DNA from: a virus
Direction: 5' to 3' (one strand)
Virus record (IMG/VR): IMGVR_UViG_3300018077_000015
Coordinates: 1 to 41,406 of that record
Length of the DNA stretch: 41,406 nt
The stretch's first letter is position 1, and every line of letters begins with the position of its first letter. Under the pieces are notes generated by a model. That model saw nothing but the letters and a program-made list of their open reading frames with translations. It made no database searches and was not told the DNA's origin. Below, one piece after another: positions 1-41,406 of the stretch. The position numbers were made by a program, and so were the translations under genes.

Positions 1-1
1 G

Positions 2-1312
2 CCTCCAAATCCCCCTCCTGTCATAGTCGCGGCATGGCATGTCTATGTCCACAACATTGTGGACATGTCCCCTATTGTGGACGCCCAGGTGTATTTCAAT
101 GGGACACCACAGCACACCAACGCTGATGGATATGCTGCCAAACTCCTTCCCCTCGGCATCAATGGCATCGTGGTCAAGGCCGAACACTACGGCACGCAGT
201 CCGTCGATATTGACCTCCAGCAGAGTACTGAGACACTTGTCAACCTCGTGCCCGATGCCCCGCCAGCACCCCCCACGCCCCGCATCTTCGCCAAGGGCAC
301 CGCCTTCTATGCCGATGGACAGCCGTGGCGCGCGGACTCGGTGACCGCATTCGAGCTATTTCACATGTTTCTCGACGGGCACACCGCAGACATGTCCAAT
401 TTCATTGACAGTTTCCAGCGCGCTAACACGTTCCGAGTCTTCGGGATGTGGAATCACTCGCCAACAGGTCGGCAGTTCTCATGGACTAACTACGGGGACC
501 GCTACTTTGTTGGCCTACGGGACTTCGCGGCATGGATGCAGCGGCGAGGAAAATATGTCGAATTCACGGCCATTACCGATGGGCAGGATCTCTTCGGCGG
601 GAATCGCACCATCGCGCAAAGGGCTTATCTGGACCGTGTGGGACAGGCACTTCAGGGCGTACCCAATGTCTTCCTGGAACTCTGCAATGAGCCCTTCAAG
701 AACGGCTGCGACGTGCAAGCGATTGGACGTGTTCCCGGGGCTGGACTTCAGGCATCAGGCGTGTACGGGGGAAGTTCACCCTTCAGACTCGACTACATGA
801 CCTGGCACCCCGAACGAGACAACCAGTGGCCACGCAAGACACGCGCAGATGAACCGGCTCACACATTCCACATGCCTGTCTGGATTGACGAGCCGATGGG
901 GGCCGCTGAAGTGAGTATCCCCGGTCGGCGCTCGAATGTGCCCGAGGACTTCTTCGACTTTGCCGCTGGCTGCGCGCTCCATAGCTCTGGCTGCACCTTC
1001 CATAGCGAAGCTGGGCTCACGGCAAGCGTGCCCGGTCCTGTGCAGGCACGCGCGAGGGATGCCTTCTTCGAGGCCCTGGGCAATATTCCCCCAGAAGTCT
1101 CTCAGTGGCACTATACTAGGGGAGGCTTGTCAGACAACCCCCTTCAACACTCCGATGCCCTTACCCTGCGAACCTTCTGCCAGGTGTCTGGGGGTGCGGC
1201 AGTCTGTCAGGCTGTGCGGCCGCGTGCTGACTGGCAGGCGGTGCCAAGACTCGGCTGGAGGATCGTGCGACAGGTTGGCCCGAACGGAAGACTTGTCTTC
1301 CTAGAACGGTAG
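2..1312 (+). CDS. Putative glycoside-hydrolase-like protein (5'-partial)
   Basis: The reading frame is open to the left edge, so the true start lies outside the window; a GTG at 59 is the first internal start candidate. Seen: a Pro-rich stretch at the very left edge, then a small beta-rich segment resembling carboxypeptidase-regulatory/Ig-like domains, a second PPAPPTP linker, then about 330 residues with a TIM-barrel flavour. FLELCNEP (Glu 211, counted from the GTG) has the NEP signature of clan GH-A acid/base glutamates, and FHSEAGL (Glu 317) could hold the nucleophile. Inference: a carbohydrate-active enzyme, perhaps virion- or lysis-associated polysaccharide cleavage. The family cannot be fixed by eye, and an enzymatically inactive binding protein is possible. 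It ends 7 bases before the next gene. Confidence 0.6.
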   Translation, partial: PPNPPPVIVAAWHVYVHNIVDMSPIVDAQVYFNGTPQHTNADGYAAKLLPLGINGIVVKAEHYGTQSVDIDLQQSTETLVNLVPDAPPAPPTPRIFAKGTAFYADGQPWRADSVTAFELFHMFLDGHTADMSNFIDSFQRANTFRVFGMWNHSPTGRQFSWTNYGDRYFVGLRDFAAWMQRRGKYVEFTAITDGQDLFGGNRTIAQRAYLDRVGQALQGVPNVFLELCNEPFKNGCDVQAIGRVPGAGLQASGVYGGSSPFRLDYMTWHPERDNQWPRKTRADEPAHTFHMPVWIDEPMGAAEVSIPGRRSNVPEDFFDFAAGCALHSSGCTFHSEAGLTASVPGPVQARARDAFFEALGNIPPEVSQWHYTRGGLSDNPLQHSDALTLRTFCQVSGGAAVCQAVRPRADWQAVPRLGWRIVRQVGPNGRLVFLER

Positions 1313-1319
1313 ATCCCTT

Positions 1320-2501
1320 ATGAGCAGCTATGCACCCGGGAAAGGCCCGATCTGTTCCACGTGTCACACGAACCGAATTGTGACAAAAGGGGCAATTATT
1401 TGTGGCGATTGCCGCCTGCGTGCCCACAACGATCACCAGCAAACCCGTGCAAGCGCACAGCGTATGCACCAGTTCTCTGCGAATCGTCCACTTGAGGCAG
1501 ACATTCTCAAGGTGCTCAAGGCCGGCCAGCAGACTCCCGAACATCTCGCCGACACCCTCCGCACCAGTGCCGGTGACGTGCTTGATGCCCTTCACCTGCT
1601 GAAGGCGACAGGCCGCAATGTTTACCAGTTCGGGAACTCATGGAGCGTCGAACAGTCCCCTGAAACGGGCGGCACATTCAGTGAGGTATTGGTGTCAGAT
1701 AGTGACGGCTGGCACAAGTTTGGCGCGATGGGCGATACACATCTTGGGTCGAAGCAGGAACGTCTTGCTGAGCTGCACGACATGTATCGGATCTACGAGG
1801 CAAATGGCGTCTCGACGGTCCTGCACACGGGCAACTACATTGACGGCGAGTCGAGGTTCAACAAACATGAACTCCATGTCCACGGGATGGATGCACAATT
1901 GGAGTACATGGGGACACACTATCCGCAGATCCCCGGTATTCGCACCTTGATGGTGAGTGGCGATGACCACGAGGGCTGGTTCGCCCAGCGTGAGGGGGTG
2001 GACATCGGCTTCTACATGCAGAAGGTGATGGAGCGCAATGGGCGCACCGACCTCATCAATCTCGGCTACATGGAGAGCTTCATTCCCCTACAACACGCAC
2101 AGACAGGCGTGAGGTCTATGGTGCATGTCATCCACCCCGGCGGCGGGTCGGCCTATGCCATCAGCTACACGACACAGAAGCAAATCGAGAGCTATGAGGG
2201 TGGGGAGAAGCCGGCGGTGGCGCTGATTGGGCACTACCACAAGGCCGAACATTTGGAACTCCGCAACGTCCATGCCTTCCAGACCGGCTGCTTCCAAGAC
2301 CAAACGATTTTCATGCGGAAGAAGAAGCTCATTGCCATGATTGGCGGATGGCTGCTTCTTTTCCGGCAGAATCCAGACACGGGTGCAGTCGAGGAAGTGG
2401 TGAGCTACTTCAAGGCGTACTACAACCGTGGCTACTACATAAACCAGCGGTGGAGTCTGAGCGGGCCAGTCACACAGGTGCCAAGGATTGTGACGAGATG
2501 A
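1320..2501 (+). CDS. Zn-ribbon / winged-helix / calcineurin-like metallophosphoesterase
   Basis: 393 aa. N terminus: two CxxC pairs (CSTCHTN, CGDCR) forming a probable zinc ribbon. Residues about 55-100 look like a small HTH (AEDxLKVLKAGQQTPEHLA-type pattern with DVLDALHLLKATG). From about 135 on, calcineurin-like phosphoesterase motifs follow in order: GDTH (138-141), GN (171-172), GDDHE (214-218) and GHYH (304-307). These normally hold a dinuclear metal centre that cleaves phosphodiesters or phosphomonoesters. The substrate is unknown; the nucleic-acid-binding-like N terminus suggests DNA or RNA. The start at 1320 has no clear Shine-Dalgarno and may rely on coupling to the gene upstream. 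Its stop overlaps the next start (ATGA). Confidence 0.75.
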   Translation: MSSYAPGKGPICSTCHTNRIVTKGAIICGDCRLRAHNDHQQTRASAQRMHQFSANRPLEADILKVLKAGQQTPEHLADTLRTSAGDVLDALHLLKATGRNVYQFGNSWSVEQSPETGGTFSEVLVSDSDGWHKFGAMGDTHLGSKQERLAELHDMYRIYEANGVSTVLHTGNYIDGESRFNKHELHVHGMDAQLEYMGTHYPQIPGIRTLMVSGDDHEGWFAQREGVDIGFYMQKVMERNGRTDLINLGYMESFIPLQHAQTGVRSMVHVIHPGGGSAYAISYTTQKQIESYEGGEKPAVALIGHYHKAEHLELRNVHAFQTGCFQDQTIFMRKKKLIAMIGGWLLLFRQNPDTGAVEEVVSYFKAYYNRGYYINQRWSLSGPVTQVPRIVTR

Positions 2502-2641
2502 GCCCAATTCTCCTCTACGTCGTGGCTGTCATCTACGCCAGTGCGGCAGGGCAGTACATCTGGGCCGGTCGCTACGGGATGGCTCTCGCCTTCGCCGCCT
2601 ACGCATTGGCGAATGTGGGATTTGCACTCGATACACGGTAG
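2498..2641 (+). CDS. Small two-helix membrane protein
   Basis: 47 aa, starting at an ATG that overlaps the previous stop (ATGA), so translation is probably coupled to the phosphoesterase. Residues about 3-18 (PILLYVVAVIYASAAG) and 25-43 (YGMALAFAAYALANVGFAL) are hydrophobic, separated by a short Trp/Arg-containing turn; it would make a helical hairpin in the inner membrane. No family is recognised. A holin-like or membrane-anchor role is possible, but a separate holin candidate lies next to the endolysin gene. A longer in-frame ORF from 2348 is open but would run inside the upstream gene. Confidence 0.6.
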   Translation: MSPILLYVVAVIYASAAGQYIWAGRYGMALAFAAYALANVGFALDTR

Positions 2642-2643
2642 TC

Positions 2644-3045
2644 ATGGCCAGTATCCCCATCTTTCACACCGTCCGTCAGCGTTCGACGAACGACTGTGCC
2701 GTCGCCGCATTGGCGTCCTTTCTCGGGCGGTCGTATGAGGAAGTGCTCATTGCCGCTGCGTTGCTGACCCCCGAGATCCTGTATCGGGGGATGGAGAACG
2801 CAGACATGATTGGGACCGCCCGCCAGTTTGGTATCTGTCTGCTCCCCAAAGCCCCCCCTATTGATATTGAGGAGGATTCTGGCATCCTTGGTGTCAAGGT
2901 TAAGGGAGTCAAAGATGAGCACGCTCTGGTTCTCAGTAACGGGCTCATCTATGATCCGTCTACGGGGAATGTGTGGGATGCGGAGATCTATCTGAACAAT
3001 CCACCGAAAGCGCGCATTGTCGATTTGTTAGAATTGGAGGGGTGA
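2644..3045 (+). CDS. C39-like papain-fold cysteine peptidase
   Basis: 133 aa. The N terminus has Q12...NDC18AVAALASFLG, the usual start of C39-type/papain-like peptidases with the catalytic Cys at the head of a helix. A later EH93ALVLSNGLIYD104P block gives the matching His and Asp. The size fits a stand-alone C39-like domain with no signal peptide and no transporter domains. Known for the family: cleavage after double-Gly leaders or isopeptide/peptide hydrolysis. The role here is inferred only: protein processing or defence against a host peptide. It starts 2 bases after the membrane-protein stop; its stop is followed directly by the next ATG. Confidence 0.65.
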   Translation: MASIPIFHTVRQRSTNDCAVAALASFLGRSYEEVLIAAALLTPEILYRGMENADMIGTARQFGICLLPKAPPIDIEEDSGILGVKVKGVKDEHALVLSNGLIYDPSTGNVWDAEIYLNNPPKARIVDLLELEG

Positions 3046-3342
3046 ATGCTCCCGGGCGACACACAAGACCGAAAAGCCTACCCCATCGCCACTGGTTTCA
3101 TGGATTACTTTCCATTGGCTATTGCAGCGGTTGCCAACGTGTCCTATGTGGGTAATCAGCAACACAATCCAGGTCAGCTGCTCCACTGGGATCGGAGCAA
3201 GTCCACCGATGAGGCCGATGCCCTGATGCGCCATTTTCTCGTACGTGGCACGCGCGATACGGATGGCCTCCGTCACTCTGCGAAGGCTGCCTGGAGGGCA
3301 CTGGCGCTACTCCAGAAAGAGATTGAGGGGGAGGAGCAATGA
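3046..3342 (+). CDS. DUF5664 / dATP-dGTP diphosphohydrolase N-terminal-like protein
   Basis: 98 aa. The core P13IATGFMDYFP, VANVSYVGNQQHNPG (29-43), LHWDRSKS, DALMRHF and an AWRALALLQ helix match the DUF5664 pattern common in phages. Relatives have been tied to dNTP hydrolysis and the MazZ-type step of modified-purine phages, but this short form may be only the N-terminal domain. The start ATG directly follows the upstream stop. It lies next to a deoxyribonucleotidase-like HAD gene with an ATGA overlap, which favours a nucleotide-pool role (inference). Confidence 0.7.
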   Translation: MLPGDTQDRKAYPIATGFMDYFPLAIAAVANVSYVGNQQHNPGQLLHWDRSKSTDEADALMRHFLVRGTRDTDGLRHSAKAAWRALALLQKEIEGEEQ

Positions 3343-3941
3343 GGATCGGGATCGACTGCGACGGGGTAATCTGTAATTTCTACACGGCCTACGAGGCTCT
3401 CACCAGAGAAGTTTCAGGGCGCGATCTGTTTCCGTCACTCGATATCACGGTCGGCCCGCCTGTCTGGAACTGGCCAGAGTACTACGGCTACACGGCTGAG
3501 GAGATGAAGGAAGTATGGCGACGGATCAAGACTGACCCGGAGTTCTGGTTCTGCTTGTCTGCACTGCCCGACTTTACACTCCTCCGCGAGCGGTGGTCTA
3601 CACTCTCCTATCACCATGATGTCTATTTTGTGACGGATCGTCCTGGCATCAACACGAAAAGACAGACCGAGGCGTGGTTCAAGAGACACGGCATTGACTG
3701 CCCAACTATGCTCATCAGCGCGCACAAGGGGCTCGTTGCCAGGGCGCTTAGCTTGGATGTGTATGTGGACGACAAGTTGGAGAACATCGTCAATGTGGTG
3801 GAAGAGGCTCCTACGTGCCGTTCGTTTCTTGTTGATAGAGCCTACAATCACACCAATCTTCACACCAATCTTCAGTTCGACCGTGTGAAGGATTTCCAAG
3901 AGGTACTGGATTTCATTGACAGCAAGGAAATGGGGCGCTAG
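3339..3941 (+). CDS. HAD-superfamily 5'(3')-deoxyribonucleotidase-like hydrolase
   Basis: 200 aa. HAD motif I is at the N terminus (GIDCDGVICNF; D6 nucleophile, D8 acid/base). FVTDRPG supplies the motif II Thr-Asp, K129 in SAHKGL is a motif III Lys candidate and VYVDDKLENI is motif IV (metal-binding acids). This order and length fit the NT5C/YqfW-like deoxyribonucleotidases found in phages, which dephosphorylate dNMPs. The start overlaps the upstream stop (ATGA). Its last 26 bases overlap the next gene. Likely works with the DUF5664 gene on nucleotide pools (inference). Confidence 0.75.
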   Translation: MRIGIDCDGVICNFYTAYEALTREVSGRDLFPSLDITVGPPVWNWPEYYGYTAEEMKEVWRRIKTDPEFWFCLSALPDFTLLRERWSTLSYHHDVYFVTDRPGINTKRQTEAWFKRHGIDCPTMLISAHKGLVARALSLDVYVDDKLENIVNVVEEAPTCRSFLVDRAYNHTNLHTNLQFDRVKDFQEVLDFIDSKEMGR

Positions 3942-4323
3942 ACTAGAAGAGTGTGCCCGACTCTTCCTTGCACTGTGCTTCTTGACACTGGCGGCTCCTG
4001 CTACATCTGAGCCTCCTGCAATCTCCCTCACACTCACTCCGCAGGTCGGCTATACACCCCTGACAGTTGATGCCCGGGTCAGGACTGAGCCTCACTATCT
4101 GAACGTCGGCACCTGCATTACGTGGTTCCAGCTCGGTTCAGAGTTCCCTGACGGCAAGAGTTGTGTCATCGCGTACGAGGGGCAGTACATGCCCCGTCTC
4201 CAGTTCTATACCATCAAAGCCCTGAGAACCGGTGAATACGTCGTCATTGCTTCTGTCATCCGCGTCAGAGATTTCGAGAACACCCCTGCCCTGCCTATCC
4301 GCGTCCTCGACCGCCTCTACTAG
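3916..4323 (+). CDS. Exported protein of unknown function
   Basis: 135 aa from a TTG start inside the nucleotidase gene. The N terminus has Arg/Lys residues, a hydrophobic stretch (LFLALCFLTLAAPA) and a small-residue cleavage region (ATSEPP), a typical Sec signal peptide. The mature part is beta-rich (ISLTLTPQVGYTPLTVDARV), resembling PKD/Ig-like folds, with two Cys that could pair outside the cytoplasm. No enzyme motif is seen. Directly upstream of the exported trypsin-like protease, so it may be a partner, inhibitor or target-recognition subunit of it (inference). The exact start is uncertain. Confidence 0.6.
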   Translation: MTARKWGARLEECARLFLALCFLTLAAPATSEPPAISLTLTPQVGYTPLTVDARVRTEPHYLNVGTCITWFQLGSEFPDGKSCVIAYEGQYMPRLQFYTIKALRTGEYVVIASVIRVRDFENTPALPIRVLDRLY

Positions 4324-4335
4324 TAGGAGCCTGCC

Positions 4336-4965
4336 ATGCGCCGTGCTGTCCTGTCTGTTCTGTTGGCTGTCGTATTCTATACCACCACCAGTGCGAAACT
4401 CCCTTGGCATGCGGAGAGCATTCGGCCGCTCATGAGTGGCGAGCAAGGCATCTGCACCACCTGGTCGCTCAATCGGGTGAAAGGGTATTGGGTGACAGCG
4501 GCACATTGCGTGGAATATTGGGCAGAGGTTGACGAAGCACTCGTACTCCTGCCAAGAGAGAACCTGCGTATTGCCGGGAAGGTTGCGACAGTAGTCCAGA
4601 AAGATTCGTTTAACGATCTGGCTCTCCTGAGAGCTGATGAGCACGCACCCGCACTGCATCTCGGAAGGTACCCACACGTGGGCGATGAAGTCACAGCATA
4701 TGGGTATCCAGGTGGTTGGGGTGCTCCATTCGCCACATGGCTTAGAGTGAGTAATGCCTACTTTAAGCCTTCTAGCGGGGCACAAGCAAAAATGGTGCTC
4801 CAAGGTACACTCTGGCCCGGGCACTCGGGCTGCCCCCTTCTAGACAGCAAGGCTCAAGTGATTGGGGTTGGACAGTGGCAAGGAAGTGACCGTTGGACCA
4901 ATCTCACCCTTGTGAGTGCGTGGACGGACCTCCATGCCTTCATTGCAGGGTTTGAAGAGGACTAG
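4336..4965 (+). CDS. Exported trypsin-like (S1/DegP-type) serine protease
   Basis: 209 aa with a strong Shine-Dalgarno (AGGAG, 7 bases before the ATG). Signal peptide: RR then VLSVLLAVVFYTTTSA, cleavage likely after Ala20. The catalytic triad is intact: His57 in TAAHC, Asp94 in FNDLALL and Ser164 in GHSGCPL. The length fits a single chymotrypsin-fold domain without a PDZ domain. It would act in the periplasm or outside the cell. Possible roles are envelope remodelling, cleavage of a surface receptor or superinfection effects; the sequence does not decide. Last gene of the plus-strand module; it faces the endolysin gene. Confidence 0.85.
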   Translation: MRRAVLSVLLAVVFYTTTSAKLPWHAESIRPLMSGEQGICTTWSLNRVKGYWVTAAHCVEYWAEVDEALVLLPRENLRIAGKVATVVQKDSFNDLALLRADEHAPALHLGRYPHVGDEVTAYGYPGGWGAPFATWLRVSNAYFKPSSGAQAKMVLQGTLWPGHSGCPLLDSKAQVIGVGQWQGSDRWTNLTLVSAWTDLHAFIAGFEED

Positions 4966-5059
4966 CCAGGGACTTACGTATTCCGTAATTTGACCGGGAA
5001 GGCCGCTGGCAGGCGATTCTAGAAAAGGGCACTCGCGACTATGTTCCCGGAGACTCAGG

Positions 5060-5082
5060 GGCTCCTAGGGCATCCTAGGCCG
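5060..5082. terminator. Possible hairpin between convergent operons
   Basis: CCTAGG at 5064-5069 and again at 5074-5079 can pair across a GCAT loop, with outer G/C pairs. It sits in the 117-base gap between the two converging operons, where a bidirectional stop is expected. No U-tract follows on either strand, so it is weak as an intrinsic terminator. Confidence 0.3.
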
Positions 5083-5592
5083 TCAGGCGGGGGTTGAGTG
5101 CTCTTTGGCGAGTAGCTGATAGTGCTTCAACACAGATTCAGCGTAGAGGCGGTTGCGAAGGGGACTATCGGAGGGCTTATTCGCGCCGCGCCCTCCGTTG
5201 TAGCTAGCAAGGGTTGCCCGAAGCCTCTGGTCCACTGATACCTCTGGCCATCCCCCATCTGCCCAGTCCCGCAAATACCCCAATTGCTTGCACCCCCACT
5301 TCAGCCCAATCTCAGGGATGAACAGCATCTCCGGGGGAAGCTTGATGTCCAGACCCCGCTCAATAGCGACTGGCCACATACACTGCATCAGGCCATAGGA
5401 GCTACTGATGCGTCGGGGATTCATCCCCTGGTAGAGCTTGTTGGGCTTCAGATAACGGTTGTAGAAGTCTCGCTCGAACCTAAAGGCATCAGTATTCCCC
5501 GCCGACTCCTGCATCACCACTGCCTCAACCAGCAGGGGATCGAGCTTGAAGTCCGCCGCCGCCTTCTGTATCTCTAGCCAGTAGCGTGTCAT
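5083..5592 (-). CDS. Lytic transglycosylase (SLT-type) endolysin
   Basis: 169 aa. Goose-lysozyme/SLT motifs in order: VVMQE29SAGN with the catalytic Glu, SSYGLMQ (64-70), and LASYNGG (128-134). The domain fills the protein, with no signal peptide or TM segment, so export would rely on a holin. Soluble lytic transglycosylases cleave the MurNAc-GlcNAc bond with 1,6-anhydro product formation. The start overlaps the stop of the upstream holin-like gene (ATGA), the usual lysis-cassette arrangement. A virion-borne transglycosylase for entry is the alternative. Confidence 0.85.
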   Translation of the reverse strand: MTRYWLEIQKAAADFKLDPLLVEAVVMQESAGNTDAFRFERDFYNRYLKPNKLYQGMNPRRISSSYGLMQCMWPVAIERGLDIKLPPEMLFIPEIGLKWGCKQLGYLRDWADGGWPEVSVDQRLRATLASYNGGRGANKPSDSPLRNRLYAESVLKHYQLLAKEHSTPA

Positions 5593-5861
5593 GGGTCCCG
5601 ACGTGGTGGGCGCGAATGATTCGTCCGCCCGAAGTAGAAGCCGATAATCAAAAAGAAGGCATTGCTCAGGAGAGTGAATACCCCCGACTCGCCGCTGTTT
5701 CGCAAGAGGAGCACGGCCGCGACACCCAGTGTCGCCAAGGTGACACTGACTGCGATAGCCGCCTGCGTGACTTCCCAGATGTGATTGATGGTCCGCTGAC
5801 TCGCGGTATAGCGATCTTCCTCACTCGTGGTCGCTGCTGGGAGATTGTTGCTCGTGTCCAT
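5589..5861 (-). CDS. Putative holin (two membrane segments)
   Basis: 90 aa. Polar N terminus (about 30 residues), first hydrophobic helix TQAAIAVSVTLATLGVAAVLLL, short loop, second helix LLSNAFFLIIGFYFG, then a basic tail (GRTNHSRPPRRDP). This layout fits a class II-like holin, and it is translationally coupled to the transglycosylase by an ATGA overlap. The family cannot be named. An anchor or pinholin role is also possible. Confidence 0.65.
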   Translation of the reverse strand: MDTSNNLPAATTSEEDRYTASQRTINHIWEVTQAAIAVSVTLATLGVAAVLLLRNSGESGVFTLLSNAFFLIIGFYFGRTNHSRPPRRDP

Positions 5862-5864
5862 GAG

Positions 5865-6098
5865 TTATCCCCGAAGAGACCAAGAGTTCGTGGGAAGGGC
5901 GGCAGCCTGCGGGCGACGACGTGCTGCTGCGGCATCACCCCGAATCCCGTTGTGGAGTAATTGTTGCTGCTGCCTGGCATCCCCACGTATCCCATTGTTC
6001 CAGAGATTCGGCTGTCGTCGGGCAGCAGCTTGCCGGAGTCCTGCGAGCGCAGGGGATGGGGGCTGGGACGGCGCTGGCAGTGGTCTGTTGACAAACAT
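5865..6098 (-). CDS. Small Ala/Gln/Arg-rich protein with recurrent PxLxGL motif and RGD repeats
   Basis: 77 aa, preceded by GAGAGG 8 bases before the ATG. Residues 16-25 (PALAGLRQAA) match a motif shared with other proteins of this block. Two copies of an NGIRGDA repeat (LWNNGIRGDA at 32-41 and LLHNGIRGDA at 47-56) flank a Gln run. It is very basic and lacks hydrophobic core features, so it is probably unstructured. It lies between the last ejection-type gene and the holin gene. Larger ORFs in other frames here (5666-6094 minus, 5827-6141 plus) lack such support. Function unknown; a minor virion component is inferred. Confidence 0.6.
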   Translation of the reverse strand: MFVNRPLPAPSQPPSPALAGLRQAAARRQPNLWNNGIRGDARQQQQLLHNGIRGDAAAARRRPQAAALPTNSWSLRG

Positions 6099-6152
6099 GA
6101 CTAGTAACCTCTCAGATACGTATCATACCCATTCCGGGTAGACCTGTACCCA

Positions 6153-7241
6153 CTATTCAAGCCCCGAGTAGAATCGACTGAGACCCATGCGTCGAGCGAG
6201 AGCGTAGCGTGCATCGAGACTGCGCGGGGTAGACTGTGGGAGAACTTGACCCCCCCGGAATCCCTCCTCCTCAAGTGCTCGAAGGGTGCGCCCGTATTTG
6301 TCTCCTCGAACAGCTTGGCGTAATCCCTCAAGACTCGGTGTAGGAATTTCCCCTATGGCATTACCAAACTCATCAGTAGAGGGGAAACGTACTGGTCCTT
6401 TGACATGACTACGAATGACAGTTCCTTTACCACTTTTGTACATGTCATTAAGCTGGGCCGCCCGTACCTCGTCTAAGTGCCCCTTAGTCACCCAAGTCGT
6501 CGGTTTATTGCTCCAAAACGGTAGCCCTTCGTCAACCACTCTGGTCACTGGTGTTTCTGTGAGATCCGCCAGTCCCTTCTTGGCTGCGGCCTTTTGCCCC
6601 GCGAGACCAGCATAGGGGCGCAGCCCTTCCAACGCTTCTAGGGTTTTACTGTGTTGTGCTGCTCGCTCCAACGGCCGACGTGCCGATCCAATCACTTTAT
6701 TGACACCAGACTCGACCACCCGGCCTCCGGCCTGTAGCGCACGTGGGGCAAGGTTGGGATTCAGAAGGGCTTCAAGGGTGAGCGCGCCAGGGTGTCCCAT
6801 CGCCAGTCCAGTCAATGCTCCACCAGTGCGAGCAAGACGTGGTATAGCTTGACCCACACGTGCGAGTCCCCTTCCCGCCGCTCCCATTGCTGGACCTAAG
6901 ACGGGAGTAGCTGCGCCCTCAACAGCCCCCAGTCCGATATCCCCCATAACCTCACCTGGAGATGGCGGCTTCTCCTTGAAAGGTTGCGCGGCGAGGGAGC
7001 CAATTCCCCCACCAAACGCCCCATACAGCATAGCGGCCGGAATAGATGCCTCTGGAGCAAGTGCCAGTCCAGCGATAGTGCCAGCCGTGGCCAGTGTGCC
7101 CCGACTGGTCAGGAAGTTCTTGACACGCTCAAGACCTGACACAGGCGGCGGGGGCTCATGTGCGGCTACGGGCTGAAGCAACTCGTCGGGAGAAGCCACA
7201 GTCCGCACTTCTCCCGTTTGCCTGTTTCGATAGGTGGGCAT
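6153..7241 (-). CDS. Putative internal virion / ejection protein
   Basis: 362 aa. Starts MPTYRNRQTGEVRTV, followed by long Gly/Ala-rich hydrophobic stretches at about 48-150 (GTIAGLALAPEASIPAAMLYG, GPAMGAAGRGLARVG) with glycine-zipper spacing, as in membrane-active ejection proteins of short-tailed phages. The C-terminal part is charged. PSLEGLRQAV at about 302-311 carries the recurrent motif. The start shares its A with the upstream stop (TAATG). The call rests on composition and position; no enzymatic motif is present. Confidence 0.5.
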   Translation of the reverse strand: MPTYRNRQTGEVRTVASPDELLQPVAAHEPPPPVSGLERVKNFLTSRGTLATAGTIAGLALAPEASIPAAMLYGAFGGGIGSLAAQPFKEKPPSPGEVMGDIGLGAVEGAATPVLGPAMGAAGRGLARVGQAIPRLARTGGALTGLAMGHPGALTLEALLNPNLAPRALQAGGRVVESGVNKVIGSARRPLERAAQHSKTLEALEGLRPYAGLAGQKAAAKKGLADLTETPVTRVVDEGLPFWSNKPTTWVTKGHLDEVRAAQLNDMYKSGKGTVIRSHVKGPVRFPSTDEFGNAIGEIPTPSLEGLRQAVRGDKYGRTLRALEEEGFRGGQVLPQSTPRSLDARYALARRMGLSRFYSGLE

Positions 7242-8215
7242 TATTGTCCGACCTGTTCCCAGTCACCCAGATTCGATGACTCATCCACACCAGTCTCCCC
7301 CGCGCCCAGATCTACCATGCGTTGACGCAGAAACCTTAGGTTGTCTCGTGTGGCTGCAGCTTTGGCTCGCCACACGTCAGGCTTGTCAGACAGGGCAGGA
7401 ATCTGCTTACGGATACGGTTGGCCTCTGGCTCAGACATCTGAGCACCTGTAACCGCCTTGATCGTAGCATTGGTAAGTGTGGCGGTCTCAGCGGAGAAGG
7501 CGGCAAAGTTTTTATCGACTGAGATACCGGGAATTTGGAGCCCAAGTGCAGACAGTCTTCCCGTTAGTGGGCCAAGACGCCCTTCGACCGCCGGAAGCAG
7601 TGCTTCGAGTTTGTCTAGAGAGTGCGCTGAGGAGTCTGCACCGGCAATCATCTCCTGGGAGCGGCCGAGGAGTCGCTGGGGTGGAGCCAACGAGACCTGT
7701 CCTTGGGCATTGACGGATGGACGGAATCCTCCTGTCGCACCACCGCCGGCTGCCCCGCCGCTGGGTTGCAGGAAGTCCTTCAGACGCTTCATGCGCTCAC
7801 CTTCGACATCGAGCATGCCTCTCGTCTTTGCCTCCTCCTGGGACACACCACTGCGCCCTTGTATCTCAGCAACACGTTGGGCGCTCTCTCCCTGCTGGCG
7901 CCCAGCGGCGAGGCTATACTCTCCTTTGGTTCGTTCAGGAAGAGCAACCTTACGTTCCTCGGCCGCCTGTTGCATCGCGGCAAGTCCAAGGCGTTTGCGG
8001 AGCTGCTGGAATCCTGTCTGTTGCAACTCCTCTCGCGAGGGGATGAAGTACGGGCGATTCAGCCCACGGCCGGATTCGGCGATTCCCTGTTGTGCCCCCT
8101 GGACATCGGATTCGGGAAGGAACTGTGACAGCTCCTCCTCGTCGCCCGTCAGGACATTGCGAGGTGCCCGATACTGCCCTTGGAGAAGTCGTGCGAGTTC
8201 ATCTTGATAGGCCAC
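7241..8215 (-). CDS. Putative internal virion / DNA-transfer protein
   Basis: 324 aa. The N-terminal half is Gln/Glu/Arg-rich and probably coiled-coil; a Gly-rich linker (about 155-165) separates it from a helical C-terminal domain with a DKNFAAFSAETATLTNATIK stretch, TGAQMSEPEANRIRKQIP and LRFLRQRM. This C-terminal pattern recurs in internal or ejection proteins of environmental podovirus-like phages (from memory, not searched). No TM segment and no catalytic motif. It overlaps both neighbours by a single base, indicating coupled translation. Confidence 0.5.
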   Translation of the reverse strand: MAYQDELARLLQGQYRAPRNVLTGDEEELSQFLPESDVQGAQQGIAESGRGLNRPYFIPSREELQQTGFQQLRKRLGLAAMQQAAEERKVALPERTKGEYSLAAGRQQGESAQRVAEIQGRSGVSQEEAKTRGMLDVEGERMKRLKDFLQPSGGAAGGGATGGFRPSVNAQGQVSLAPPQRLLGRSQEMIAGADSSAHSLDKLEALLPAVEGRLGPLTGRLSALGLQIPGISVDKNFAAFSAETATLTNATIKAVTGAQMSEPEANRIRKQIPALSDKPDVWRAKAAATRDNLRFLRQRMVDLGAGETGVDESSNLGDWEQVGQ

Positions 8216-8544
8216 TAGGATCTCCTCTGCCCAAGCCGGAGTTGCCCCTGTATTTTTGGCTGCCCTTGAATTTTGGCTGCTTCCTGAAGTCCCTGCATCG
8301 AGGGGGACATGTAGTCAGTCGTCAGCATTGGTTGTGTCTGGGTACCACGGAGCTGGTTCGATCCTTCCGGCGATCCATGCGCGAGGGCATTGAACTCACT
8401 CTTCGAGACAGGATTGCCGCCTCCATGCGCCAGATACATGTCATACCACCGAGCCCACTCAGGTTGCGTGTCGCCCAGGCTGCGCCCGAAGGTGCCCTGG
8501 ATGTCATCTTCTTGACCGTAGAGTCCGCCCATTCGTAGTGCCAT
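8215..8544 (-). CDS. Small virion-associated protein with PSMxGL motif
   Basis: 109 aa, no recognised family. Middle segment is Trp/Tyr-rich (PEWARWYDMYLAHGGG). Residues 81-90 (PSMQGLQEAA) match the recurrent motif, followed by an IQGQ repeat (KIQGQPKIQGQLRLGQ) and a basic tail. It overlaps its neighbours by one base on each side within the ejection-protein run, so co-translation and co-assembly are likely. Function unknown. Confidence 0.55.
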   Translation of the reverse strand: MALRMGGLYGQEDDIQGTFGRSLGDTQPEWARWYDMYLAHGGGNPVSKSEFNALAHGSPEGSNQLRGTQTQPMLTTDYMSPSMQGLQEAAKIQGQPKIQGQLRLGQRRS

Positions 8545-9071
8545 TAGTAGAGACTCCTCAATCCCGCCAGAGATGGTGACAGTTGTGGAAGGATGCGCGT
8601 GCCAAGTCCTTGTCGCAGTGCAAAGGGACCAGAGAGATTCACTCCTGGCCCACCACCTTCTCCGCCTTCACCGGGGGTATAGAGTCCACTACCTCCACTA
8701 ACGTTGCTGGCATCACCCCCGCCCATTCCCGTTACCGCCGCTTGGAGTCCTGCCATAGAGGGAGATGGGGTCGGAGTGGCTAGTGCCCCAGTCTTTGCAG
8801 CGGCATTAGCATCCATTTGCGCTTTGTCGAGCGCCTGCTGCCCCTGCATATTAAGCTGAGCCCCAAGCAGATTTCGAGAGTAGGCACTTTTTTGCTTGGC
8901 CAACGTTCGGTCTCGGTCCTGTTTCCCCCACTTAGCATTCTGACGATCAGCAGCAGTTTGGTCGTATGCCGGTCTTGGGGGTGTGGGGCTAGACGTTCCT
9001 GTCCCCGGCGCCTGTTGTTGCCACGGCAATTTCTGCCCTTTGGCCCAATTTTTATCGACGATCCCCGCCAC
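8544..9071 (-). CDS. Gly/Gln-rich virion-associated protein with two PSxxGL motifs
   Basis: 175 aa, no recognised family. Low-complexity N terminus rich in Gln, Pro and Thr, a charged helical segment (about 40-90), then PSMAGLQAAV (104-113), a Gly-rich linker, and PSLAGLRSLY as the last ten residues (166-175). Two copies of the same motif in one small protein support a real binding or packaging signal. One-base overlaps with both neighbours. Confidence 0.55.
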   Translation of the reverse strand: MAGIVDKNWAKGQKLPWQQQAPGTGTSSPTPPRPAYDQTAADRQNAKWGKQDRDRTLAKQKSAYSRNLLGAQLNMQGQQALDKAQMDANAAAKTGALATPTPSPSMAGLQAAVTGMGGGDASNVSGGSGLYTPGEGGEGGGPGVNLSGPFALRQGLGTRILPQLSPSLAGLRSLY

Positions 9072-9853
9072 TAGTAGAGCCCCTTTGCACTAATGAGTCC
9101 GAGAAGTGCCTGTGTCTGTGGATTCTGCGCGGCAAGCGTTTGCCCGCGCTGCGTGATGTTACCCTGATACGTCAAGTCCTGAATGTGCTGCTGTCGGTTG
9201 AGATCCTGAATGAGCTGCTCACGGTTGACATCGCCCAACTCTGAGCCCGCTTCTCCAAGAATGCCCGCACTCTGAGCTGACTCAATGCTGGACCCGCCAA
9301 GACCGCGTTCTCCCATCACATTGCGGAGTCCTGTGAGGCTTGCCCGGGCAATCTGCCCCGCCTTGTCTTTGGCACGAGCGAACGTTGCGTCACGCGCCGC
9401 ATCAGCACCAGCATCACCATACGATACAGTGGGAGCACTAGCCCCCGACCCGAGGGCGCCCTGAAGGATCGAAAGACTCTGCGCGGCCTTGTAGGGATCG
9501 AACGTGGACTGACCTGAGTTCGTCAGATTTTGGTACCCATACGAGCCGGGTTTTGTCCCCGCAGATTCTACAGCGGGACCAGGCAATCCATAGGAACCGC
9601 CTACCCCAGAAGAATCGCCAGGGCCAGAAGGGTATTGGCCCACCGATGTTCCTGGCGCTGGTGTGTTGGGATATTGTGTCGAGTACCCAGAAGGCGCTTG
9701 TGCGTTGGGCACTTGTGGTAGTGCAGCCTTATTCACCCCGGCTGATGCCTGGTCATACCGCCATGCCTGATATTCACTATCAGACATCGCCTGACCTGCG
9801 TCAGGGCGCCAAGTCTTTCCTGTGGTAGAGCCAGGAACGGTCATTCCCGCCAT
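9071..9853 (-). CDS. Putative internal virion protein, Gly/Ser/Gln-rich
   Basis: 260 aa. N-terminal 120 residues are Gly/Pro/Ser/Tyr-rich and disordered; the C-terminal part (about 120-250) is Ala/Gln-rich helical. ASLTGLRNVM at 171-180 is a weaker copy of the recurrent motif. Shine-Dalgarno GAGGA lies 7 bases before the ATG. It ends in KGLY, like other short C termini in this block. First gene of the ejection-type run; the 65-base gap upstream holds a small hairpin and a -24/-12-like site. Confidence 0.5.
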   Translation of the reverse strand: MAGMTVPGSTTGKTWRPDAGQAMSDSEYQAWRYDQASAGVNKAALPQVPNAQAPSGYSTQYPNTPAPGTSVGQYPSGPGDSSGVGGSYGLPGPAVESAGTKPGSYGYQNLTNSGQSTFDPYKAAQSLSILQGALGSGASAPTVSYGDAGADAARDATFARAKDKAGQIARASLTGLRNVMGERGLGGSSIESAQSAGILGEAGSELGDVNREQLIQDLNRQQHIQDLTYQGNITQRGQTLAAQNPQTQALLGLISAKGLY

Positions 9854-9874
9854 AGTCGTGTCCTCATGTGCCTA

Positions 9875-9891
9875 TTGGCACAATTCTTGCA
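9875..9891 (+). promoter_or_regulatory. -24/-12 (sigma-54-like) site A
   Basis: TTGGCACAATTCTTGCA: GG (9877-9878) and GC (9889-9890) are 10 bases apart, a near-perfect match to the sigma-54 consensus. It points rightward, antisense to the structural operon. Its GGCAC is also the right arm of a 5-bp hairpin with GTGCC (9868-9872). No plus-strand gene follows, so an antisense RNA or a protein-binding site is possible. Confidence 0.4.
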
Positions 9892-9918
9892 CTAGGTCAT
9901 GCCCCTGTTAGTCTATCC

Positions 9919-10053
9919 CTATTCCTTGGGCGGCTCAACTGGCGCCTGCGTCATGGCTGCAATCTGTGCTTCCAGTTCCGCAATGCGCTTGCGAGCCATG
10001 TGAAGATCGACTTCCTTGGCGCCAAGAAGCTGGAGTAATTCTTGTAGATTCAT
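9919..10053 (-). CDS. Short coiled-coil protein following the tail fibre
   Basis: 44 aa. It begins MNLQELLQLLGAKEVDLHM and continues with RKRIAELEAQIAAM, heptad Leu/Ile/Val spacing typical of a short coiled coil, then a Pro-rich end (APVEPPKE). The ATG immediately follows the TAA of the fibre gene, so translation is likely coupled. Small genes of this type often sit directly after fibre or tail genes in environmental phages; a fibre chaperone or trimerisation helper is a plausible guess. Confidence 0.65.
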   Translation of the reverse strand: MNLQELLQLLGAKEVDLHMARKRIAELEAQIAAMTQAPVEPPKE

Positions 10054-11703
10054 TTACGGAATCTCCCAAATGAGTGTACCCTGTAACGCCGTGTTATCAG
10101 TTGACGCTGCCCAATTGGCATCAGTGATGAGCTGAAAATTGATGACGGTGTTGTCTGCGGCGAAGACATAGACTTGGCCGACCTTTTCCGTGCCATTATC
10201 ATTGGCAATGTAGGTGGTTGACCATATTTGGGTTCCCACACTAGTTGGTTGTATGGCGGCAGGGATCGCTCGTTTGAGGTTGCTACTTGGTGTACCCCCA
10301 ACCGTTGTCGTTCCATAGTTGAAACTGTAGACAACTGTTTTGCCTATAATAATGTAGGCGTCTCCTCCAATATCTCCAGCAGCAACCGTCCACGTCATTG
10401 AACCGCCACCAGTAAAATCACCTGCCGAAAATCCTTGAGTCGTCCATTCTCCAATCGCCGTTGCCCGTCCACGCTCAAAAATCTGATCTCCAGAGGTCAA
10501 GTCTCCGGTTGTCGTCAATGTGGTGACTGTGGGCGTAGCACTAAATGCAGGGGCCCCAGCATTCGCGGTCAGGACCGTGTTGGCCGCGCCTTGGGCTGTG
10601 ACTAGGATAGCGCCCGCCGTATTGCCGTAGAGAACGCCATTGACCGCAAGTGTCGTATCTCCAGTTCCCCCGCTTCCTACCGGCAAGGTTCCTGAGACAT
10701 GTGTGGTGAGCCCAATCTTTCCCCAACTCGGTGCGACCCCAACTCCACCTGAGATGAGCGCATTGCCTGTTGCTATATCAGCTAGTGCCGTCAGCACATT
10801 TGTGGCACTGGCATGTGGGATGTCCCCGGTCGCAAAGGTCGCGGGGATGGTAAATGTCGAATAGGCTGGAATCGTTGTGGCACTCGTGCCGCGCAAGAGT
10901 GTGCCCGCCGCTCCACCCGCCAGTCCTGTTGCAGTAATCTGATTGGTGATGGTACAGCAGGCTAGATGCCCCACAGTTGCCGCATTGGGCAGGATCAGCG
11001 TGCTCCATCCAGGAATCACCCCAGATCCTCCATTACGGAGATACATCCCCCCTGTACTGCCTGTATTCAATCGGCTCCACACATCTGTGGCCGATCCATA
11101 CAAAAGCTGGCCTGTCGCCACTGTCGTTTGTCCGGTGCCTCCTTGGGCGACTGTAATGGCCCCCGTTGTGCCTGTTGGAAGGTCCACCAGTGCCCACTTG
11201 GGGATATTGCCCACTCCCGTGTTAGAGAGGTAGTGGGTGGTCGTGGTACTTTTCACCAAGGCTGTGAGGACGTTGGTCGCACTGCCGTAGAGAATATCTC
11301 CCGTCGCGTATGTATCAGGGATGGTGAAGGAGCTATAGGCCGGGAGCGAGCCCGTGCTGCGAATAAGCGTGCCCGCAGCCCCTACCGTGAGCCCTGTGAG
11401 AACATTGGCGGCACTCGCATACGGGGTATCCCCAGCGGCGAAGGTGTCTGGAATGGTGAACGTACTCCATGTGGGCAGGGTGCCATCACTGCGGAGGATT
11501 TTCCCGACTGTGCCAATGTCCAGTCCGGCGAGTGTGTCTGTGGCACTCCCATAAATCACGTCACCCGTGGCAATGTTGTCGAGCGTGCGATTGACCAGAC
11601 GCACATCGCTATACAGCTCCTCCAGCATGGCATCGAGGGCTTCGACTTGCTCGGGCGTCCAGGGCCAGGAGAGTCGGTCAGGTTGAAAGCGTGGGAGAGT
11701 CAT
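10054..11703 (-). CDS. Tail fibre / receptor-binding protein with repeats
   Basis: 549 aa. After a short N-terminal helix (residues about 10-45, probably the particle-attachment part), roughly six degenerate repeats of about 44 residues follow, each with a GD(I/V)xYGSAT(D/N)VL(T/A)(A/G)L segment and a YSTFTIP(D/A)T(Y/F)A segment. A different, non-repetitive C-terminal domain (about 430-549) ends in TLIWEIP and is a candidate receptor-binding tip. VAQGGTGQTT and VGSGGTGDTT are typical fibre-stalk motifs. No strong Shine-Dalgarno is visible upstream. Confidence 0.8.
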   Translation of the reverse strand: MTLPRFQPDRLSWPWTPEQVEALDAMLEELYSDVRLVNRTLDNIATGDVIYGSATDTLAGLDIGTVGKILRSDGTLPTWSTFTIPDTFAAGDTPYASAANVLTGLTVGAAGTLIRSTGSLPAYSSFTIPDTYATGDILYGSATNVLTALVKSTTTTHYLSNTGVGNIPKWALVDLPTGTTGAITVAQGGTGQTTVATGQLLYGSATDVWSRLNTGSTGGMYLRNGGSGVIPGWSTLILPNAATVGHLACCTITNQITATGLAGGAAGTLLRGTSATTIPAYSTFTIPATFATGDIPHASATNVLTALADIATGNALISGGVGVAPSWGKIGLTTHVSGTLPVGSGGTGDTTLAVNGVLYGNTAGAILVTAQGAANTVLTANAGAPAFSATPTVTTLTTTGDLTSGDQIFERGRATAIGEWTTQGFSAGDFTGGGSMTWTVAAGDIGGDAYIIIGKTVVYSFNYGTTTVGGTPSSNLKRAIPAAIQPTSVGTQIWSTTYIANDNGTEKVGQVYVFAADNTVINFQLITDANWAASTDNTALQGTLIWEIP

Positions 11704-11756
11704 AGTAAAGGGGCATAGTGTCCACTTTAGTAATCAGTATCGCTACTATAGTGACG

Positions 11757-11972
11757 TTAGTACAGCTTCTCACGCCGTTGGGGCATGGAGAGGGCATTCT
11801 TCAGGGCCGCGAGTTCGCGCTTCTCCTTGGAGCGCCGCTGGCCCTCATCGATCTGACGCTTGAACTCAGCATCGCTGGCGTAGCGTTCATGGAAGCTCCA
11901 GGTGCGCTTACCAGCGCGGTCAGTGGCACTACCTGAGTCGGGGAAGTTCGGGCGGTCAGACGAGAACCCCAC
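11757..11972 (-). CDS. Small charged hypothetical protein
   Basis: 71 aa from a GTG that shares its first base with the TAG of the propeller gene upstream (TAGTG). Very hydrophilic, rich in Arg/Lys/Glu (DEGQRRSKEKRELAALKNAL), likely helical, no Cys and no TM. No family is recognised. Position between the propeller protein and the fibre suggests a virion assembly accessory. Confidence 0.55.
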   Translation of the reverse strand: MGFSSDRPNFPDSGSATDRAGKRTWSFHERYASDAEFKRQIDEGQRRSKEKRELAALKNALSMPQRREKLY

Positions 11973-13621
11973 TATCGTCTCCCGACTTCGTGGAATCCGA
12001 CCTCGTAACCAAACAGCTCCACGTCTTGTGCGGCTGTATTGTGGCGCATCAGGAGTCTCACGAATCTCCCCGTACCCAGTCGGCGGAGGCGTTCCCGGCC
12101 GGCAGTCATGCTGGCCGAGATCGCACTCCCGGCATTCGCATCCAGTCCGCCCACATATGGGGTGATGGTGAGCGTGCCTGCCGACTGGATCTTGCTGATC
12201 AGGGCGAGTTCCCCGAAGTACTTCTCAATATCAGGAGACTGCATGTCGTGGAACTTCCCTGTCAAGTCTGAATCAATGGCAGTCGAAGCCCCATCCGTCC
12301 GAGTTGCTTGATCCTTCCACAGGAATCCCGTGGAGTTGCCCATACACGGGATGGCGACATCATTGGTGTCGTAGAGGAGGAACGCAGAGGTCGGTGTCAC
12401 GTCGTCACGCTGGTGTGGCCCAAACCAGATCTTGTCTACGTAGTCATACTCGACCCAACGATTCTCGCTGGAGTCGCCGGCATTAGCCAAGTGCAGCCGG
12501 TACTTGTTACGACTGGGGTCAATCGTGGCGAAGGCATTCTGAAAGCGTGAGCGATTGAAGTAGGTGTCCGTAGTGAACCAGGCGCGCACCTTCCCATCGG
12601 AGATCGACTTGATGCCCTCGCCATCCCACTGGTAGACGCCATCCTTCCACAGGAACCACACCACATCTCGATAGATCACGACACTCTCAGGGGCCTCGAT
12701 GCCCACATTCTCCGACAGCTTGACCACGCGGAAGTTGGCAGTGCTGGTGCCCGTGACTTGAAAGAGGGCATTGGTCTTTCCGACGCCTAGAGCCTCCCGG
12801 CGCGGGGCGAATCCTGTGACCCCTCGAGCATCGAAGCCTTTGGGTGGGATGGTGAATCTATTACTTGCCCACTGACTGAACAGCCCCTCTTCACTGAACA
12901 CCACATCGTCAAGCTTCTCACTGTCTACGCCCCAGAGCCGGCCCCGCCACGAGACGAGCAACACAAGGCGCGAGGAGCCGACTGTGCCGGGTGGATTGCC
13001 CAGTGCAGTTGGGGCAGCCACGTTGTCGAGAGCCGCATCACTGAGATCATCCTGAACGGCTGTCTGTGTGTTGCCTTCTACATCAATCCAGGGGAAGAAC
13101 GGCACACCCGGTCCAGTGGTCGTGCGATAGAGTCTCCGGTCAATCCGGTAGCGATTGGCGATCTGAAAGTCACTGCTTGTCGCCGCTACAGGATCTTTCG
13201 ACAGCGGGAGCCCATTCGCCTTGAGGTACTGCGTCGCCAGTGTCGCACTGGTCGCAGAGACCGGGCCGAAGGGGCTCTCAATAACGACTTCGCCTGTGAG
13301 TACATCACGCAACAGAAATGTTGTCTTGACTTGAAAGGTGCCTGAAAGTGAACCCCCAGCCACAGCCGTCAGCACGGGGGCCACGATAGGCGGCTGCAAG
13401 TTCATGGGCATCACGTTGCGGTCCCGGTCAATCCACAGATTGCGTGTGGGTGAGTTGACTAGGAAGGCATTGGAGCCGAGCAGGGCGAAGCGCGGGCGCC
13501 TCGTTGCCACTGTCGAGAGTGTCACATTGGAGGGCAGCGTCAGAGCGGCCACTGTGCCCGCACCACCAGACAGCACACTATTCAGGGTCGTCCCGATTTG
13601 ACTGAGAGAGTAGTTCGCCAC
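11972..13621 (-). CDS. Tail hub / stabilisation-type beta-propeller protein
   Basis: 549 aa, beta-strand-rich throughout, with blade-like patterns (RLVLLVSWRGRLWGV, VVWFLWKDGVYQWDG, NRWVEYDYVDKIW) and ending EVGRR. Size and order fit the P22 gp10 / T7 gp12-like neck or tail-hub proteins of podoviruses that connect the adaptor to the fibre. GTG start directly after the TAA of the next propeller gene. The call is from fold-like pattern and position only. Confidence 0.6.
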   Translation of the reverse strand: MANYSLSQIGTTLNSVLSGGAGTVAALTLPSNVTLSTVATRRPRFALLGSNAFLVNSPTRNLWIDRDRNVMPMNLQPPIVAPVLTAVAGGSLSGTFQVKTTFLLRDVLTGEVVIESPFGPVSATSATLATQYLKANGLPLSKDPVAATSSDFQIANRYRIDRRLYRTTTGPGVPFFPWIDVEGNTQTAVQDDLSDAALDNVAAPTALGNPPGTVGSSRLVLLVSWRGRLWGVDSEKLDDVVFSEEGLFSQWASNRFTIPPKGFDARGVTGFAPRREALGVGKTNALFQVTGTSTANFRVVKLSENVGIEAPESVVIYRDVVWFLWKDGVYQWDGEGIKSISDGKVRAWFTTDTYFNRSRFQNAFATIDPSRNKYRLHLANAGDSSENRWVEYDYVDKIWFGPHQRDDVTPTSAFLLYDTNDVAIPCMGNSTGFLWKDQATRTDGASTAIDSDLTGKFHDMQSPDIEKYFGELALISKIQSAGTLTITPYVGGLDANAGSAISASMTAGRERLRRLGTGRFVRLLMRHNTAAQDVELFGYEVGFHEVGRR

Positions 13622-15001
13622 TTAGGTTCTCGTGAAGCCGATGGCCCCGCGCATGTTCGTGAAGGTATCGACCAGCACCCAGGTGGTGCCATTGGTGCTA
13701 CGCATCACGATGCCATCAGACGTGGCCGCAGTCGCCCCCGCCGCGTCATATTCAGCGACGACAAAGTAGAGGGCGCCATCTGGACCAACAATGCCATTGC
13801 CGACGCGTGTCTGTGTGGCCGACTCCCCGACATCGGTTTCAATCGTCCAGACAGTCGTCCAGGTAGTCCCGTCGAACTTGCGGATAGTGACACGCTCGCT
13901 GACATCAACGACTCCGTCATCGTGGCAGAGGGCATAGAGGTTCTCGCCGAAGACCACGAGTGACGAGAACACGGAGAAGCCGCTGGAGCTGGTCCCTGTG
14001 GCCAGTGAAGCAGTCCAGGCACCAACTGTGTCACGCTTGTAGATACTGGGATTACCTCCCAGGAGTGTCCGCATACCGGCATACAATTCGCCTTTGTAGA
14101 CCGCAAGACTGTGAACATTGAATGTTGCGCCAAATGTCGTATCAGTCGTCCATGTCGTGTCTTGATCGGGGTGAATACGGAAGATCTTCGCCGCCCCAGT
14201 TCCGTAGTTCTCCGTTCCGAGCCAAACTTGATTCCCGTAGACCGCCAGACACGTGGGAATCATGCCGTTGAACTCAACAGCCCCCACGGCGGCGGTCGGG
14301 CCAATCTGTGTGAATTGCCCCGTGGTCGGGTTGAACTTCATGACCCGGCCGTTGCCCGTGACAGGAACCGAGGCCCCATCGTCTACCGCAATCAGGAAGT
14401 GGTCATTGTCAAGCGGGGCCATCGCCTGCACGCCGAATGAGTTCGTAGTCGCTCCAGCTGCGATGTTGTAGGGCATGTAGCCGACGATGACATCATTCGT
14501 GCCATCCCACATGTGAATGGTGGGCGCACTGTGTCCCGCCGTGGGGTAGTTGATATAGTCGTCGCCCGCGTAGAAGATGCGATTCTTGAACGAGATCATC
14601 ACCTTTTCGTCTGACCATGTAGTCAAGGACCGCAAGTCTCCGTAGAAGGGGCGAGTGGGTGTGGTGACACTGCCCCAGGTGGTGCCATTGGTGGATGTTC
14701 GCCATGTCTGGGTCGGAGTGGCGCCGTTCTGCGCGCCGGCCCTGATGCCGACGTAGAAGGTATTCGTGAGCGTGAAGGTGTAGGCGAGGTTGATTGCGCC
14801 AAGCACACTTGTGCCGCCTCCACCCGCACTCGCGTTGATAGCTGTGAGTCCCGGCCGCTTGCGGAGTCCTCCCTCGCTGCCCGCTGGATCAGTCGTCCAG
14901 TTCTGGGCTTCGGTCAGCTCACCATCCTGGAGCTGGACAGGGTTGGCGTCCACGTTGACACCAGCTTTGCCAATATTGTAGACCGACATTTTCGCGGGCA
15001 T
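13622..15001 (-). CDS. Second propeller-type tail protein
   Basis: 459 aa. The N terminus (NVDANPVQLQDGELTEAQNW, then GLRKRPG) has the opening common to tail tubular B/gp10-like proteins: Asn-x-x-Pro, DGEL, then an R-x-G turn. The rest is a repeating pattern of short beta strands with Trp-Thr/Asn turns, suggesting a WD/Kelch-like propeller. It may form a hetero-complex with the 549-aa propeller next to it. Its ATG has no Shine-Dalgarno and follows the stop of a 19-codon ORF by one base, which implies translational coupling. Confidence 0.6.
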   Translation of the reverse strand: MPAKMSVYNIGKAGVNVDANPVQLQDGELTEAQNWTTDPAGSEGGLRKRPGLTAINASAGGGGTSVLGAINLAYTFTLTNTFYVGIRAGAQNGATPTQTWRTSTNGTTWGSVTTPTRPFYGDLRSLTTWSDEKVMISFKNRIFYAGDDYINYPTAGHSAPTIHMWDGTNDVIVGYMPYNIAAGATTNSFGVQAMAPLDNDHFLIAVDDGASVPVTGNGRVMKFNPTTGQFTQIGPTAAVGAVEFNGMIPTCLAVYGNQVWLGTENYGTGAAKIFRIHPDQDTTWTTDTTFGATFNVHSLAVYKGELYAGMRTLLGGNPSIYKRDTVGAWTASLATGTSSSGFSVFSSLVVFGENLYALCHDDGVVDVSERVTIRKFDGTTWTTVWTIETDVGESATQTRVGNGIVGPDGALYFVVAEYDAAGATAATSDGIVMRSTNGTTWVLVDTFTNMRGAIGFTRT

Positions 15002-15002
15002 A

Positions 15003-15062
15003 TTAGTTGTAGCCAGCCGTGGATGCTACTTCTGACCACTCGACCAGCACGCCATCAAACAT
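15003..15062 (-). CDS. 19-codon leader micro-ORF
   Basis: Short ORF reading MFDGVLVEWSEVASTAGYN with a very good Shine-Dalgarno (AAGGAGA, 5 bases before the ATG). Its TAA is one base from the ATG of the 459-aa propeller gene, which itself lacks a ribosome site. Either it codes for a small peptide or its main job is to bring ribosomes to the next gene. The peptide is acidic with one Trp; no family. Confidence 0.5.
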   Translation of the reverse strand: MFDGVLVEWSEVASTAGYN

Positions 15063-15071
15063 GCTGTCTCC

Positions 15072-15452
15072 TTATGCAGTGATTTCGGTGATGCGCGCGT
15101 TACCACTGGCCGAACTCCAGATGCCAGAAATGGCACCCGTGTAACCATCCAAAGGGGTCTCGTATTGAGCACCAGCACCCAGCAACTTTGTGAACGCCGT
15201 GGTGGATGCGGTCGCCGCAAACGCCAGATACAGCGTCTTGCTGCTGTCGTTCACAATGCCAGCCTGACGGCGGGCGACATTACTGGCGAGAAACAAAACC
15301 GACACCACACTTGCCGCGACAGTAGTCAGTACCGCTGTGGCTGGACGACTCGAATCGAAGCCAGTGAGCTGATCGCCATTGGCGTCGTTCATGGCCACGT
15401 CGAGAGGACGGGCATTGGTCAGGGATCGTATTGATGCACCAAGGAGACTCAT
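15072..15452 (-). CDS. Minor virion protein (conserved phage structural type)
   Basis: 126 aa. The central ASNVARRQAGIVNDSSKTLY segment and the GYTGAISGIW end resemble small structural proteins often encoded near portal or neck genes in environmental phages. Predominantly beta, no TM. Shine-Dalgarno AGAGGT 8 bases before the ATG. Role in the particle unknown; a head or neck decoration is inferred. Confidence 0.6.
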   Translation of the reverse strand: MSLLGASIRSLTNARPLDVAMNDANGDQLTGFDSSRPATAVLTTVAASVVSVLFLASNVARRQAGIVNDSSKTLYLAFAATASTTAFTKLLGAGAQYETPLDGYTGAISGIWSSASGNARITEITA

Positions 15453-15464
15453 TGTGATTGACCT

Positions 15465-15677
15465 CTAGGGAACAAAGTAGGTGATGTGCCCGACATAGGC
15501 ATACTGTTCGCTGTACTTGCCGTCTGACACGTAATGAAGTTCAAGTTGGAGCACATCCTGGGGCGCAATCGCCGCAAGAAATGCATTCATCTGTGCGGTA
15601 ATCACCGCACGGTTCGATTCGGCATTACCTGGGACGAACGCCGGAGTCTTGAACGTCTCAATTTTGACGAGTGCCAC
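15465..15677 (-). CDS. Small hypothetical protein
   Basis: 70 aa from a GTG. Pattern: beta strand (ALVKIETFKT), helix (NRAVITAQMNAFLAAI), beta strands (VLQLELHYV, YVGHITYF), reminiscent of the small alpha/beta Cse60-like fold of phage and spore proteins, but that link is weak. Lies in the structural block between the metallopeptidase and the minor virion gene; a virion role is only inferred. Confidence 0.5.
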   Translation of the reverse strand: MALVKIETFKTPAFVPGNAESNRAVITAQMNAFLAAIAPQDVLQLELHYVSDGKYSEQYAYVGHITYFVP

Positions 15678-15683
15678 ATAGGC

Positions 15684-16286
15684 TTACCGTGACGCGGCTG
15701 CCGCTTTCAGCCCTCGCATAGATGCAGGGCGCTCGGGTTTGAGATAGGTATCACCCTTCTCGTTGTAGGTCTGCTGGTAGCGATTGCCCCACAGCCGATC
15801 CCACAGGGTGCGGTTCTCTTCGGGGATGCGCCCCGGAAGAAAGTTTGGCTGCCCGACGGGAGGTTGCTGCCCTGTTCGCGCGCGGTAGTCTTTCTCGGCC
15901 TGGAAGGCTTCCATCTCGTCGGGGTTTTGCCCGTAGAGATCCTGGCCCGTTCGAGACGTGAAGTTACTGGGCGAGCCGCCGATACCCGTGAGCGTCTTGA
16001 GGATGTCACGGGGCCGGCCAATCCGATTCGCCTGTCGCGCGTGCGTCCCCTCGTGGACGAGTGTATTCATCGTCTCTGTGGGGTCTCGCCTCGCCACATC
16101 AGGGTTGACCTGAAGTGATCCGGTGAACGGGTCATACATCCCAGCGAGGCTCGTACCAGAGGGGAGCCCCATTTGTTTCAGTTTGCCGAGTAAGCCCAGT
16201 TCTCGGATGGGAGCAGATGCCACATCTGGCATTTCCTTGGCCAGCCGCTGCCGATAGGGGGTGAGAGAATCGTCCTTATGGGGCAT
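15684..16286 (-). CDS. Zincin-type metallopeptidase (HExxH) with C-terminal PASMxGL motif
   Basis: 200 aa. LVHEGTHARQ carries the HExxH zinc signature, and DEMEAFQAEKDYR downstream offers the third zinc ligand Glu, as in M48/gluzincin-like small peptidases of phages. No signal peptide or TM, so it acts in the cytoplasm or in the virion. The last residues (PASMRGLKAAAASR, 187-200) match the motif seen in the ejection-type proteins, which suggests that the enzyme is carried in the particle. Substrate unknown: prohead processing or peptidoglycan cross-links are options. Confidence 0.65.
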   Translation of the reverse strand: MPHKDDSLTPYRQRLAKEMPDVASAPIRELGLLGKLKQMGLPSGTSLAGMYDPFTGSLQVNPDVARRDPTETMNTLVHEGTHARQANRIGRPRDILKTLTGIGGSPSNFTSRTGQDLYGQNPDEMEAFQAEKDYRARTGQQPPVGQPNFLPGRIPEENRTLWDRLWGNRYQQTYNEKGDTYLKPERPASMRGLKAAAASR

Positions 16287-16290
16287 GGGC

Positions 16291-16632
16291 CTACGTCCAG
16301 ATGAATCGAACGCTGGTGATTGATGAACTCACCGTAATGACGAATGTGGTTGCGGCATTGTTCAGCCCAAACGAGGAGGGGTCAGTCTTGTGTAGCACCA
16401 CACCCGTGTCTCCAGCCACACCTTTGAGCGTCATAGTCGCGGTCGTGCCAGCCGGAGCCTGAATCGTGCAGGCGGTTGATCCTGTCGGTGGTGTGATTGT
16501 GGTGTCTGTCGATAACGTTTTCAACTCGACCACACCGGATGCGGTGGTATTCTCCGCAGCGCGGGGCGAGGCATTGGCGGAGACATCCCCCGAGAGCGAG
16601 ACGACGATTGAGCGATTACTGGTGACTGCCAT
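16291..16632 (-). CDS. Small beta-rich virion protein
   Basis: 113 aa, Thr/Ser/Ala-rich with alternating beta strands (NRSIVVSLSG, TCTIQAP-like, TTFVITVSSSITSVRFIW), no TM, no Cys cluster. Strong Shine-Dalgarno (AGGAG, 3 bases before ATG). Resembles small head- or tail-decoration proteins by composition only. It lies between the adaptor gene and the metallopeptidase. Confidence 0.55.
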   Translation of the reverse strand: MAVTSNRSIVVSLSGDVSANASPRAAENTTASGVVELKTLSTDTTITPPTGSTACTIQAPAGTTATMTLKGVAGDTGVVLHKTDPSSFGLNNAATTFVITVSSSITSVRFIWT

Positions 16633-16638
16633 ATGCTC

Positions 16639-17358
16639 CTACCAAAGTGATTCAAACAGAGGATACACCACTGATGGCTCCTGATCCTGCCTCGGGGTCA
16701 GTCGAAGCATGAGATTCATCTTCTCCGTTGCGTAGACCGCCAACCAGGCTGAATCAGGCGAGCGGTCCTCACGTTCCTTCGCTCGCGCGTAGGCCACACA
16801 CCAGGCAATCAGGGCGTTGTCGCTATCACCAGGAATGGGGTTGGCCTCGGCTGCGACTCTGGCAGCGAGTGTCGGCACATACACGAACCGGATACTCCCC
16901 GCAGTCATGGCACTGGAGAGCTTGGGGCCTGTGAGGACCACTGGAGCGGCTACCGGGGCGCCCTGAGTCGTCAAACAGTAGAAGATGAGCCCAGAACTCG
17001 TCGGGTCCGTCGAGGATAGTGTGCGAGCGGCAATGAACTCAGGGGAGTTGTAGTCCTTGGGCACGAACTGCACGTTGTCGAAGCTCCCGGCGCTGGTCGT
17101 GTCGGTGGGCTCAATCAGATGCACGCGGAAGGTGTCGGCCGGGACACCGGAGAGCTGCGTGGCACTCGCCGCCAGTGAGACGTTGGAGATGTCGACTGTC
17201 AGGAAGTGCTCCTGGTGGAGGTCGACGATGGAGCCCCAGAGATCCTTGATGCCCAAATTGACAATGTCAATCAGTTCGGCAGAGGACCAGAAGGAAGCGG
17301 TCGTCTCTAGGAGATGGCGCCGCGCTTGTGTCTCAAGACTGGAGAGTAATGTTGCCAA
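16639..17358 (-). CDS. Head-tail adaptor (connector) protein
   Basis: 239 aa from a TTG. The N terminus (LETQARRHLLETTASFWSSA, then ELIDIVNLGIKDLW) is the typical start of phage connector or adaptor proteins that dock under the portal (gp4/gp6/T7 gp11-like). The middle is beta-rich with VPADTFRV and a Pro-rich turn, and helices return near 185-215 (ALIAWCVAYARAKERE). Its place between structural genes and the propeller proteins fits a neck role. Confidence 0.65.
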   Translation of the reverse strand: MATLLSSLETQARRHLLETTASFWSSAELIDIVNLGIKDLWGSIVDLHQEHFLTVDISNVSLAASATQLSGVPADTFRVHLIEPTDTTSAGSFDNVQFVPKDYNSPEFIAARTLSSTDPTSSGLIFYCLTTQGAPVAAPVVLTGPKLSSAMTAGSIRFVYVPTLAARVAAEANPIPGDSDNALIAWCVAYARAKEREDRSPDSAWLAVYATEKMNLMLRLTPRQDQEPSVVYPLFESLW

Positions 17359-17362
17359 TTAT

Positions 17363-17782
17363 CTATCCAACTCCCATCAACGATCTAAAGATTGTCGTAT
17401 CACTCCCGCCCGCACCAGGTGTATAGGTCAAGGTTGCATCCGTCCCAGTCATCGTGAAAGTACCATTTGTTGCCGAAACATATCGCCCAGATTTGAGAGT
17501 GGCCGCCGTGCCTGTCCAGGAGTACGTCGTGCTTGAGGCACCAAGAGAGCGCCCTGCCTTGAGAGTGGCTGCTGTGCCAGCCTGGGCATAGGAGCCGCTA
17601 GTGGCACCAACATACCGGCCGGCCTTGAGAGTTGCAGCAGTGCCGCTGAGTGCATAGGAGCCAGCGGTACTGGCAAGATATCGTCCAGCCTTAAGGGTAG
17701 CGGTTGTGCCAGTAAGCGCAAATGTCCCGGCTTCAGCCGAAAGTGCAAATGCCGCCGCTTGAGAGGCAAGAAGGAGAGACAC
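17363..17782 (-). CDS. Repeat protein: five 22-residue GTAATLKAGR repeats
   Basis: 139 aa from a GTG. Five tandem repeats of 22 residues follow the pattern G-(S/T)-(Y/F)-x-(L/A/W/M)-x-G-T-x-A-T-L-K-(A/S)-G-R, starting near residue 18; the last repeat is degenerate and runs into the C-terminal tail. Such short beta-strand repeats occur in phage and bacterial surface or structural proteins and may stack as a solenoid or fibre. Repeat number could change by slippage. Position in the structural block supports a virion role. Confidence 0.6.
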   Translation of the reverse strand: MSLLLASQAAAFALSAEAGTFALTGTTATLKAGRYLASTAGSYALSGTAATLKAGRYVGATSGSYAQAGTAATLKAGRSLGASSTTYSWTGTAATLKSGRYVSATNGTFTMTGTDATLTYTPGAGGSDTTIFRSLMGVG

Positions 17783-17785
17783 ATT

Positions 17786-18424
17786 CTATTCTTCGATCCA
17801 AATGATGCGATATATATGTGTTTGACCGGCTACGAGAGCTGTCCCGTTGAAGTTAATTGCAAGGGTCTGAGCCACACCGCGCAATACGATTGGCTGGTCG
17901 AGCTTCGACACGGGTCCCCACGGCATCATTTCCACATCACCAAGTTCTCGAATACCTGCCCATGTGGCGGGAATGGCAACTGGTGATGCTGCACGCACTT
18001 GATTGATGGTGCCCACGGCTGTCCCCAATGCCCCAGGGTTTGCGGTGAAATGTCCGACACGATTCACTGTTGAAGCTGCATTATTGGAATCAAAGGGAAC
18101 TGGAGTTCCAGCAGAAACAAAGGTGCCAGTCGTGTCGGCCGCACTACGCTTGATGAGAAAGAATGCCTGAGAACCGGCTGCGGTATTTGTGGTACCAATG
18201 ACCATGCTGACGACACGAACGGTTTTAGTGGAACTCCCCTCGATAATTACCAAATCGGTGGGGGTAGCCGCTGGGGTGAAATTCGAGGCAATACCGAAGG
18301 TCTGTTTGCCTTGACTGGAAGTCTCTCGCCCAGCACTGTCATACAGCGTGACTCGGGCGGCTTTACTCGTAGCATCAACGGTCTGCACATCGGATGACGC
18401 ACCACTCACAATAGAAATAGACAT
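17786..18424 (-). CDS. Minor virion protein, beta-rich
   Basis: 212 aa, Thr/Ala/Val-rich with extended strands (DLVIIEGSSTKTVRVVSMV) and a C-terminal IYRIIWIEE. The segment from about 40 to 210 (viral jelly-roll-like alternation) is common in small phage head or fibre-associated proteins, but no precise family is recognised. ATG follows the upstream TGA by one base. Confidence 0.6.
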   Translation of the reverse strand: MSISIVSGASSDVQTVDATSKAARVTLYDSAGRETSSQGKQTFGIASNFTPAATPTDLVIIEGSSTKTVRVVSMVIGTTNTAAGSQAFFLIKRSAADTTGTFVSAGTPVPFDSNNAASTVNRVGHFTANPGALGTAVGTINQVRAASPVAIPATWAGIRELGDVEMMPWGPVSKLDQPIVLRGVAQTLAINFNGTALVAGQTHIYRIIWIEE

Positions 18425-18425
18425 A

Positions 18426-18710
18426 TCAATTCCAGACCCAGTTTACGGTAAATTGGCCCCAGACGAAGCCGCGTTCGACCTCGCCGTAGATGGTAAATCC
18501 TGTCCCGGCCACAATGGCACCTGCCACGATTTTGACTTGTTCGATTCGTGCTTCATCTGCGGTGTGATCGGCTGTAGCAACATCCCGCATCCATGCCTCA
18601 ACCAATGATCCCGCCACAATAGCGGCCTGCCCGGCCACATCCACACTTACGTCGCTGGTGGTGCCAGGCGCTGCACCGAAATCAAGTGTCGCTGTTCCTG
18701 TCGCGCCCAT
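18426..18710 (-). CDS. Conserved small phage virion protein (GATGTATLDFG family)
   Basis: 94 aa. MGATGTATLDFG at the N terminus, ADHTADEARIEQV in the middle and GTGFTIYGE...GQFTVNWVWN at the end form a pattern common in short structural genes of environmental phages. All beta, no TM. Its ATG shares a base with the upstream stop (TAATG). Function in the particle unknown. Confidence 0.65.
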   Translation of the reverse strand: MGATGTATLDFGAAPGTTSDVSVDVAGQAAIVAGSLVEAWMRDVATADHTADEARIEQVKIVAGAIVAGTGFTIYGEVERGFVWGQFTVNWVWN

Positions 18711-19132
18711 TAGGTCACCGCGAACAAAGACGCACCAAAGTCAACCGTAAAGGTTTCACTCGCCGCCAAGGTTACACCGCCTACCCCATAGTCCCACCAG
18801 CCAATGAGCTTGTTGGTCGAAAGCAGCCCGCCGACTTGATTGTACAAGATGACGTAGCGAAAAGGACCAAAGCCGGTTGTTGCTGTCCAGACCGCATCGG
18901 TTCCCACGACGGTCATGGTCCCAGCCGGAGTCTCGCTCGCGGTATTCAGTGTATCAATACCGCCTGCTGTGTACCCGCCTCCTGTTGAGAGGTCAGCGAT
19001 GTCTGCACGAGTGGTATCGGTGGCTAGAGGAGCTTCATTACTGAGATACACAAACAACGGGTCAGCATTCAGATCATGCTGTTTGAGCCCAAGCTGCTCA
19101 ACGAAATCGTTGAACTTGACAAATGCTGCCAT
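18710..19132 (-). CDS. Conserved phage virion protein
   Basis: 140 aa. The opening AFVKFNDFVEQLGL, the LNADPLFVYLSNEAP stretch, a GGGYTAGG turn and PFRYVILYN correspond to a widespread short structural protein of tailed phages. Likely beta-barrel-like. Overlaps the upstream stop by one base (TAATG). Exact place in the particle is unknown. Confidence 0.65.
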   Translation of the reverse strand: MAAFVKFNDFVEQLGLKQHDLNADPLFVYLSNEAPLATDTTRADIADLSTGGGYTAGGIDTLNTASETPAGTMTVVGTDAVWTATTGFGPFRYVILYNQVGGLLSTNKLIGWWDYGVGGVTLAASETFTVDFGASLFAVT

Positions 19133-19689
19133 TATACTTCCAAAAAGTAGGAAATGTGTCCGTTTGCTGCACCAACTGTTGACACAATTGAGAGAGCGGC
19201 GTTCACAGCGGTTTCAAGGAAGTGGGCAGACGGGGCTGCCATCGCACTGGCTCCGCCGTTCGCCGCAAACGTCATAGCTCCAGTCAAGTCAGCCGTTCCC
19301 GTAAACTTCACCGTGCCCGCCAGTGAGAGTGTGAACACATAGCTCACCACCTTGATTTTCTTGGTCGCATCGGCGGCAACCAACTGTGTCGTTCCGGCCA
19401 CGCTTTGGGCGATTGTGGCAAAGAGCAGGGTTCGCCCCTGCCCAGTGACCTGACTGACGGGTTGTGTCGTCTGCCAGAATGTTCCACTAACTGGCTGAGT
19501 AACCGCACTCCCATCAACCTTCCACGCGGTCGTATTTGCCGTATTGCCGGGTTGAACCGTCCATGTGCCGCTCTGTGTAACCGCGCCGATAACGAGTGCC
19601 CCAGTCGTAAGGCTCCCATCCCAACTGACCCATGTCAGCGTTCCGGTGTCCCACCGAAGCATCCTAACTGGAGCAATCAGATCCGACAC
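19132..19689 (-). CDS. Virion protein with MSDLIAPV N terminus
   Basis: 185 aa from a GTG. Contains SGTWTVQPGNTANTT and GSAVTQPVSGTFWQTTQPVS, low-complexity motifs frequent in phage tail or decoration proteins, then a beta-rich C-terminal domain (about 85-185). The first eight residues (MSDLIAPV) are identical to those of the 67-aa gene at 21873-22076, though the rest differs. Confidence 0.6.
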   Translation of the reverse strand: MSDLIAPVRMLRWDTGTLTWVSWDGSLTTGALVIGAVTQSGTWTVQPGNTANTTAWKVDGSAVTQPVSGTFWQTTQPVSQVTGQGRTLLFATIAQSVAGTTQLVAADATKKIKVVSYVFTLSLAGTVKFTGTADLTGAMTFAANGGASAMAAPSAHFLETAVNAALSIVSTVGAANGHISYFLEV

Positions 19690-19690
19690 G

Positions 19691-19933
19691 CTACACCTGC
19701 GCCGTTAGATCTTTGAAATCCTGTAACGCCTTGCGTGTCCCCTCACGCACATCCGCTTCGACATGTTTACTTGAGCGGAATAGTCCAACGCCTAGCTTTA
19801 CGATTTCCTTGGTAATCATCTCAATCAGATCCGCCTCTAGTGTCTGCTGGCGTGGAGGATTCCCACCACCAGGGAATCGCACGACATCCCCATTGGGATA
19901 GACAATCTGAATGAAGAGTTGAGAAGCGGCCAT
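19691..19933 (-). CDS. Small hypothetical protein
   Basis: 80 aa. A beta hairpin at the start (QLFIQIVYPNGDVVRFPG), then helices rich in Lys/Glu (TLEADLIEMITKEIVKLGVG and KHVEADVREGTRKALQDF). No known motif. Located between the methyltransferase and a virion gene; its ATG lies three bases after the methyltransferase stop. Confidence 0.5.
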   Translation of the reverse strand: MAASQLFIQIVYPNGDVVRFPGGGNPPRQQTLEADLIEMITKEIVKLGVGLFRSSKHVEADVREGTRKALQDFKDLTAQV

Positions 19934-19935
19934 TG

Positions 19936-20472
19936 TTAGCTATACCACCACGGCTGCAACGGTTTTCTCGCAGTGAGAATACCAGCGAAGTGCTCAATTG
20001 GACCATTCTCGACTGTCTGAATCATCTGAAACGTCTCCGACACGAAGTCACAATGAATGCGGTACGGGGAAATAGGTGAATCGAGAATCTTGTAGTTCGC
20101 CTGATTGAAGAAGTAGAGTGCCTCCGGGGATAGTGCCCGCGTGTGCGTAGGATCGGCCCATGCCCAGACAGCACTCCAGAAGGGCGACAAGAACTTGAGC
20201 TTCCCACCCGGTTTGAGCACCCGGTAGATCTCTTCCCAGAACTGAAACCACTCCGCTGTCTCACCCTGCTTGCCGATGTGCTCCAGGACATGGACGGCGA
20301 TGGCTTCATCCATGCTGTCATCAGGCAGTGCGATGGGATTCCTACCCAAGCAGCACACGATGTCTGGTGAGAGCGACGAATCCGCATCCAGTGTCACGAT
20401 CTCGGCCGACTCGTCCACGGGTATCAGCTTCGGCACTCGACTACGCCCACAGCCTAGATGGAGGATTTTCAT
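19936..20472 (-). CDS. Class I SAM-dependent methyltransferase
   Basis: 178 aa. Motif I is LHLGCGRSR at the N terminus, the acidic end of beta 2 is VTLDADS, followed by DSMDEAIAVHVLEHIG (motif IV-like) and the YRVLKPGGKLKFLSPF strand typical of Methyltransf_11-type enzymes. Overlaps the glycosyltransferase stop (ATGA) with GGAG upstream. Substrate unknown; pairing with a GT suggests sugar or surface modification rather than DNA methylation (inference). No DPPY-type DNA methylase motif is present. Confidence 0.75.
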   Translation of the reverse strand: MKILHLGCGRSRVPKLIPVDESAEIVTLDADSSLSPDIVCCLGRNPIALPDDSMDEAIAVHVLEHIGKQGETAEWFQFWEEIYRVLKPGGKLKFLSPFWSAVWAWADPTHTRALSPEALYFFNQANYKILDSPISPYRIHCDFVSETFQMIQTVENGPIEHFAGILTARKPLQPWWYS

Positions 20473-21149
20473 GACCGCTTCTCCTCATACGCTGCGGGGA
20501 GATCCGCAAGCTGTGTCTGCCCTTCCATGATTCTGGTAGTCCAGACGCCCTGCTCGTCACGATGGGGAGAGACCCGGTGAATCACGTAATGGTCCGCCCA
20601 GACATCCAAGTCGCACCAGATCTTGAATCCAGCAGCCCTGGCCCTGCGACAGAAGTCGAAGTCGTCACCCCAGACATCAGGAGCCATCTGCCCCAGTCGC
20701 CAGTACGGAGGCTCCATCTTCCTCAGCACGGCCGTCTTGACTAGGAGGCAGCCTGCGCCGGTCGCAAGGGCTTCACTCATACCGGAGTCGCCCGGAAGCA
20801 GTGGCATGGGCCAGAGTGCCCCAGTCGCCTCTTCTCTGTTGTAACGATGGGGAGTATAGGGAATCCTGCGCTGGAGGTAGAGACCCGACACAATATCCAC
20901 GTCTCGCGCCAGCAGTCGCATGAGCGCATCGGGTTGGAACAAGTGGTCATCATCCACATACCAGACCCACTCTGCCCCGACTTCTAGTGCGCGCTCGGAG
21001 ATCATGTTCCGATTGGTGCTGATGACTTGCCCTAACGAGTGTGCGAGTGCGGTGCCCGGTGGACGTGCCACTCGTGACAACGAACTGTAGAACTCCGCAT
21101 ACCGCGCAATCTCTGGACTCGAAATCCCGATAATTCCTGTGACGCCCAT
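20469..21149 (-). CDS. GT-A fold family 2-like glycosyltransferase
   Basis: 226 aa from the ATG at 21149, chosen because GGAGG lies 5 bases upstream; a TTG at 21200 would give a 17-residue longer form without such a site. RNMISERALEVGAEWVWYVD leads to the DDDH motif (metal/UDP-sugar binding), followed by GLYLQRRIPY, ATGAGCLLVKTAV and a WGDDFDFCRRARAAGF block containing the ED/DD-type catalytic acid. This is the layout of short phage GT2-like enzymes. Possible targets: virion proteins, host surface sugars or phage DNA bases. Confidence 0.75.
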   Translation of the reverse strand: MGVTGIIGISSPEIARYAEFYSSLSRVARPPGTALAHSLGQVISTNRNMISERALEVGAEWVWYVDDDHLFQPDALMRLLARDVDIVSGLYLQRRIPYTPHRYNREEATGALWPMPLLPGDSGMSEALATGAGCLLVKTAVLRKMEPPYWRLGQMAPDVWGDDFDFCRRARAAGFKIWCDLDVWADHYVIHRVSPHRDEQGVWTTRIMEGQTQLADLPAAYEEKRS

Positions 21150-21209
21150 CTCACCCTCCCCGGTGTGATGGAGGCGCACAGCCGATGCTATGCGCCCCAA
21201 GTGAACGAA

Positions 21210-21866
21210 CTATGCAGACGGAACCTCATACCACGAGAGCGTCTGTGCAAAGAGTGCCACGGACGCCGCATTGGCCGCAACAAAGACCGCTGTGCCCTGG
21301 GGCAGCACAACCTCACCATCGAAGTCGTATTGGAACACCGAACCTGCAACAACCGATGTCGAGAGAACGGCATGGTAATCCAGCCCAAGGGCCTTGATCC
21401 ATGTTCCCGCGATGATGGTATTTGTCCCTTGAGACGAGTTCCGAATCTTCGCCTTCTGTCCGCCAGTGTGCTTCGCGTTGAACAGGTTCGTGCCGAAGAC
21501 GTTATCGGCAAAGACGGTCACAGCCGACGTGCCCGCCACTGCCGCATTCAGGGAAAAGTTGCTGACGCTCACGAGCCCAATCGTTCCCGCAACCGCGTCA
21601 CCACTTGCGTGCCCAGCCGTGTAGCGACACAGAACTCCGTCCACGCCAGATCCCGGAGGATTCCAGAGCATGACTGTCGGCGCCGTGGTCGTGCTGATGG
21701 GAATCGCCAGACCAGCCACGAGGGTGGACATGTAGTGCAGGTTGCCACTCATCGCCTGCGCGGCGTACTTGCCGTGGAGTCCTGACACCAACTGATCGTT
21801 GTATTTGCCGAGGGAGATGTTCTCGTCTTTGCCTGTTGCGACGTTTCGACCTTGTGAAATAGGCAT
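21210..21866 (-). CDS. Virion structural protein
   Basis: 218 aa, beta-rich, with GLHGKYAAQAMSGNLHYMST near the N terminus and LWNPPGSGVDGVL in the middle, a pattern seen in small capsid-associated proteins of environmental phages. C-terminal FDGEVVLPQGTAVFVAANAA reads like a TNF/jelly-roll strand set. Shine-Dalgarno GAGGT 8 bases before the ATG. Probable decoration or minor capsid protein; not proven. Confidence 0.6.
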   Translation of the reverse strand: MPISQGRNVATGKDENISLGKYNDQLVSGLHGKYAAQAMSGNLHYMSTLVAGLAIPISTTTAPTVMLWNPPGSGVDGVLCRYTAGHASGDAVAGTIGLVSVSNFSLNAAVAGTSAVTVFADNVFGTNLFNAKHTGGQKAKIRNSSQGTNTIIAGTWIKALGLDYHAVLSTSVVAGSVFQYDFDGEVVLPQGTAVFVAANAASVALFAQTLSWYEVPSA

Positions 21867-21872
21867 AGTCAG

Positions 21873-22076
21873 TTACCTCGTGTCGGCTCCAGTGAAGCCG
21901 CTGTAGTAGGGATCTTTCCGATAGGCGTCAAGATCCGTTCGCTGTAGATTCAGCCCTGCGACGAGCAGTTCGTTTTGAATCCGCAACTCCATACGGATCT
22001 CGAACAGCAATGTGAGAATATCCTTATCAAGGGACGGGAGTTCTTTCGCAGCAACTGGAGCAATCAGATCACTCAT
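21873..22076 (-). CDS. Small helical protein with MSDLIAPV N terminus
   Basis: 67 aa. Starts MSDLIAPV, as does the 185-aa protein at 19132-19689. The rest is a single amphipathic helix (LDKDILTLLFEIRMELRIQN, ELLVAGLNLQ) followed by a Tyr-rich tail (YRKDPYYSGF). Shine-Dalgarno AGGAG 8 bases upstream. Likely an assembly partner using a shared docking end (inference). Confidence 0.55.
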   Translation of the reverse strand: MSDLIAPVAAKELPSLDKDILTLLFEIRMELRIQNELLVAGLNLQRTDLDAYRKDPYYSGFTGADTR

Positions 22077-22087
22077 ATGTCATGCTC

Positions 22088-22474
22088 CTAAGTTGCCGAC
22101 GCGGCCAGCGTCGAAGTTTGCTTTTGATACGCTTCCCATGAGATGACGCCAGTTGCCCCACCCGCGCTCACATCGAACACCAGATTGGCCCCCTCTGTGA
22201 GCTGGACGCCCTCGGGACCGAAGTCCGGGTCGTAGTGCGACCCGTCTGTGTCTGTCGGGAAGGGGCCAGTCAACTGCACGCCAGCAGAGTCAGTGAGTTG
22301 CCACGTCTTCCCTGCACTCGCCCCAGTAATCTGAATGTGCGCCCGTTGCAGGAAGATAGAGAATCCAGCCTTACGCGCCGTCTTCAGTGTCACGTCCGCA
22401 CCACCCACACCGGTCAAGTTCCCCGAGACATCCTCGTAGGTGCCCGTGTACCAGCCGTAATCGCCTCCACGCAT
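22088..22474 (-). CDS. Virion-associated beta-rich protein
   Basis: 128 aa. N terminus MRGGDYGWYTGTYEDVSGNL; then strands SIFLQRAHIQITGA, KTWQLTDSAGVQLTG, NLVFDVSAG, consistent with a jelly-roll or Ig-like particle protein. Shine-Dalgarno AAGGAG, 7 bases before the ATG. No family name can be given. Confidence 0.55.
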   Translation of the reverse strand: MRGGDYGWYTGTYEDVSGNLTGVGGADVTLKTARKAGFSIFLQRAHIQITGASAGKTWQLTDSAGVQLTGPFPTDTDGSHYDPDFGPEGVQLTEGANLVFDVSAGGATGVISWEAYQKQTSTLAASAT

Positions 22475-22501
22475 AAGAGTGCTCCTTTGCTATGGATGCG
22501 T

Positions 22502-22936
22502 TTACGTGGTAGTGAACGGTGTGGTGATGGTCCCACTCGACATCAACGTGCCTGTGACCTCCCAGACCGTCGTTGAGACACACGTGAGGCGGTAGTGCCC
22601 ACCAAGCAACCACCCAGTTTCGGCACTGAGCGAATTGACCGCGACATGGGTTGTTCCGTTCGCGGTAAATCCCTTCCCGGTGGCGGAGTCTTCGATATCC
22701 AGGGTTACCGTTCCTCGAACGAACTGTGTGCTGGCATTCGTAATGACCTTGTAGGGACCAGTCCCAAGAATCGAGACGGCAAAGTCAAAGGTGAGCCCAA
22801 CTCTCGGCCGTGGCAGTGTCACGGTGATGCCGGCCGCCCGGTCAAACAAGAAGAGACTGCCTGAATCTCTCTCTGTGAGAGTAAAGGTTGCCCCAGCCCC
22901 TGAGATCACAGGTTGAACGACTTTCGCTAATCGCAT
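22502..22936 (-). CDS. Virion-associated beta-rich protein
   Basis: 144 aa from the ATG at 22936, chosen because GAGG lies 8 bases upstream; a GTG at 22957 has no site. Strands GATFTLTERDSGSLFLFD and GITVTLPRPRVGLTFDFAV and the end GHYRLTCVSTTVWEVTG are typical of phage structural proteins with a beta-sandwich. The 97-base gap upstream of its start can form two hairpins with complementary loops (listed separately) and may regulate it. Confidence 0.55.
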   Translation of the reverse strand: MRLAKVVQPVISGAGATFTLTERDSGSLFLFDRAAGITVTLPRPRVGLTFDFAVSILGTGPYKVITNASTQFVRGTVTLDIEDSATGKGFTANGTTHVAVNSLSAETGWLLGGHYRLTCVSTTVWEVTGTLMSSGTITTPFTTT

Positions 22937-22963
22937 AGTGCGTACCTCATTCCCCACATGCAG

Positions 22964-23024
22964 CCACGGGTTCAGCCGTGGGAGTTCTTGGGGAACGTGA
23001 GAAGTAAACTCTCCTGAACGAGAG
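22964..23024 (-). ncRNA. Candidate structured leader: two hairpins with complementary loops
   Basis: On either strand, CCACGG (22964-22969) pairs with CCGTGG (22976-22981) around a 6-base loop, and CTCTC (23009-23013) pairs with GAGAG (23020-23024) around another. The loops (GTTCAG and CTGAAC as written on plus) are exact reverse complements, so the two hairpins could kiss. A short GTTC...GAAC pairing lies between them. Located in the leader of the 144-aa gene. Confidence 0.4.
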
Positions 23025-23032
23025 CAGTGTGG

Positions 23033-23458
23033 TTACGAACTGGCGCCGACGAGTCGCATGAAGCGAATGACGATTGCGTTGGAAAGCGATCCTGTCGAAC
23101 GATTCGCTACAGTGATGACCGCCGAACCCTCGGCTGGTTGGGCACTCAGGATGTAGGCGCCTACGGTTGCCACTGAGTCGTGTTGAAGTGCGATGAAGTC
23201 CGTATCGTGAATGCGGTCATTCGTGAGGGTGAAGCTGACAATCGCATCAGCGGCCAATGCCTCATTATTCATCGTGATCAGTCCGTTCGACGCATTGAGT
23301 GTCACGCCAGTAGATTTACTCGTGAGCTGTGTGACACTACCACCTGCCCCGACGAGATTCGCATAGCCGATACCCTGCGTGGCTCGAAGGTCTGGACCTT
23401 GAAGTACACCAAACCAGCGATTCTGTCGCTTGTAGCCTTGAAATCCGTATGTGGCCAT
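23033..23458 (-). CDS. Capsid-region structural protein, paralogue 1
   Basis: 141 aa. LQGPDLRATQGIGY, then KSTGVTLNAS, GLITMN, VSFTLTNDRI and QHDSVATVGAY. The same elements in the same order occur in the next gene upstream (23467-23892), so the two are tandem duplicates of equal length. This domain is frequent in small phage capsid or fibre proteins. Strong Shine-Dalgarno (AGGAGG, 4 bases before ATG). Confidence 0.65.
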   Translation of the reverse strand: MATYGFQGYKRQNRWFGVLQGPDLRATQGIGYANLVGAGGSVTQLTSKSTGVTLNASNGLITMNNEALAADAIVSFTLTNDRIHDTDFIALQHDSVATVGAYILSAQPAEGSAVITVANRSTGSLSNAIVIRFMRLVGASS

Positions 23459-23466
23459 GTGTCCTC

Positions 23467-23892
23467 CTAAGAGTTTGAGCCCTTGAGGACCATGAATCTG
23501 AGCACAATGGCCTCAGACAGTGAACCTGTGGTTCGATTGGCGACATTAACGAGTGCCGAGCCTGCCGCCGGCTGCGCGCTGAACGCATACGCCCCAACTG
23601 TGGCAACCGAATCGTGTTGTATGAGCACCATGTCAGTCGCCGCAATGCGGTCGCTGGTCAGTGTGAAGCTCACCACGGTGTCCGATGCGAGCGCCGCACC
23701 ATTCATCGTGATGAGTCCAGTACTGGCATTCAGCGTGACACCCGTAGACTTATTCGTCGCCTGGGTGACCGTCCCACCAGCACCCACACCCGCAGGATAT
23801 CCAATTCCCTGTGTCGCGCGGAGGTCAGGCCCCTGAAGGGTGCCCGCCCACCGATTTCGTGCCCAGTCGCTTCCCTGATCGTATGTTGGCAT
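23467..23892 (-). CDS. Capsid-region structural protein, paralogue 2
   Basis: 141 aa, same length and domain order as the gene at 23033-23458. The ends differ (MPTYDQGSDWARNRW versus MATYGFQGYKRQNRW), while the core TGVTLNAS-GLITM-VSFTLT-DRI is nearly identical. Shine-Dalgarno AAGGA 7 bases upstream. Two copies may build hetero-oligomers or serve different capsid positions (inference). Confidence 0.65.
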   Translation of the reverse strand: MPTYDQGSDWARNRWAGTLQGPDLRATQGIGYPAGVGAGGTVTQATNKSTGVTLNASTGLITMNGAALASDTVVSFTLTSDRIAATDMVLIQHDSVATVGAYAFSAQPAAGSALVNVANRTTGSLSEAIVLRFMVLKGSNS

Positions 23893-23911
23893 GAGATATT
23901 CCTTTCGCTAC

Positions 23912-23970
23912 GGCTGGGATGAGGACACCCTCACCCCAGTCAAGCTTGCTCATGCTGCAGTTTATGCAGC
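23912..23970 (-). promoter_or_regulatory. Two intercistronic hairpins
   Basis: GGCTGGGATGAGG (23912-23924) pairs with CCTCACCCCAGTC (23929-23941) around a 4-base loop: a 13-pair stem with one G-U and one mismatch. Next to it GCTGCA (23954-23959) pairs with TGCAGC (23965-23970), and the stop codon of the 156-aa gene lies in that loop. No U-tract follows on the minus strand, so RNA processing or stability is more likely than termination. Confidence 0.45.
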
Positions 23971-24432
23971 ACCAATGACTAAGAATCCATTTCCACCGTC
24001 CGAACCGTCCGAGACGCCGATGGAGGTCGTATGCTGTGTCACGACGATGCCCGTGCCGAAGTCCAGCCCACCGGGATAGATCTCCGCAGCCGTCTGGGCC
24101 AGGTCGAGTAGGGGAATCGCCACAATCTGATCGCCAGCCGTGGTGTCATCCGTCAGGTCATCGTAGAGCTTGAAGTAGTTGTCGGTCGCAGCCGACACCT
24201 TGGCCACGTAGATGCCGTAGACCTGAGCCGCCGCATCTACGACGTTGGTCCCGCCTGCCGCATCGCACTGGACCTCGGTGAAGGGCACGAACTGGAGATC
24301 GGGGTTGAGCCCCTGAGTCGCCAGAAACTCAAACAGCGACTTGAACACGCCCTGATGAACCGGGTGCGCGTTCGAGAGCGCAATCTTCACCTTCTGTTTG
24401 ACGGAGTTGGCATTTTCGAGTGAGAGAGCCAT
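23962..24432 (-). CDS. Structural protein downstream of the capsid gene
   Basis: 156 aa. N-terminal helix (LENANSVKQKVKIALSNAH), then VFKSLFEFLATQGLNPDLQ, and an extended beta part ending SDGSDGGNGFLVIGAA. The composition fits a soluble head protein; no family is recognised. GAGG precedes the ATG by 9 bases. Its stop codon is placed inside a hairpin loop. Confidence 0.5.
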   Translation of the reverse strand: MALSLENANSVKQKVKIALSNAHPVHQGVFKSLFEFLATQGLNPDLQFVPFTEVQCDAAGGTNVVDAAAQVYGIYVAKVSAATDNYFKLYDDLTDDTTAGDQIVAIPLLDLAQTAAEIYPGGLDFGTGIVVTQHTTSIGVSDGSDGGNGFLVIGAA

Positions 24433-24479
24433 GTGTGTGAACCTCGCCCGCCGATAGTCATATCACCAGTACGGGATGT

Positions 24480-25022
24480 CTATCCGGTAATCGTGATACC
24501 CAATCCTGCCGTGCTACTAGAGGTTGGAGGAGCTGTTGGAGTACGCCGCCCCGTTCGCGTGTCTACTTTACTACGTTGTCCTGTCCGAGCTTGATAGGAA
24601 CGCCAGGCATCGCCAGAGCGCATCCACAGATCGTCACGAATCTCCGCCTGCTGTTTCCGCTTCGCCTCGGCCTCGGCATCTTCCTCAGCTTTGACGAACT
24701 TCTCTGCGCCCCCGTGTGCCCAGATGTCCCGAGCACGGAGGGCATGGAAGATGTTCTCGCCCCAGATGCCGGCGCCGATGATGGTGGTCACGGGCACAAG
24801 CCCATAGTGCGCCAACATCGCGGTATCTTTCTCGCGATGGATGTCCGCCATGAGTTGAATGCCGGGGCGATTCCACGTCTTGCGTGCCAGCCGATAGACC
24901 GCATCCTGCCGAGACGGGATGACGACAAGCTGATTGTCGTAATCGTAGAGCCGCTGCAACCACCACGCGGGCGGAGCCGACAGATTGAACGGGTTGCGGT
25001 CTTGTACGAAATTACTCAGCAC
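24480..25022 (-). CDS. Hypothetical protein of the capsid region
   Basis: 180 aa from a GTG that shares a base with the upstream TAG (TAGTG). N-terminal half is Trp/Tyr/Arg-rich (APPAWWLQRLYDYDNQLVVI; QDAVYRLARKTW), followed by a charged helix (KAEEDAEAEAKRKQQAEIRD) and a Thr/Ser/Pro-rich tail (TPTAPPTSSSTAGLG). Small proteins with the WWLQRLYDYD-like start occur next to capsid genes in environmental phages. Function unknown. Confidence 0.55.
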   Translation of the reverse strand: MLSNFVQDRNPFNLSAPPAWWLQRLYDYDNQLVVIPSRQDAVYRLARKTWNRPGIQLMADIHREKDTAMLAHYGLVPVTTIIGAGIWGENIFHALRARDIWAHGGAEKFVKAEEDAEAEAKRKQQAEIRDDLWMRSGDAWRSYQARTGQRSKVDTRTGRRTPTAPPTSSSTAGLGITITG

Positions 25023-25441
25023 TAGTCGCGGGCTCCGAACTCATTCGTCATCTGCTCGCGGGCGTCAAACGCCGTGGCATGTGTGCTCTTATTCTTACCC
25101 CCGACGATCATCCGCTCTTTCTTGGGATTGAGCGTGTTGGTGATGAAGCTCGTATCCATGCGACTGGGCCGCCCGGTGTGCGTCTCCCACTCTACTTTCG
25201 TGAGGGGTGTACAGTTATCCTTGGTCCCCTTGACCCCAACCAGATAGCGCGCTCCGCTCAGTGTGGGATTCGCTGCATCCGCCGAGCCCATGATCGGATT
25301 CTGATTCTTCGCGTAGGGGATGACGATCTTGGGCACCTGATTATCGCCCGGTTGGATCGTGCTCTCCTGCCCGTCGAATCGAATCGTGAGCGGCACGGGT
25401 GCCCGATTCACCAGTGTGACGAGTTCGTGAAAGACTGCCAT
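25022..25441 (-). CDS. Hypothetical protein of the capsid region
   Basis: 139 aa from the ATG at 25441, chosen because AGGGGG precedes it and its ATG is one base after the upstream TAA; the frame is open to 25486. VNRAPVPLTIRFDGQE, PGDNQVPKIVIPYAKNQNP and NPTLSGARYLVGV form a beta-rich fold common near capsid genes in environmental phages. The charged C terminus (NPKKERMIVGGKNKS) may contact nucleic acid. Function unknown. Confidence 0.55.
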   Translation of the reverse strand: MAVFHELVTLVNRAPVPLTIRFDGQESTIQPGDNQVPKIVIPYAKNQNPIMGSADAANPTLSGARYLVGVKGTKDNCTPLTKVEWETHTGRPSRMDTSFITNTLNPKKERMIVGGKNKSTHATAFDAREQMTNEFGARD

Positions 25442-25442
25442 A

Positions 25443-25799
25443 TTAGTCGCCCCCTCTATCATTGACGAACGGACCAAAAAATCCAAAGTCTCTTCCTCTT
25501 GTCACGATTGGTGTTCGATCAAATCCGCACAGAGAAACAAGTGCAGCGACCCACGCCGGAACATGAATCTCCACCGTGTGGTTTCTCCATGTTCGGTCTA
25601 GCAACCTGGGTTTGTCGCGCTCCTGAAAATAGTTTCGATACAACGCAGCAAGCTTGACACTGTTCTCTTCGTTCAACCGCTTGGTCCGTGCCCTTGCGTC
25701 TAGCCAAGGGGCTGGCCCCAGATCAATGTAACGGATTGAAGGAAACACACCAGAAACAACATCCGGGCGCGTCATCATCGTTTCGACGGATTCGGGCAT
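25443..25799 (-). CDS. Hypothetical protein
   Basis: 118 aa with a clear Shine-Dalgarno (AAGGAG, 5 bases before ATG). Basic helical middle (DARARTKRLNEENSVKLAAL, YRNYFQERDKPRLLDRTW), then VEIHVPAWVAALVSLCG and an aromatic/Gly end (GRDFGFFGPF). No family is recognised. It lies just after the capsid gene, in the structural operon. Confidence 0.5.
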   Translation of the reverse strand: MPESVETMMTRPDVVSGVFPSIRYIDLGPAPWLDARARTKRLNEENSVKLAALYRNYFQERDKPRLLDRTWRNHTVEIHVPAWVAALVSLCGFDRTPIVTRGRDFGFFGPFVNDRGGD

Positions 25800-25849
25800 T
25801 TCTTCTCCTTTGTTGTAACGAACAAGGCCACGATACTTATCATGGCCAT
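25775..25849 (-). CDS. Possible 24-aa hydrophobic micro-protein
   Basis: MAMISIVALFVTTKEKKCPN and four more residues. GAGG lies 6 bases before the ATG. It starts 17 bases after the capsid stop, and its end overlaps the start of the 118-aa gene in another frame. A short membrane-type segment is followed by a basic tail. Coding is uncertain. Confidence 0.3.
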   Translation of the reverse strand: MAMISIVALFVTTKEKKCPNPSKR

Positions 25850-25866
25850 GTTAAGCCTCACGACGA

Positions 25867-27168
25867 TTAGAAGTCGCGCTGCACGACGAGTGTCTGTCCC
25901 GTTACGCCATCCCACCGTCCGCATGTGGCCGGCGCCTTGCAGAAGTACTGCATCCGCTTGAAGTAGGTCGCCTCGTAGGCATGGCGAGCCGAGCTGCCCG
26001 TGCCCTCGCGCACCCACACGCTACCGTCCCGATCCATGAAGCGGCCGGGCTCCGCGACGTACCGCTTGAAGCCGGCTTTCTTGGTGTCGAGGAAGTAGAC
26101 CTGATTGAGACCGACCGTCCGAAGCGCCTTGATGGGAATCTCGCCCAGGGTGAGATCACCCTGCTTCATCGCGGCCGTTCCGCCATCAGGTTTCTGTGCC
26201 GCCGCGTCGTTGTAGCGCCGATCCGCATCAAGCAGCTTCACGTACTCACGCCGCACTGAGGGGTGCATGCCGATGAGGTTGATGATGCCACCAAGCTTCG
26301 CGTAGATCACGTCCGACATGCGCTGTGCCAGGTCGAGCGAGAGCGCACCGACTGAGGCCACAATGTAGGACTGAAGCGAGAGTACTGATGTTCGAAGGAT
26401 GCCGAAGTAGTTGTCGCGATTGGTACTGTCATCCACCAGGGCGGGCAGGCCCCAATACGCCTTCTCGTAGCTCGTATCGAGAATGTCTGTCACACCCGAG
26501 TTGGCCGCGTGAACGATGTAATCATTGTCCGCCCAGGCCGCGTTCGGGGTGCTGCCGGTCGTGACATCGGTGCCGTCGCTGTTGACCGCTGTGACTTTCT
26601 CCACATCGGCCCGGAGTACGCCACTGGACGGGTCCACCGCGCCAATGTACATGCCCGTGTCCACGAAGCGGTTGCCGAAGTCGGCGCCGGTGATATTGCC
26701 GGGGGCATCCATCTCCAACGTGGTGTTGCCGGACGGTGTCCCCTCGTTAATGAGCCCCAGCACGCCCCGGCCATCCATGCCAAGCGCCTGATTCTCACGC
26801 CGCGAAATGTCGTCAATCAGACGGGTCTTCTCGTCGGTCATCCCATTGCGGAAGGACGCCTCGGAGCTGACCAAATCCGCCATCGCCTCTTCCGTCATCC
26901 GGATGCGGGCGATCATCTTCCGCATATCGATGCGGCCCTGCGAGTGGGTTTGGTTGCCGGCGGTCGGATACGCACTGTCTTCTCCCGCGAAGAAGGGAGA
27001 GACGTTACGCCCGTGATGATGGACCCACTTGTGGCCGAGTCCACCTTTCCAGTCAACGGCTTCTACCGGGAAGACATCGGCCAGATCGAAACTGTTATTG
27101 ACACCCTCGGAGATGCCTTCCTCGAAGACATCCTTTGCCAGTCCTGAGAGTGCATTGGTATCAGGCAT
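25867..27168 (-). CDS. Major capsid protein (HK97-fold type)
   Basis: 433 aa. It directly follows a scaffold-like gene and is the right size for an HK97-type shell protein. Features include a helical N-terminal arm (residues 1-40), WKGGLGHKWVHHHGR, an MRKMIARIRMTEEAMADLV helix near the E-loop or spine, a long central part with GIINLIGMHPSVRREYVKLL (typical spine/P-domain pattern) and the PIKALRTVGLNQVYFLD strand near the C terminus. No N-terminal protease domain. Strong Shine-Dalgarno (AAGGA, 9 bases upstream). Confidence 0.75.
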   Translation of the reverse strand: MPDTNALSGLAKDVFEEGISEGVNNSFDLADVFPVEAVDWKGGLGHKWVHHHGRNVSPFFAGEDSAYPTAGNQTHSQGRIDMRKMIARIRMTEEAMADLVSSEASFRNGMTDEKTRLIDDISRRENQALGMDGRGVLGLINEGTPSGNTTLEMDAPGNITGADFGNRFVDTGMYIGAVDPSSGVLRADVEKVTAVNSDGTDVTTGSTPNAAWADNDYIVHAANSGVTDILDTSYEKAYWGLPALVDDSTNRDNYFGILRTSVLSLQSYIVASVGALSLDLAQRMSDVIYAKLGGIINLIGMHPSVRREYVKLLDADRRYNDAAAQKPDGGTAAMKQGDLTLGEIPIKALRTVGLNQVYFLDTKKAGFKRYVAEPGRFMDRDGSVWVREGTGSSARHAYEATYFKRMQYFCKAPATCGRWDGVTGQTLVVQRDF

Positions 27169-27182
27169 GATCGGTAATCCTT

Positions 27183-28016
27183 CTATCCCTCAAATTGACC
27201 GCCGTGATCGCGAAAGCTCTGCACCATCGCATCTTCAACGGCCTTGGGGTCTTTGAAGTCAATCTTCCTTTTCCCTTGCGTGACCACCCCGCGATCTCTG
27301 CCGCCGGGGACACGCTTCATCCGATTGACCTCGGTTGATGTCACTGAGCGTCGGGCTGGCTCGAACCAGTCTTCAATGAACCCTGCGGCGACTTCCTCGA
27401 TGAGCTTCGTATCACCTTGCTCGTGCCGCTGTTGAAACTGAGGATCGGACTCAGCTTCGCCAACGTAATACCTAGCCAGTGCCTTCATCTGTCGCGGGCT
27501 GAGGTCGCCACCGAGCTTCTCAGCGATCTTAGAGCCAACGGCATCAATCATCTGTCCGCCGAACCTGGTCCATTCACGAAGTTCGGCTTGCTTGACGATC
27601 TCACCGCTTCCGATTGACCCTAGTAAGCCCTCGAATTCCTCTTCGGAGAGTCCTTCGAGCCGCTTGAGCCTCGGAGAGAGTCCATGGAGAGCTTCCCGAA
27701 TCTGCCGCTGTTCGGCTTCTTCGGGCTTCTCGCCAATGACGGCCTCACGGATGCGACGATCACGGTCACTGTTGGTGCGTTCGAGATCTTGAAGACGCTT
27801 TTCGAGTTGCTGACGCGATTGTCGTTCTTTGTGTAAGTCCGCGAGCATGCCACGATGGCGAGCATCATCACCGGATTGAACAGCGCCGGGTCGCTGGGGG
27901 GATGCTGCCTTCGGGTCTGCTTGTGGAACGGTGCCCTCTACCGACGCTGGCTTCGGATCTCCCGAGGCTGGGGCGGGCTGAGGATCGGCGGCTGGGACGA
28001 CTTCTACTTCAGGCAT
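27183..28016 (-). CDS. Scaffolding protein
   Basis: 277 aa. Disordered Pro/Ala/Asp-rich N terminus (about 1-48), a coiled coil (LADLHKERQSRQQLEKRLQD, LERTNSDRDRRI), a helical middle with LSPRLKRLEGLSEEEFEGLL, and a basic C terminus (NRMKRVPGGRDRG, QGKRKIDFKDP) that could bind the shell. This is the usual build of phage scaffolds, and it sits directly upstream of the capsid gene. AGAGG precedes the ATG by 6 bases. Confidence 0.7.
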   Translation of the reverse strand: MPEVEVVPAADPQPAPASGDPKPASVEGTVPQADPKAASPQRPGAVQSGDDARHRGMLADLHKERQSRQQLEKRLQDLERTNSDRDRRIREAVIGEKPEEAEQRQIREALHGLSPRLKRLEGLSEEEFEGLLGSIGSGEIVKQAELREWTRFGGQMIDAVGSKIAEKLGGDLSPRQMKALARYYVGEAESDPQFQQRHEQGDTKLIEEVAAGFIEDWFEPARRSVTSTEVNRMKRVPGGRDRGVVTQGKRKIDFKDPKAVEDAMVQSFRDHGGQFEG

Positions 28017-28073
28017 GTGAACCTCTTTACCTCGATTTGGTGACGCAGGGAGGAACTGCGGAGGTTGCCGGGG

Positions 28074-28125
28074 TTGGCACGAGTCTTGCGGTATCGACCA
28101 CTCTCACTATGGCATGAGGATTGCA
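28074..28125 (+). promoter_or_regulatory. Tandem -24/-12-like sites B1 and B2
   Basis: TTGGCACGAGTCTTGC (GG at 28076, GC at 28088) and TGGCATGAGGATTGC (GG at 28111, GC at 28123) both have the 10-base spacing of sigma-54 promoters, 35 bases apart. They face rightward, opposite to portal and scaffold genes, in a 256-base gap. They could start an antisense or small RNA that includes the inverted repeat at 28180-28246. Confidence 0.4.
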
Positions 28126-28179
28126 GACATGTCAAGGCATGGAAACTGCCTTCAGTATTGTAATGATCCTAGAAGCACA

Positions 28180-28246
28180 AGCACTGAACAGAGAACTCAG
28201 ACGAATCGAAAGGCGGATGCTGTATATGTTTCGCCCGTTCAGTGCT
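28180..28246. repeat. 10-bp perfect inverted repeat (stem-loop) in portal-scaffold gap
   Basis: AGCACTGAAC (28180-28189) and GTTCAGTGCT (28237-28246) are exact reverse complements 47 bases apart, with an inner GGCG/CGCC pairing possible. The gap (28017-28272) has no convincing gene on either strand. It may be a structured RNA, an operator or a processing site. Confidence 0.5.
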
Positions 28247-28272
28247 CATTTGTGGCTTCCAAAACTCACAGA

Positions 28273-30714
28273 TCAGGCCGGTCCCTGATTCTGTGCCCCT
28301 TCCCCCTGTCCCCTCGGCTCATTGCCTGTTGTCGCTTCTCGGTTCGAGTTCGCCATGGCAGCCCCGCCGCCTCCCGGTTGTCCCGGTGGGGATTGCCCAA
28401 GCGGGGGCTGCATAGCCATCGCCATTGCAAGGTCAATCTCCGCCAGATGAGCTTCGAGGAGCCCCTCCGCCTGCGGTTTCATGCGGAGCAGTTCTCGAAT
28501 GCGGTCACTATTCGCCCACTTCATGAACTCCTGACGATGGACTACCGGGTCATACCATTTCTTGAACGCCAGGGGAGTATGTTTCAGCGGTGAAGGAGGC
28601 TCCGCAATAGGTGGAGGCATCGGCGGTTGCATCCCTGGTACTGGGGGCTGTGACGCAAACTGCGTTTGTTGCGCCGCAAATTGCATCTGTTGCTGTTGTT
28701 GCTGTTGCTGGAACTGTCCATACTCCTGATTCGCCACATTCATAGACTGCTCGACAGCCTGCGGATTCATCACCCATTCCTCGAACGCCTGCTGCTTCTG
28801 AAGCGCCGCCTGCACATGCACATCGAGGGTGGGCACCAAGTCGGTGAGCCCAAAGTTTGTTAGAATGGCGTACTTCTGGTCGGGGTCAGCAGGATTGATG
28901 AGCCCGAGCTGATTGGCATGCTCAATGGCGGCTCGCTTGCCAAGTGCGGTCTTCGGGACGTTCGAACCGTCCTCCACAACCGTTGTAATTGAGCCCTGTA
29001 ACTGTGCCTTCTTGAACGTCTTGAAGGTGTAGGTGCGGGCGGGGGTGAGGACGGCTTTGGTGCGCTCGTCAGGTCCAAACTCTCGCTCCAGCTCAAGTGC
29101 AAACTTGAACCACTCTTTGTAGGCGTTACCCCGAGACTGGAAGACACCCGAAAATCGGGATTGGCTTCGCTCAACAAGCAACTGAAGCGCACTAAACGCT
29201 TCGACCCCAGTAGGCTTTGCTCCCTTGATGATATCGAATGTCCCAGCCAGCTCCTCGATGTCTTTGAGATACTGTTCTCGGAGCGTAAATAGTGAGCCAT
29301 GCGGTCCCTCTCCTGCAATACGCTCCGGCTTGGCGCCCGGGGCGACGACATGTGAATCCCACTCGACCATCAACCCCGGCTCGCCCGTGATCTTGGAGAC
29401 ACTGGCGCCCTTGGGGATGAACCAGAGCGGATTGGCGACCCGCTGAATGATCATCTGGAACATGGAATCGAGCTGATTGAGCTGGTCCTGCTTCTGGATG
29501 ATGCGATCTATGGGACCAGTGGCGAGAAGTCGCCCACCCACGTGCTCGTAACCTGAATGAGCGAAGGTGAATAGACCATTTCCCTCGGCATCACGATACG
29601 GCAGCGGCCCTGGAATGTTTTCGGTCTCCTCCAGGTGCAGGACTTTCGGGTCCGAGTCACCGGCGATACGGACCACCAGCCCGTCTGGGTACTTGTCGGT
29701 CGGCTTATACCACAGTTCATACTCACTACAGCCCTCCTCATAGTTGCCGGTGGAGGAGCCCTCCGCCCAGTACACCGGCGCGATGCCGAGATCGTTCTGT
29801 GTGGCGAGACTCTTGAAGATTTGGAGCGAGCGGTCAGCGGGCGACTTTGAGAAGCTCAGCTTCCCCACCATGTCCTTGAGTTGCGGGTGCCCTTCGTAGT
29901 ACCGCTTTGTTCTCCAGCGCAGGCGGATGATGTAGGGCAGATCGTCAAAACGGGAATACTGGTTGGGGAAGGCGACTTCGAATGGAGACAGGGGCAGCGT
30001 CACACCCTTCCCCTTGGGACGGCGCTCAATCTTGGGCTCCCCAGCTTCGCCAAGGGCGGGTGTGAACTCTGTGCCGCCGCAGTCGGGGCAGACTGGCTGT
30101 GCGCCTGCCAGCTTGTCAGACGTGTACTCATTCCCGCAGCCCATGCACTGTTCTGTGCTGACTTCGAGAATGCCGTACTTTGGATCGTAGTCCCAGAAGG
30201 TGTGATAGAAGATGTTCCCCGTGACACACAACCACCAATCGCCGTCAGTCGTCACCCCATCCATGTTGTGGAGATCGTGCAGGAGGGGCGCGAGCTGATC
30301 CGCTGTGGAGGCTGTTGACACATTGTCCGGGTCTTGTCCATTGGGACGATTGTTCACGCCAAGCTTGATGGACGTGAACATGGCTCGAATGGCCTGCACC
30401 GTCTCACCGCACTTGTTGGTGACCGGGCGCGGAATCCATTTCGCCTGGCGTATATCTTTCCAGGCGCCATCGCGCGAATGGTATGTAATCCACTGGCGAC
30501 CGATCACGTAGAAGATATTCCGCAACCATTGCCGCTCGAACACCCAACGCTCAGAGAAGGACTCTTTCTTGCACACCTCGAACAGGTCCAGGAGTTCCTT
30601 ATCATCGTAGGTACCGAGTGCGTCGGTCTGGGGTTCGCCAGTTTTCTTATCGACAGGTGCGCCCGCCTCTAGCGCCCCGGCCTTGAACACGTCATTGAAG
30701 TTGTCGTTCGCCAT
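28273..30714 (-). CDS. Portal protein (large, with internal Zn-ribbon)
   Basis: 813 aa, the usual partner between the terminase and scaffold genes. The N-terminal region has VFERQWLRNIFYVIGRQWIT, common to P22-type/large portals. A CMGCGNEY...CPDCGG zinc ribbon is inserted at about 190-220. NQLDSMFQMIIQRVANPLWF and FSALQLLVERSQSRF are core helices of portal wings or stem. A Gln-rich stretch (about 685-705) and a Pro-rich tail follow at the C terminus. Twelve copies would form the DNA entry ring. Shine-Dalgarno AGAGGA 3 bases before the ATG. Confidence 0.8.
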   Translation of the reverse strand: MANDNFNDVFKAGALEAGAPVDKKTGEPQTDALGTYDDKELLDLFEVCKKESFSERWVFERQWLRNIFYVIGRQWITYHSRDGAWKDIRQAKWIPRPVTNKCGETVQAIRAMFTSIKLGVNNRPNGQDPDNVSTASTADQLAPLLHDLHNMDGVTTDGDWWLCVTGNIFYHTFWDYDPKYGILEVSTEQCMGCGNEYTSDKLAGAQPVCPDCGGTEFTPALGEAGEPKIERRPKGKGVTLPLSPFEVAFPNQYSRFDDLPYIIRLRWRTKRYYEGHPQLKDMVGKLSFSKSPADRSLQIFKSLATQNDLGIAPVYWAEGSSTGNYEEGCSEYELWYKPTDKYPDGLVVRIAGDSDPKVLHLEETENIPGPLPYRDAEGNGLFTFAHSGYEHVGGRLLATGPIDRIIQKQDQLNQLDSMFQMIIQRVANPLWFIPKGASVSKITGEPGLMVEWDSHVVAPGAKPERIAGEGPHGSLFTLREQYLKDIEELAGTFDIIKGAKPTGVEAFSALQLLVERSQSRFSGVFQSRGNAYKEWFKFALELEREFGPDERTKAVLTPARTYTFKTFKKAQLQGSITTVVEDGSNVPKTALGKRAAIEHANQLGLINPADPDQKYAILTNFGLTDLVPTLDVHVQAALQKQQAFEEWVMNPQAVEQSMNVANQEYGQFQQQQQQQQMQFAAQQTQFASQPPVPGMQPPMPPPIAEPPSPLKHTPLAFKKWYDPVVHRQEFMKWANSDRIRELLRMKPQAEGLLEAHLAEIDLAMAMAMQPPLGQSPPGQPGGGGAAMANSNREATTGNEPRGQGEGAQNQGPA

Positions 30715-30721
30715 GATTCCT

Positions 30722-31069
30722 CTACTTGTAGACTACGTGCCCCTCGGCATCCCAGCTCATGCCCTGTTTCTTGGCTTCCTCATCTCCAATGTCTGAAAAT
30801 GACGGTAACTCTGCCAGGGGATGCACTGGTTCTCCTGAATCGACTTGAATCTGTGGCACTGCTATCTTCACACCGGTATAATTGAACAGCAGTTGTGCGC
30901 GCTCATGTTCAAGCTGATTCACTCGCACACGTAGCCAGTCGAGATTGACCTGAAGTACCTTGTTCTGTTCACTGTAGGTTTGCCGGATGCCTTCACTCGC
31001 CGATAGTGCTCGTTCGAGTTCAGAGAGCGCGCGATAGTGCCGGTCGTAGTCCGTACGTGTCATCCACAT
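30722..31069 (-). CDS. Coiled-coil hypothetical protein
   Basis: 115 aa. Residues 5-75 are an extended charged helix (YRALSELERALSASEG, VNLDWLRVRVNQLEHERAQL), then a Pro-containing linker and a GMSWDAEGHVVYK end. Very good Shine-Dalgarno (AGGAGG, 5 bases before ATG). It sits between the large terminase and the portal, so it may help docking of the motor (inference). No family is recognised. Confidence 0.55.
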   Translation of the reverse strand: MWMTRTDYDRHYRALSELERALSASEGIRQTYSEQNKVLQVNLDWLRVRVNQLEHERAQLLFNYTGVKIAVPQIQVDSGEPVHPLAELPSFSDIGDEEAKKQGMSWDAEGHVVYK

Positions 31070-31078
31070 GTGTACCTC

Positions 31079-32626
31079 CTACACATAAGAAGCGAAGAAA
31101 TCCCCTACAGGGTAGCCGATCTCGTTCGGTTGTAAATCTTTCTCAGTGTCCTGCTTGTTGAAATCCCGCACGCGCTCAATGTCCAACTGGGTGCGCTCGT
31201 CAAGGGCGTCCCAGCGGCGCTGCTGAGCATCGGTCAGCACATTCTCGGTCGCTTTGGGTAGCTCCGGCCATGCCATCATGGCATAACGGGACGCATCAGG
31301 TAGTTCGTCGTTGATCTTGAATACTTTCTCATCGCGCTTCTGCCCATCGGCCGAGTAGTTGTCTGCGTAGCGATAAGACCGAAATTGTTCCACAGTTTTC
31401 GGGCAGAGGTGCGTGGCGAACCAGAGTTGCTTCGTGTAGAGCCACGACTGGACGCGCTGAATGCCCACTTGGTGCTTGTTCTCAGCCGCAATCACACCGA
31501 TTCCTTGTAGGGCGAACTCTAGTCGGAGCTGGGCCTCATTCTTCCCTGCCGCCCATTTGATATTCGCGAATCGCGAAGTGTGGAACTTCCCAGTGATATT
31601 CGTCAGATGTGACGATATAGCTGCATGACGTTCTAGATACTCGCCAATAATGACGAGTCCCTTGTGCGTGGCCACAATCAAGACTGCGCCGAAGGGATGG
31701 TCGGCCCCGGAGTCGAGCCCAATGATGACCGGGCGACTGGGGTCCATGCTGGGCCACTCGGGGATGAACGTTTTCAACTCCTCATCGTTGAGGATATATC
31801 GTCCAGGCAACAAATCGGCATAGATGGAGCCTGTGAAGTTGACATCCTCTCCCTCGTATTCGGCTGCGAAGGTGTTGTGCGGCATGGTCGCCCGTGCCTC
31901 TTCAATCTCTGCCCGCATCGCCGGATCGACTTCGAATCGCGGATTCTCAATCGTCTTGTATTTGCGCGCCCAGTACCCTGGCCTTTTCTCGATCAGTGCA
32001 GGGACCATGAACCGCTTGTAGCTCCAGTCATAACCCGCCGGAGACGTTGTGGCGAAGGCGATGCCGCGACTGATGGTCAGTGTTGGTCGCAAGACATCCC
32101 ATGCGCGCTCAGCAATGAACGCTGCCTCGTCAAGCCATGCCCAGTCAATCTTTGGGCCTCGGGCACGTTCTGGATCATCAAGTGAGCGGAACTGCACGAG
32201 ACTATCATTGATGAGTTTGAGCGTCAGGCTCCCGTCTTTCCAGCCATTGCACCAAGCCGGCGGAATGAGTCGTAACAGCGTTGGCATTGTGGCATCTTCG
32301 AGAATCTTGAATGTCGGCCCGCACACCCATCCAACGGTATTAGGGATTGTCATCTCCTCCCGAGCGGCATGAGCGCCAATGAGCGACTTCCCAGACTGCC
32401 TCCCCGCACGCAGCATAAATCTCTGAAAGATTCTAGGGGCGGTATGATTTGAAAGATGTTCGATGCCGCACTGGCAGCGGTAGATGCCTGTCCCGTCCAT
32501 TGAACCAATCTTCTTGCACGAGAGACAAAAGCGCAGACGACGGGCCGCCTGAAATGCCTGCTGATCTTTTTGGTACAGAAGGGTCTTATCGAGATCAACA
32601 CCGCAATCAGGGGGAAGATTCGCCAT
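31079..32626 (-). CDS. Terminase large subunit (TerL) with N-terminal zinc finger
   Basis: 515 aa from the ATG at 32626, which overlaps the stop of the small membrane gene (TAATG); a TTG ten codons upstream is less likely. C34LSC37...C51QC53 is a zinc-binding insertion before the motor. Walker A AGRQSGKS is at 74-81, and Walker B DWAWLDEA at 161-168 has the catalytic Glu. The nuclease domain starts near IIGLDSGADHPFG, with further acids downstream. The enzyme packages DNA by ATP hydrolysis and cuts the concatemer. Confidence 0.9.
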   Translation of the reverse strand: MANLPPDCGVDLDKTLLYQKDQQAFQAARRLRFCLSCKKIGSMDGTGIYRCQCGIEHLSNHTAPRIFQRFMLRAGRQSGKSLIGAHAAREEMTIPNTVGWVCGPTFKILEDATMPTLLRLIPPAWCNGWKDGSLTLKLINDSLVQFRSLDDPERARGPKIDWAWLDEAAFIAERAWDVLRPTLTISRGIAFATTSPAGYDWSYKRFMVPALIEKRPGYWARKYKTIENPRFEVDPAMRAEIEEARATMPHNTFAAEYEGEDVNFTGSIYADLLPGRYILNDEELKTFIPEWPSMDPSRPVIIGLDSGADHPFGAVLIVATHKGLVIIGEYLERHAAISSHLTNITGKFHTSRFANIKWAAGKNEAQLRLEFALQGIGVIAAENKHQVGIQRVQSWLYTKQLWFATHLCPKTVEQFRSYRYADNYSADGQKRDEKVFKINDELPDASRYAMMAWPELPKATENVLTDAQQRRWDALDERTQLDIERVRDFNKQDTEKDLQPNEIGYPVGDFFASYV

Positions 32627-32763
32627 TACGTATCGTCCCCGACCTTCACGATCCAATCAATCACGTAGATCACGACAAGTAGCGCTAGGACGAGGAGAAT
32701 GACTGCGCCCATGATGAACCTAGCGAGCCGCCGCGCGAAGGCCGCGTAGAGATGGGCGATCAT
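32626..32763 (-). CDS. Small single-pass membrane protein overlapping DUF6496 gene
   Basis: 45 aa: MIAHLYAAFARRLARF, one hydrophobic helix of about 20 residues (IMGAVILLVLALLVVIYVID), then WIVKVGDDT. GGGAG is 3 bases from the ATG, and the stop overlaps the terminase ATG. Its first 44 bases overlap the end of the upstream gene in another frame. The basic N terminus and single TM suggest an inner-membrane micro-protein; role unknown. Confidence 0.55.
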   Translation of the reverse strand: MIAHLYAAFARRLARFIMGAVILLVLALLVVIYVIDWIVKVGDDT

Positions 32764-32893
32764 GTACTCCCTTACGCTTCTCACTCAGCATGATAGCGAC
32801 CGCCTGTTTGCGCGAGGTCACCTTCCTGCCGGTCTTCGAGCCGGAGTGGAGTGACCCGCGCTTGAACTTGTGCAGCACTTCTTGGTAGGGCAC
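32720..32893 (-). CDS. DUF6496-like small basic protein with C-terminal PSLRGLR motif
   Basis: 57 aa from a GTG right after the TAA of the gene upstream. VLHKFKRGSLHSGSKTGRKV followed by TSRKQAVAIMLSE is the DUF6496 signature of small phage proteins. The last residues (RPSLRGLRAAAR, 46-57) carry the motif that also ends or sits inside the ejection-type proteins and the metallopeptidase, which argues that the frame is real and that it joins the same assembly. Very basic; a DNA-binding or virion-packed protein is plausible. Confidence 0.6.
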   Translation of the reverse strand: MPYQEVLHKFKRGSLHSGSKTGRKVTSRKQAVAIMLSEKRKGVHDRPSLRGLRAAAR

Positions 32894-33148
32894 TTAACAC
32901 CACATTTTCACTGGGTATGGGATTACATCGCCAGTTCCAGCGCCCCAAGTAGGCTGTGGGTAGGGCCAAGACGGCTGTGGACCCGGAGCCGGTTGTCCAC
33001 ACTCTCGGCAGCGCCCACAACCAGGACAGACATTCGACCTCTGAGTCTGTGTGGGCACGGCGCTCCCCGTGAAGCTGTCTGTACTTGTGACACTGCCCGC
33101 CGTGATATTCCCTGCCGCTCCACTCGCTGTCTGCCAACGTGTCTCCAT
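32894..33148 (-). CDS. Cys-rich small protein (CPGCGRCRECG)
   Basis: 84 aa. GSAVPTQTQRSNVCPGCGRC leads into RECG, a compact metal-binding knot, followed by a Pro/Trp-rich stretch (PSWPYPQPTWGAG) and a PYPVKMWC end. GAGGGG precedes the ATG by 6 bases, and the upstream gene stops 1 base before. No catalytic motif; probably a zinc-binding adaptor. Confidence 0.6.
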   Translation of the reverse strand: METRWQTASGAAGNITAGSVTSTDSFTGSAVPTQTQRSNVCPGCGRCRECGQPAPGPQPSWPYPQPTWGAGTGDVIPYPVKMWC

Positions 33149-33149
33149 C

Positions 33150-33377
33150 TCAATCCCCTCTCGTATCCCAATCTGTTTCTTTCAAGGCAAGTGTCAGCGT
33201 GCCGTTGTGCGAACCGTTGAGTTGAATTTCTCCCAATCGCCGCGTCCCTGCCCCCCGCTGTTCACTGCGGACTTCCATTTCCCAGTGCAGGGACTCACCA
33301 TGCCAACGCTTACTGAACCAGGAATGTGACCACTGCCGGTCCTCACCCCACGACCAGGAGCTAGTTGCTTGCGACAA
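33150..33377 (-). CDS. Trp-rich small hypothetical protein
   Basis: 75 aa if translation begins at the TTG at 33377, supported by AGGAAGG 4-5 bases upstream; the frame is open to 33455, where an ATG would give 101 aa inside the terminase gene. Six Trp in the first 34 residues (SWSWGEDRQW, WFSKRWHGESLHW), then a beta-like tail (LGEIQLNGSHNGTLTLALKE). It ends one base before the next ATG. No family is recognised. Confidence 0.45.
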   Translation of the reverse strand: MSQATSSWSWGEDRQWSHSWFSKRWHGESLHWEMEVRSEQRGAGTRRLGEIQLNGSHNGTLTLALKETDWDTRGD

Positions 33378-34002
33378 GCTGACCTTCCTGATACGCCGGG
33401 ACACCCGACTCATCAGACAGTTGCCTGACACCAGTCTGTTGCACGGTGGAGGCATGTTGCCCGGGCTGAACGACTTCGATCTTCACGCCCAGGACGAGGG
33501 ACTGTTGTGGACCTTCACCCTTCCCACTCTCGTGGACCTTGAAGAGGCCACGCCCTTTCGCCGCCGCAATGGTCATCTCCTGCTGCTGTGGCGTCAAGTC
33601 ATCGCCTGCGAGTTGCTGATCGACATTCTTCACAATCTTGTGAGACGTGACATAGGTGAGATGGTCTTCGATGTCCGGTGTGGTGAACCAGCCTTCTTTG
33701 CCAGCCAGGTAGAGATAGCGGCCGACGGCATCTGTGGAGATCCCCAACCGCTTGGCCACTTCAGGATGTGTGAGCCCCTCGGTCATCTTGAGCTGAAGAA
33801 TGCGCTCAGCCAGGACACGCCTCTTGTTCCGGTACGAGCGCCGCTGACCCCCCGACGACATGAATCCTTTTGGGTTGGCTGTGAGTGTTCGCTTCTCCTC
33901 GATCCTGCCAGAGGGAGGAATGGCGGGCTTTTCCGGGCTGACCGTCGAGACGGGCTTGGGGCCTGTTCGCTTGGTAGTCGGGTGTAGGGGAAAACGAGAC
34001 AC
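33361..34002 (-). CDS. Putative terminase small subunit (HTH)
   Basis: 213 aa from a GTG with GGAGG 6 bases upstream. Basic, disordered N terminus (about 1-55), then HTH-like LTHPEVAKRLGISTDAVGRY with RNKRRVLAERILQLKM in front. The middle has DIEDHLTYVTSHKIVKNVDQ and TPQQQEMTIAAAKGRG, helices for oligomer formation. Small terminases recognise pac/cos DNA. First gene of the packaging/structural operon. A phage regulator with the same HTH is the alternative. Confidence 0.6.
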   Translation of the reverse strand: MSRFPLHPTTKRTGPKPVSTVSPEKPAIPPSGRIEEKRTLTANPKGFMSSGGQRRSYRNKRRVLAERILQLKMTEGLTHPEVAKRLGISTDAVGRYLYLAGKEGWFTTPDIEDHLTYVTSHKIVKNVDQQLAGDDLTPQQQEMTIAAAKGRGLFKVHESGKGEGPQQSLVLGVKIEVVQPGQHASTVQQTGVRQLSDESGVPAYQEGQLVASN

Positions 34003-34032
34003 TCACAGCCTCCGCGTTCTAGGATATCACAT

Positions 34033-34078
34033 CTGGCACACATGTTGCACAGCGGCCAAGGTCGGCATAGAGATTGCA
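34033..34078 (+). promoter_or_regulatory. Tandem -24/-12-like sites C1 and C2
   Basis: TGGCACACATGTTGCA (GG 34035, GC 34047) and CGGCATAGAGATTGCA (GG 34064, GC 34076) repeat with an offset of 29 bases and correct 10-base internal spacing. They face the plus-strand genes at 34148-35680, with predicted starts about 60-95 bases before the first ATG. Best-placed promoter candidates of this class. Confidence 0.5.
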
Positions 34079-34147
34079 GGCACAGGGGCATGGCGAAACG
34101 CATCAAGCCCAAGGCGAATCTCAATGGAACGGAGTTGAGGATTTAAC

Positions 34148-34549
34148 ATGACCCCCGATGAGCACGAGGCGACGGCGCGGAGGCTGAAAGACGCGGAAAT
34201 CACTGAAGCGGTGCAGGATGAGCTGAAGTCTCTTGAGCTTGCCTCCAGTGAAGAGGGGATTGACGACGTGGCCCAGTTAACGGTATATCTGACGAGTCTC
34301 GCAAATCGTGTATGGGACGTGGCCATCCGTCATGGCATGGCGCGGGTGGAGCAAGCCGCCTTCGCGGAGGCCGAGGCGCGACGAGAGGCCAGAGAAAAGA
34401 TTCACGGGTTTGCGCGCGGGTATTTGAACCCACACGGCGTGTCAGCGTTCGCGCTCTGTGAGATCTTTGAGGCCCTCGATAGGCGACTCGCGGACACCGA
34501 GGCACAGCGAGAGAAGGAGAAAAATGCCGACGTGGATGTTCCGATCTAA
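34148..34549 (+). CDS. Helical early hypothetical protein
   Basis: 133 aa, charged and helical throughout (DEHEATARRLKDAEITEAVQ; ARVEQAAFAEAEARREAREK), no Cys cluster or TM. GAGG is 7 bases upstream of the ATG. First gene of a short plus-strand operon behind tandem sites C1/C2. No family; could be a regulator or host-takeover protein. Confidence 0.6.
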   Translation: MTPDEHEATARRLKDAEITEAVQDELKSLELASSEEGIDDVAQLTVYLTSLANRVWDVAIRHGMARVEQAAFAEAEARREAREKIHGFARGYLNPHGVSAFALCEIFEALDRRLADTEAQREKEKNADVDVPI

Positions 34550-34730
34550 GGAAAGTGAAGCTGCGCGTCAGGCGACCTTGCGCGAGCAACGCCAATCAAA
34601 AGGGAACTGTATCCGTTGCGGATTCATGCTCGACCGAACAAGTAAACAGTTATGTACCATACACCTGGTGCAAGAACGACGGTATCAGTTGACTCGCTAT
34701 CACGCTGGAAAAAGAAAGGCCACGCCATGA
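34524..34730 (+). CDS. Small zinc-finger protein
   Basis: 68 aa from the ATG at 34524 with AAGGAG 4 bases upstream (the frame is open to 34458). Basic helix (SEAARQATLREQRQSKG), then CIRCG-x9-KQLCTIH, a CxxC...CxxH zinc ligand set, and a basic end. Overlaps the upstream gene by 26 bases. Confidence 0.6.
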   Translation: MPTWMFRSKESEAARQATLREQRQSKGNCIRCGFMLDRTSKQLCTIHLVQERRYQLTRYHAGKRKATP

Positions 34731-34924
34731 CCCCCGGCGACCGCGAGGCAGTCCTGGAACGCACAGTCTTGAGCATCATTCAATCGGGCCACGATCGGTG
34801 CGGTGCTGGATTCGGTAAATATCCACTTGGTGTGCTAGATGCGGTACATGAACTCGTGAAAGTTATAGATTCGGCGCGTATTCAGGAGCGCCTCGCTGAC
34901 TTTCAGAAGCGGTTGGAGGGGTGA
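34727..34924 (+). CDS. Small helical hypothetical protein
   Basis: 65 aa, ATGA overlap with the zinc-finger gene. DREAVLERTVLSIIQSGHDR and LVKVIDSARIQERLADFQKR are amphipathic helices. One Cys only. No family is recognised; the frame is open upstream to 34652, but the coupled start is preferred. Confidence 0.5.
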   Translation: MTPGDREAVLERTVLSIIQSGHDRCGAGFGKYPLGVLDAVHELVKVIDSARIQERLADFQKRLEG

Positions 34925-35226
34925 GCCCTACTGACTATCTCATTCAATCCGCTGATGTCAGTAAATGTCCTGATGTTCTCGGGACAATAGTATGGTCCCC
35001 GCCGCCAATGAGTAAGCGTATCGTTATCATCCACGCCTGCGGTCTGTGGCAGATTGTAGGCATGAGTCCGCCGCCCTACCCGGCCTACTTCGAGTTCTCC
35101 AGTGGTGGGGGCATCACCACAAGGCCCTCCAGTCTGGTTTCCATCAAGCCGCGCTACGCCCTGTATCGGGAGATTGTCGCGCCGCCCAGTGGACGCTTCA
35201 ACGAATACCACCCTGAACAGCAATAG
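34921..35226 (+). CDS. Hypothetical protein
   Basis: 101 aa from a GTG overlapping the upstream TGA (GTGA), with GGAGG just before. DVLGTIVWSPPPMSKRIVII followed by HACGLWQIVGM looks like two beta strands, then a Pro/Ser/Gly-rich segment. No motif is recognised. Confidence 0.5.
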   Translation: MSPTDYLIQSADVSKCPDVLGTIVWSPPPMSKRIVIIHACGLWQIVGMSPPPYPAYFEFSSGGGITTRPSSLVSIKPRYALYREIVAPPSGRFNEYHPEQQ

Positions 35227-35234
35227 GAATTCAT

Positions 35235-35393
35235 GTGCCCTATTTTCCATACGTCCCCGAAGTCCCTTATCAATGTCTTGGATGTGGTCGCTGGTTTATT
35301 CGCGGTCGGGTGTACTGCTGCGTGATGCACCGTCCCGGTACATGTTGCCATGAGTATGAAACAGAAGTCCCAGCACCCCCGAAGCAGCCATGA
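35235..35393 (+). CDS. Small Zn-ribbon-like protein
   Basis: 52 aa from a GTG (AGGA 6 bases upstream). CLGCGRWF...YCCVMH...TCCHEYE has at least four Cys/His pairs, fitting a zinc-binding knot. Its stop overlaps the ATG of the next gene (ATGA). Many such micro-proteins occur in this window. Confidence 0.5.
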   Translation: MPYFPYVPEVPYQCLGCGRWFIRGRVYCCVMHRPGTCCHEYETEVPAPPKQP

Positions 35394-35680
35394 CGCTCCT
35401 CCTGGCAATCCTCGTGCTCTCTACCGGTGGCACCCCCATTCGTGGCGCCTGGGTCGAGTGCGAGGGAGACCAGTCCGCCTCCTATTACGTCGAGGGTCGG
35501 CGACAGGGCGATATGTGGGTCGAGAAGACTACTGACTCTCGCGGAGTGTTCGTGGTTGAGGTTGAGACTGGTCCCCATGCCTGCACTATCAGCAAATCAG
35601 ACTACATCGCCCAGACTATCTCCTTGCAAGATAAGGACTTAGTAGTTACCCTTGAATCCGTAGAAAAAATCGCTAACTGA
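35390..35680 (+). CDS. Small exported carboxypeptidase-regulatory-like protein
   Basis: 96 aa. A short hydrophobic leader (MTLLLAILVLSTGG) may be a signal peptide, followed by a beta-sandwich-like domain (TPIRGAWVECEGD, GVFVVEVETGPHACTISKSD) of the CarboxypepD_reg/PEGA type. The two Cys (positions near 24 and 65) could form a disulphide outside the cytoplasm. Last gene of the plus-strand operon. Confidence 0.55.
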   Translation: MTLLLAILVLSTGGTPIRGAWVECEGDQSASYYVEGRRQGDMWVEKTTDSRGVFVVEVETGPHACTISKSDYIAQTISLQDKDLVVTLESVEKIAN

Positions 35681-35695
35681 CTGCTTCACACCCAC

Positions 35696-35750
35696 CCGGC
35701 ATCAATCTTGCAGGGGGGTCCGCCCTACCCTGCCTGGTATGCCCCTTGCT
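35696..35750 (+). promoter_or_regulatory. Tandem -24/-12-like sites D1 and D2
   Basis: CGGCATCAATCTTGCA (GG 35698, GC 35710) and TGGTATGCCCCTTGC (GG 35736, GC 35748), offset 38 bases. TACCCTGCC before D2 is repeated before site F at 38756. No plus-strand gene follows; downstream are hairpins and a convergent operon. Confidence 0.4.
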
Positions 35751-35786
35751 TGCGCCTCTCTGGTGTGTTGGACTGTGCGCTGTAGG

Positions 35787-35864
35787 CGTAGTCACACTAC
35801 GACATGCCGACATGAATAGGCTCCAGCCTATCGCACACGCACAGACGAATAGGCCCTGACCTAT
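35787..35864. repeat. Array of short hairpins in convergent gap
   Basis: CGTAG/CTACG at 35787-35801; ATAGGCT/AGCCTAT at 35816-35831; ATAGG/CCTAT at 35849-35864. The last two share GAATAGGC and CCTAT, so they look like two copies of one element 33 bases apart. The gap (35681-35971) holds no gene. Confidence 0.5.
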
Positions 35865-35927
35865 GTGCGAGCTAACTAGTTGACTGTATTGGAGTTAGTG
35901 CGTAGAATGGCCGGTTGGTTGGCCGGT

Positions 35928-35959
35928 AAAGGGAGGGGGACAGATTGACCCTCCCCTTA
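35928..35959 (-). terminator. Possible terminator of the small minus-strand operon
   Basis: GGGAGGG and CCCTCCC pair around about 11 bases, just past the stop at 35972 on the minus strand, followed by TTTACC. The U-tract is short, so termination may be partial. On the plus strand it lies too far from 35680 to be its obvious terminator. Confidence 0.4.
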
Positions 35960-35971
35960 TGTGCATGCGGG

Positions 35972-36178
35972 TTAGTTGCTGGAGAGGAAGCCCTTCGACC
36001 ACAGCATCGGCTGAATGAGCAGGAACTCATCAGCAATGTCAGGCTTATGCGGCTCTTGTGAGCTGACACGAATGCAGACCTGCCAATGTGGTGGTGAACA
36101 GACATCGGGCCGCCTGATTGGCCAGGAGCGCGACTCGCGGCCACAACGCCGGCAATATGCTAGAGGTGCTTGATCCAT
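35972..36178 (-). CDS. Small Zn-ribbon protein
   Basis: 68 aa. CRRCG near the N terminus, with CSPP...VCI later, gives CxxC plus two Cys. Trp-rich (SRSWPIRRP, SPPHWQVC). Last gene of the minus-strand small-gene row; overlaps the next gene upstream by 19 bases. Function unknown. Confidence 0.55.
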   Translation of the reverse strand: MDQAPLAYCRRCGRESRSWPIRRPDVCSPPHWQVCIRVSSQEPHKPDIADEFLLIQPMLWSKGFLSSN

Positions 36179-36600
36179 CGTCGCCTCCTGCCGCGATGCC
36201 GACTCGCAGCCTTTTCGGCCATGACTTGACCAGCCGAGGCCGGCGCTCGGTTCACATAGACATGCTCTCTATCATCGAGCGCCTGTGCCCCAGGCACTAA
36301 CCAGATATCATCATCAAACCGGTGACACAGGCAATAGACCGGCCGTCGCGCATCCGGCTGTGTCAGCCAGGACAGCGGCTCCCCCGTGTCATCGCAGCTC
36401 GGCTGAAGGATGGCACGCCCATCGGCGCCCCTGTGCGCGAGATAGAATTGTGCGACGGTCATTGGCGTAACCACTTCGCCGCATGCGTGCCACAGATGCC
36501 ATGCCGAACACGCACAGCCCAGGCGTTCAAGTTGCCGTGTGAGCCAGCCATCCGCATCACACCAGGCGCGCAGATTGTCCACATCATTGCATCTCCACAT
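36160..36600 (-). CDS. Hypothetical protein with Cys/His pairs
   Basis: 146 aa. WCDADGWLTRQLERLGCACS, WHLWHACGEVV and RRPVYCLCHRFDDDIWL hold several Cys/His that could bind metal; the C terminus is very basic (RHRGRRRRWIKHL). The first ATG (36600) lies inside the upstream gene by 17 bases; the true start could be a GTG six codons later. No family is recognised. Confidence 0.5.
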   Translation of the reverse strand: MWRCNDVDNLRAWCDADGWLTRQLERLGCACSAWHLWHACGEVVTPMTVAQFYLAHRGADGRAILQPSCDDTGEPLSWLTQPDARRPVYCLCHRFDDDIWLVPGAQALDDREHVYVNRAPASAGQVMAEKAASRHRGRRRRWIKHL

Positions 36601-36805
36601 CGCCGCGTTTCACGTCGAGCAGGAATGTGTCCAGTTTTGAGGGCGAGTGTCTCAACGTCTGGACACTCTCTAATGTGATGCGGTTCATCACGCGATCAAT
36701 GGCGACAATACGCCAGGAAACGCCAGATAATCGCCTTTTTGTGTGCATGTGCCGAATGTAGACTGTGCGCCCCAGCATGTCCTCAACTTTGGACGATTTC
36801 AGCAT
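36584..36805 (-). CDS. Small basic hypothetical protein
   Basis: 73 aa from the ATG at 36805 (AAGGA 7 bases upstream; the frame is open to a TTG at 36826). Alternating strands (RTVYIRHMHTKRRL, WRIVAIDRVMNRITL) suggest an SH3/OB-like small barrel, which often binds nucleic acid or peptides. No family is recognised. Confidence 0.5.
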   Translation of the reverse strand: MLKSSKVEDMLGRTVYIRHMHTKRRLSGVSWRIVAIDRVMNRITLESVQTLRHSPSKLDTFLLDVKRGDVEMQ

Positions 36806-36815
36806 GATCGTATCC

Positions 36816-37034
36816 TTACTTGTCAAAAACGGGGTTTATGTTGCGATCTGGGCATCGTGCTCGCCACAATGTCTCCGCGGTCGGCAAGGCAATAACCGTC
36901 GTCCTCCCATGCGTCCACACGGCCTCCAAGCGGCTCTGGATCTCATGCTGCACATCCGCCTCAGTAAACGGGTAGTCTTCGTCTACCTTGCCCGTCTCGC
37001 CTTCGACGGTGACGAGGAAGTGATACTTAGGCAT
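36816..37034 (-). CDS. Small hypothetical protein
   Basis: 72 aa from the ATG at 37034, preceded by GGAGGA (8 bases); the frame is open to 37082. KYHFLVTVEGETG and TTVIALPTAETLWRARC surround an acidic helix (EDYPFTEADVQHEIQSRLEA). An alpha/beta mini-domain without a known name. Confidence 0.5.
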   Translation of the reverse strand: MPKYHFLVTVEGETGKVDEDYPFTEADVQHEIQSRLEAVWTHGRTTVIALPTAETLWRARCPDRNINPVFDK

Positions 37035-37066
37035 TGTCTTCGTCCTCCTGTTCTGGCTCGCAACTC

Positions 37067-37168
37067 TCACACACTGCCACATTGTAGCGATTCGAGGTTA
37101 AACCACTCGCCGCACTCAGCACACGGTTTCGCATTCGGTGGGAGCCCACAACGGGGGCATTCGTGCAT
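37067..37168 (-). CDS. Short zinc-ribbon peptide, possibly a fragment of a frame-disrupted gene
   Basis: 33 aa: MHECPRCGLPPNAKPCAECG plus 13 residues, two perfect CxxC pairs. The same frame is open to an ATG at 37291 inside the upstream gene. In the next frame an ATG at 37226, with GGAGG 9 bases before it, begins MAKCPACRCP and runs out after 36 codons; a third frame ends in VCESCEPEQ. One gene with one or two frame changes would give three CxxC pairs, so a frameshift (real or assembly error) is suspected. Confidence 0.4.
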   Translation of the reverse strand: MHECPRCGLPPNAKPCAECGEWFNLESLQCGSV

Positions 37169-37218
37169 CCCTTCCTCGTCGTCGAGCGCGCGAAAGTGGG
37201 CAGCGACAGGCGGGACAT

Positions 37219-37425
37219 TTAGCCATTGGAGTGATCCTCCAGCTTGGCGAGCAGTGTTCTCGCTCGCTCGGCCAGTCCACTCACAGCCCACTTGCCAATA
37301 TCGTCGTGATTGAGGCGAGCGTGTTGCTCGAATGTCTCAATGAACGCCTTCATTTCCTCAAAGTGATTGACAGCAGTCTGGACGATTCGAGCGTTCGTGG
37401 TGAATCGTATCTCTGTGGTACTCAT
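37219..37425 (-). CDS. Small helical hypothetical protein
   Basis: 68 aa, ATGA overlap with the upstream gene. TEIRFTTNARIVQTAVNHFE and GLAERARTLLAKLEDHSNG are amphipathic; no Cys. No family is recognised. Part of the tightly coupled small-gene row. Confidence 0.5.
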   Translation of the reverse strand: MSTTEIRFTTNARIVQTAVNHFEEMKAFIETFEQHARLNHDDIGKWAVSGLAERARTLLAKLEDHSNG

Positions 37426-37778
37426 ACAACCTCTTCCTCTGCTTCCTTCTCAACTTCCTCAAGTAGACTGTCCGCAATCTCGTACCAATTCACCTCTGAC
37501 AGCGCCGCATTGAGCAGATCGGCGTAGACGGAACTTTCAGCCGCCGCGAACACCAACACCGGATGCTCGTCGCTGTGACTGTGCTCATCTTGCAGATGCT
37601 CTGCGAGCTGGCACCTGGCGTTGCTCGCATGATCCATGAACTGATTCGGAGACTTGTCTCCTGTCCTGTTCCAGGCAGTCTGTGCGGCTTCCTTCCAATA
37701 CTCCTGGCTGCCCTGCTCGTTGTCTATCCATAGCTTGACCGCCCAGGTTTCGTAGTTCGTCCAGCCGTTGTATCTCAT
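37422..37778 (-). CDS. DUF7249-like protein (YNGWTNYETW)
   Basis: 118 aa. N-terminal MRYNGWTNYETWAVKLWIDN is the hallmark of a small protein family found in phages and plasmids. A helix follows (SQEYWKEAAQTAW), then a middle and C-terminal acidic segment (SLLEEVEKEAEEEVV). ATGA overlaps at both ends. The molecular role of the family is not settled. Confidence 0.65.
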   Translation of the reverse strand: MRYNGWTNYETWAVKLWIDNEQGSQEYWKEAAQTAWNRTGDKSPNQFMDHASNARCQLAEHLQDEHSHSDEHPVLVFAAAESSVYADLLNAALSEVNWYEIADSLLEEVEKEAEEEVV

Positions 37779-38008
37779 GATCGCACCTTCAGTGCAAACC
37801 GGCCGACATTATTCCCGTTACTATCGTGGATGGTCTGAAAATAGGACACATCGTCGTGGCCGCGCTCAATCCTGTCAGCGACTTTCCTCAGCAATCTCGA
37901 CAACTCTGGTTCGGGCTCGGGCGAGAACGCCTCGTTGTCTGTGTTAATGTAGAGCGTAAACCGTTTACTGGTCGCTTTCGTGATCGCGCCGTCGTAACCA
38001 CCCATCAC
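37775..38008 (-). CDS. Conserved small phage protein
   Basis: 77 aa. RFTLYINTDNEAF, a helix (ELSRLLRKVADRIERG) and DSNGNNVGRFAL form a pattern frequent in early regions of phages and in plasmids. Two adjacent ATGs exist (38008, 38005). The stop overlaps the DUF7249 start. Function unknown. Confidence 0.55.
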   Translation of the reverse strand: MMGGYDGAITKATSKRFTLYINTDNEAFSPEPEPELSRLLRKVADRIERGHDDVSYFQTIHDSNGNNVGRFALKVRS

Positions 38009-38148
38009 TTACCTCCCTTTCTGTTGAAATCCTTCTTTAGCCTGACTTTACAGACCAGACACTCATACACCGCTTGCCCCATCGCTTGCCACAGGAGCAT
38101 AAGCGTCCCCTCACATCGCGGACAGCGGATGTAGCGTCGAAGTCTCAT
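38005..38148 (-). CDS. Small Zn-ribbon protein
   Basis: 47 aa from the ATG at 38148 (overlapping the upstream stop). RYIRCPRCEGTLML...YECLVCKVRL is a CxxC-x18-CxxC zinc ribbon, then a basic tail. Likely a nucleic-acid- or protein-binding micro-protein. Confidence 0.6.
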   Translation of the reverse strand: MRLRRYIRCPRCEGTLMLLWQAMGQAVYECLVCKVRLKKDFNRKGGK

Positions 38149-38273
38149 TGCTGGGCTCTCTGCTGTCTGAGTAGCCGTGTAAAACATCGTTCCCCACATG
38201 TATCGACGTGCTGGCGGTTAGGCCGTAGCCACTTGCCACAGATCACACAGGCGAAAATGTCTCTCATGTTCAT
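38145..38273 (-). CDS. Small Zn-ribbon protein
   Basis: 42 aa from the ATG at 38273 (AGAGG 7 bases upstream). FACVICGKWLRPNRQHVDTC, then GERC, gives CxxC...CxxxC zinc ligands; the tail is Arg/Gln-rich. Its 5' region carries an 11-G run (C11 on plus at 38295-38305). Confidence 0.55.
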   Translation of the reverse strand: MNMRDIFACVICGKWLRPNRQHVDTCGERCFTRLLRQQRAQQ

Positions 38274-38311
38274 GGTGTAACCTCTTAGCAAAAACCCCCC
38301 CCCCCGCTTAC

Positions 38312-38422
38312 TTAAACGACACTCCACACTTCCACCCACCGCCGGCCGGCACGTCGGTAGAGCGTGGCGTTGCCATGGTCGGTCACACTGAGGAAGTGTG
38401 AGTCGCGAGGTTTATTGGTCAT
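38312..38422 (-). CDS. Small basic hypothetical protein
   Basis: 36 aa; ATG overlaps the end of the upstream frame. It starts MTNKPRDSHFLSVTDHG and ends YRRAGRRWVEVWSVV, with beta-like ends and basic residues. Coding is supported by tight packing in the row, not by a known family. Confidence 0.45.
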   Translation of the reverse strand: MTNKPRDSHFLSVTDHGNATLYRRAGRRWVEVWSVV

Positions 38423-38597
38423 TGTCAGCCTCTACCACAAACACGGTGTGTCCATTCTCGCAGATGTATCGGTCAGCTTGTGCTTCCCACCGGCCATCAT
38501 AGTCGACAATTCCAGCCGATCCACTAAACTCCAACACCCCACTGCAATCGGGGCACATTCTCAGGGGGGCGAGTGTGCGAGGTTTGCTATGTGTCAT
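38412..38597 (-). CDS. Small zinc-binding protein, first of the minus row
   Basis: 61 aa from the ATG at 38597 with AAGGAG 5 bases upstream (the frame is open to 38654). MCPDCSGVLEF and YICENGHTVFVV place CxxC and C..xH ligands as in rubredoxin-like knuckles. The intergenic block upstream holds site G, facing this gene. Confidence 0.6.
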   Translation of the reverse strand: MTHSKPRTLAPLRMCPDCSGVLEFSGSAGIVDYDGRWEAQADRYICENGHTVFVVEADNDQ

Positions 38598-38724
38598 GTG
38601 CTCTCCTTCACACTCTCCACTAGCACTACCCATGCCACTCCAAACCCCCAACACCGTAAACTCTATGCCCGGAATTGGCTACCAAAAGCGTGACTACATG
38701 TCTACTATTGGCAAACTGTCAGTA

Positions 38725-38770
38725 TTGGCATGGTTCTCGCATGTTTACCCTGCCCGGTATGACACTCGCA
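38725..38770 (+). promoter_or_regulatory. Tandem -24/-12-like sites E and F
   Basis: TTGGCATGGTTCTCGCA (GG 38727, GC 38739) and CGGTATGACACTCGCA (GG 38756, GC 38768), again 29 bases apart as at C1/C2. They face the helicase operon at 38939. The -12 box reads CTCGCA instead of TTGCA. Confidence 0.4.
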
Positions 38771-38773
38771 CGA

Positions 38774-38792
38774 GCGCAAGAATGGTGCCAAC
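38774..38792 (-). promoter_or_regulatory. -24/-12-like site G (leftward)
   Basis: On the minus strand it reads TTGGCACCATTCTTGCGC, GG and GC 10 bases apart, nearly identical to site A. It faces the small minus-strand genes, with about 165 bases to the first ATG. Confidence 0.45.
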
Positions 38793-38811
38793 GCACAAGG
38801 GGCAGATGTGA

Positions 38812-38838
38812 GGACGCCTCCACATGTGGACGCCTCCA
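38812..38838. repeat. Direct repeat GGACGCCTCCA x2 with CCACATGTGG centre
   Basis: Two exact 11-base copies, period 16, with a palindrome CCACATGTGG spanning their junction. Located in the divergent regulatory gap, so an operator is likely. Confidence 0.45.
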
Positions 38839-38861
38839 ATGCAGTAACCCTCGTCACAGAA

Positions 38862-38885
38862 TCGGTTGAAGATTCGGTTGAAGAT
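38862..38885. repeat. Perfect 12-bp tandem repeat TCGGTTGAAGAT x2
   Basis: Two adjoining identical copies, in the 341-base gap (38598-38938) between divergent operons, just upstream of site H. A protein-binding site for a phage regulator is the simplest reading. No gene is seen in the gap. Confidence 0.5.
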
Positions 38886-38896
38886 AACGTACGCAT

Positions 38897-38914
38897 GTGG
38901 CATGCTCTGTGCGT
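38897..38914 (+). promoter_or_regulatory. -24/-12-like site H
   Basis: GTGGCATGCTCTGTGCG: GG 38899, GC 38911, spacing 10. The -12 box (TGTGC) is off consensus. A start at about 38924 would leave the Shine-Dalgarno AAGGAG of the next gene intact. Confidence 0.35.
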
Positions 38915-38938
38915 GGACCGGGAGACTAAGGAGAGCAT

Positions 38939-39478
38939 ATGACCGTACAAGAGTTACAGGCACTACTTGTGGAACACGATGACGGAGTGTTGAAGGGTGG
39001 GTCACACTCAGAGGGAAGTAGAGAGTTTTGTGCTCTAGAGTTCGAGAGCATCGTGAGAGGACGACCATTCAGCGATCTCTCGATAACCCTTCCCGACCTA
39101 CGTCCTCTTAATGACGCATTCGGTATGGGCGACATTGCTGACGCCGCGAGAACAACAGCCCTACTTCCTGTGATGGCTGCATTGTGGGACTGGTCGCACT
39201 GGTCTCCACAGCGACAACAGAAATGGATTGAACGCGTGGTCATTTCAACAATTCAGAACATCATTTCATCGTTGCCTGCTCTTTCAGATGCCAACAAACG
39301 ACAATGTGAAGCGGTCGTGACACTTCATGGTGCAAAAGTAGCGGCGATGGCGGCGAGGGCGGCTGGGGCGGCGGTGGCGGCGATGGCGGCTGGGGCGGCG
39401 CTGGCGGCGAAAACACGTGTCGTAGCAACCGCTTGTCATCTTTGGGTGAGTGCCGCAGACGAAACAATAGGACTGTAA
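38939..39478 (+). CDS. Ala-repeat hypothetical protein, related to the gene at 41010
   Basis: 179 aa with AAGGAG 5 bases upstream. N-terminal domain: GGSHSEGSREFCALEFESIV, PDLRPLNDAFG and DAARTTALLPVMAALWDWSH. The second half has a helix (WIERVVISTIQNIISSLPAL) and then a low-complexity Ala/Met/Gly stretch (KVAAMAARAAGAAVAAMAAG) from a GC-rich repeat. The Cys-Glu, DxRPLNDA and AxR...LL pattern is also visible in the gene at 41010, so the two are probably paralogues. Function unknown; first gene before the helicase. Confidence 0.6.
   Translation: MTVQELQALLVEHDDGVLKGGSHSEGSREFCALEFESIVRGRPFSDLSITLPDLRPLNDAFGMGDIADAARTTALLPVMAALWDWSHWSPQRQQKWIERVVISTIQNIISSLPALSDANKRQCEAVVTLHGAKVAAMAARAAGAAVAAMAAGAALAAKTRVVATACHLWVSAADETIGL
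39340..39410 (+). repeat. GC-rich GCGGCGATGGCGGC(T) coding repeat
   Basis: Degenerate repeats of GCGGC with a longer unit GGCGGCGATGGCGGCTGGGG-like seen twice; it encodes the Ala-rich helix of the 179-aa protein. Prone to length change. Confidence 0.6.
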
Positions 39479-39479
39479 A

Positions 39480-39677
39480 ATGCTCAATATACTCCTTGCA
39501 CTCATCTGCAGACTGCTCGGTCACGATGATGTCTACGAACTCTACACCTGTGACAGAGAGGCAAAGTTTGGTAATCGTTTCCTTCTCACAGGGCAGTGGG
39601 GGGTAAAACGCCCCACGGTGACAACACTTCGATTGCGCTGCCTTCGCTGCTGGAGACTGTCCGACGGATGGCTATGA
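39480..39677 (+). CDS. Small hypothetical protein with CxxC end
   Basis: 65 aa. Hydrophobic N terminus (MLNILLALICRLLGHDDVYE), Tyr/Cys middle, and LRLRCLRCWRLSDGW at the end. Starts one base after the upstream stop. CxxC suggests a metal knuckle or a redox pair. No family is recognised. Confidence 0.55.
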   Translation: MLNILLALICRLLGHDDVYELYTCDREAKFGNRFLLTGQWGVKRPTVTTLRLRCLRCWRLSDGWL

Positions 39678-39895
39678 CAGTAGCGGAGCGTCGACAACTT
39701 GCCCTAGCCCCCTTTTCTTCTATTCCCGTCGAACACCGCCTGACGACTCGCGTGTACAGGGGGATGGCATGGACCGGGAGTCAGATGTCACACACGTCGA
39801 CTTCTGATGGGCGGCATGTACCCAAGCCTACTCTTGGTGACATTGAGGACGGAGACAGTAATCTTCGGTATCGAAGAGAAAACGATGTCGATTGA
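39674..39895 (+). CDS. Small hypothetical protein before the helicase
   Basis: 73 aa; ATGA overlap with the upstream gene (an ATG two codons earlier is equally possible). VAERRQLALAPFSSIP and a polar, Ser/Thr/Arg-rich rest ending RRENDVD. Its last 11 bases overlap the helicase start. No family. Confidence 0.45.
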   Translation: MTVAERRQLALAPFSSIPVEHRLTTRVYRGMAWTGSQMSHTSTSDGRHVPKPTLGDIEDGDSNLRYRRENDVD

Positions 39896-40898
39896 GATTC
39901 TGCCCCTCGCGGACCTCTTGAGCATCCCAGAGCCCGAGTGGCTCATCACCGACCATCTCCATGAACAAGAGATTGCCGTTCTCTACGGGAAACCGGGAGC
40001 CGGCAAGTCCTTCGTAGCCCTCGACTGGGCCTTCTCTATCGCCACAGGGATTCCCTGGCTGAAACAGTTCAAGACGAAGCAGACCCCAGTACTCTATTTA
40101 GCCGGAGAGGGTGCCGCATCCCTCCAGAAGCGGGCTGAGGCATGGTTATCAGCTCACACGTGTCAAGAGGCACCTGTCTACTTTCAGTGTCGCCCACTGC
40201 CCCTTTTAGAGGACGAGACTATTGAGGCCCTACAAGAGGCATTGGACGCCTTCCCGACCGAAGTTGACGACGGGGGGCTCAATCCTGGGTTCATTGTGGT
40301 CGATACCCTGTCCCAGTTCATGATGGGAGGTGAGGAGAACGGCCCGGACATGGCCCTATTTGTCTCCCATCTTCGCCAGATCGGCCAAGAGCGCAACTCG
40401 ACGATCCTGATTGTGCACCACACGAACAAGGGGGGCGAGCAGGAACGCGGACATACAGCCCTTAGAGGCAACGTGGATGTGATGTTCCGTGTCGCCGGAA
40501 AAGATACCAATGGATTGCTCACAGGCATCGAGCTACAGAATGACAAACAGCGCGATAATCCGCGCGCAGAAACCCTGTCACTAGTGACACGCATGTGTCA
40601 CAAAAGTTTGGTTATTTCTGGGCTGCACAAACAGTTTGTGACAGCTTGTGACATGTCACTAACTTCAGAATCCCTAATAGATATGATGATCGCGGCTGTC
40701 ACAAGTGAAGACACAAAACAGGAGGTTGTGACACATGAGGATTGGGTACTTGCGTCGGGAATGGAGCGTCGGACGTTCTACCGCAATTACCACAAACTGT
40801 TGAAGCTTAAGCTAGTTAAGCCGAGTGGTCGGGGCATGTCGAAGTTCACACCGGTAGGACGTGAGACGGCATTCAAATATTGTGACAAGAGGCGCTAG
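39885..40898 (+). CDS. RepA-like hexameric replicative helicase (AAA_25 / RecA fold)
   Basis: 337 aa from the ATG at 39885 (the frame is open to 39807; AAGAGAAA precedes this ATG). WLITDHLHEQEIAVLYGKPG leads into Walker A GKPGAGKS (35-42). TPVLYLAGEGAASLQKRAEA and GFIVVDTLSQFMMGG (Walker B) follow, then ILIVHHTNKGG and GHTALRGNVDVMFRV, the sensor/switch elements of the RSF1010 RepA / phage-plasmid helicase group. The C-terminal part (about 275-337) looks like a winged helix (EDWVLASGMERRTFYRN). Ten GTGAC/GTCAC words lie in this last third. Confidence 0.8.
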   Translation: MSIEILPLADLLSIPEPEWLITDHLHEQEIAVLYGKPGAGKSFVALDWAFSIATGIPWLKQFKTKQTPVLYLAGEGAASLQKRAEAWLSAHTCQEAPVYFQCRPLPLLEDETIEALQEALDAFPTEVDDGGLNPGFIVVDTLSQFMMGGEENGPDMALFVSHLRQIGQERNSTILIVHHTNKGGEQERGHTALRGNVDVMFRVAGKDTNGLLTGIELQNDKQRDNPRAETLSLVTRMCHKSLVISGLHKQFVTACDMSLTSESLIDMMIAAVTSEDTKQEVVTHEDWVLASGMERRTFYRNYHKLLKLKLVKPSGRGMSKFTPVGRETAFKYCDKRR

Positions 40899-40902
40899 TG
40901 AC
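40575..40902. repeat. Cluster of ten GTGAC/GTCAC words (iteron-like)
   Basis: GTCAC at 40575, 40595, 40655, 40698; GTGAC at 40582, 40638, 40648, 40728, 40882, 40898. Most are extended as (T)GTGACA or its complement. They fall in the 3' third of the helicase gene and just past its stop. Possible origin, or binding site for the helicase or a regulator. Confidence 0.5.
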
Positions 40903-40926
40903 ACTTTTTTCACGTCTCAAGTGATA

Positions 40927-40947
40927 GGCCCTCTCCTTAGGAGGGCC
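40927..40947. terminator. GGCCCTC hairpin after the helicase gene
   Basis: GGCCCTC (40927-40933) pairs with GAGGGCC (40941-40947) around TCCTTAG. A T-run lies before rather than after the stem, so an intrinsic terminator is not certain; an operator or RNA processing site is possible. Confidence 0.35.
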
Positions 40948-40957
40948 AACAAGAGAA

Positions 40958-40974
40958 ATGGCACAACGTTCGCA
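40958..40974 (+). promoter_or_regulatory. -24/-12-like site I
   Basis: ATGGCACAACGTTCGCA: GG 40960, GC 40972, spacing 10, facing the gene at 41010. A start near 40985 would fit the Shine-Dalgarno GGAGGAGG at 40998. Confidence 0.4.
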
Positions 40975-40995
40975 TTCGTTTCATATTCGTTTCAT
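40974..40995. repeat. Perfect 11-bp tandem repeat ATTCGTTTCAT x2
   Basis: Two adjoining identical copies directly behind site I and before the Shine-Dalgarno of the last gene. Possible operator over the predicted transcript start. Confidence 0.45.
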
Positions 40996-41009
40996 AGGAG
41001 GAGGTTCTG

Positions 41010-41406
41010 ATGGAGATTGACTACCCGGCGACGATTCAACGCTTCGATGAAATCTTGACACGTGGGCTCTCGGCAGGACTTGGCTCACGCGACGGGCAAA
41101 TGTGTATTGAGGCTGCGGTGTGTGCGGCGCTTGAATTGCCACATGGTGATGATCCTGAATGTGTGGAGCCCGCCGTGCGGGCATTCAAAATCGCGTTGAG
41201 TGGTGCTTCATGGTCTTCGCCACACGTGCGAGCGGCGGGTCTAAGGGATCTGGGCATTGCCCAGATTGGTTCTCGTGGTGCGGTGGATGGTGTGATATTC
41301 ACCAAAAAACTCACCGAGAAGACGATTCGTGTCCTGCTTCCCGACTTATTCCGTCGAATTTTCCCAACCAACCAAGCGTGCCTCGATGCAGCCCTCCGAT
41401 GTGAAC
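41010..41406 (+). CDS. Hypothetical protein (3'-partial), related to the gene at 38939
   Basis: At least 132 aa; the frame is open at the window end. GGAGGAGG 5 bases before the ATG. It starts MEIDYPATIQRFDEILTRGL. DGQMCIEAAVCAALEL, AVRAFKIALSGASWSSPHVR and AAGLRDLGIAQIGSRGAVDG follow. The order Met/Phe-Cys-x-x-Glu, acidic turn, Pro-x-(V/L)-R, then A-x-R/L-x-x-L agrees with the 179-aa gene at 38939, without the Ala repeat. No known function. Confidence 0.6.
   Translation, partial: MEIDYPATIQRFDEILTRGLSAGLGSRDGQMCIEAAVCAALELPHGDDPECVEPAVRAFKIALSGASWSSPHVRAAGLRDLGIAQIGSRGAVDGVIFTKKLTEKTIRVLLPDLFRRIFPTNQACLDAALRCE

Follow-up and report, generated by a model that had tools for sequence, protein, structure and literature searches.

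How a podovirus chooses the proteins that it packs and ejects is largely an open question, and the locus at 5865-9853 raises it in a concrete form: why should proteins that are otherwise unrelated carry the same short peptide? The window, by which we mean the whole 41,406-nucleotide stretch that was analysed, is a 41.4-kb virus record with the gene order of a short-tailed phage (terminase, portal, scaffold position, coat and tail genes), the tail genes being followed by a run of small proteins with the lysis cassette at its end. Genes were called with a simple codon-usage script, by which some starts may be wrong and some small genes may be missed. Our analysis confirmed, at the level of sequence, that a 10-residue helix-like peptide is common to seven otherwise unrelated late proteins of the window and to dozens of proteins of its relatives.

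The motif has the consensus [PA]-[SA]-[LM]-x-[GAS]-L-[RQK]-x-[AL]-[AVY]. The earlier note had reported its recurrence in at least six proteins, and all eight peptides quoted there were found at the genes named for them, on the minus strand, as are all the copies described below. PALAGLRQAA (6024-6053) lies in a 77-amino acid ORF (5865-6098) which has a weak coding signal and was missed by the codon-usage gene caller; the strongest evidence for its being a gene is the motif itself. The same ORF also contains a near-repeat, NNGIRGDA/HNGIRGDA. PSLEGLRQAV (6309-6338) lies in a glycine/alanine-rich, putative membrane-active ejection protein (ORF 6153-7241) and has a counterpart, PAFKGLQDAV, in the related record G001 (45704-46912). 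PSMQGLQEAA (8275-8304) belongs to ORF 8215-8544, while ORF 8544-9071 carries two copies, PSMAGLQAAV internally (8733-8762) and PSLAGLRSLY at the C-terminus (8547-8576); a C-terminal signature ending in Tyr like that of PSLAGLRSLY was also found in L047, L054, L067, L082 and L042. The ejection-operon protein W7241 (7241-8215, minus strand) is without a strong copy in the window, and the G003 protein in its position has an N-terminal ASLAALKNLT.

The range 5865-9853 first given for the feature does hold these copies, but the feature is not confined to it. ASMRGLKAAA (15696-15725) is located near the C-terminus of a zincin-type peptidase (HEGTH; ORF 15684-16286) at 15.7 kb, and PSLRGLRAAA (32726-32755) at the C-terminus of a DUF6496 protein (ORF 32720-32893) encoded beside the terminase at 32.7 kb; in relatives the motif is present at the same two outlying sites. 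Three copies had been described as C-terminal, and they do fall at the exact end of the protein (PSLAGLRSLY), 3 residues from it (ASMRGLKAAA) and 1 residue from it (PSLRGLRAAA). The G002 homologue of the DUF6496 protein retains SLAGLEQAA. A low-confidence structure model of the zincin predicts that its motif-bearing tail is disordered. PHROG, Pfam and PDB searches with the small carriers gave no matches save DUF6496 and a sub-threshold DUF6782 for the zincin, and nothing on DUF6496 was found in the literature searched, of which coverage was partial. One further candidate, PSLQGLKRTS at 4937-4966 on the plus strand, was rejected as out-of-frame and probably due to chance; it overlaps the 3' end of a trypsin-like peptidase gene (4336-4965) whose product has an N-terminal signal-like stretch.

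When each window protein was shuffled 1000 times, PS[LM]xGL was expected 0.041 times and observed 5 times, and [PA][SA][LM]xGL[RQKA] was expected 0.071 times and observed 7 times; this test is post hoc, and the relatives supply an independent one. In a six-frame scan of the window, the seven accessory copies took the top ranks. Since the pattern was read off window sequences, we trained a profile on the window only and then ran it on relatives, which were gathered by terminase, coat and tail-hub searches and include many fragments. At a score of at least 14, this profile gave 25 matches in 59 relatives, compared with a single match each in shuffled and in reversed proteins; at the same threshold control phages gave 2 in 78 kaa versus 19 in ~300 kaa of relatives. 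Leave-one-genome-out profiles, from whose counts the W9071 family (described below) was left out, gave 40 matches at a score of at least 13 versus 5 in reversed and 3.2 in shuffled proteins. A frozen profile, fixed ahead of the final search for new records, gave 11 matches (score of at least 14) in 37 new records versus 1 and 1.2 in controls, and the trained profile had 0 matches in 78 kaa of six other, unrelated phages. By both the window shuffles and the leave-one-genome-out counts, motif density is thus far higher than in shuffled proteins. Relatives also retain the motif at matching gene positions, including cases in which the remaining protein is unrecognisable. Of the records from relatives, many of which are fragments, over half lack a strong copy, and among the relatives' matches PWFQALQEAS (L042) and PWLRALQESA (L082) belong to a different shared motif. 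Searches found no cultured relatives of W9071, of the adaptor W16639 or of the tail hub, and a search of genome contigs found no host or prophage.

Most copies fall at one of three recurring sites: next to the terminase, in the interval from the adaptor W16639 to the tail hub, or following W9071 in the putative ejection operon. With matches picked by a self-trained profile, 20 of 61 copies were C-terminal versus 6.6 expected, an enrichment of about threefold, and the N-terminus was not enriched among the same matches (6 versus 7.5 expected). All 26 self-trained matches in six near-complete genomes, a count that includes the W9071 family, were on the late strand (57 versus 30 kaa). Zincin homologues carry the motif at opposite ends, C-terminal in the window and N-terminal, as PALEGLLNIF, in L047.

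The eighth quoted peptide, ASLTGLRNVM (9314-9343), had been taken as a weaker copy. It is present, but it is not a loose peptide; it forms part of a long conserved helix in W9071 (9071-9853, minus strand), which has ~50 family members, is better conserved than any other protein in the putative ejection operon, and may be gp14-like in position and shape. AlphaFold predicts a helical hairpin for W9071 (helices 148-183 and 189-256, mostly pLDDT 77-91), and in this model the motif-like segment falls just ahead of the hairpin turn. The gene stands before the putative ejection genes in relatives. That W9071 is a true homologue of T7 gp14 is unsupported, the sequence and fold tests having failed: W9071 had no PDB fold match, the gp14 family PF24072 matched none of 33 W9071 members while matching T7 gp14 itself, and hhalign of W9071 against the gp14 family returned a probability of 0.1%. 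We noted that a C-terminal tyrosine ends nearly all proteins of the W9071 family (~50 homologues) as well as the W8544-like proteins.

Encapsulin cargo-loading peptides are short, often C-terminal, and bring unrelated cargo to the shell. The suggestion that the window motif is a loading or docking peptide, originally drawn by analogy with these, has partial support and stands as the best available explanation, but the analogy is weaker than that with the T4 capsid targeting sequence (CTS). The motif differs from encapsulin peptides in sequence and setting, and the window is without an encapsulin system. The CTS is the nearest working analogue, although the motif is not a member of it. It is the sole conserved part of diverse small T4 internal proteins, is also found on Alt, and loads its carriers into the prohead core (PMC3012670, PMC5694885); it is an N-terminal propeptide that is cut off by the prohead protease (PMC5694885). 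Here too one short peptide is common to diverse proteins, but unlike the N-terminal CTS its copies are C-terminal, internal or N-terminal, and unlike in T4 no prohead maturation protease was recognised. In T7, ejected gp14 consists of two antiparallel helices whose turn is bound by short helices of gp6.7 (PMC11784390). W9071, a predicted antiparallel helical hairpin whose gene is first in the putative ejection operon, may resemble gp14 in place and shape, whereas gp6.7 is one small protein and the motif has many carriers. In a structural model of P22, the ejection proteins sit on the scaffold helix bundle, at its inner end (PMC12005531). The late-gene order of the window is similar to that of P22 (gp7/gp16/gp20), and P22 proteins gave no strong motif match in a profile scan. 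To our knowledge, no shared docking peptide has been reported for the P22 ejection proteins gp7, gp16 and gp20, and we found no report of a similar shared peptide in the literature searched, which was covered in part.

On balance we think it somewhat probable that the motif is a short-helix docking peptide which recruits internal or ejected proteins to one common receptor. Pro-Ser would cap a short helix, on which the small residues at positions 2, 5 and 9 would form one face and Leu/Met at positions 3 and 6 the next, and in the particle under assembly this helix would pack against one helical partner common to all the carriers. From the T7 gp14/gp6.7 and P22 scaffold models we infer, by analogy, docking onto the scaffold or onto W9071: the likeliest partner would be either the inner end of a scaffold bundle, as proposed for P22, or a ring of W9071 hairpins, in the manner of T7 gp6.7 and gp14. 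By the former analogy the candidate receptor is the product of the scaffold-position gene (27183-28016, minus strand) between portal and coat, which is kept in 34 records and gave no family match. W9071's own helix would bear the same face as the peptide, and the accessory proteins so recruited beside it would be the peptidase, the DUF6496 protein and the disordered proteins of the ejection operon. Docking would occur during head assembly, and the recruited proteins would then exit with the DNA.

The same helix could act after injection rather than in head loading, as an assembly motif of a trans-envelope ejection channel that links the ejected proteins to one another or to W9071. The concentration of carriers in the putative ejection operon is consistent with this, as are the key positions common to the motif and the W9071 helix and the T7 precedent of gp6.7 helices attached to the gp14 hairpin within the ejected channel (PMC11784390). 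We nevertheless consider this reading rather unlikely, since the small peptidase and the DUF6496 protein, encoded beside tail genes and terminase, are not obvious channel parts.

Agreement between the copies of one genome bears on the nature of the partner. Each motif column was hidden in turn while matches were picked, with the self-trained profile, and the result was compared with permuted copies. Between different proteins of the same genome, copies agreed at position 2 (Ser/Ala; p 0.001-0.007) and position 5 (Gly/Ala/Ser; p 0.001-0.016), and no agreement was found at positions 4, 7, 8 and 10. Agreement restricted to these two positions is what would be expected of contacts with one co-evolving partner. 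Position 2 of the W9071 helix covaried with the accessory copies (8/1/2/13, p 0.0005) and ranked 1 of 1785 columns from 11 core proteins, phylogeny being controlled solely by this comparison with other columns and genome relatedness only in part; position 5 covaried more weakly (p 0.019, rank 36). Set 2 had too few informative genomes for the covariation to be replicated (2/2/1/5, p 0.5), and we therefore regard it as suggestive only. Two other columns of this receptor search with p <0.001, adaptor W16639 residue 55 (position 2, p 0.0006) and W11972 residue 534 (position 5, p 0.0003), are not trusted because too many columns were tested. It is improbable, in our judgement, that the peptide is instead a host-directed signal, binding a host protein or membrane so as to target phage proteins, late or injected, within the cell. 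A peptide that is short, often terminal, helix-like and borne by late-strand genes would suit that role, and a host-specific partner could likewise yield within-genome flavours, but agreement at positions 2 and 5, both among the copies of a genome and with W9071, points to a partner encoded by the phage itself.

That the copies spread by duplication of gene ends, without shared function, is more improbable still. Their carriers had been described as otherwise unrelated, which holds for most of them (34 motif-masked proteins formed 29 BLAST clusters, and masked homology to a window carrier was seen in just 5 of 37 matches) but not for all: W32720 and G002_13543 are homologous, as are the W8544-like C-termini, and in these descent has a basis. 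Codons for residues common to the copies mostly differ, however, and agreement restricted to two positions argues against a copied DNA segment, which would match everywhere. Least likely of all is that the motif is a chance pattern of Ala/Leu-rich helical sequence. In favour of that reading, self-training overfits: it also drew ~50 sites from reversed proteins (from a conserved core block), and its counts, which carry no weight by themselves, were for that reason dropped as evidence of significance. Against it, the held-out, leave-one-out and frozen tests all exceeded shuffled, reversed and natural controls, and they refute it.

Returning to the docking peptide, we tentatively raise a wider reading, which may hold but which we would not presume: that the motif is a lineage-wide podovirus docking code, in which one helix, also present in the core ejection protein, adds varied payload, its contacts drift in step within a genome, and loss occurs in lineages whose ejection protein is a single giant one. 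The records with an ejection-operon ORF of at least 1400 amino acids (L046, L072, L073, L076, L079 and L089) have 0, 0, 1, 0, 0 and 0 strong copies, respectively, as if fusion took over from tagging; the rank correlation is weak (p 0.06), with phylogeny uncontrolled. Should the peptide prove transplantable, with genome-specific flavours, it would allow a direct test of packaging and make the ejected proteins of uncultured phages predictable from sequence alone, and it might act as an address tag by which foreign protein is loaded into particles.

Several further observations were made in the course of this work. A methyltransferase-like gene (19936-20472) and a glycosyltransferase-like gene (20469-21200) sit inside the structural module, and neither had homologues among the relatives examined. 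In some relatives, homologues of the portal (28273-30714) contain a conserved segment resembling the motif, ASLMALREQYLKDI-like, which may be coincidence. Finally, a second short motif, approximately GPLPDPxWDxYFQxLQExG, was seen in small, largely unrelated-looking proteins, including that of ORF 8215-8544 in the window and, in relatives, those at L047 16026-16508, L090 12794-13180, G001 6371-6799, G006 26273-26611 and G009 31941-32789.
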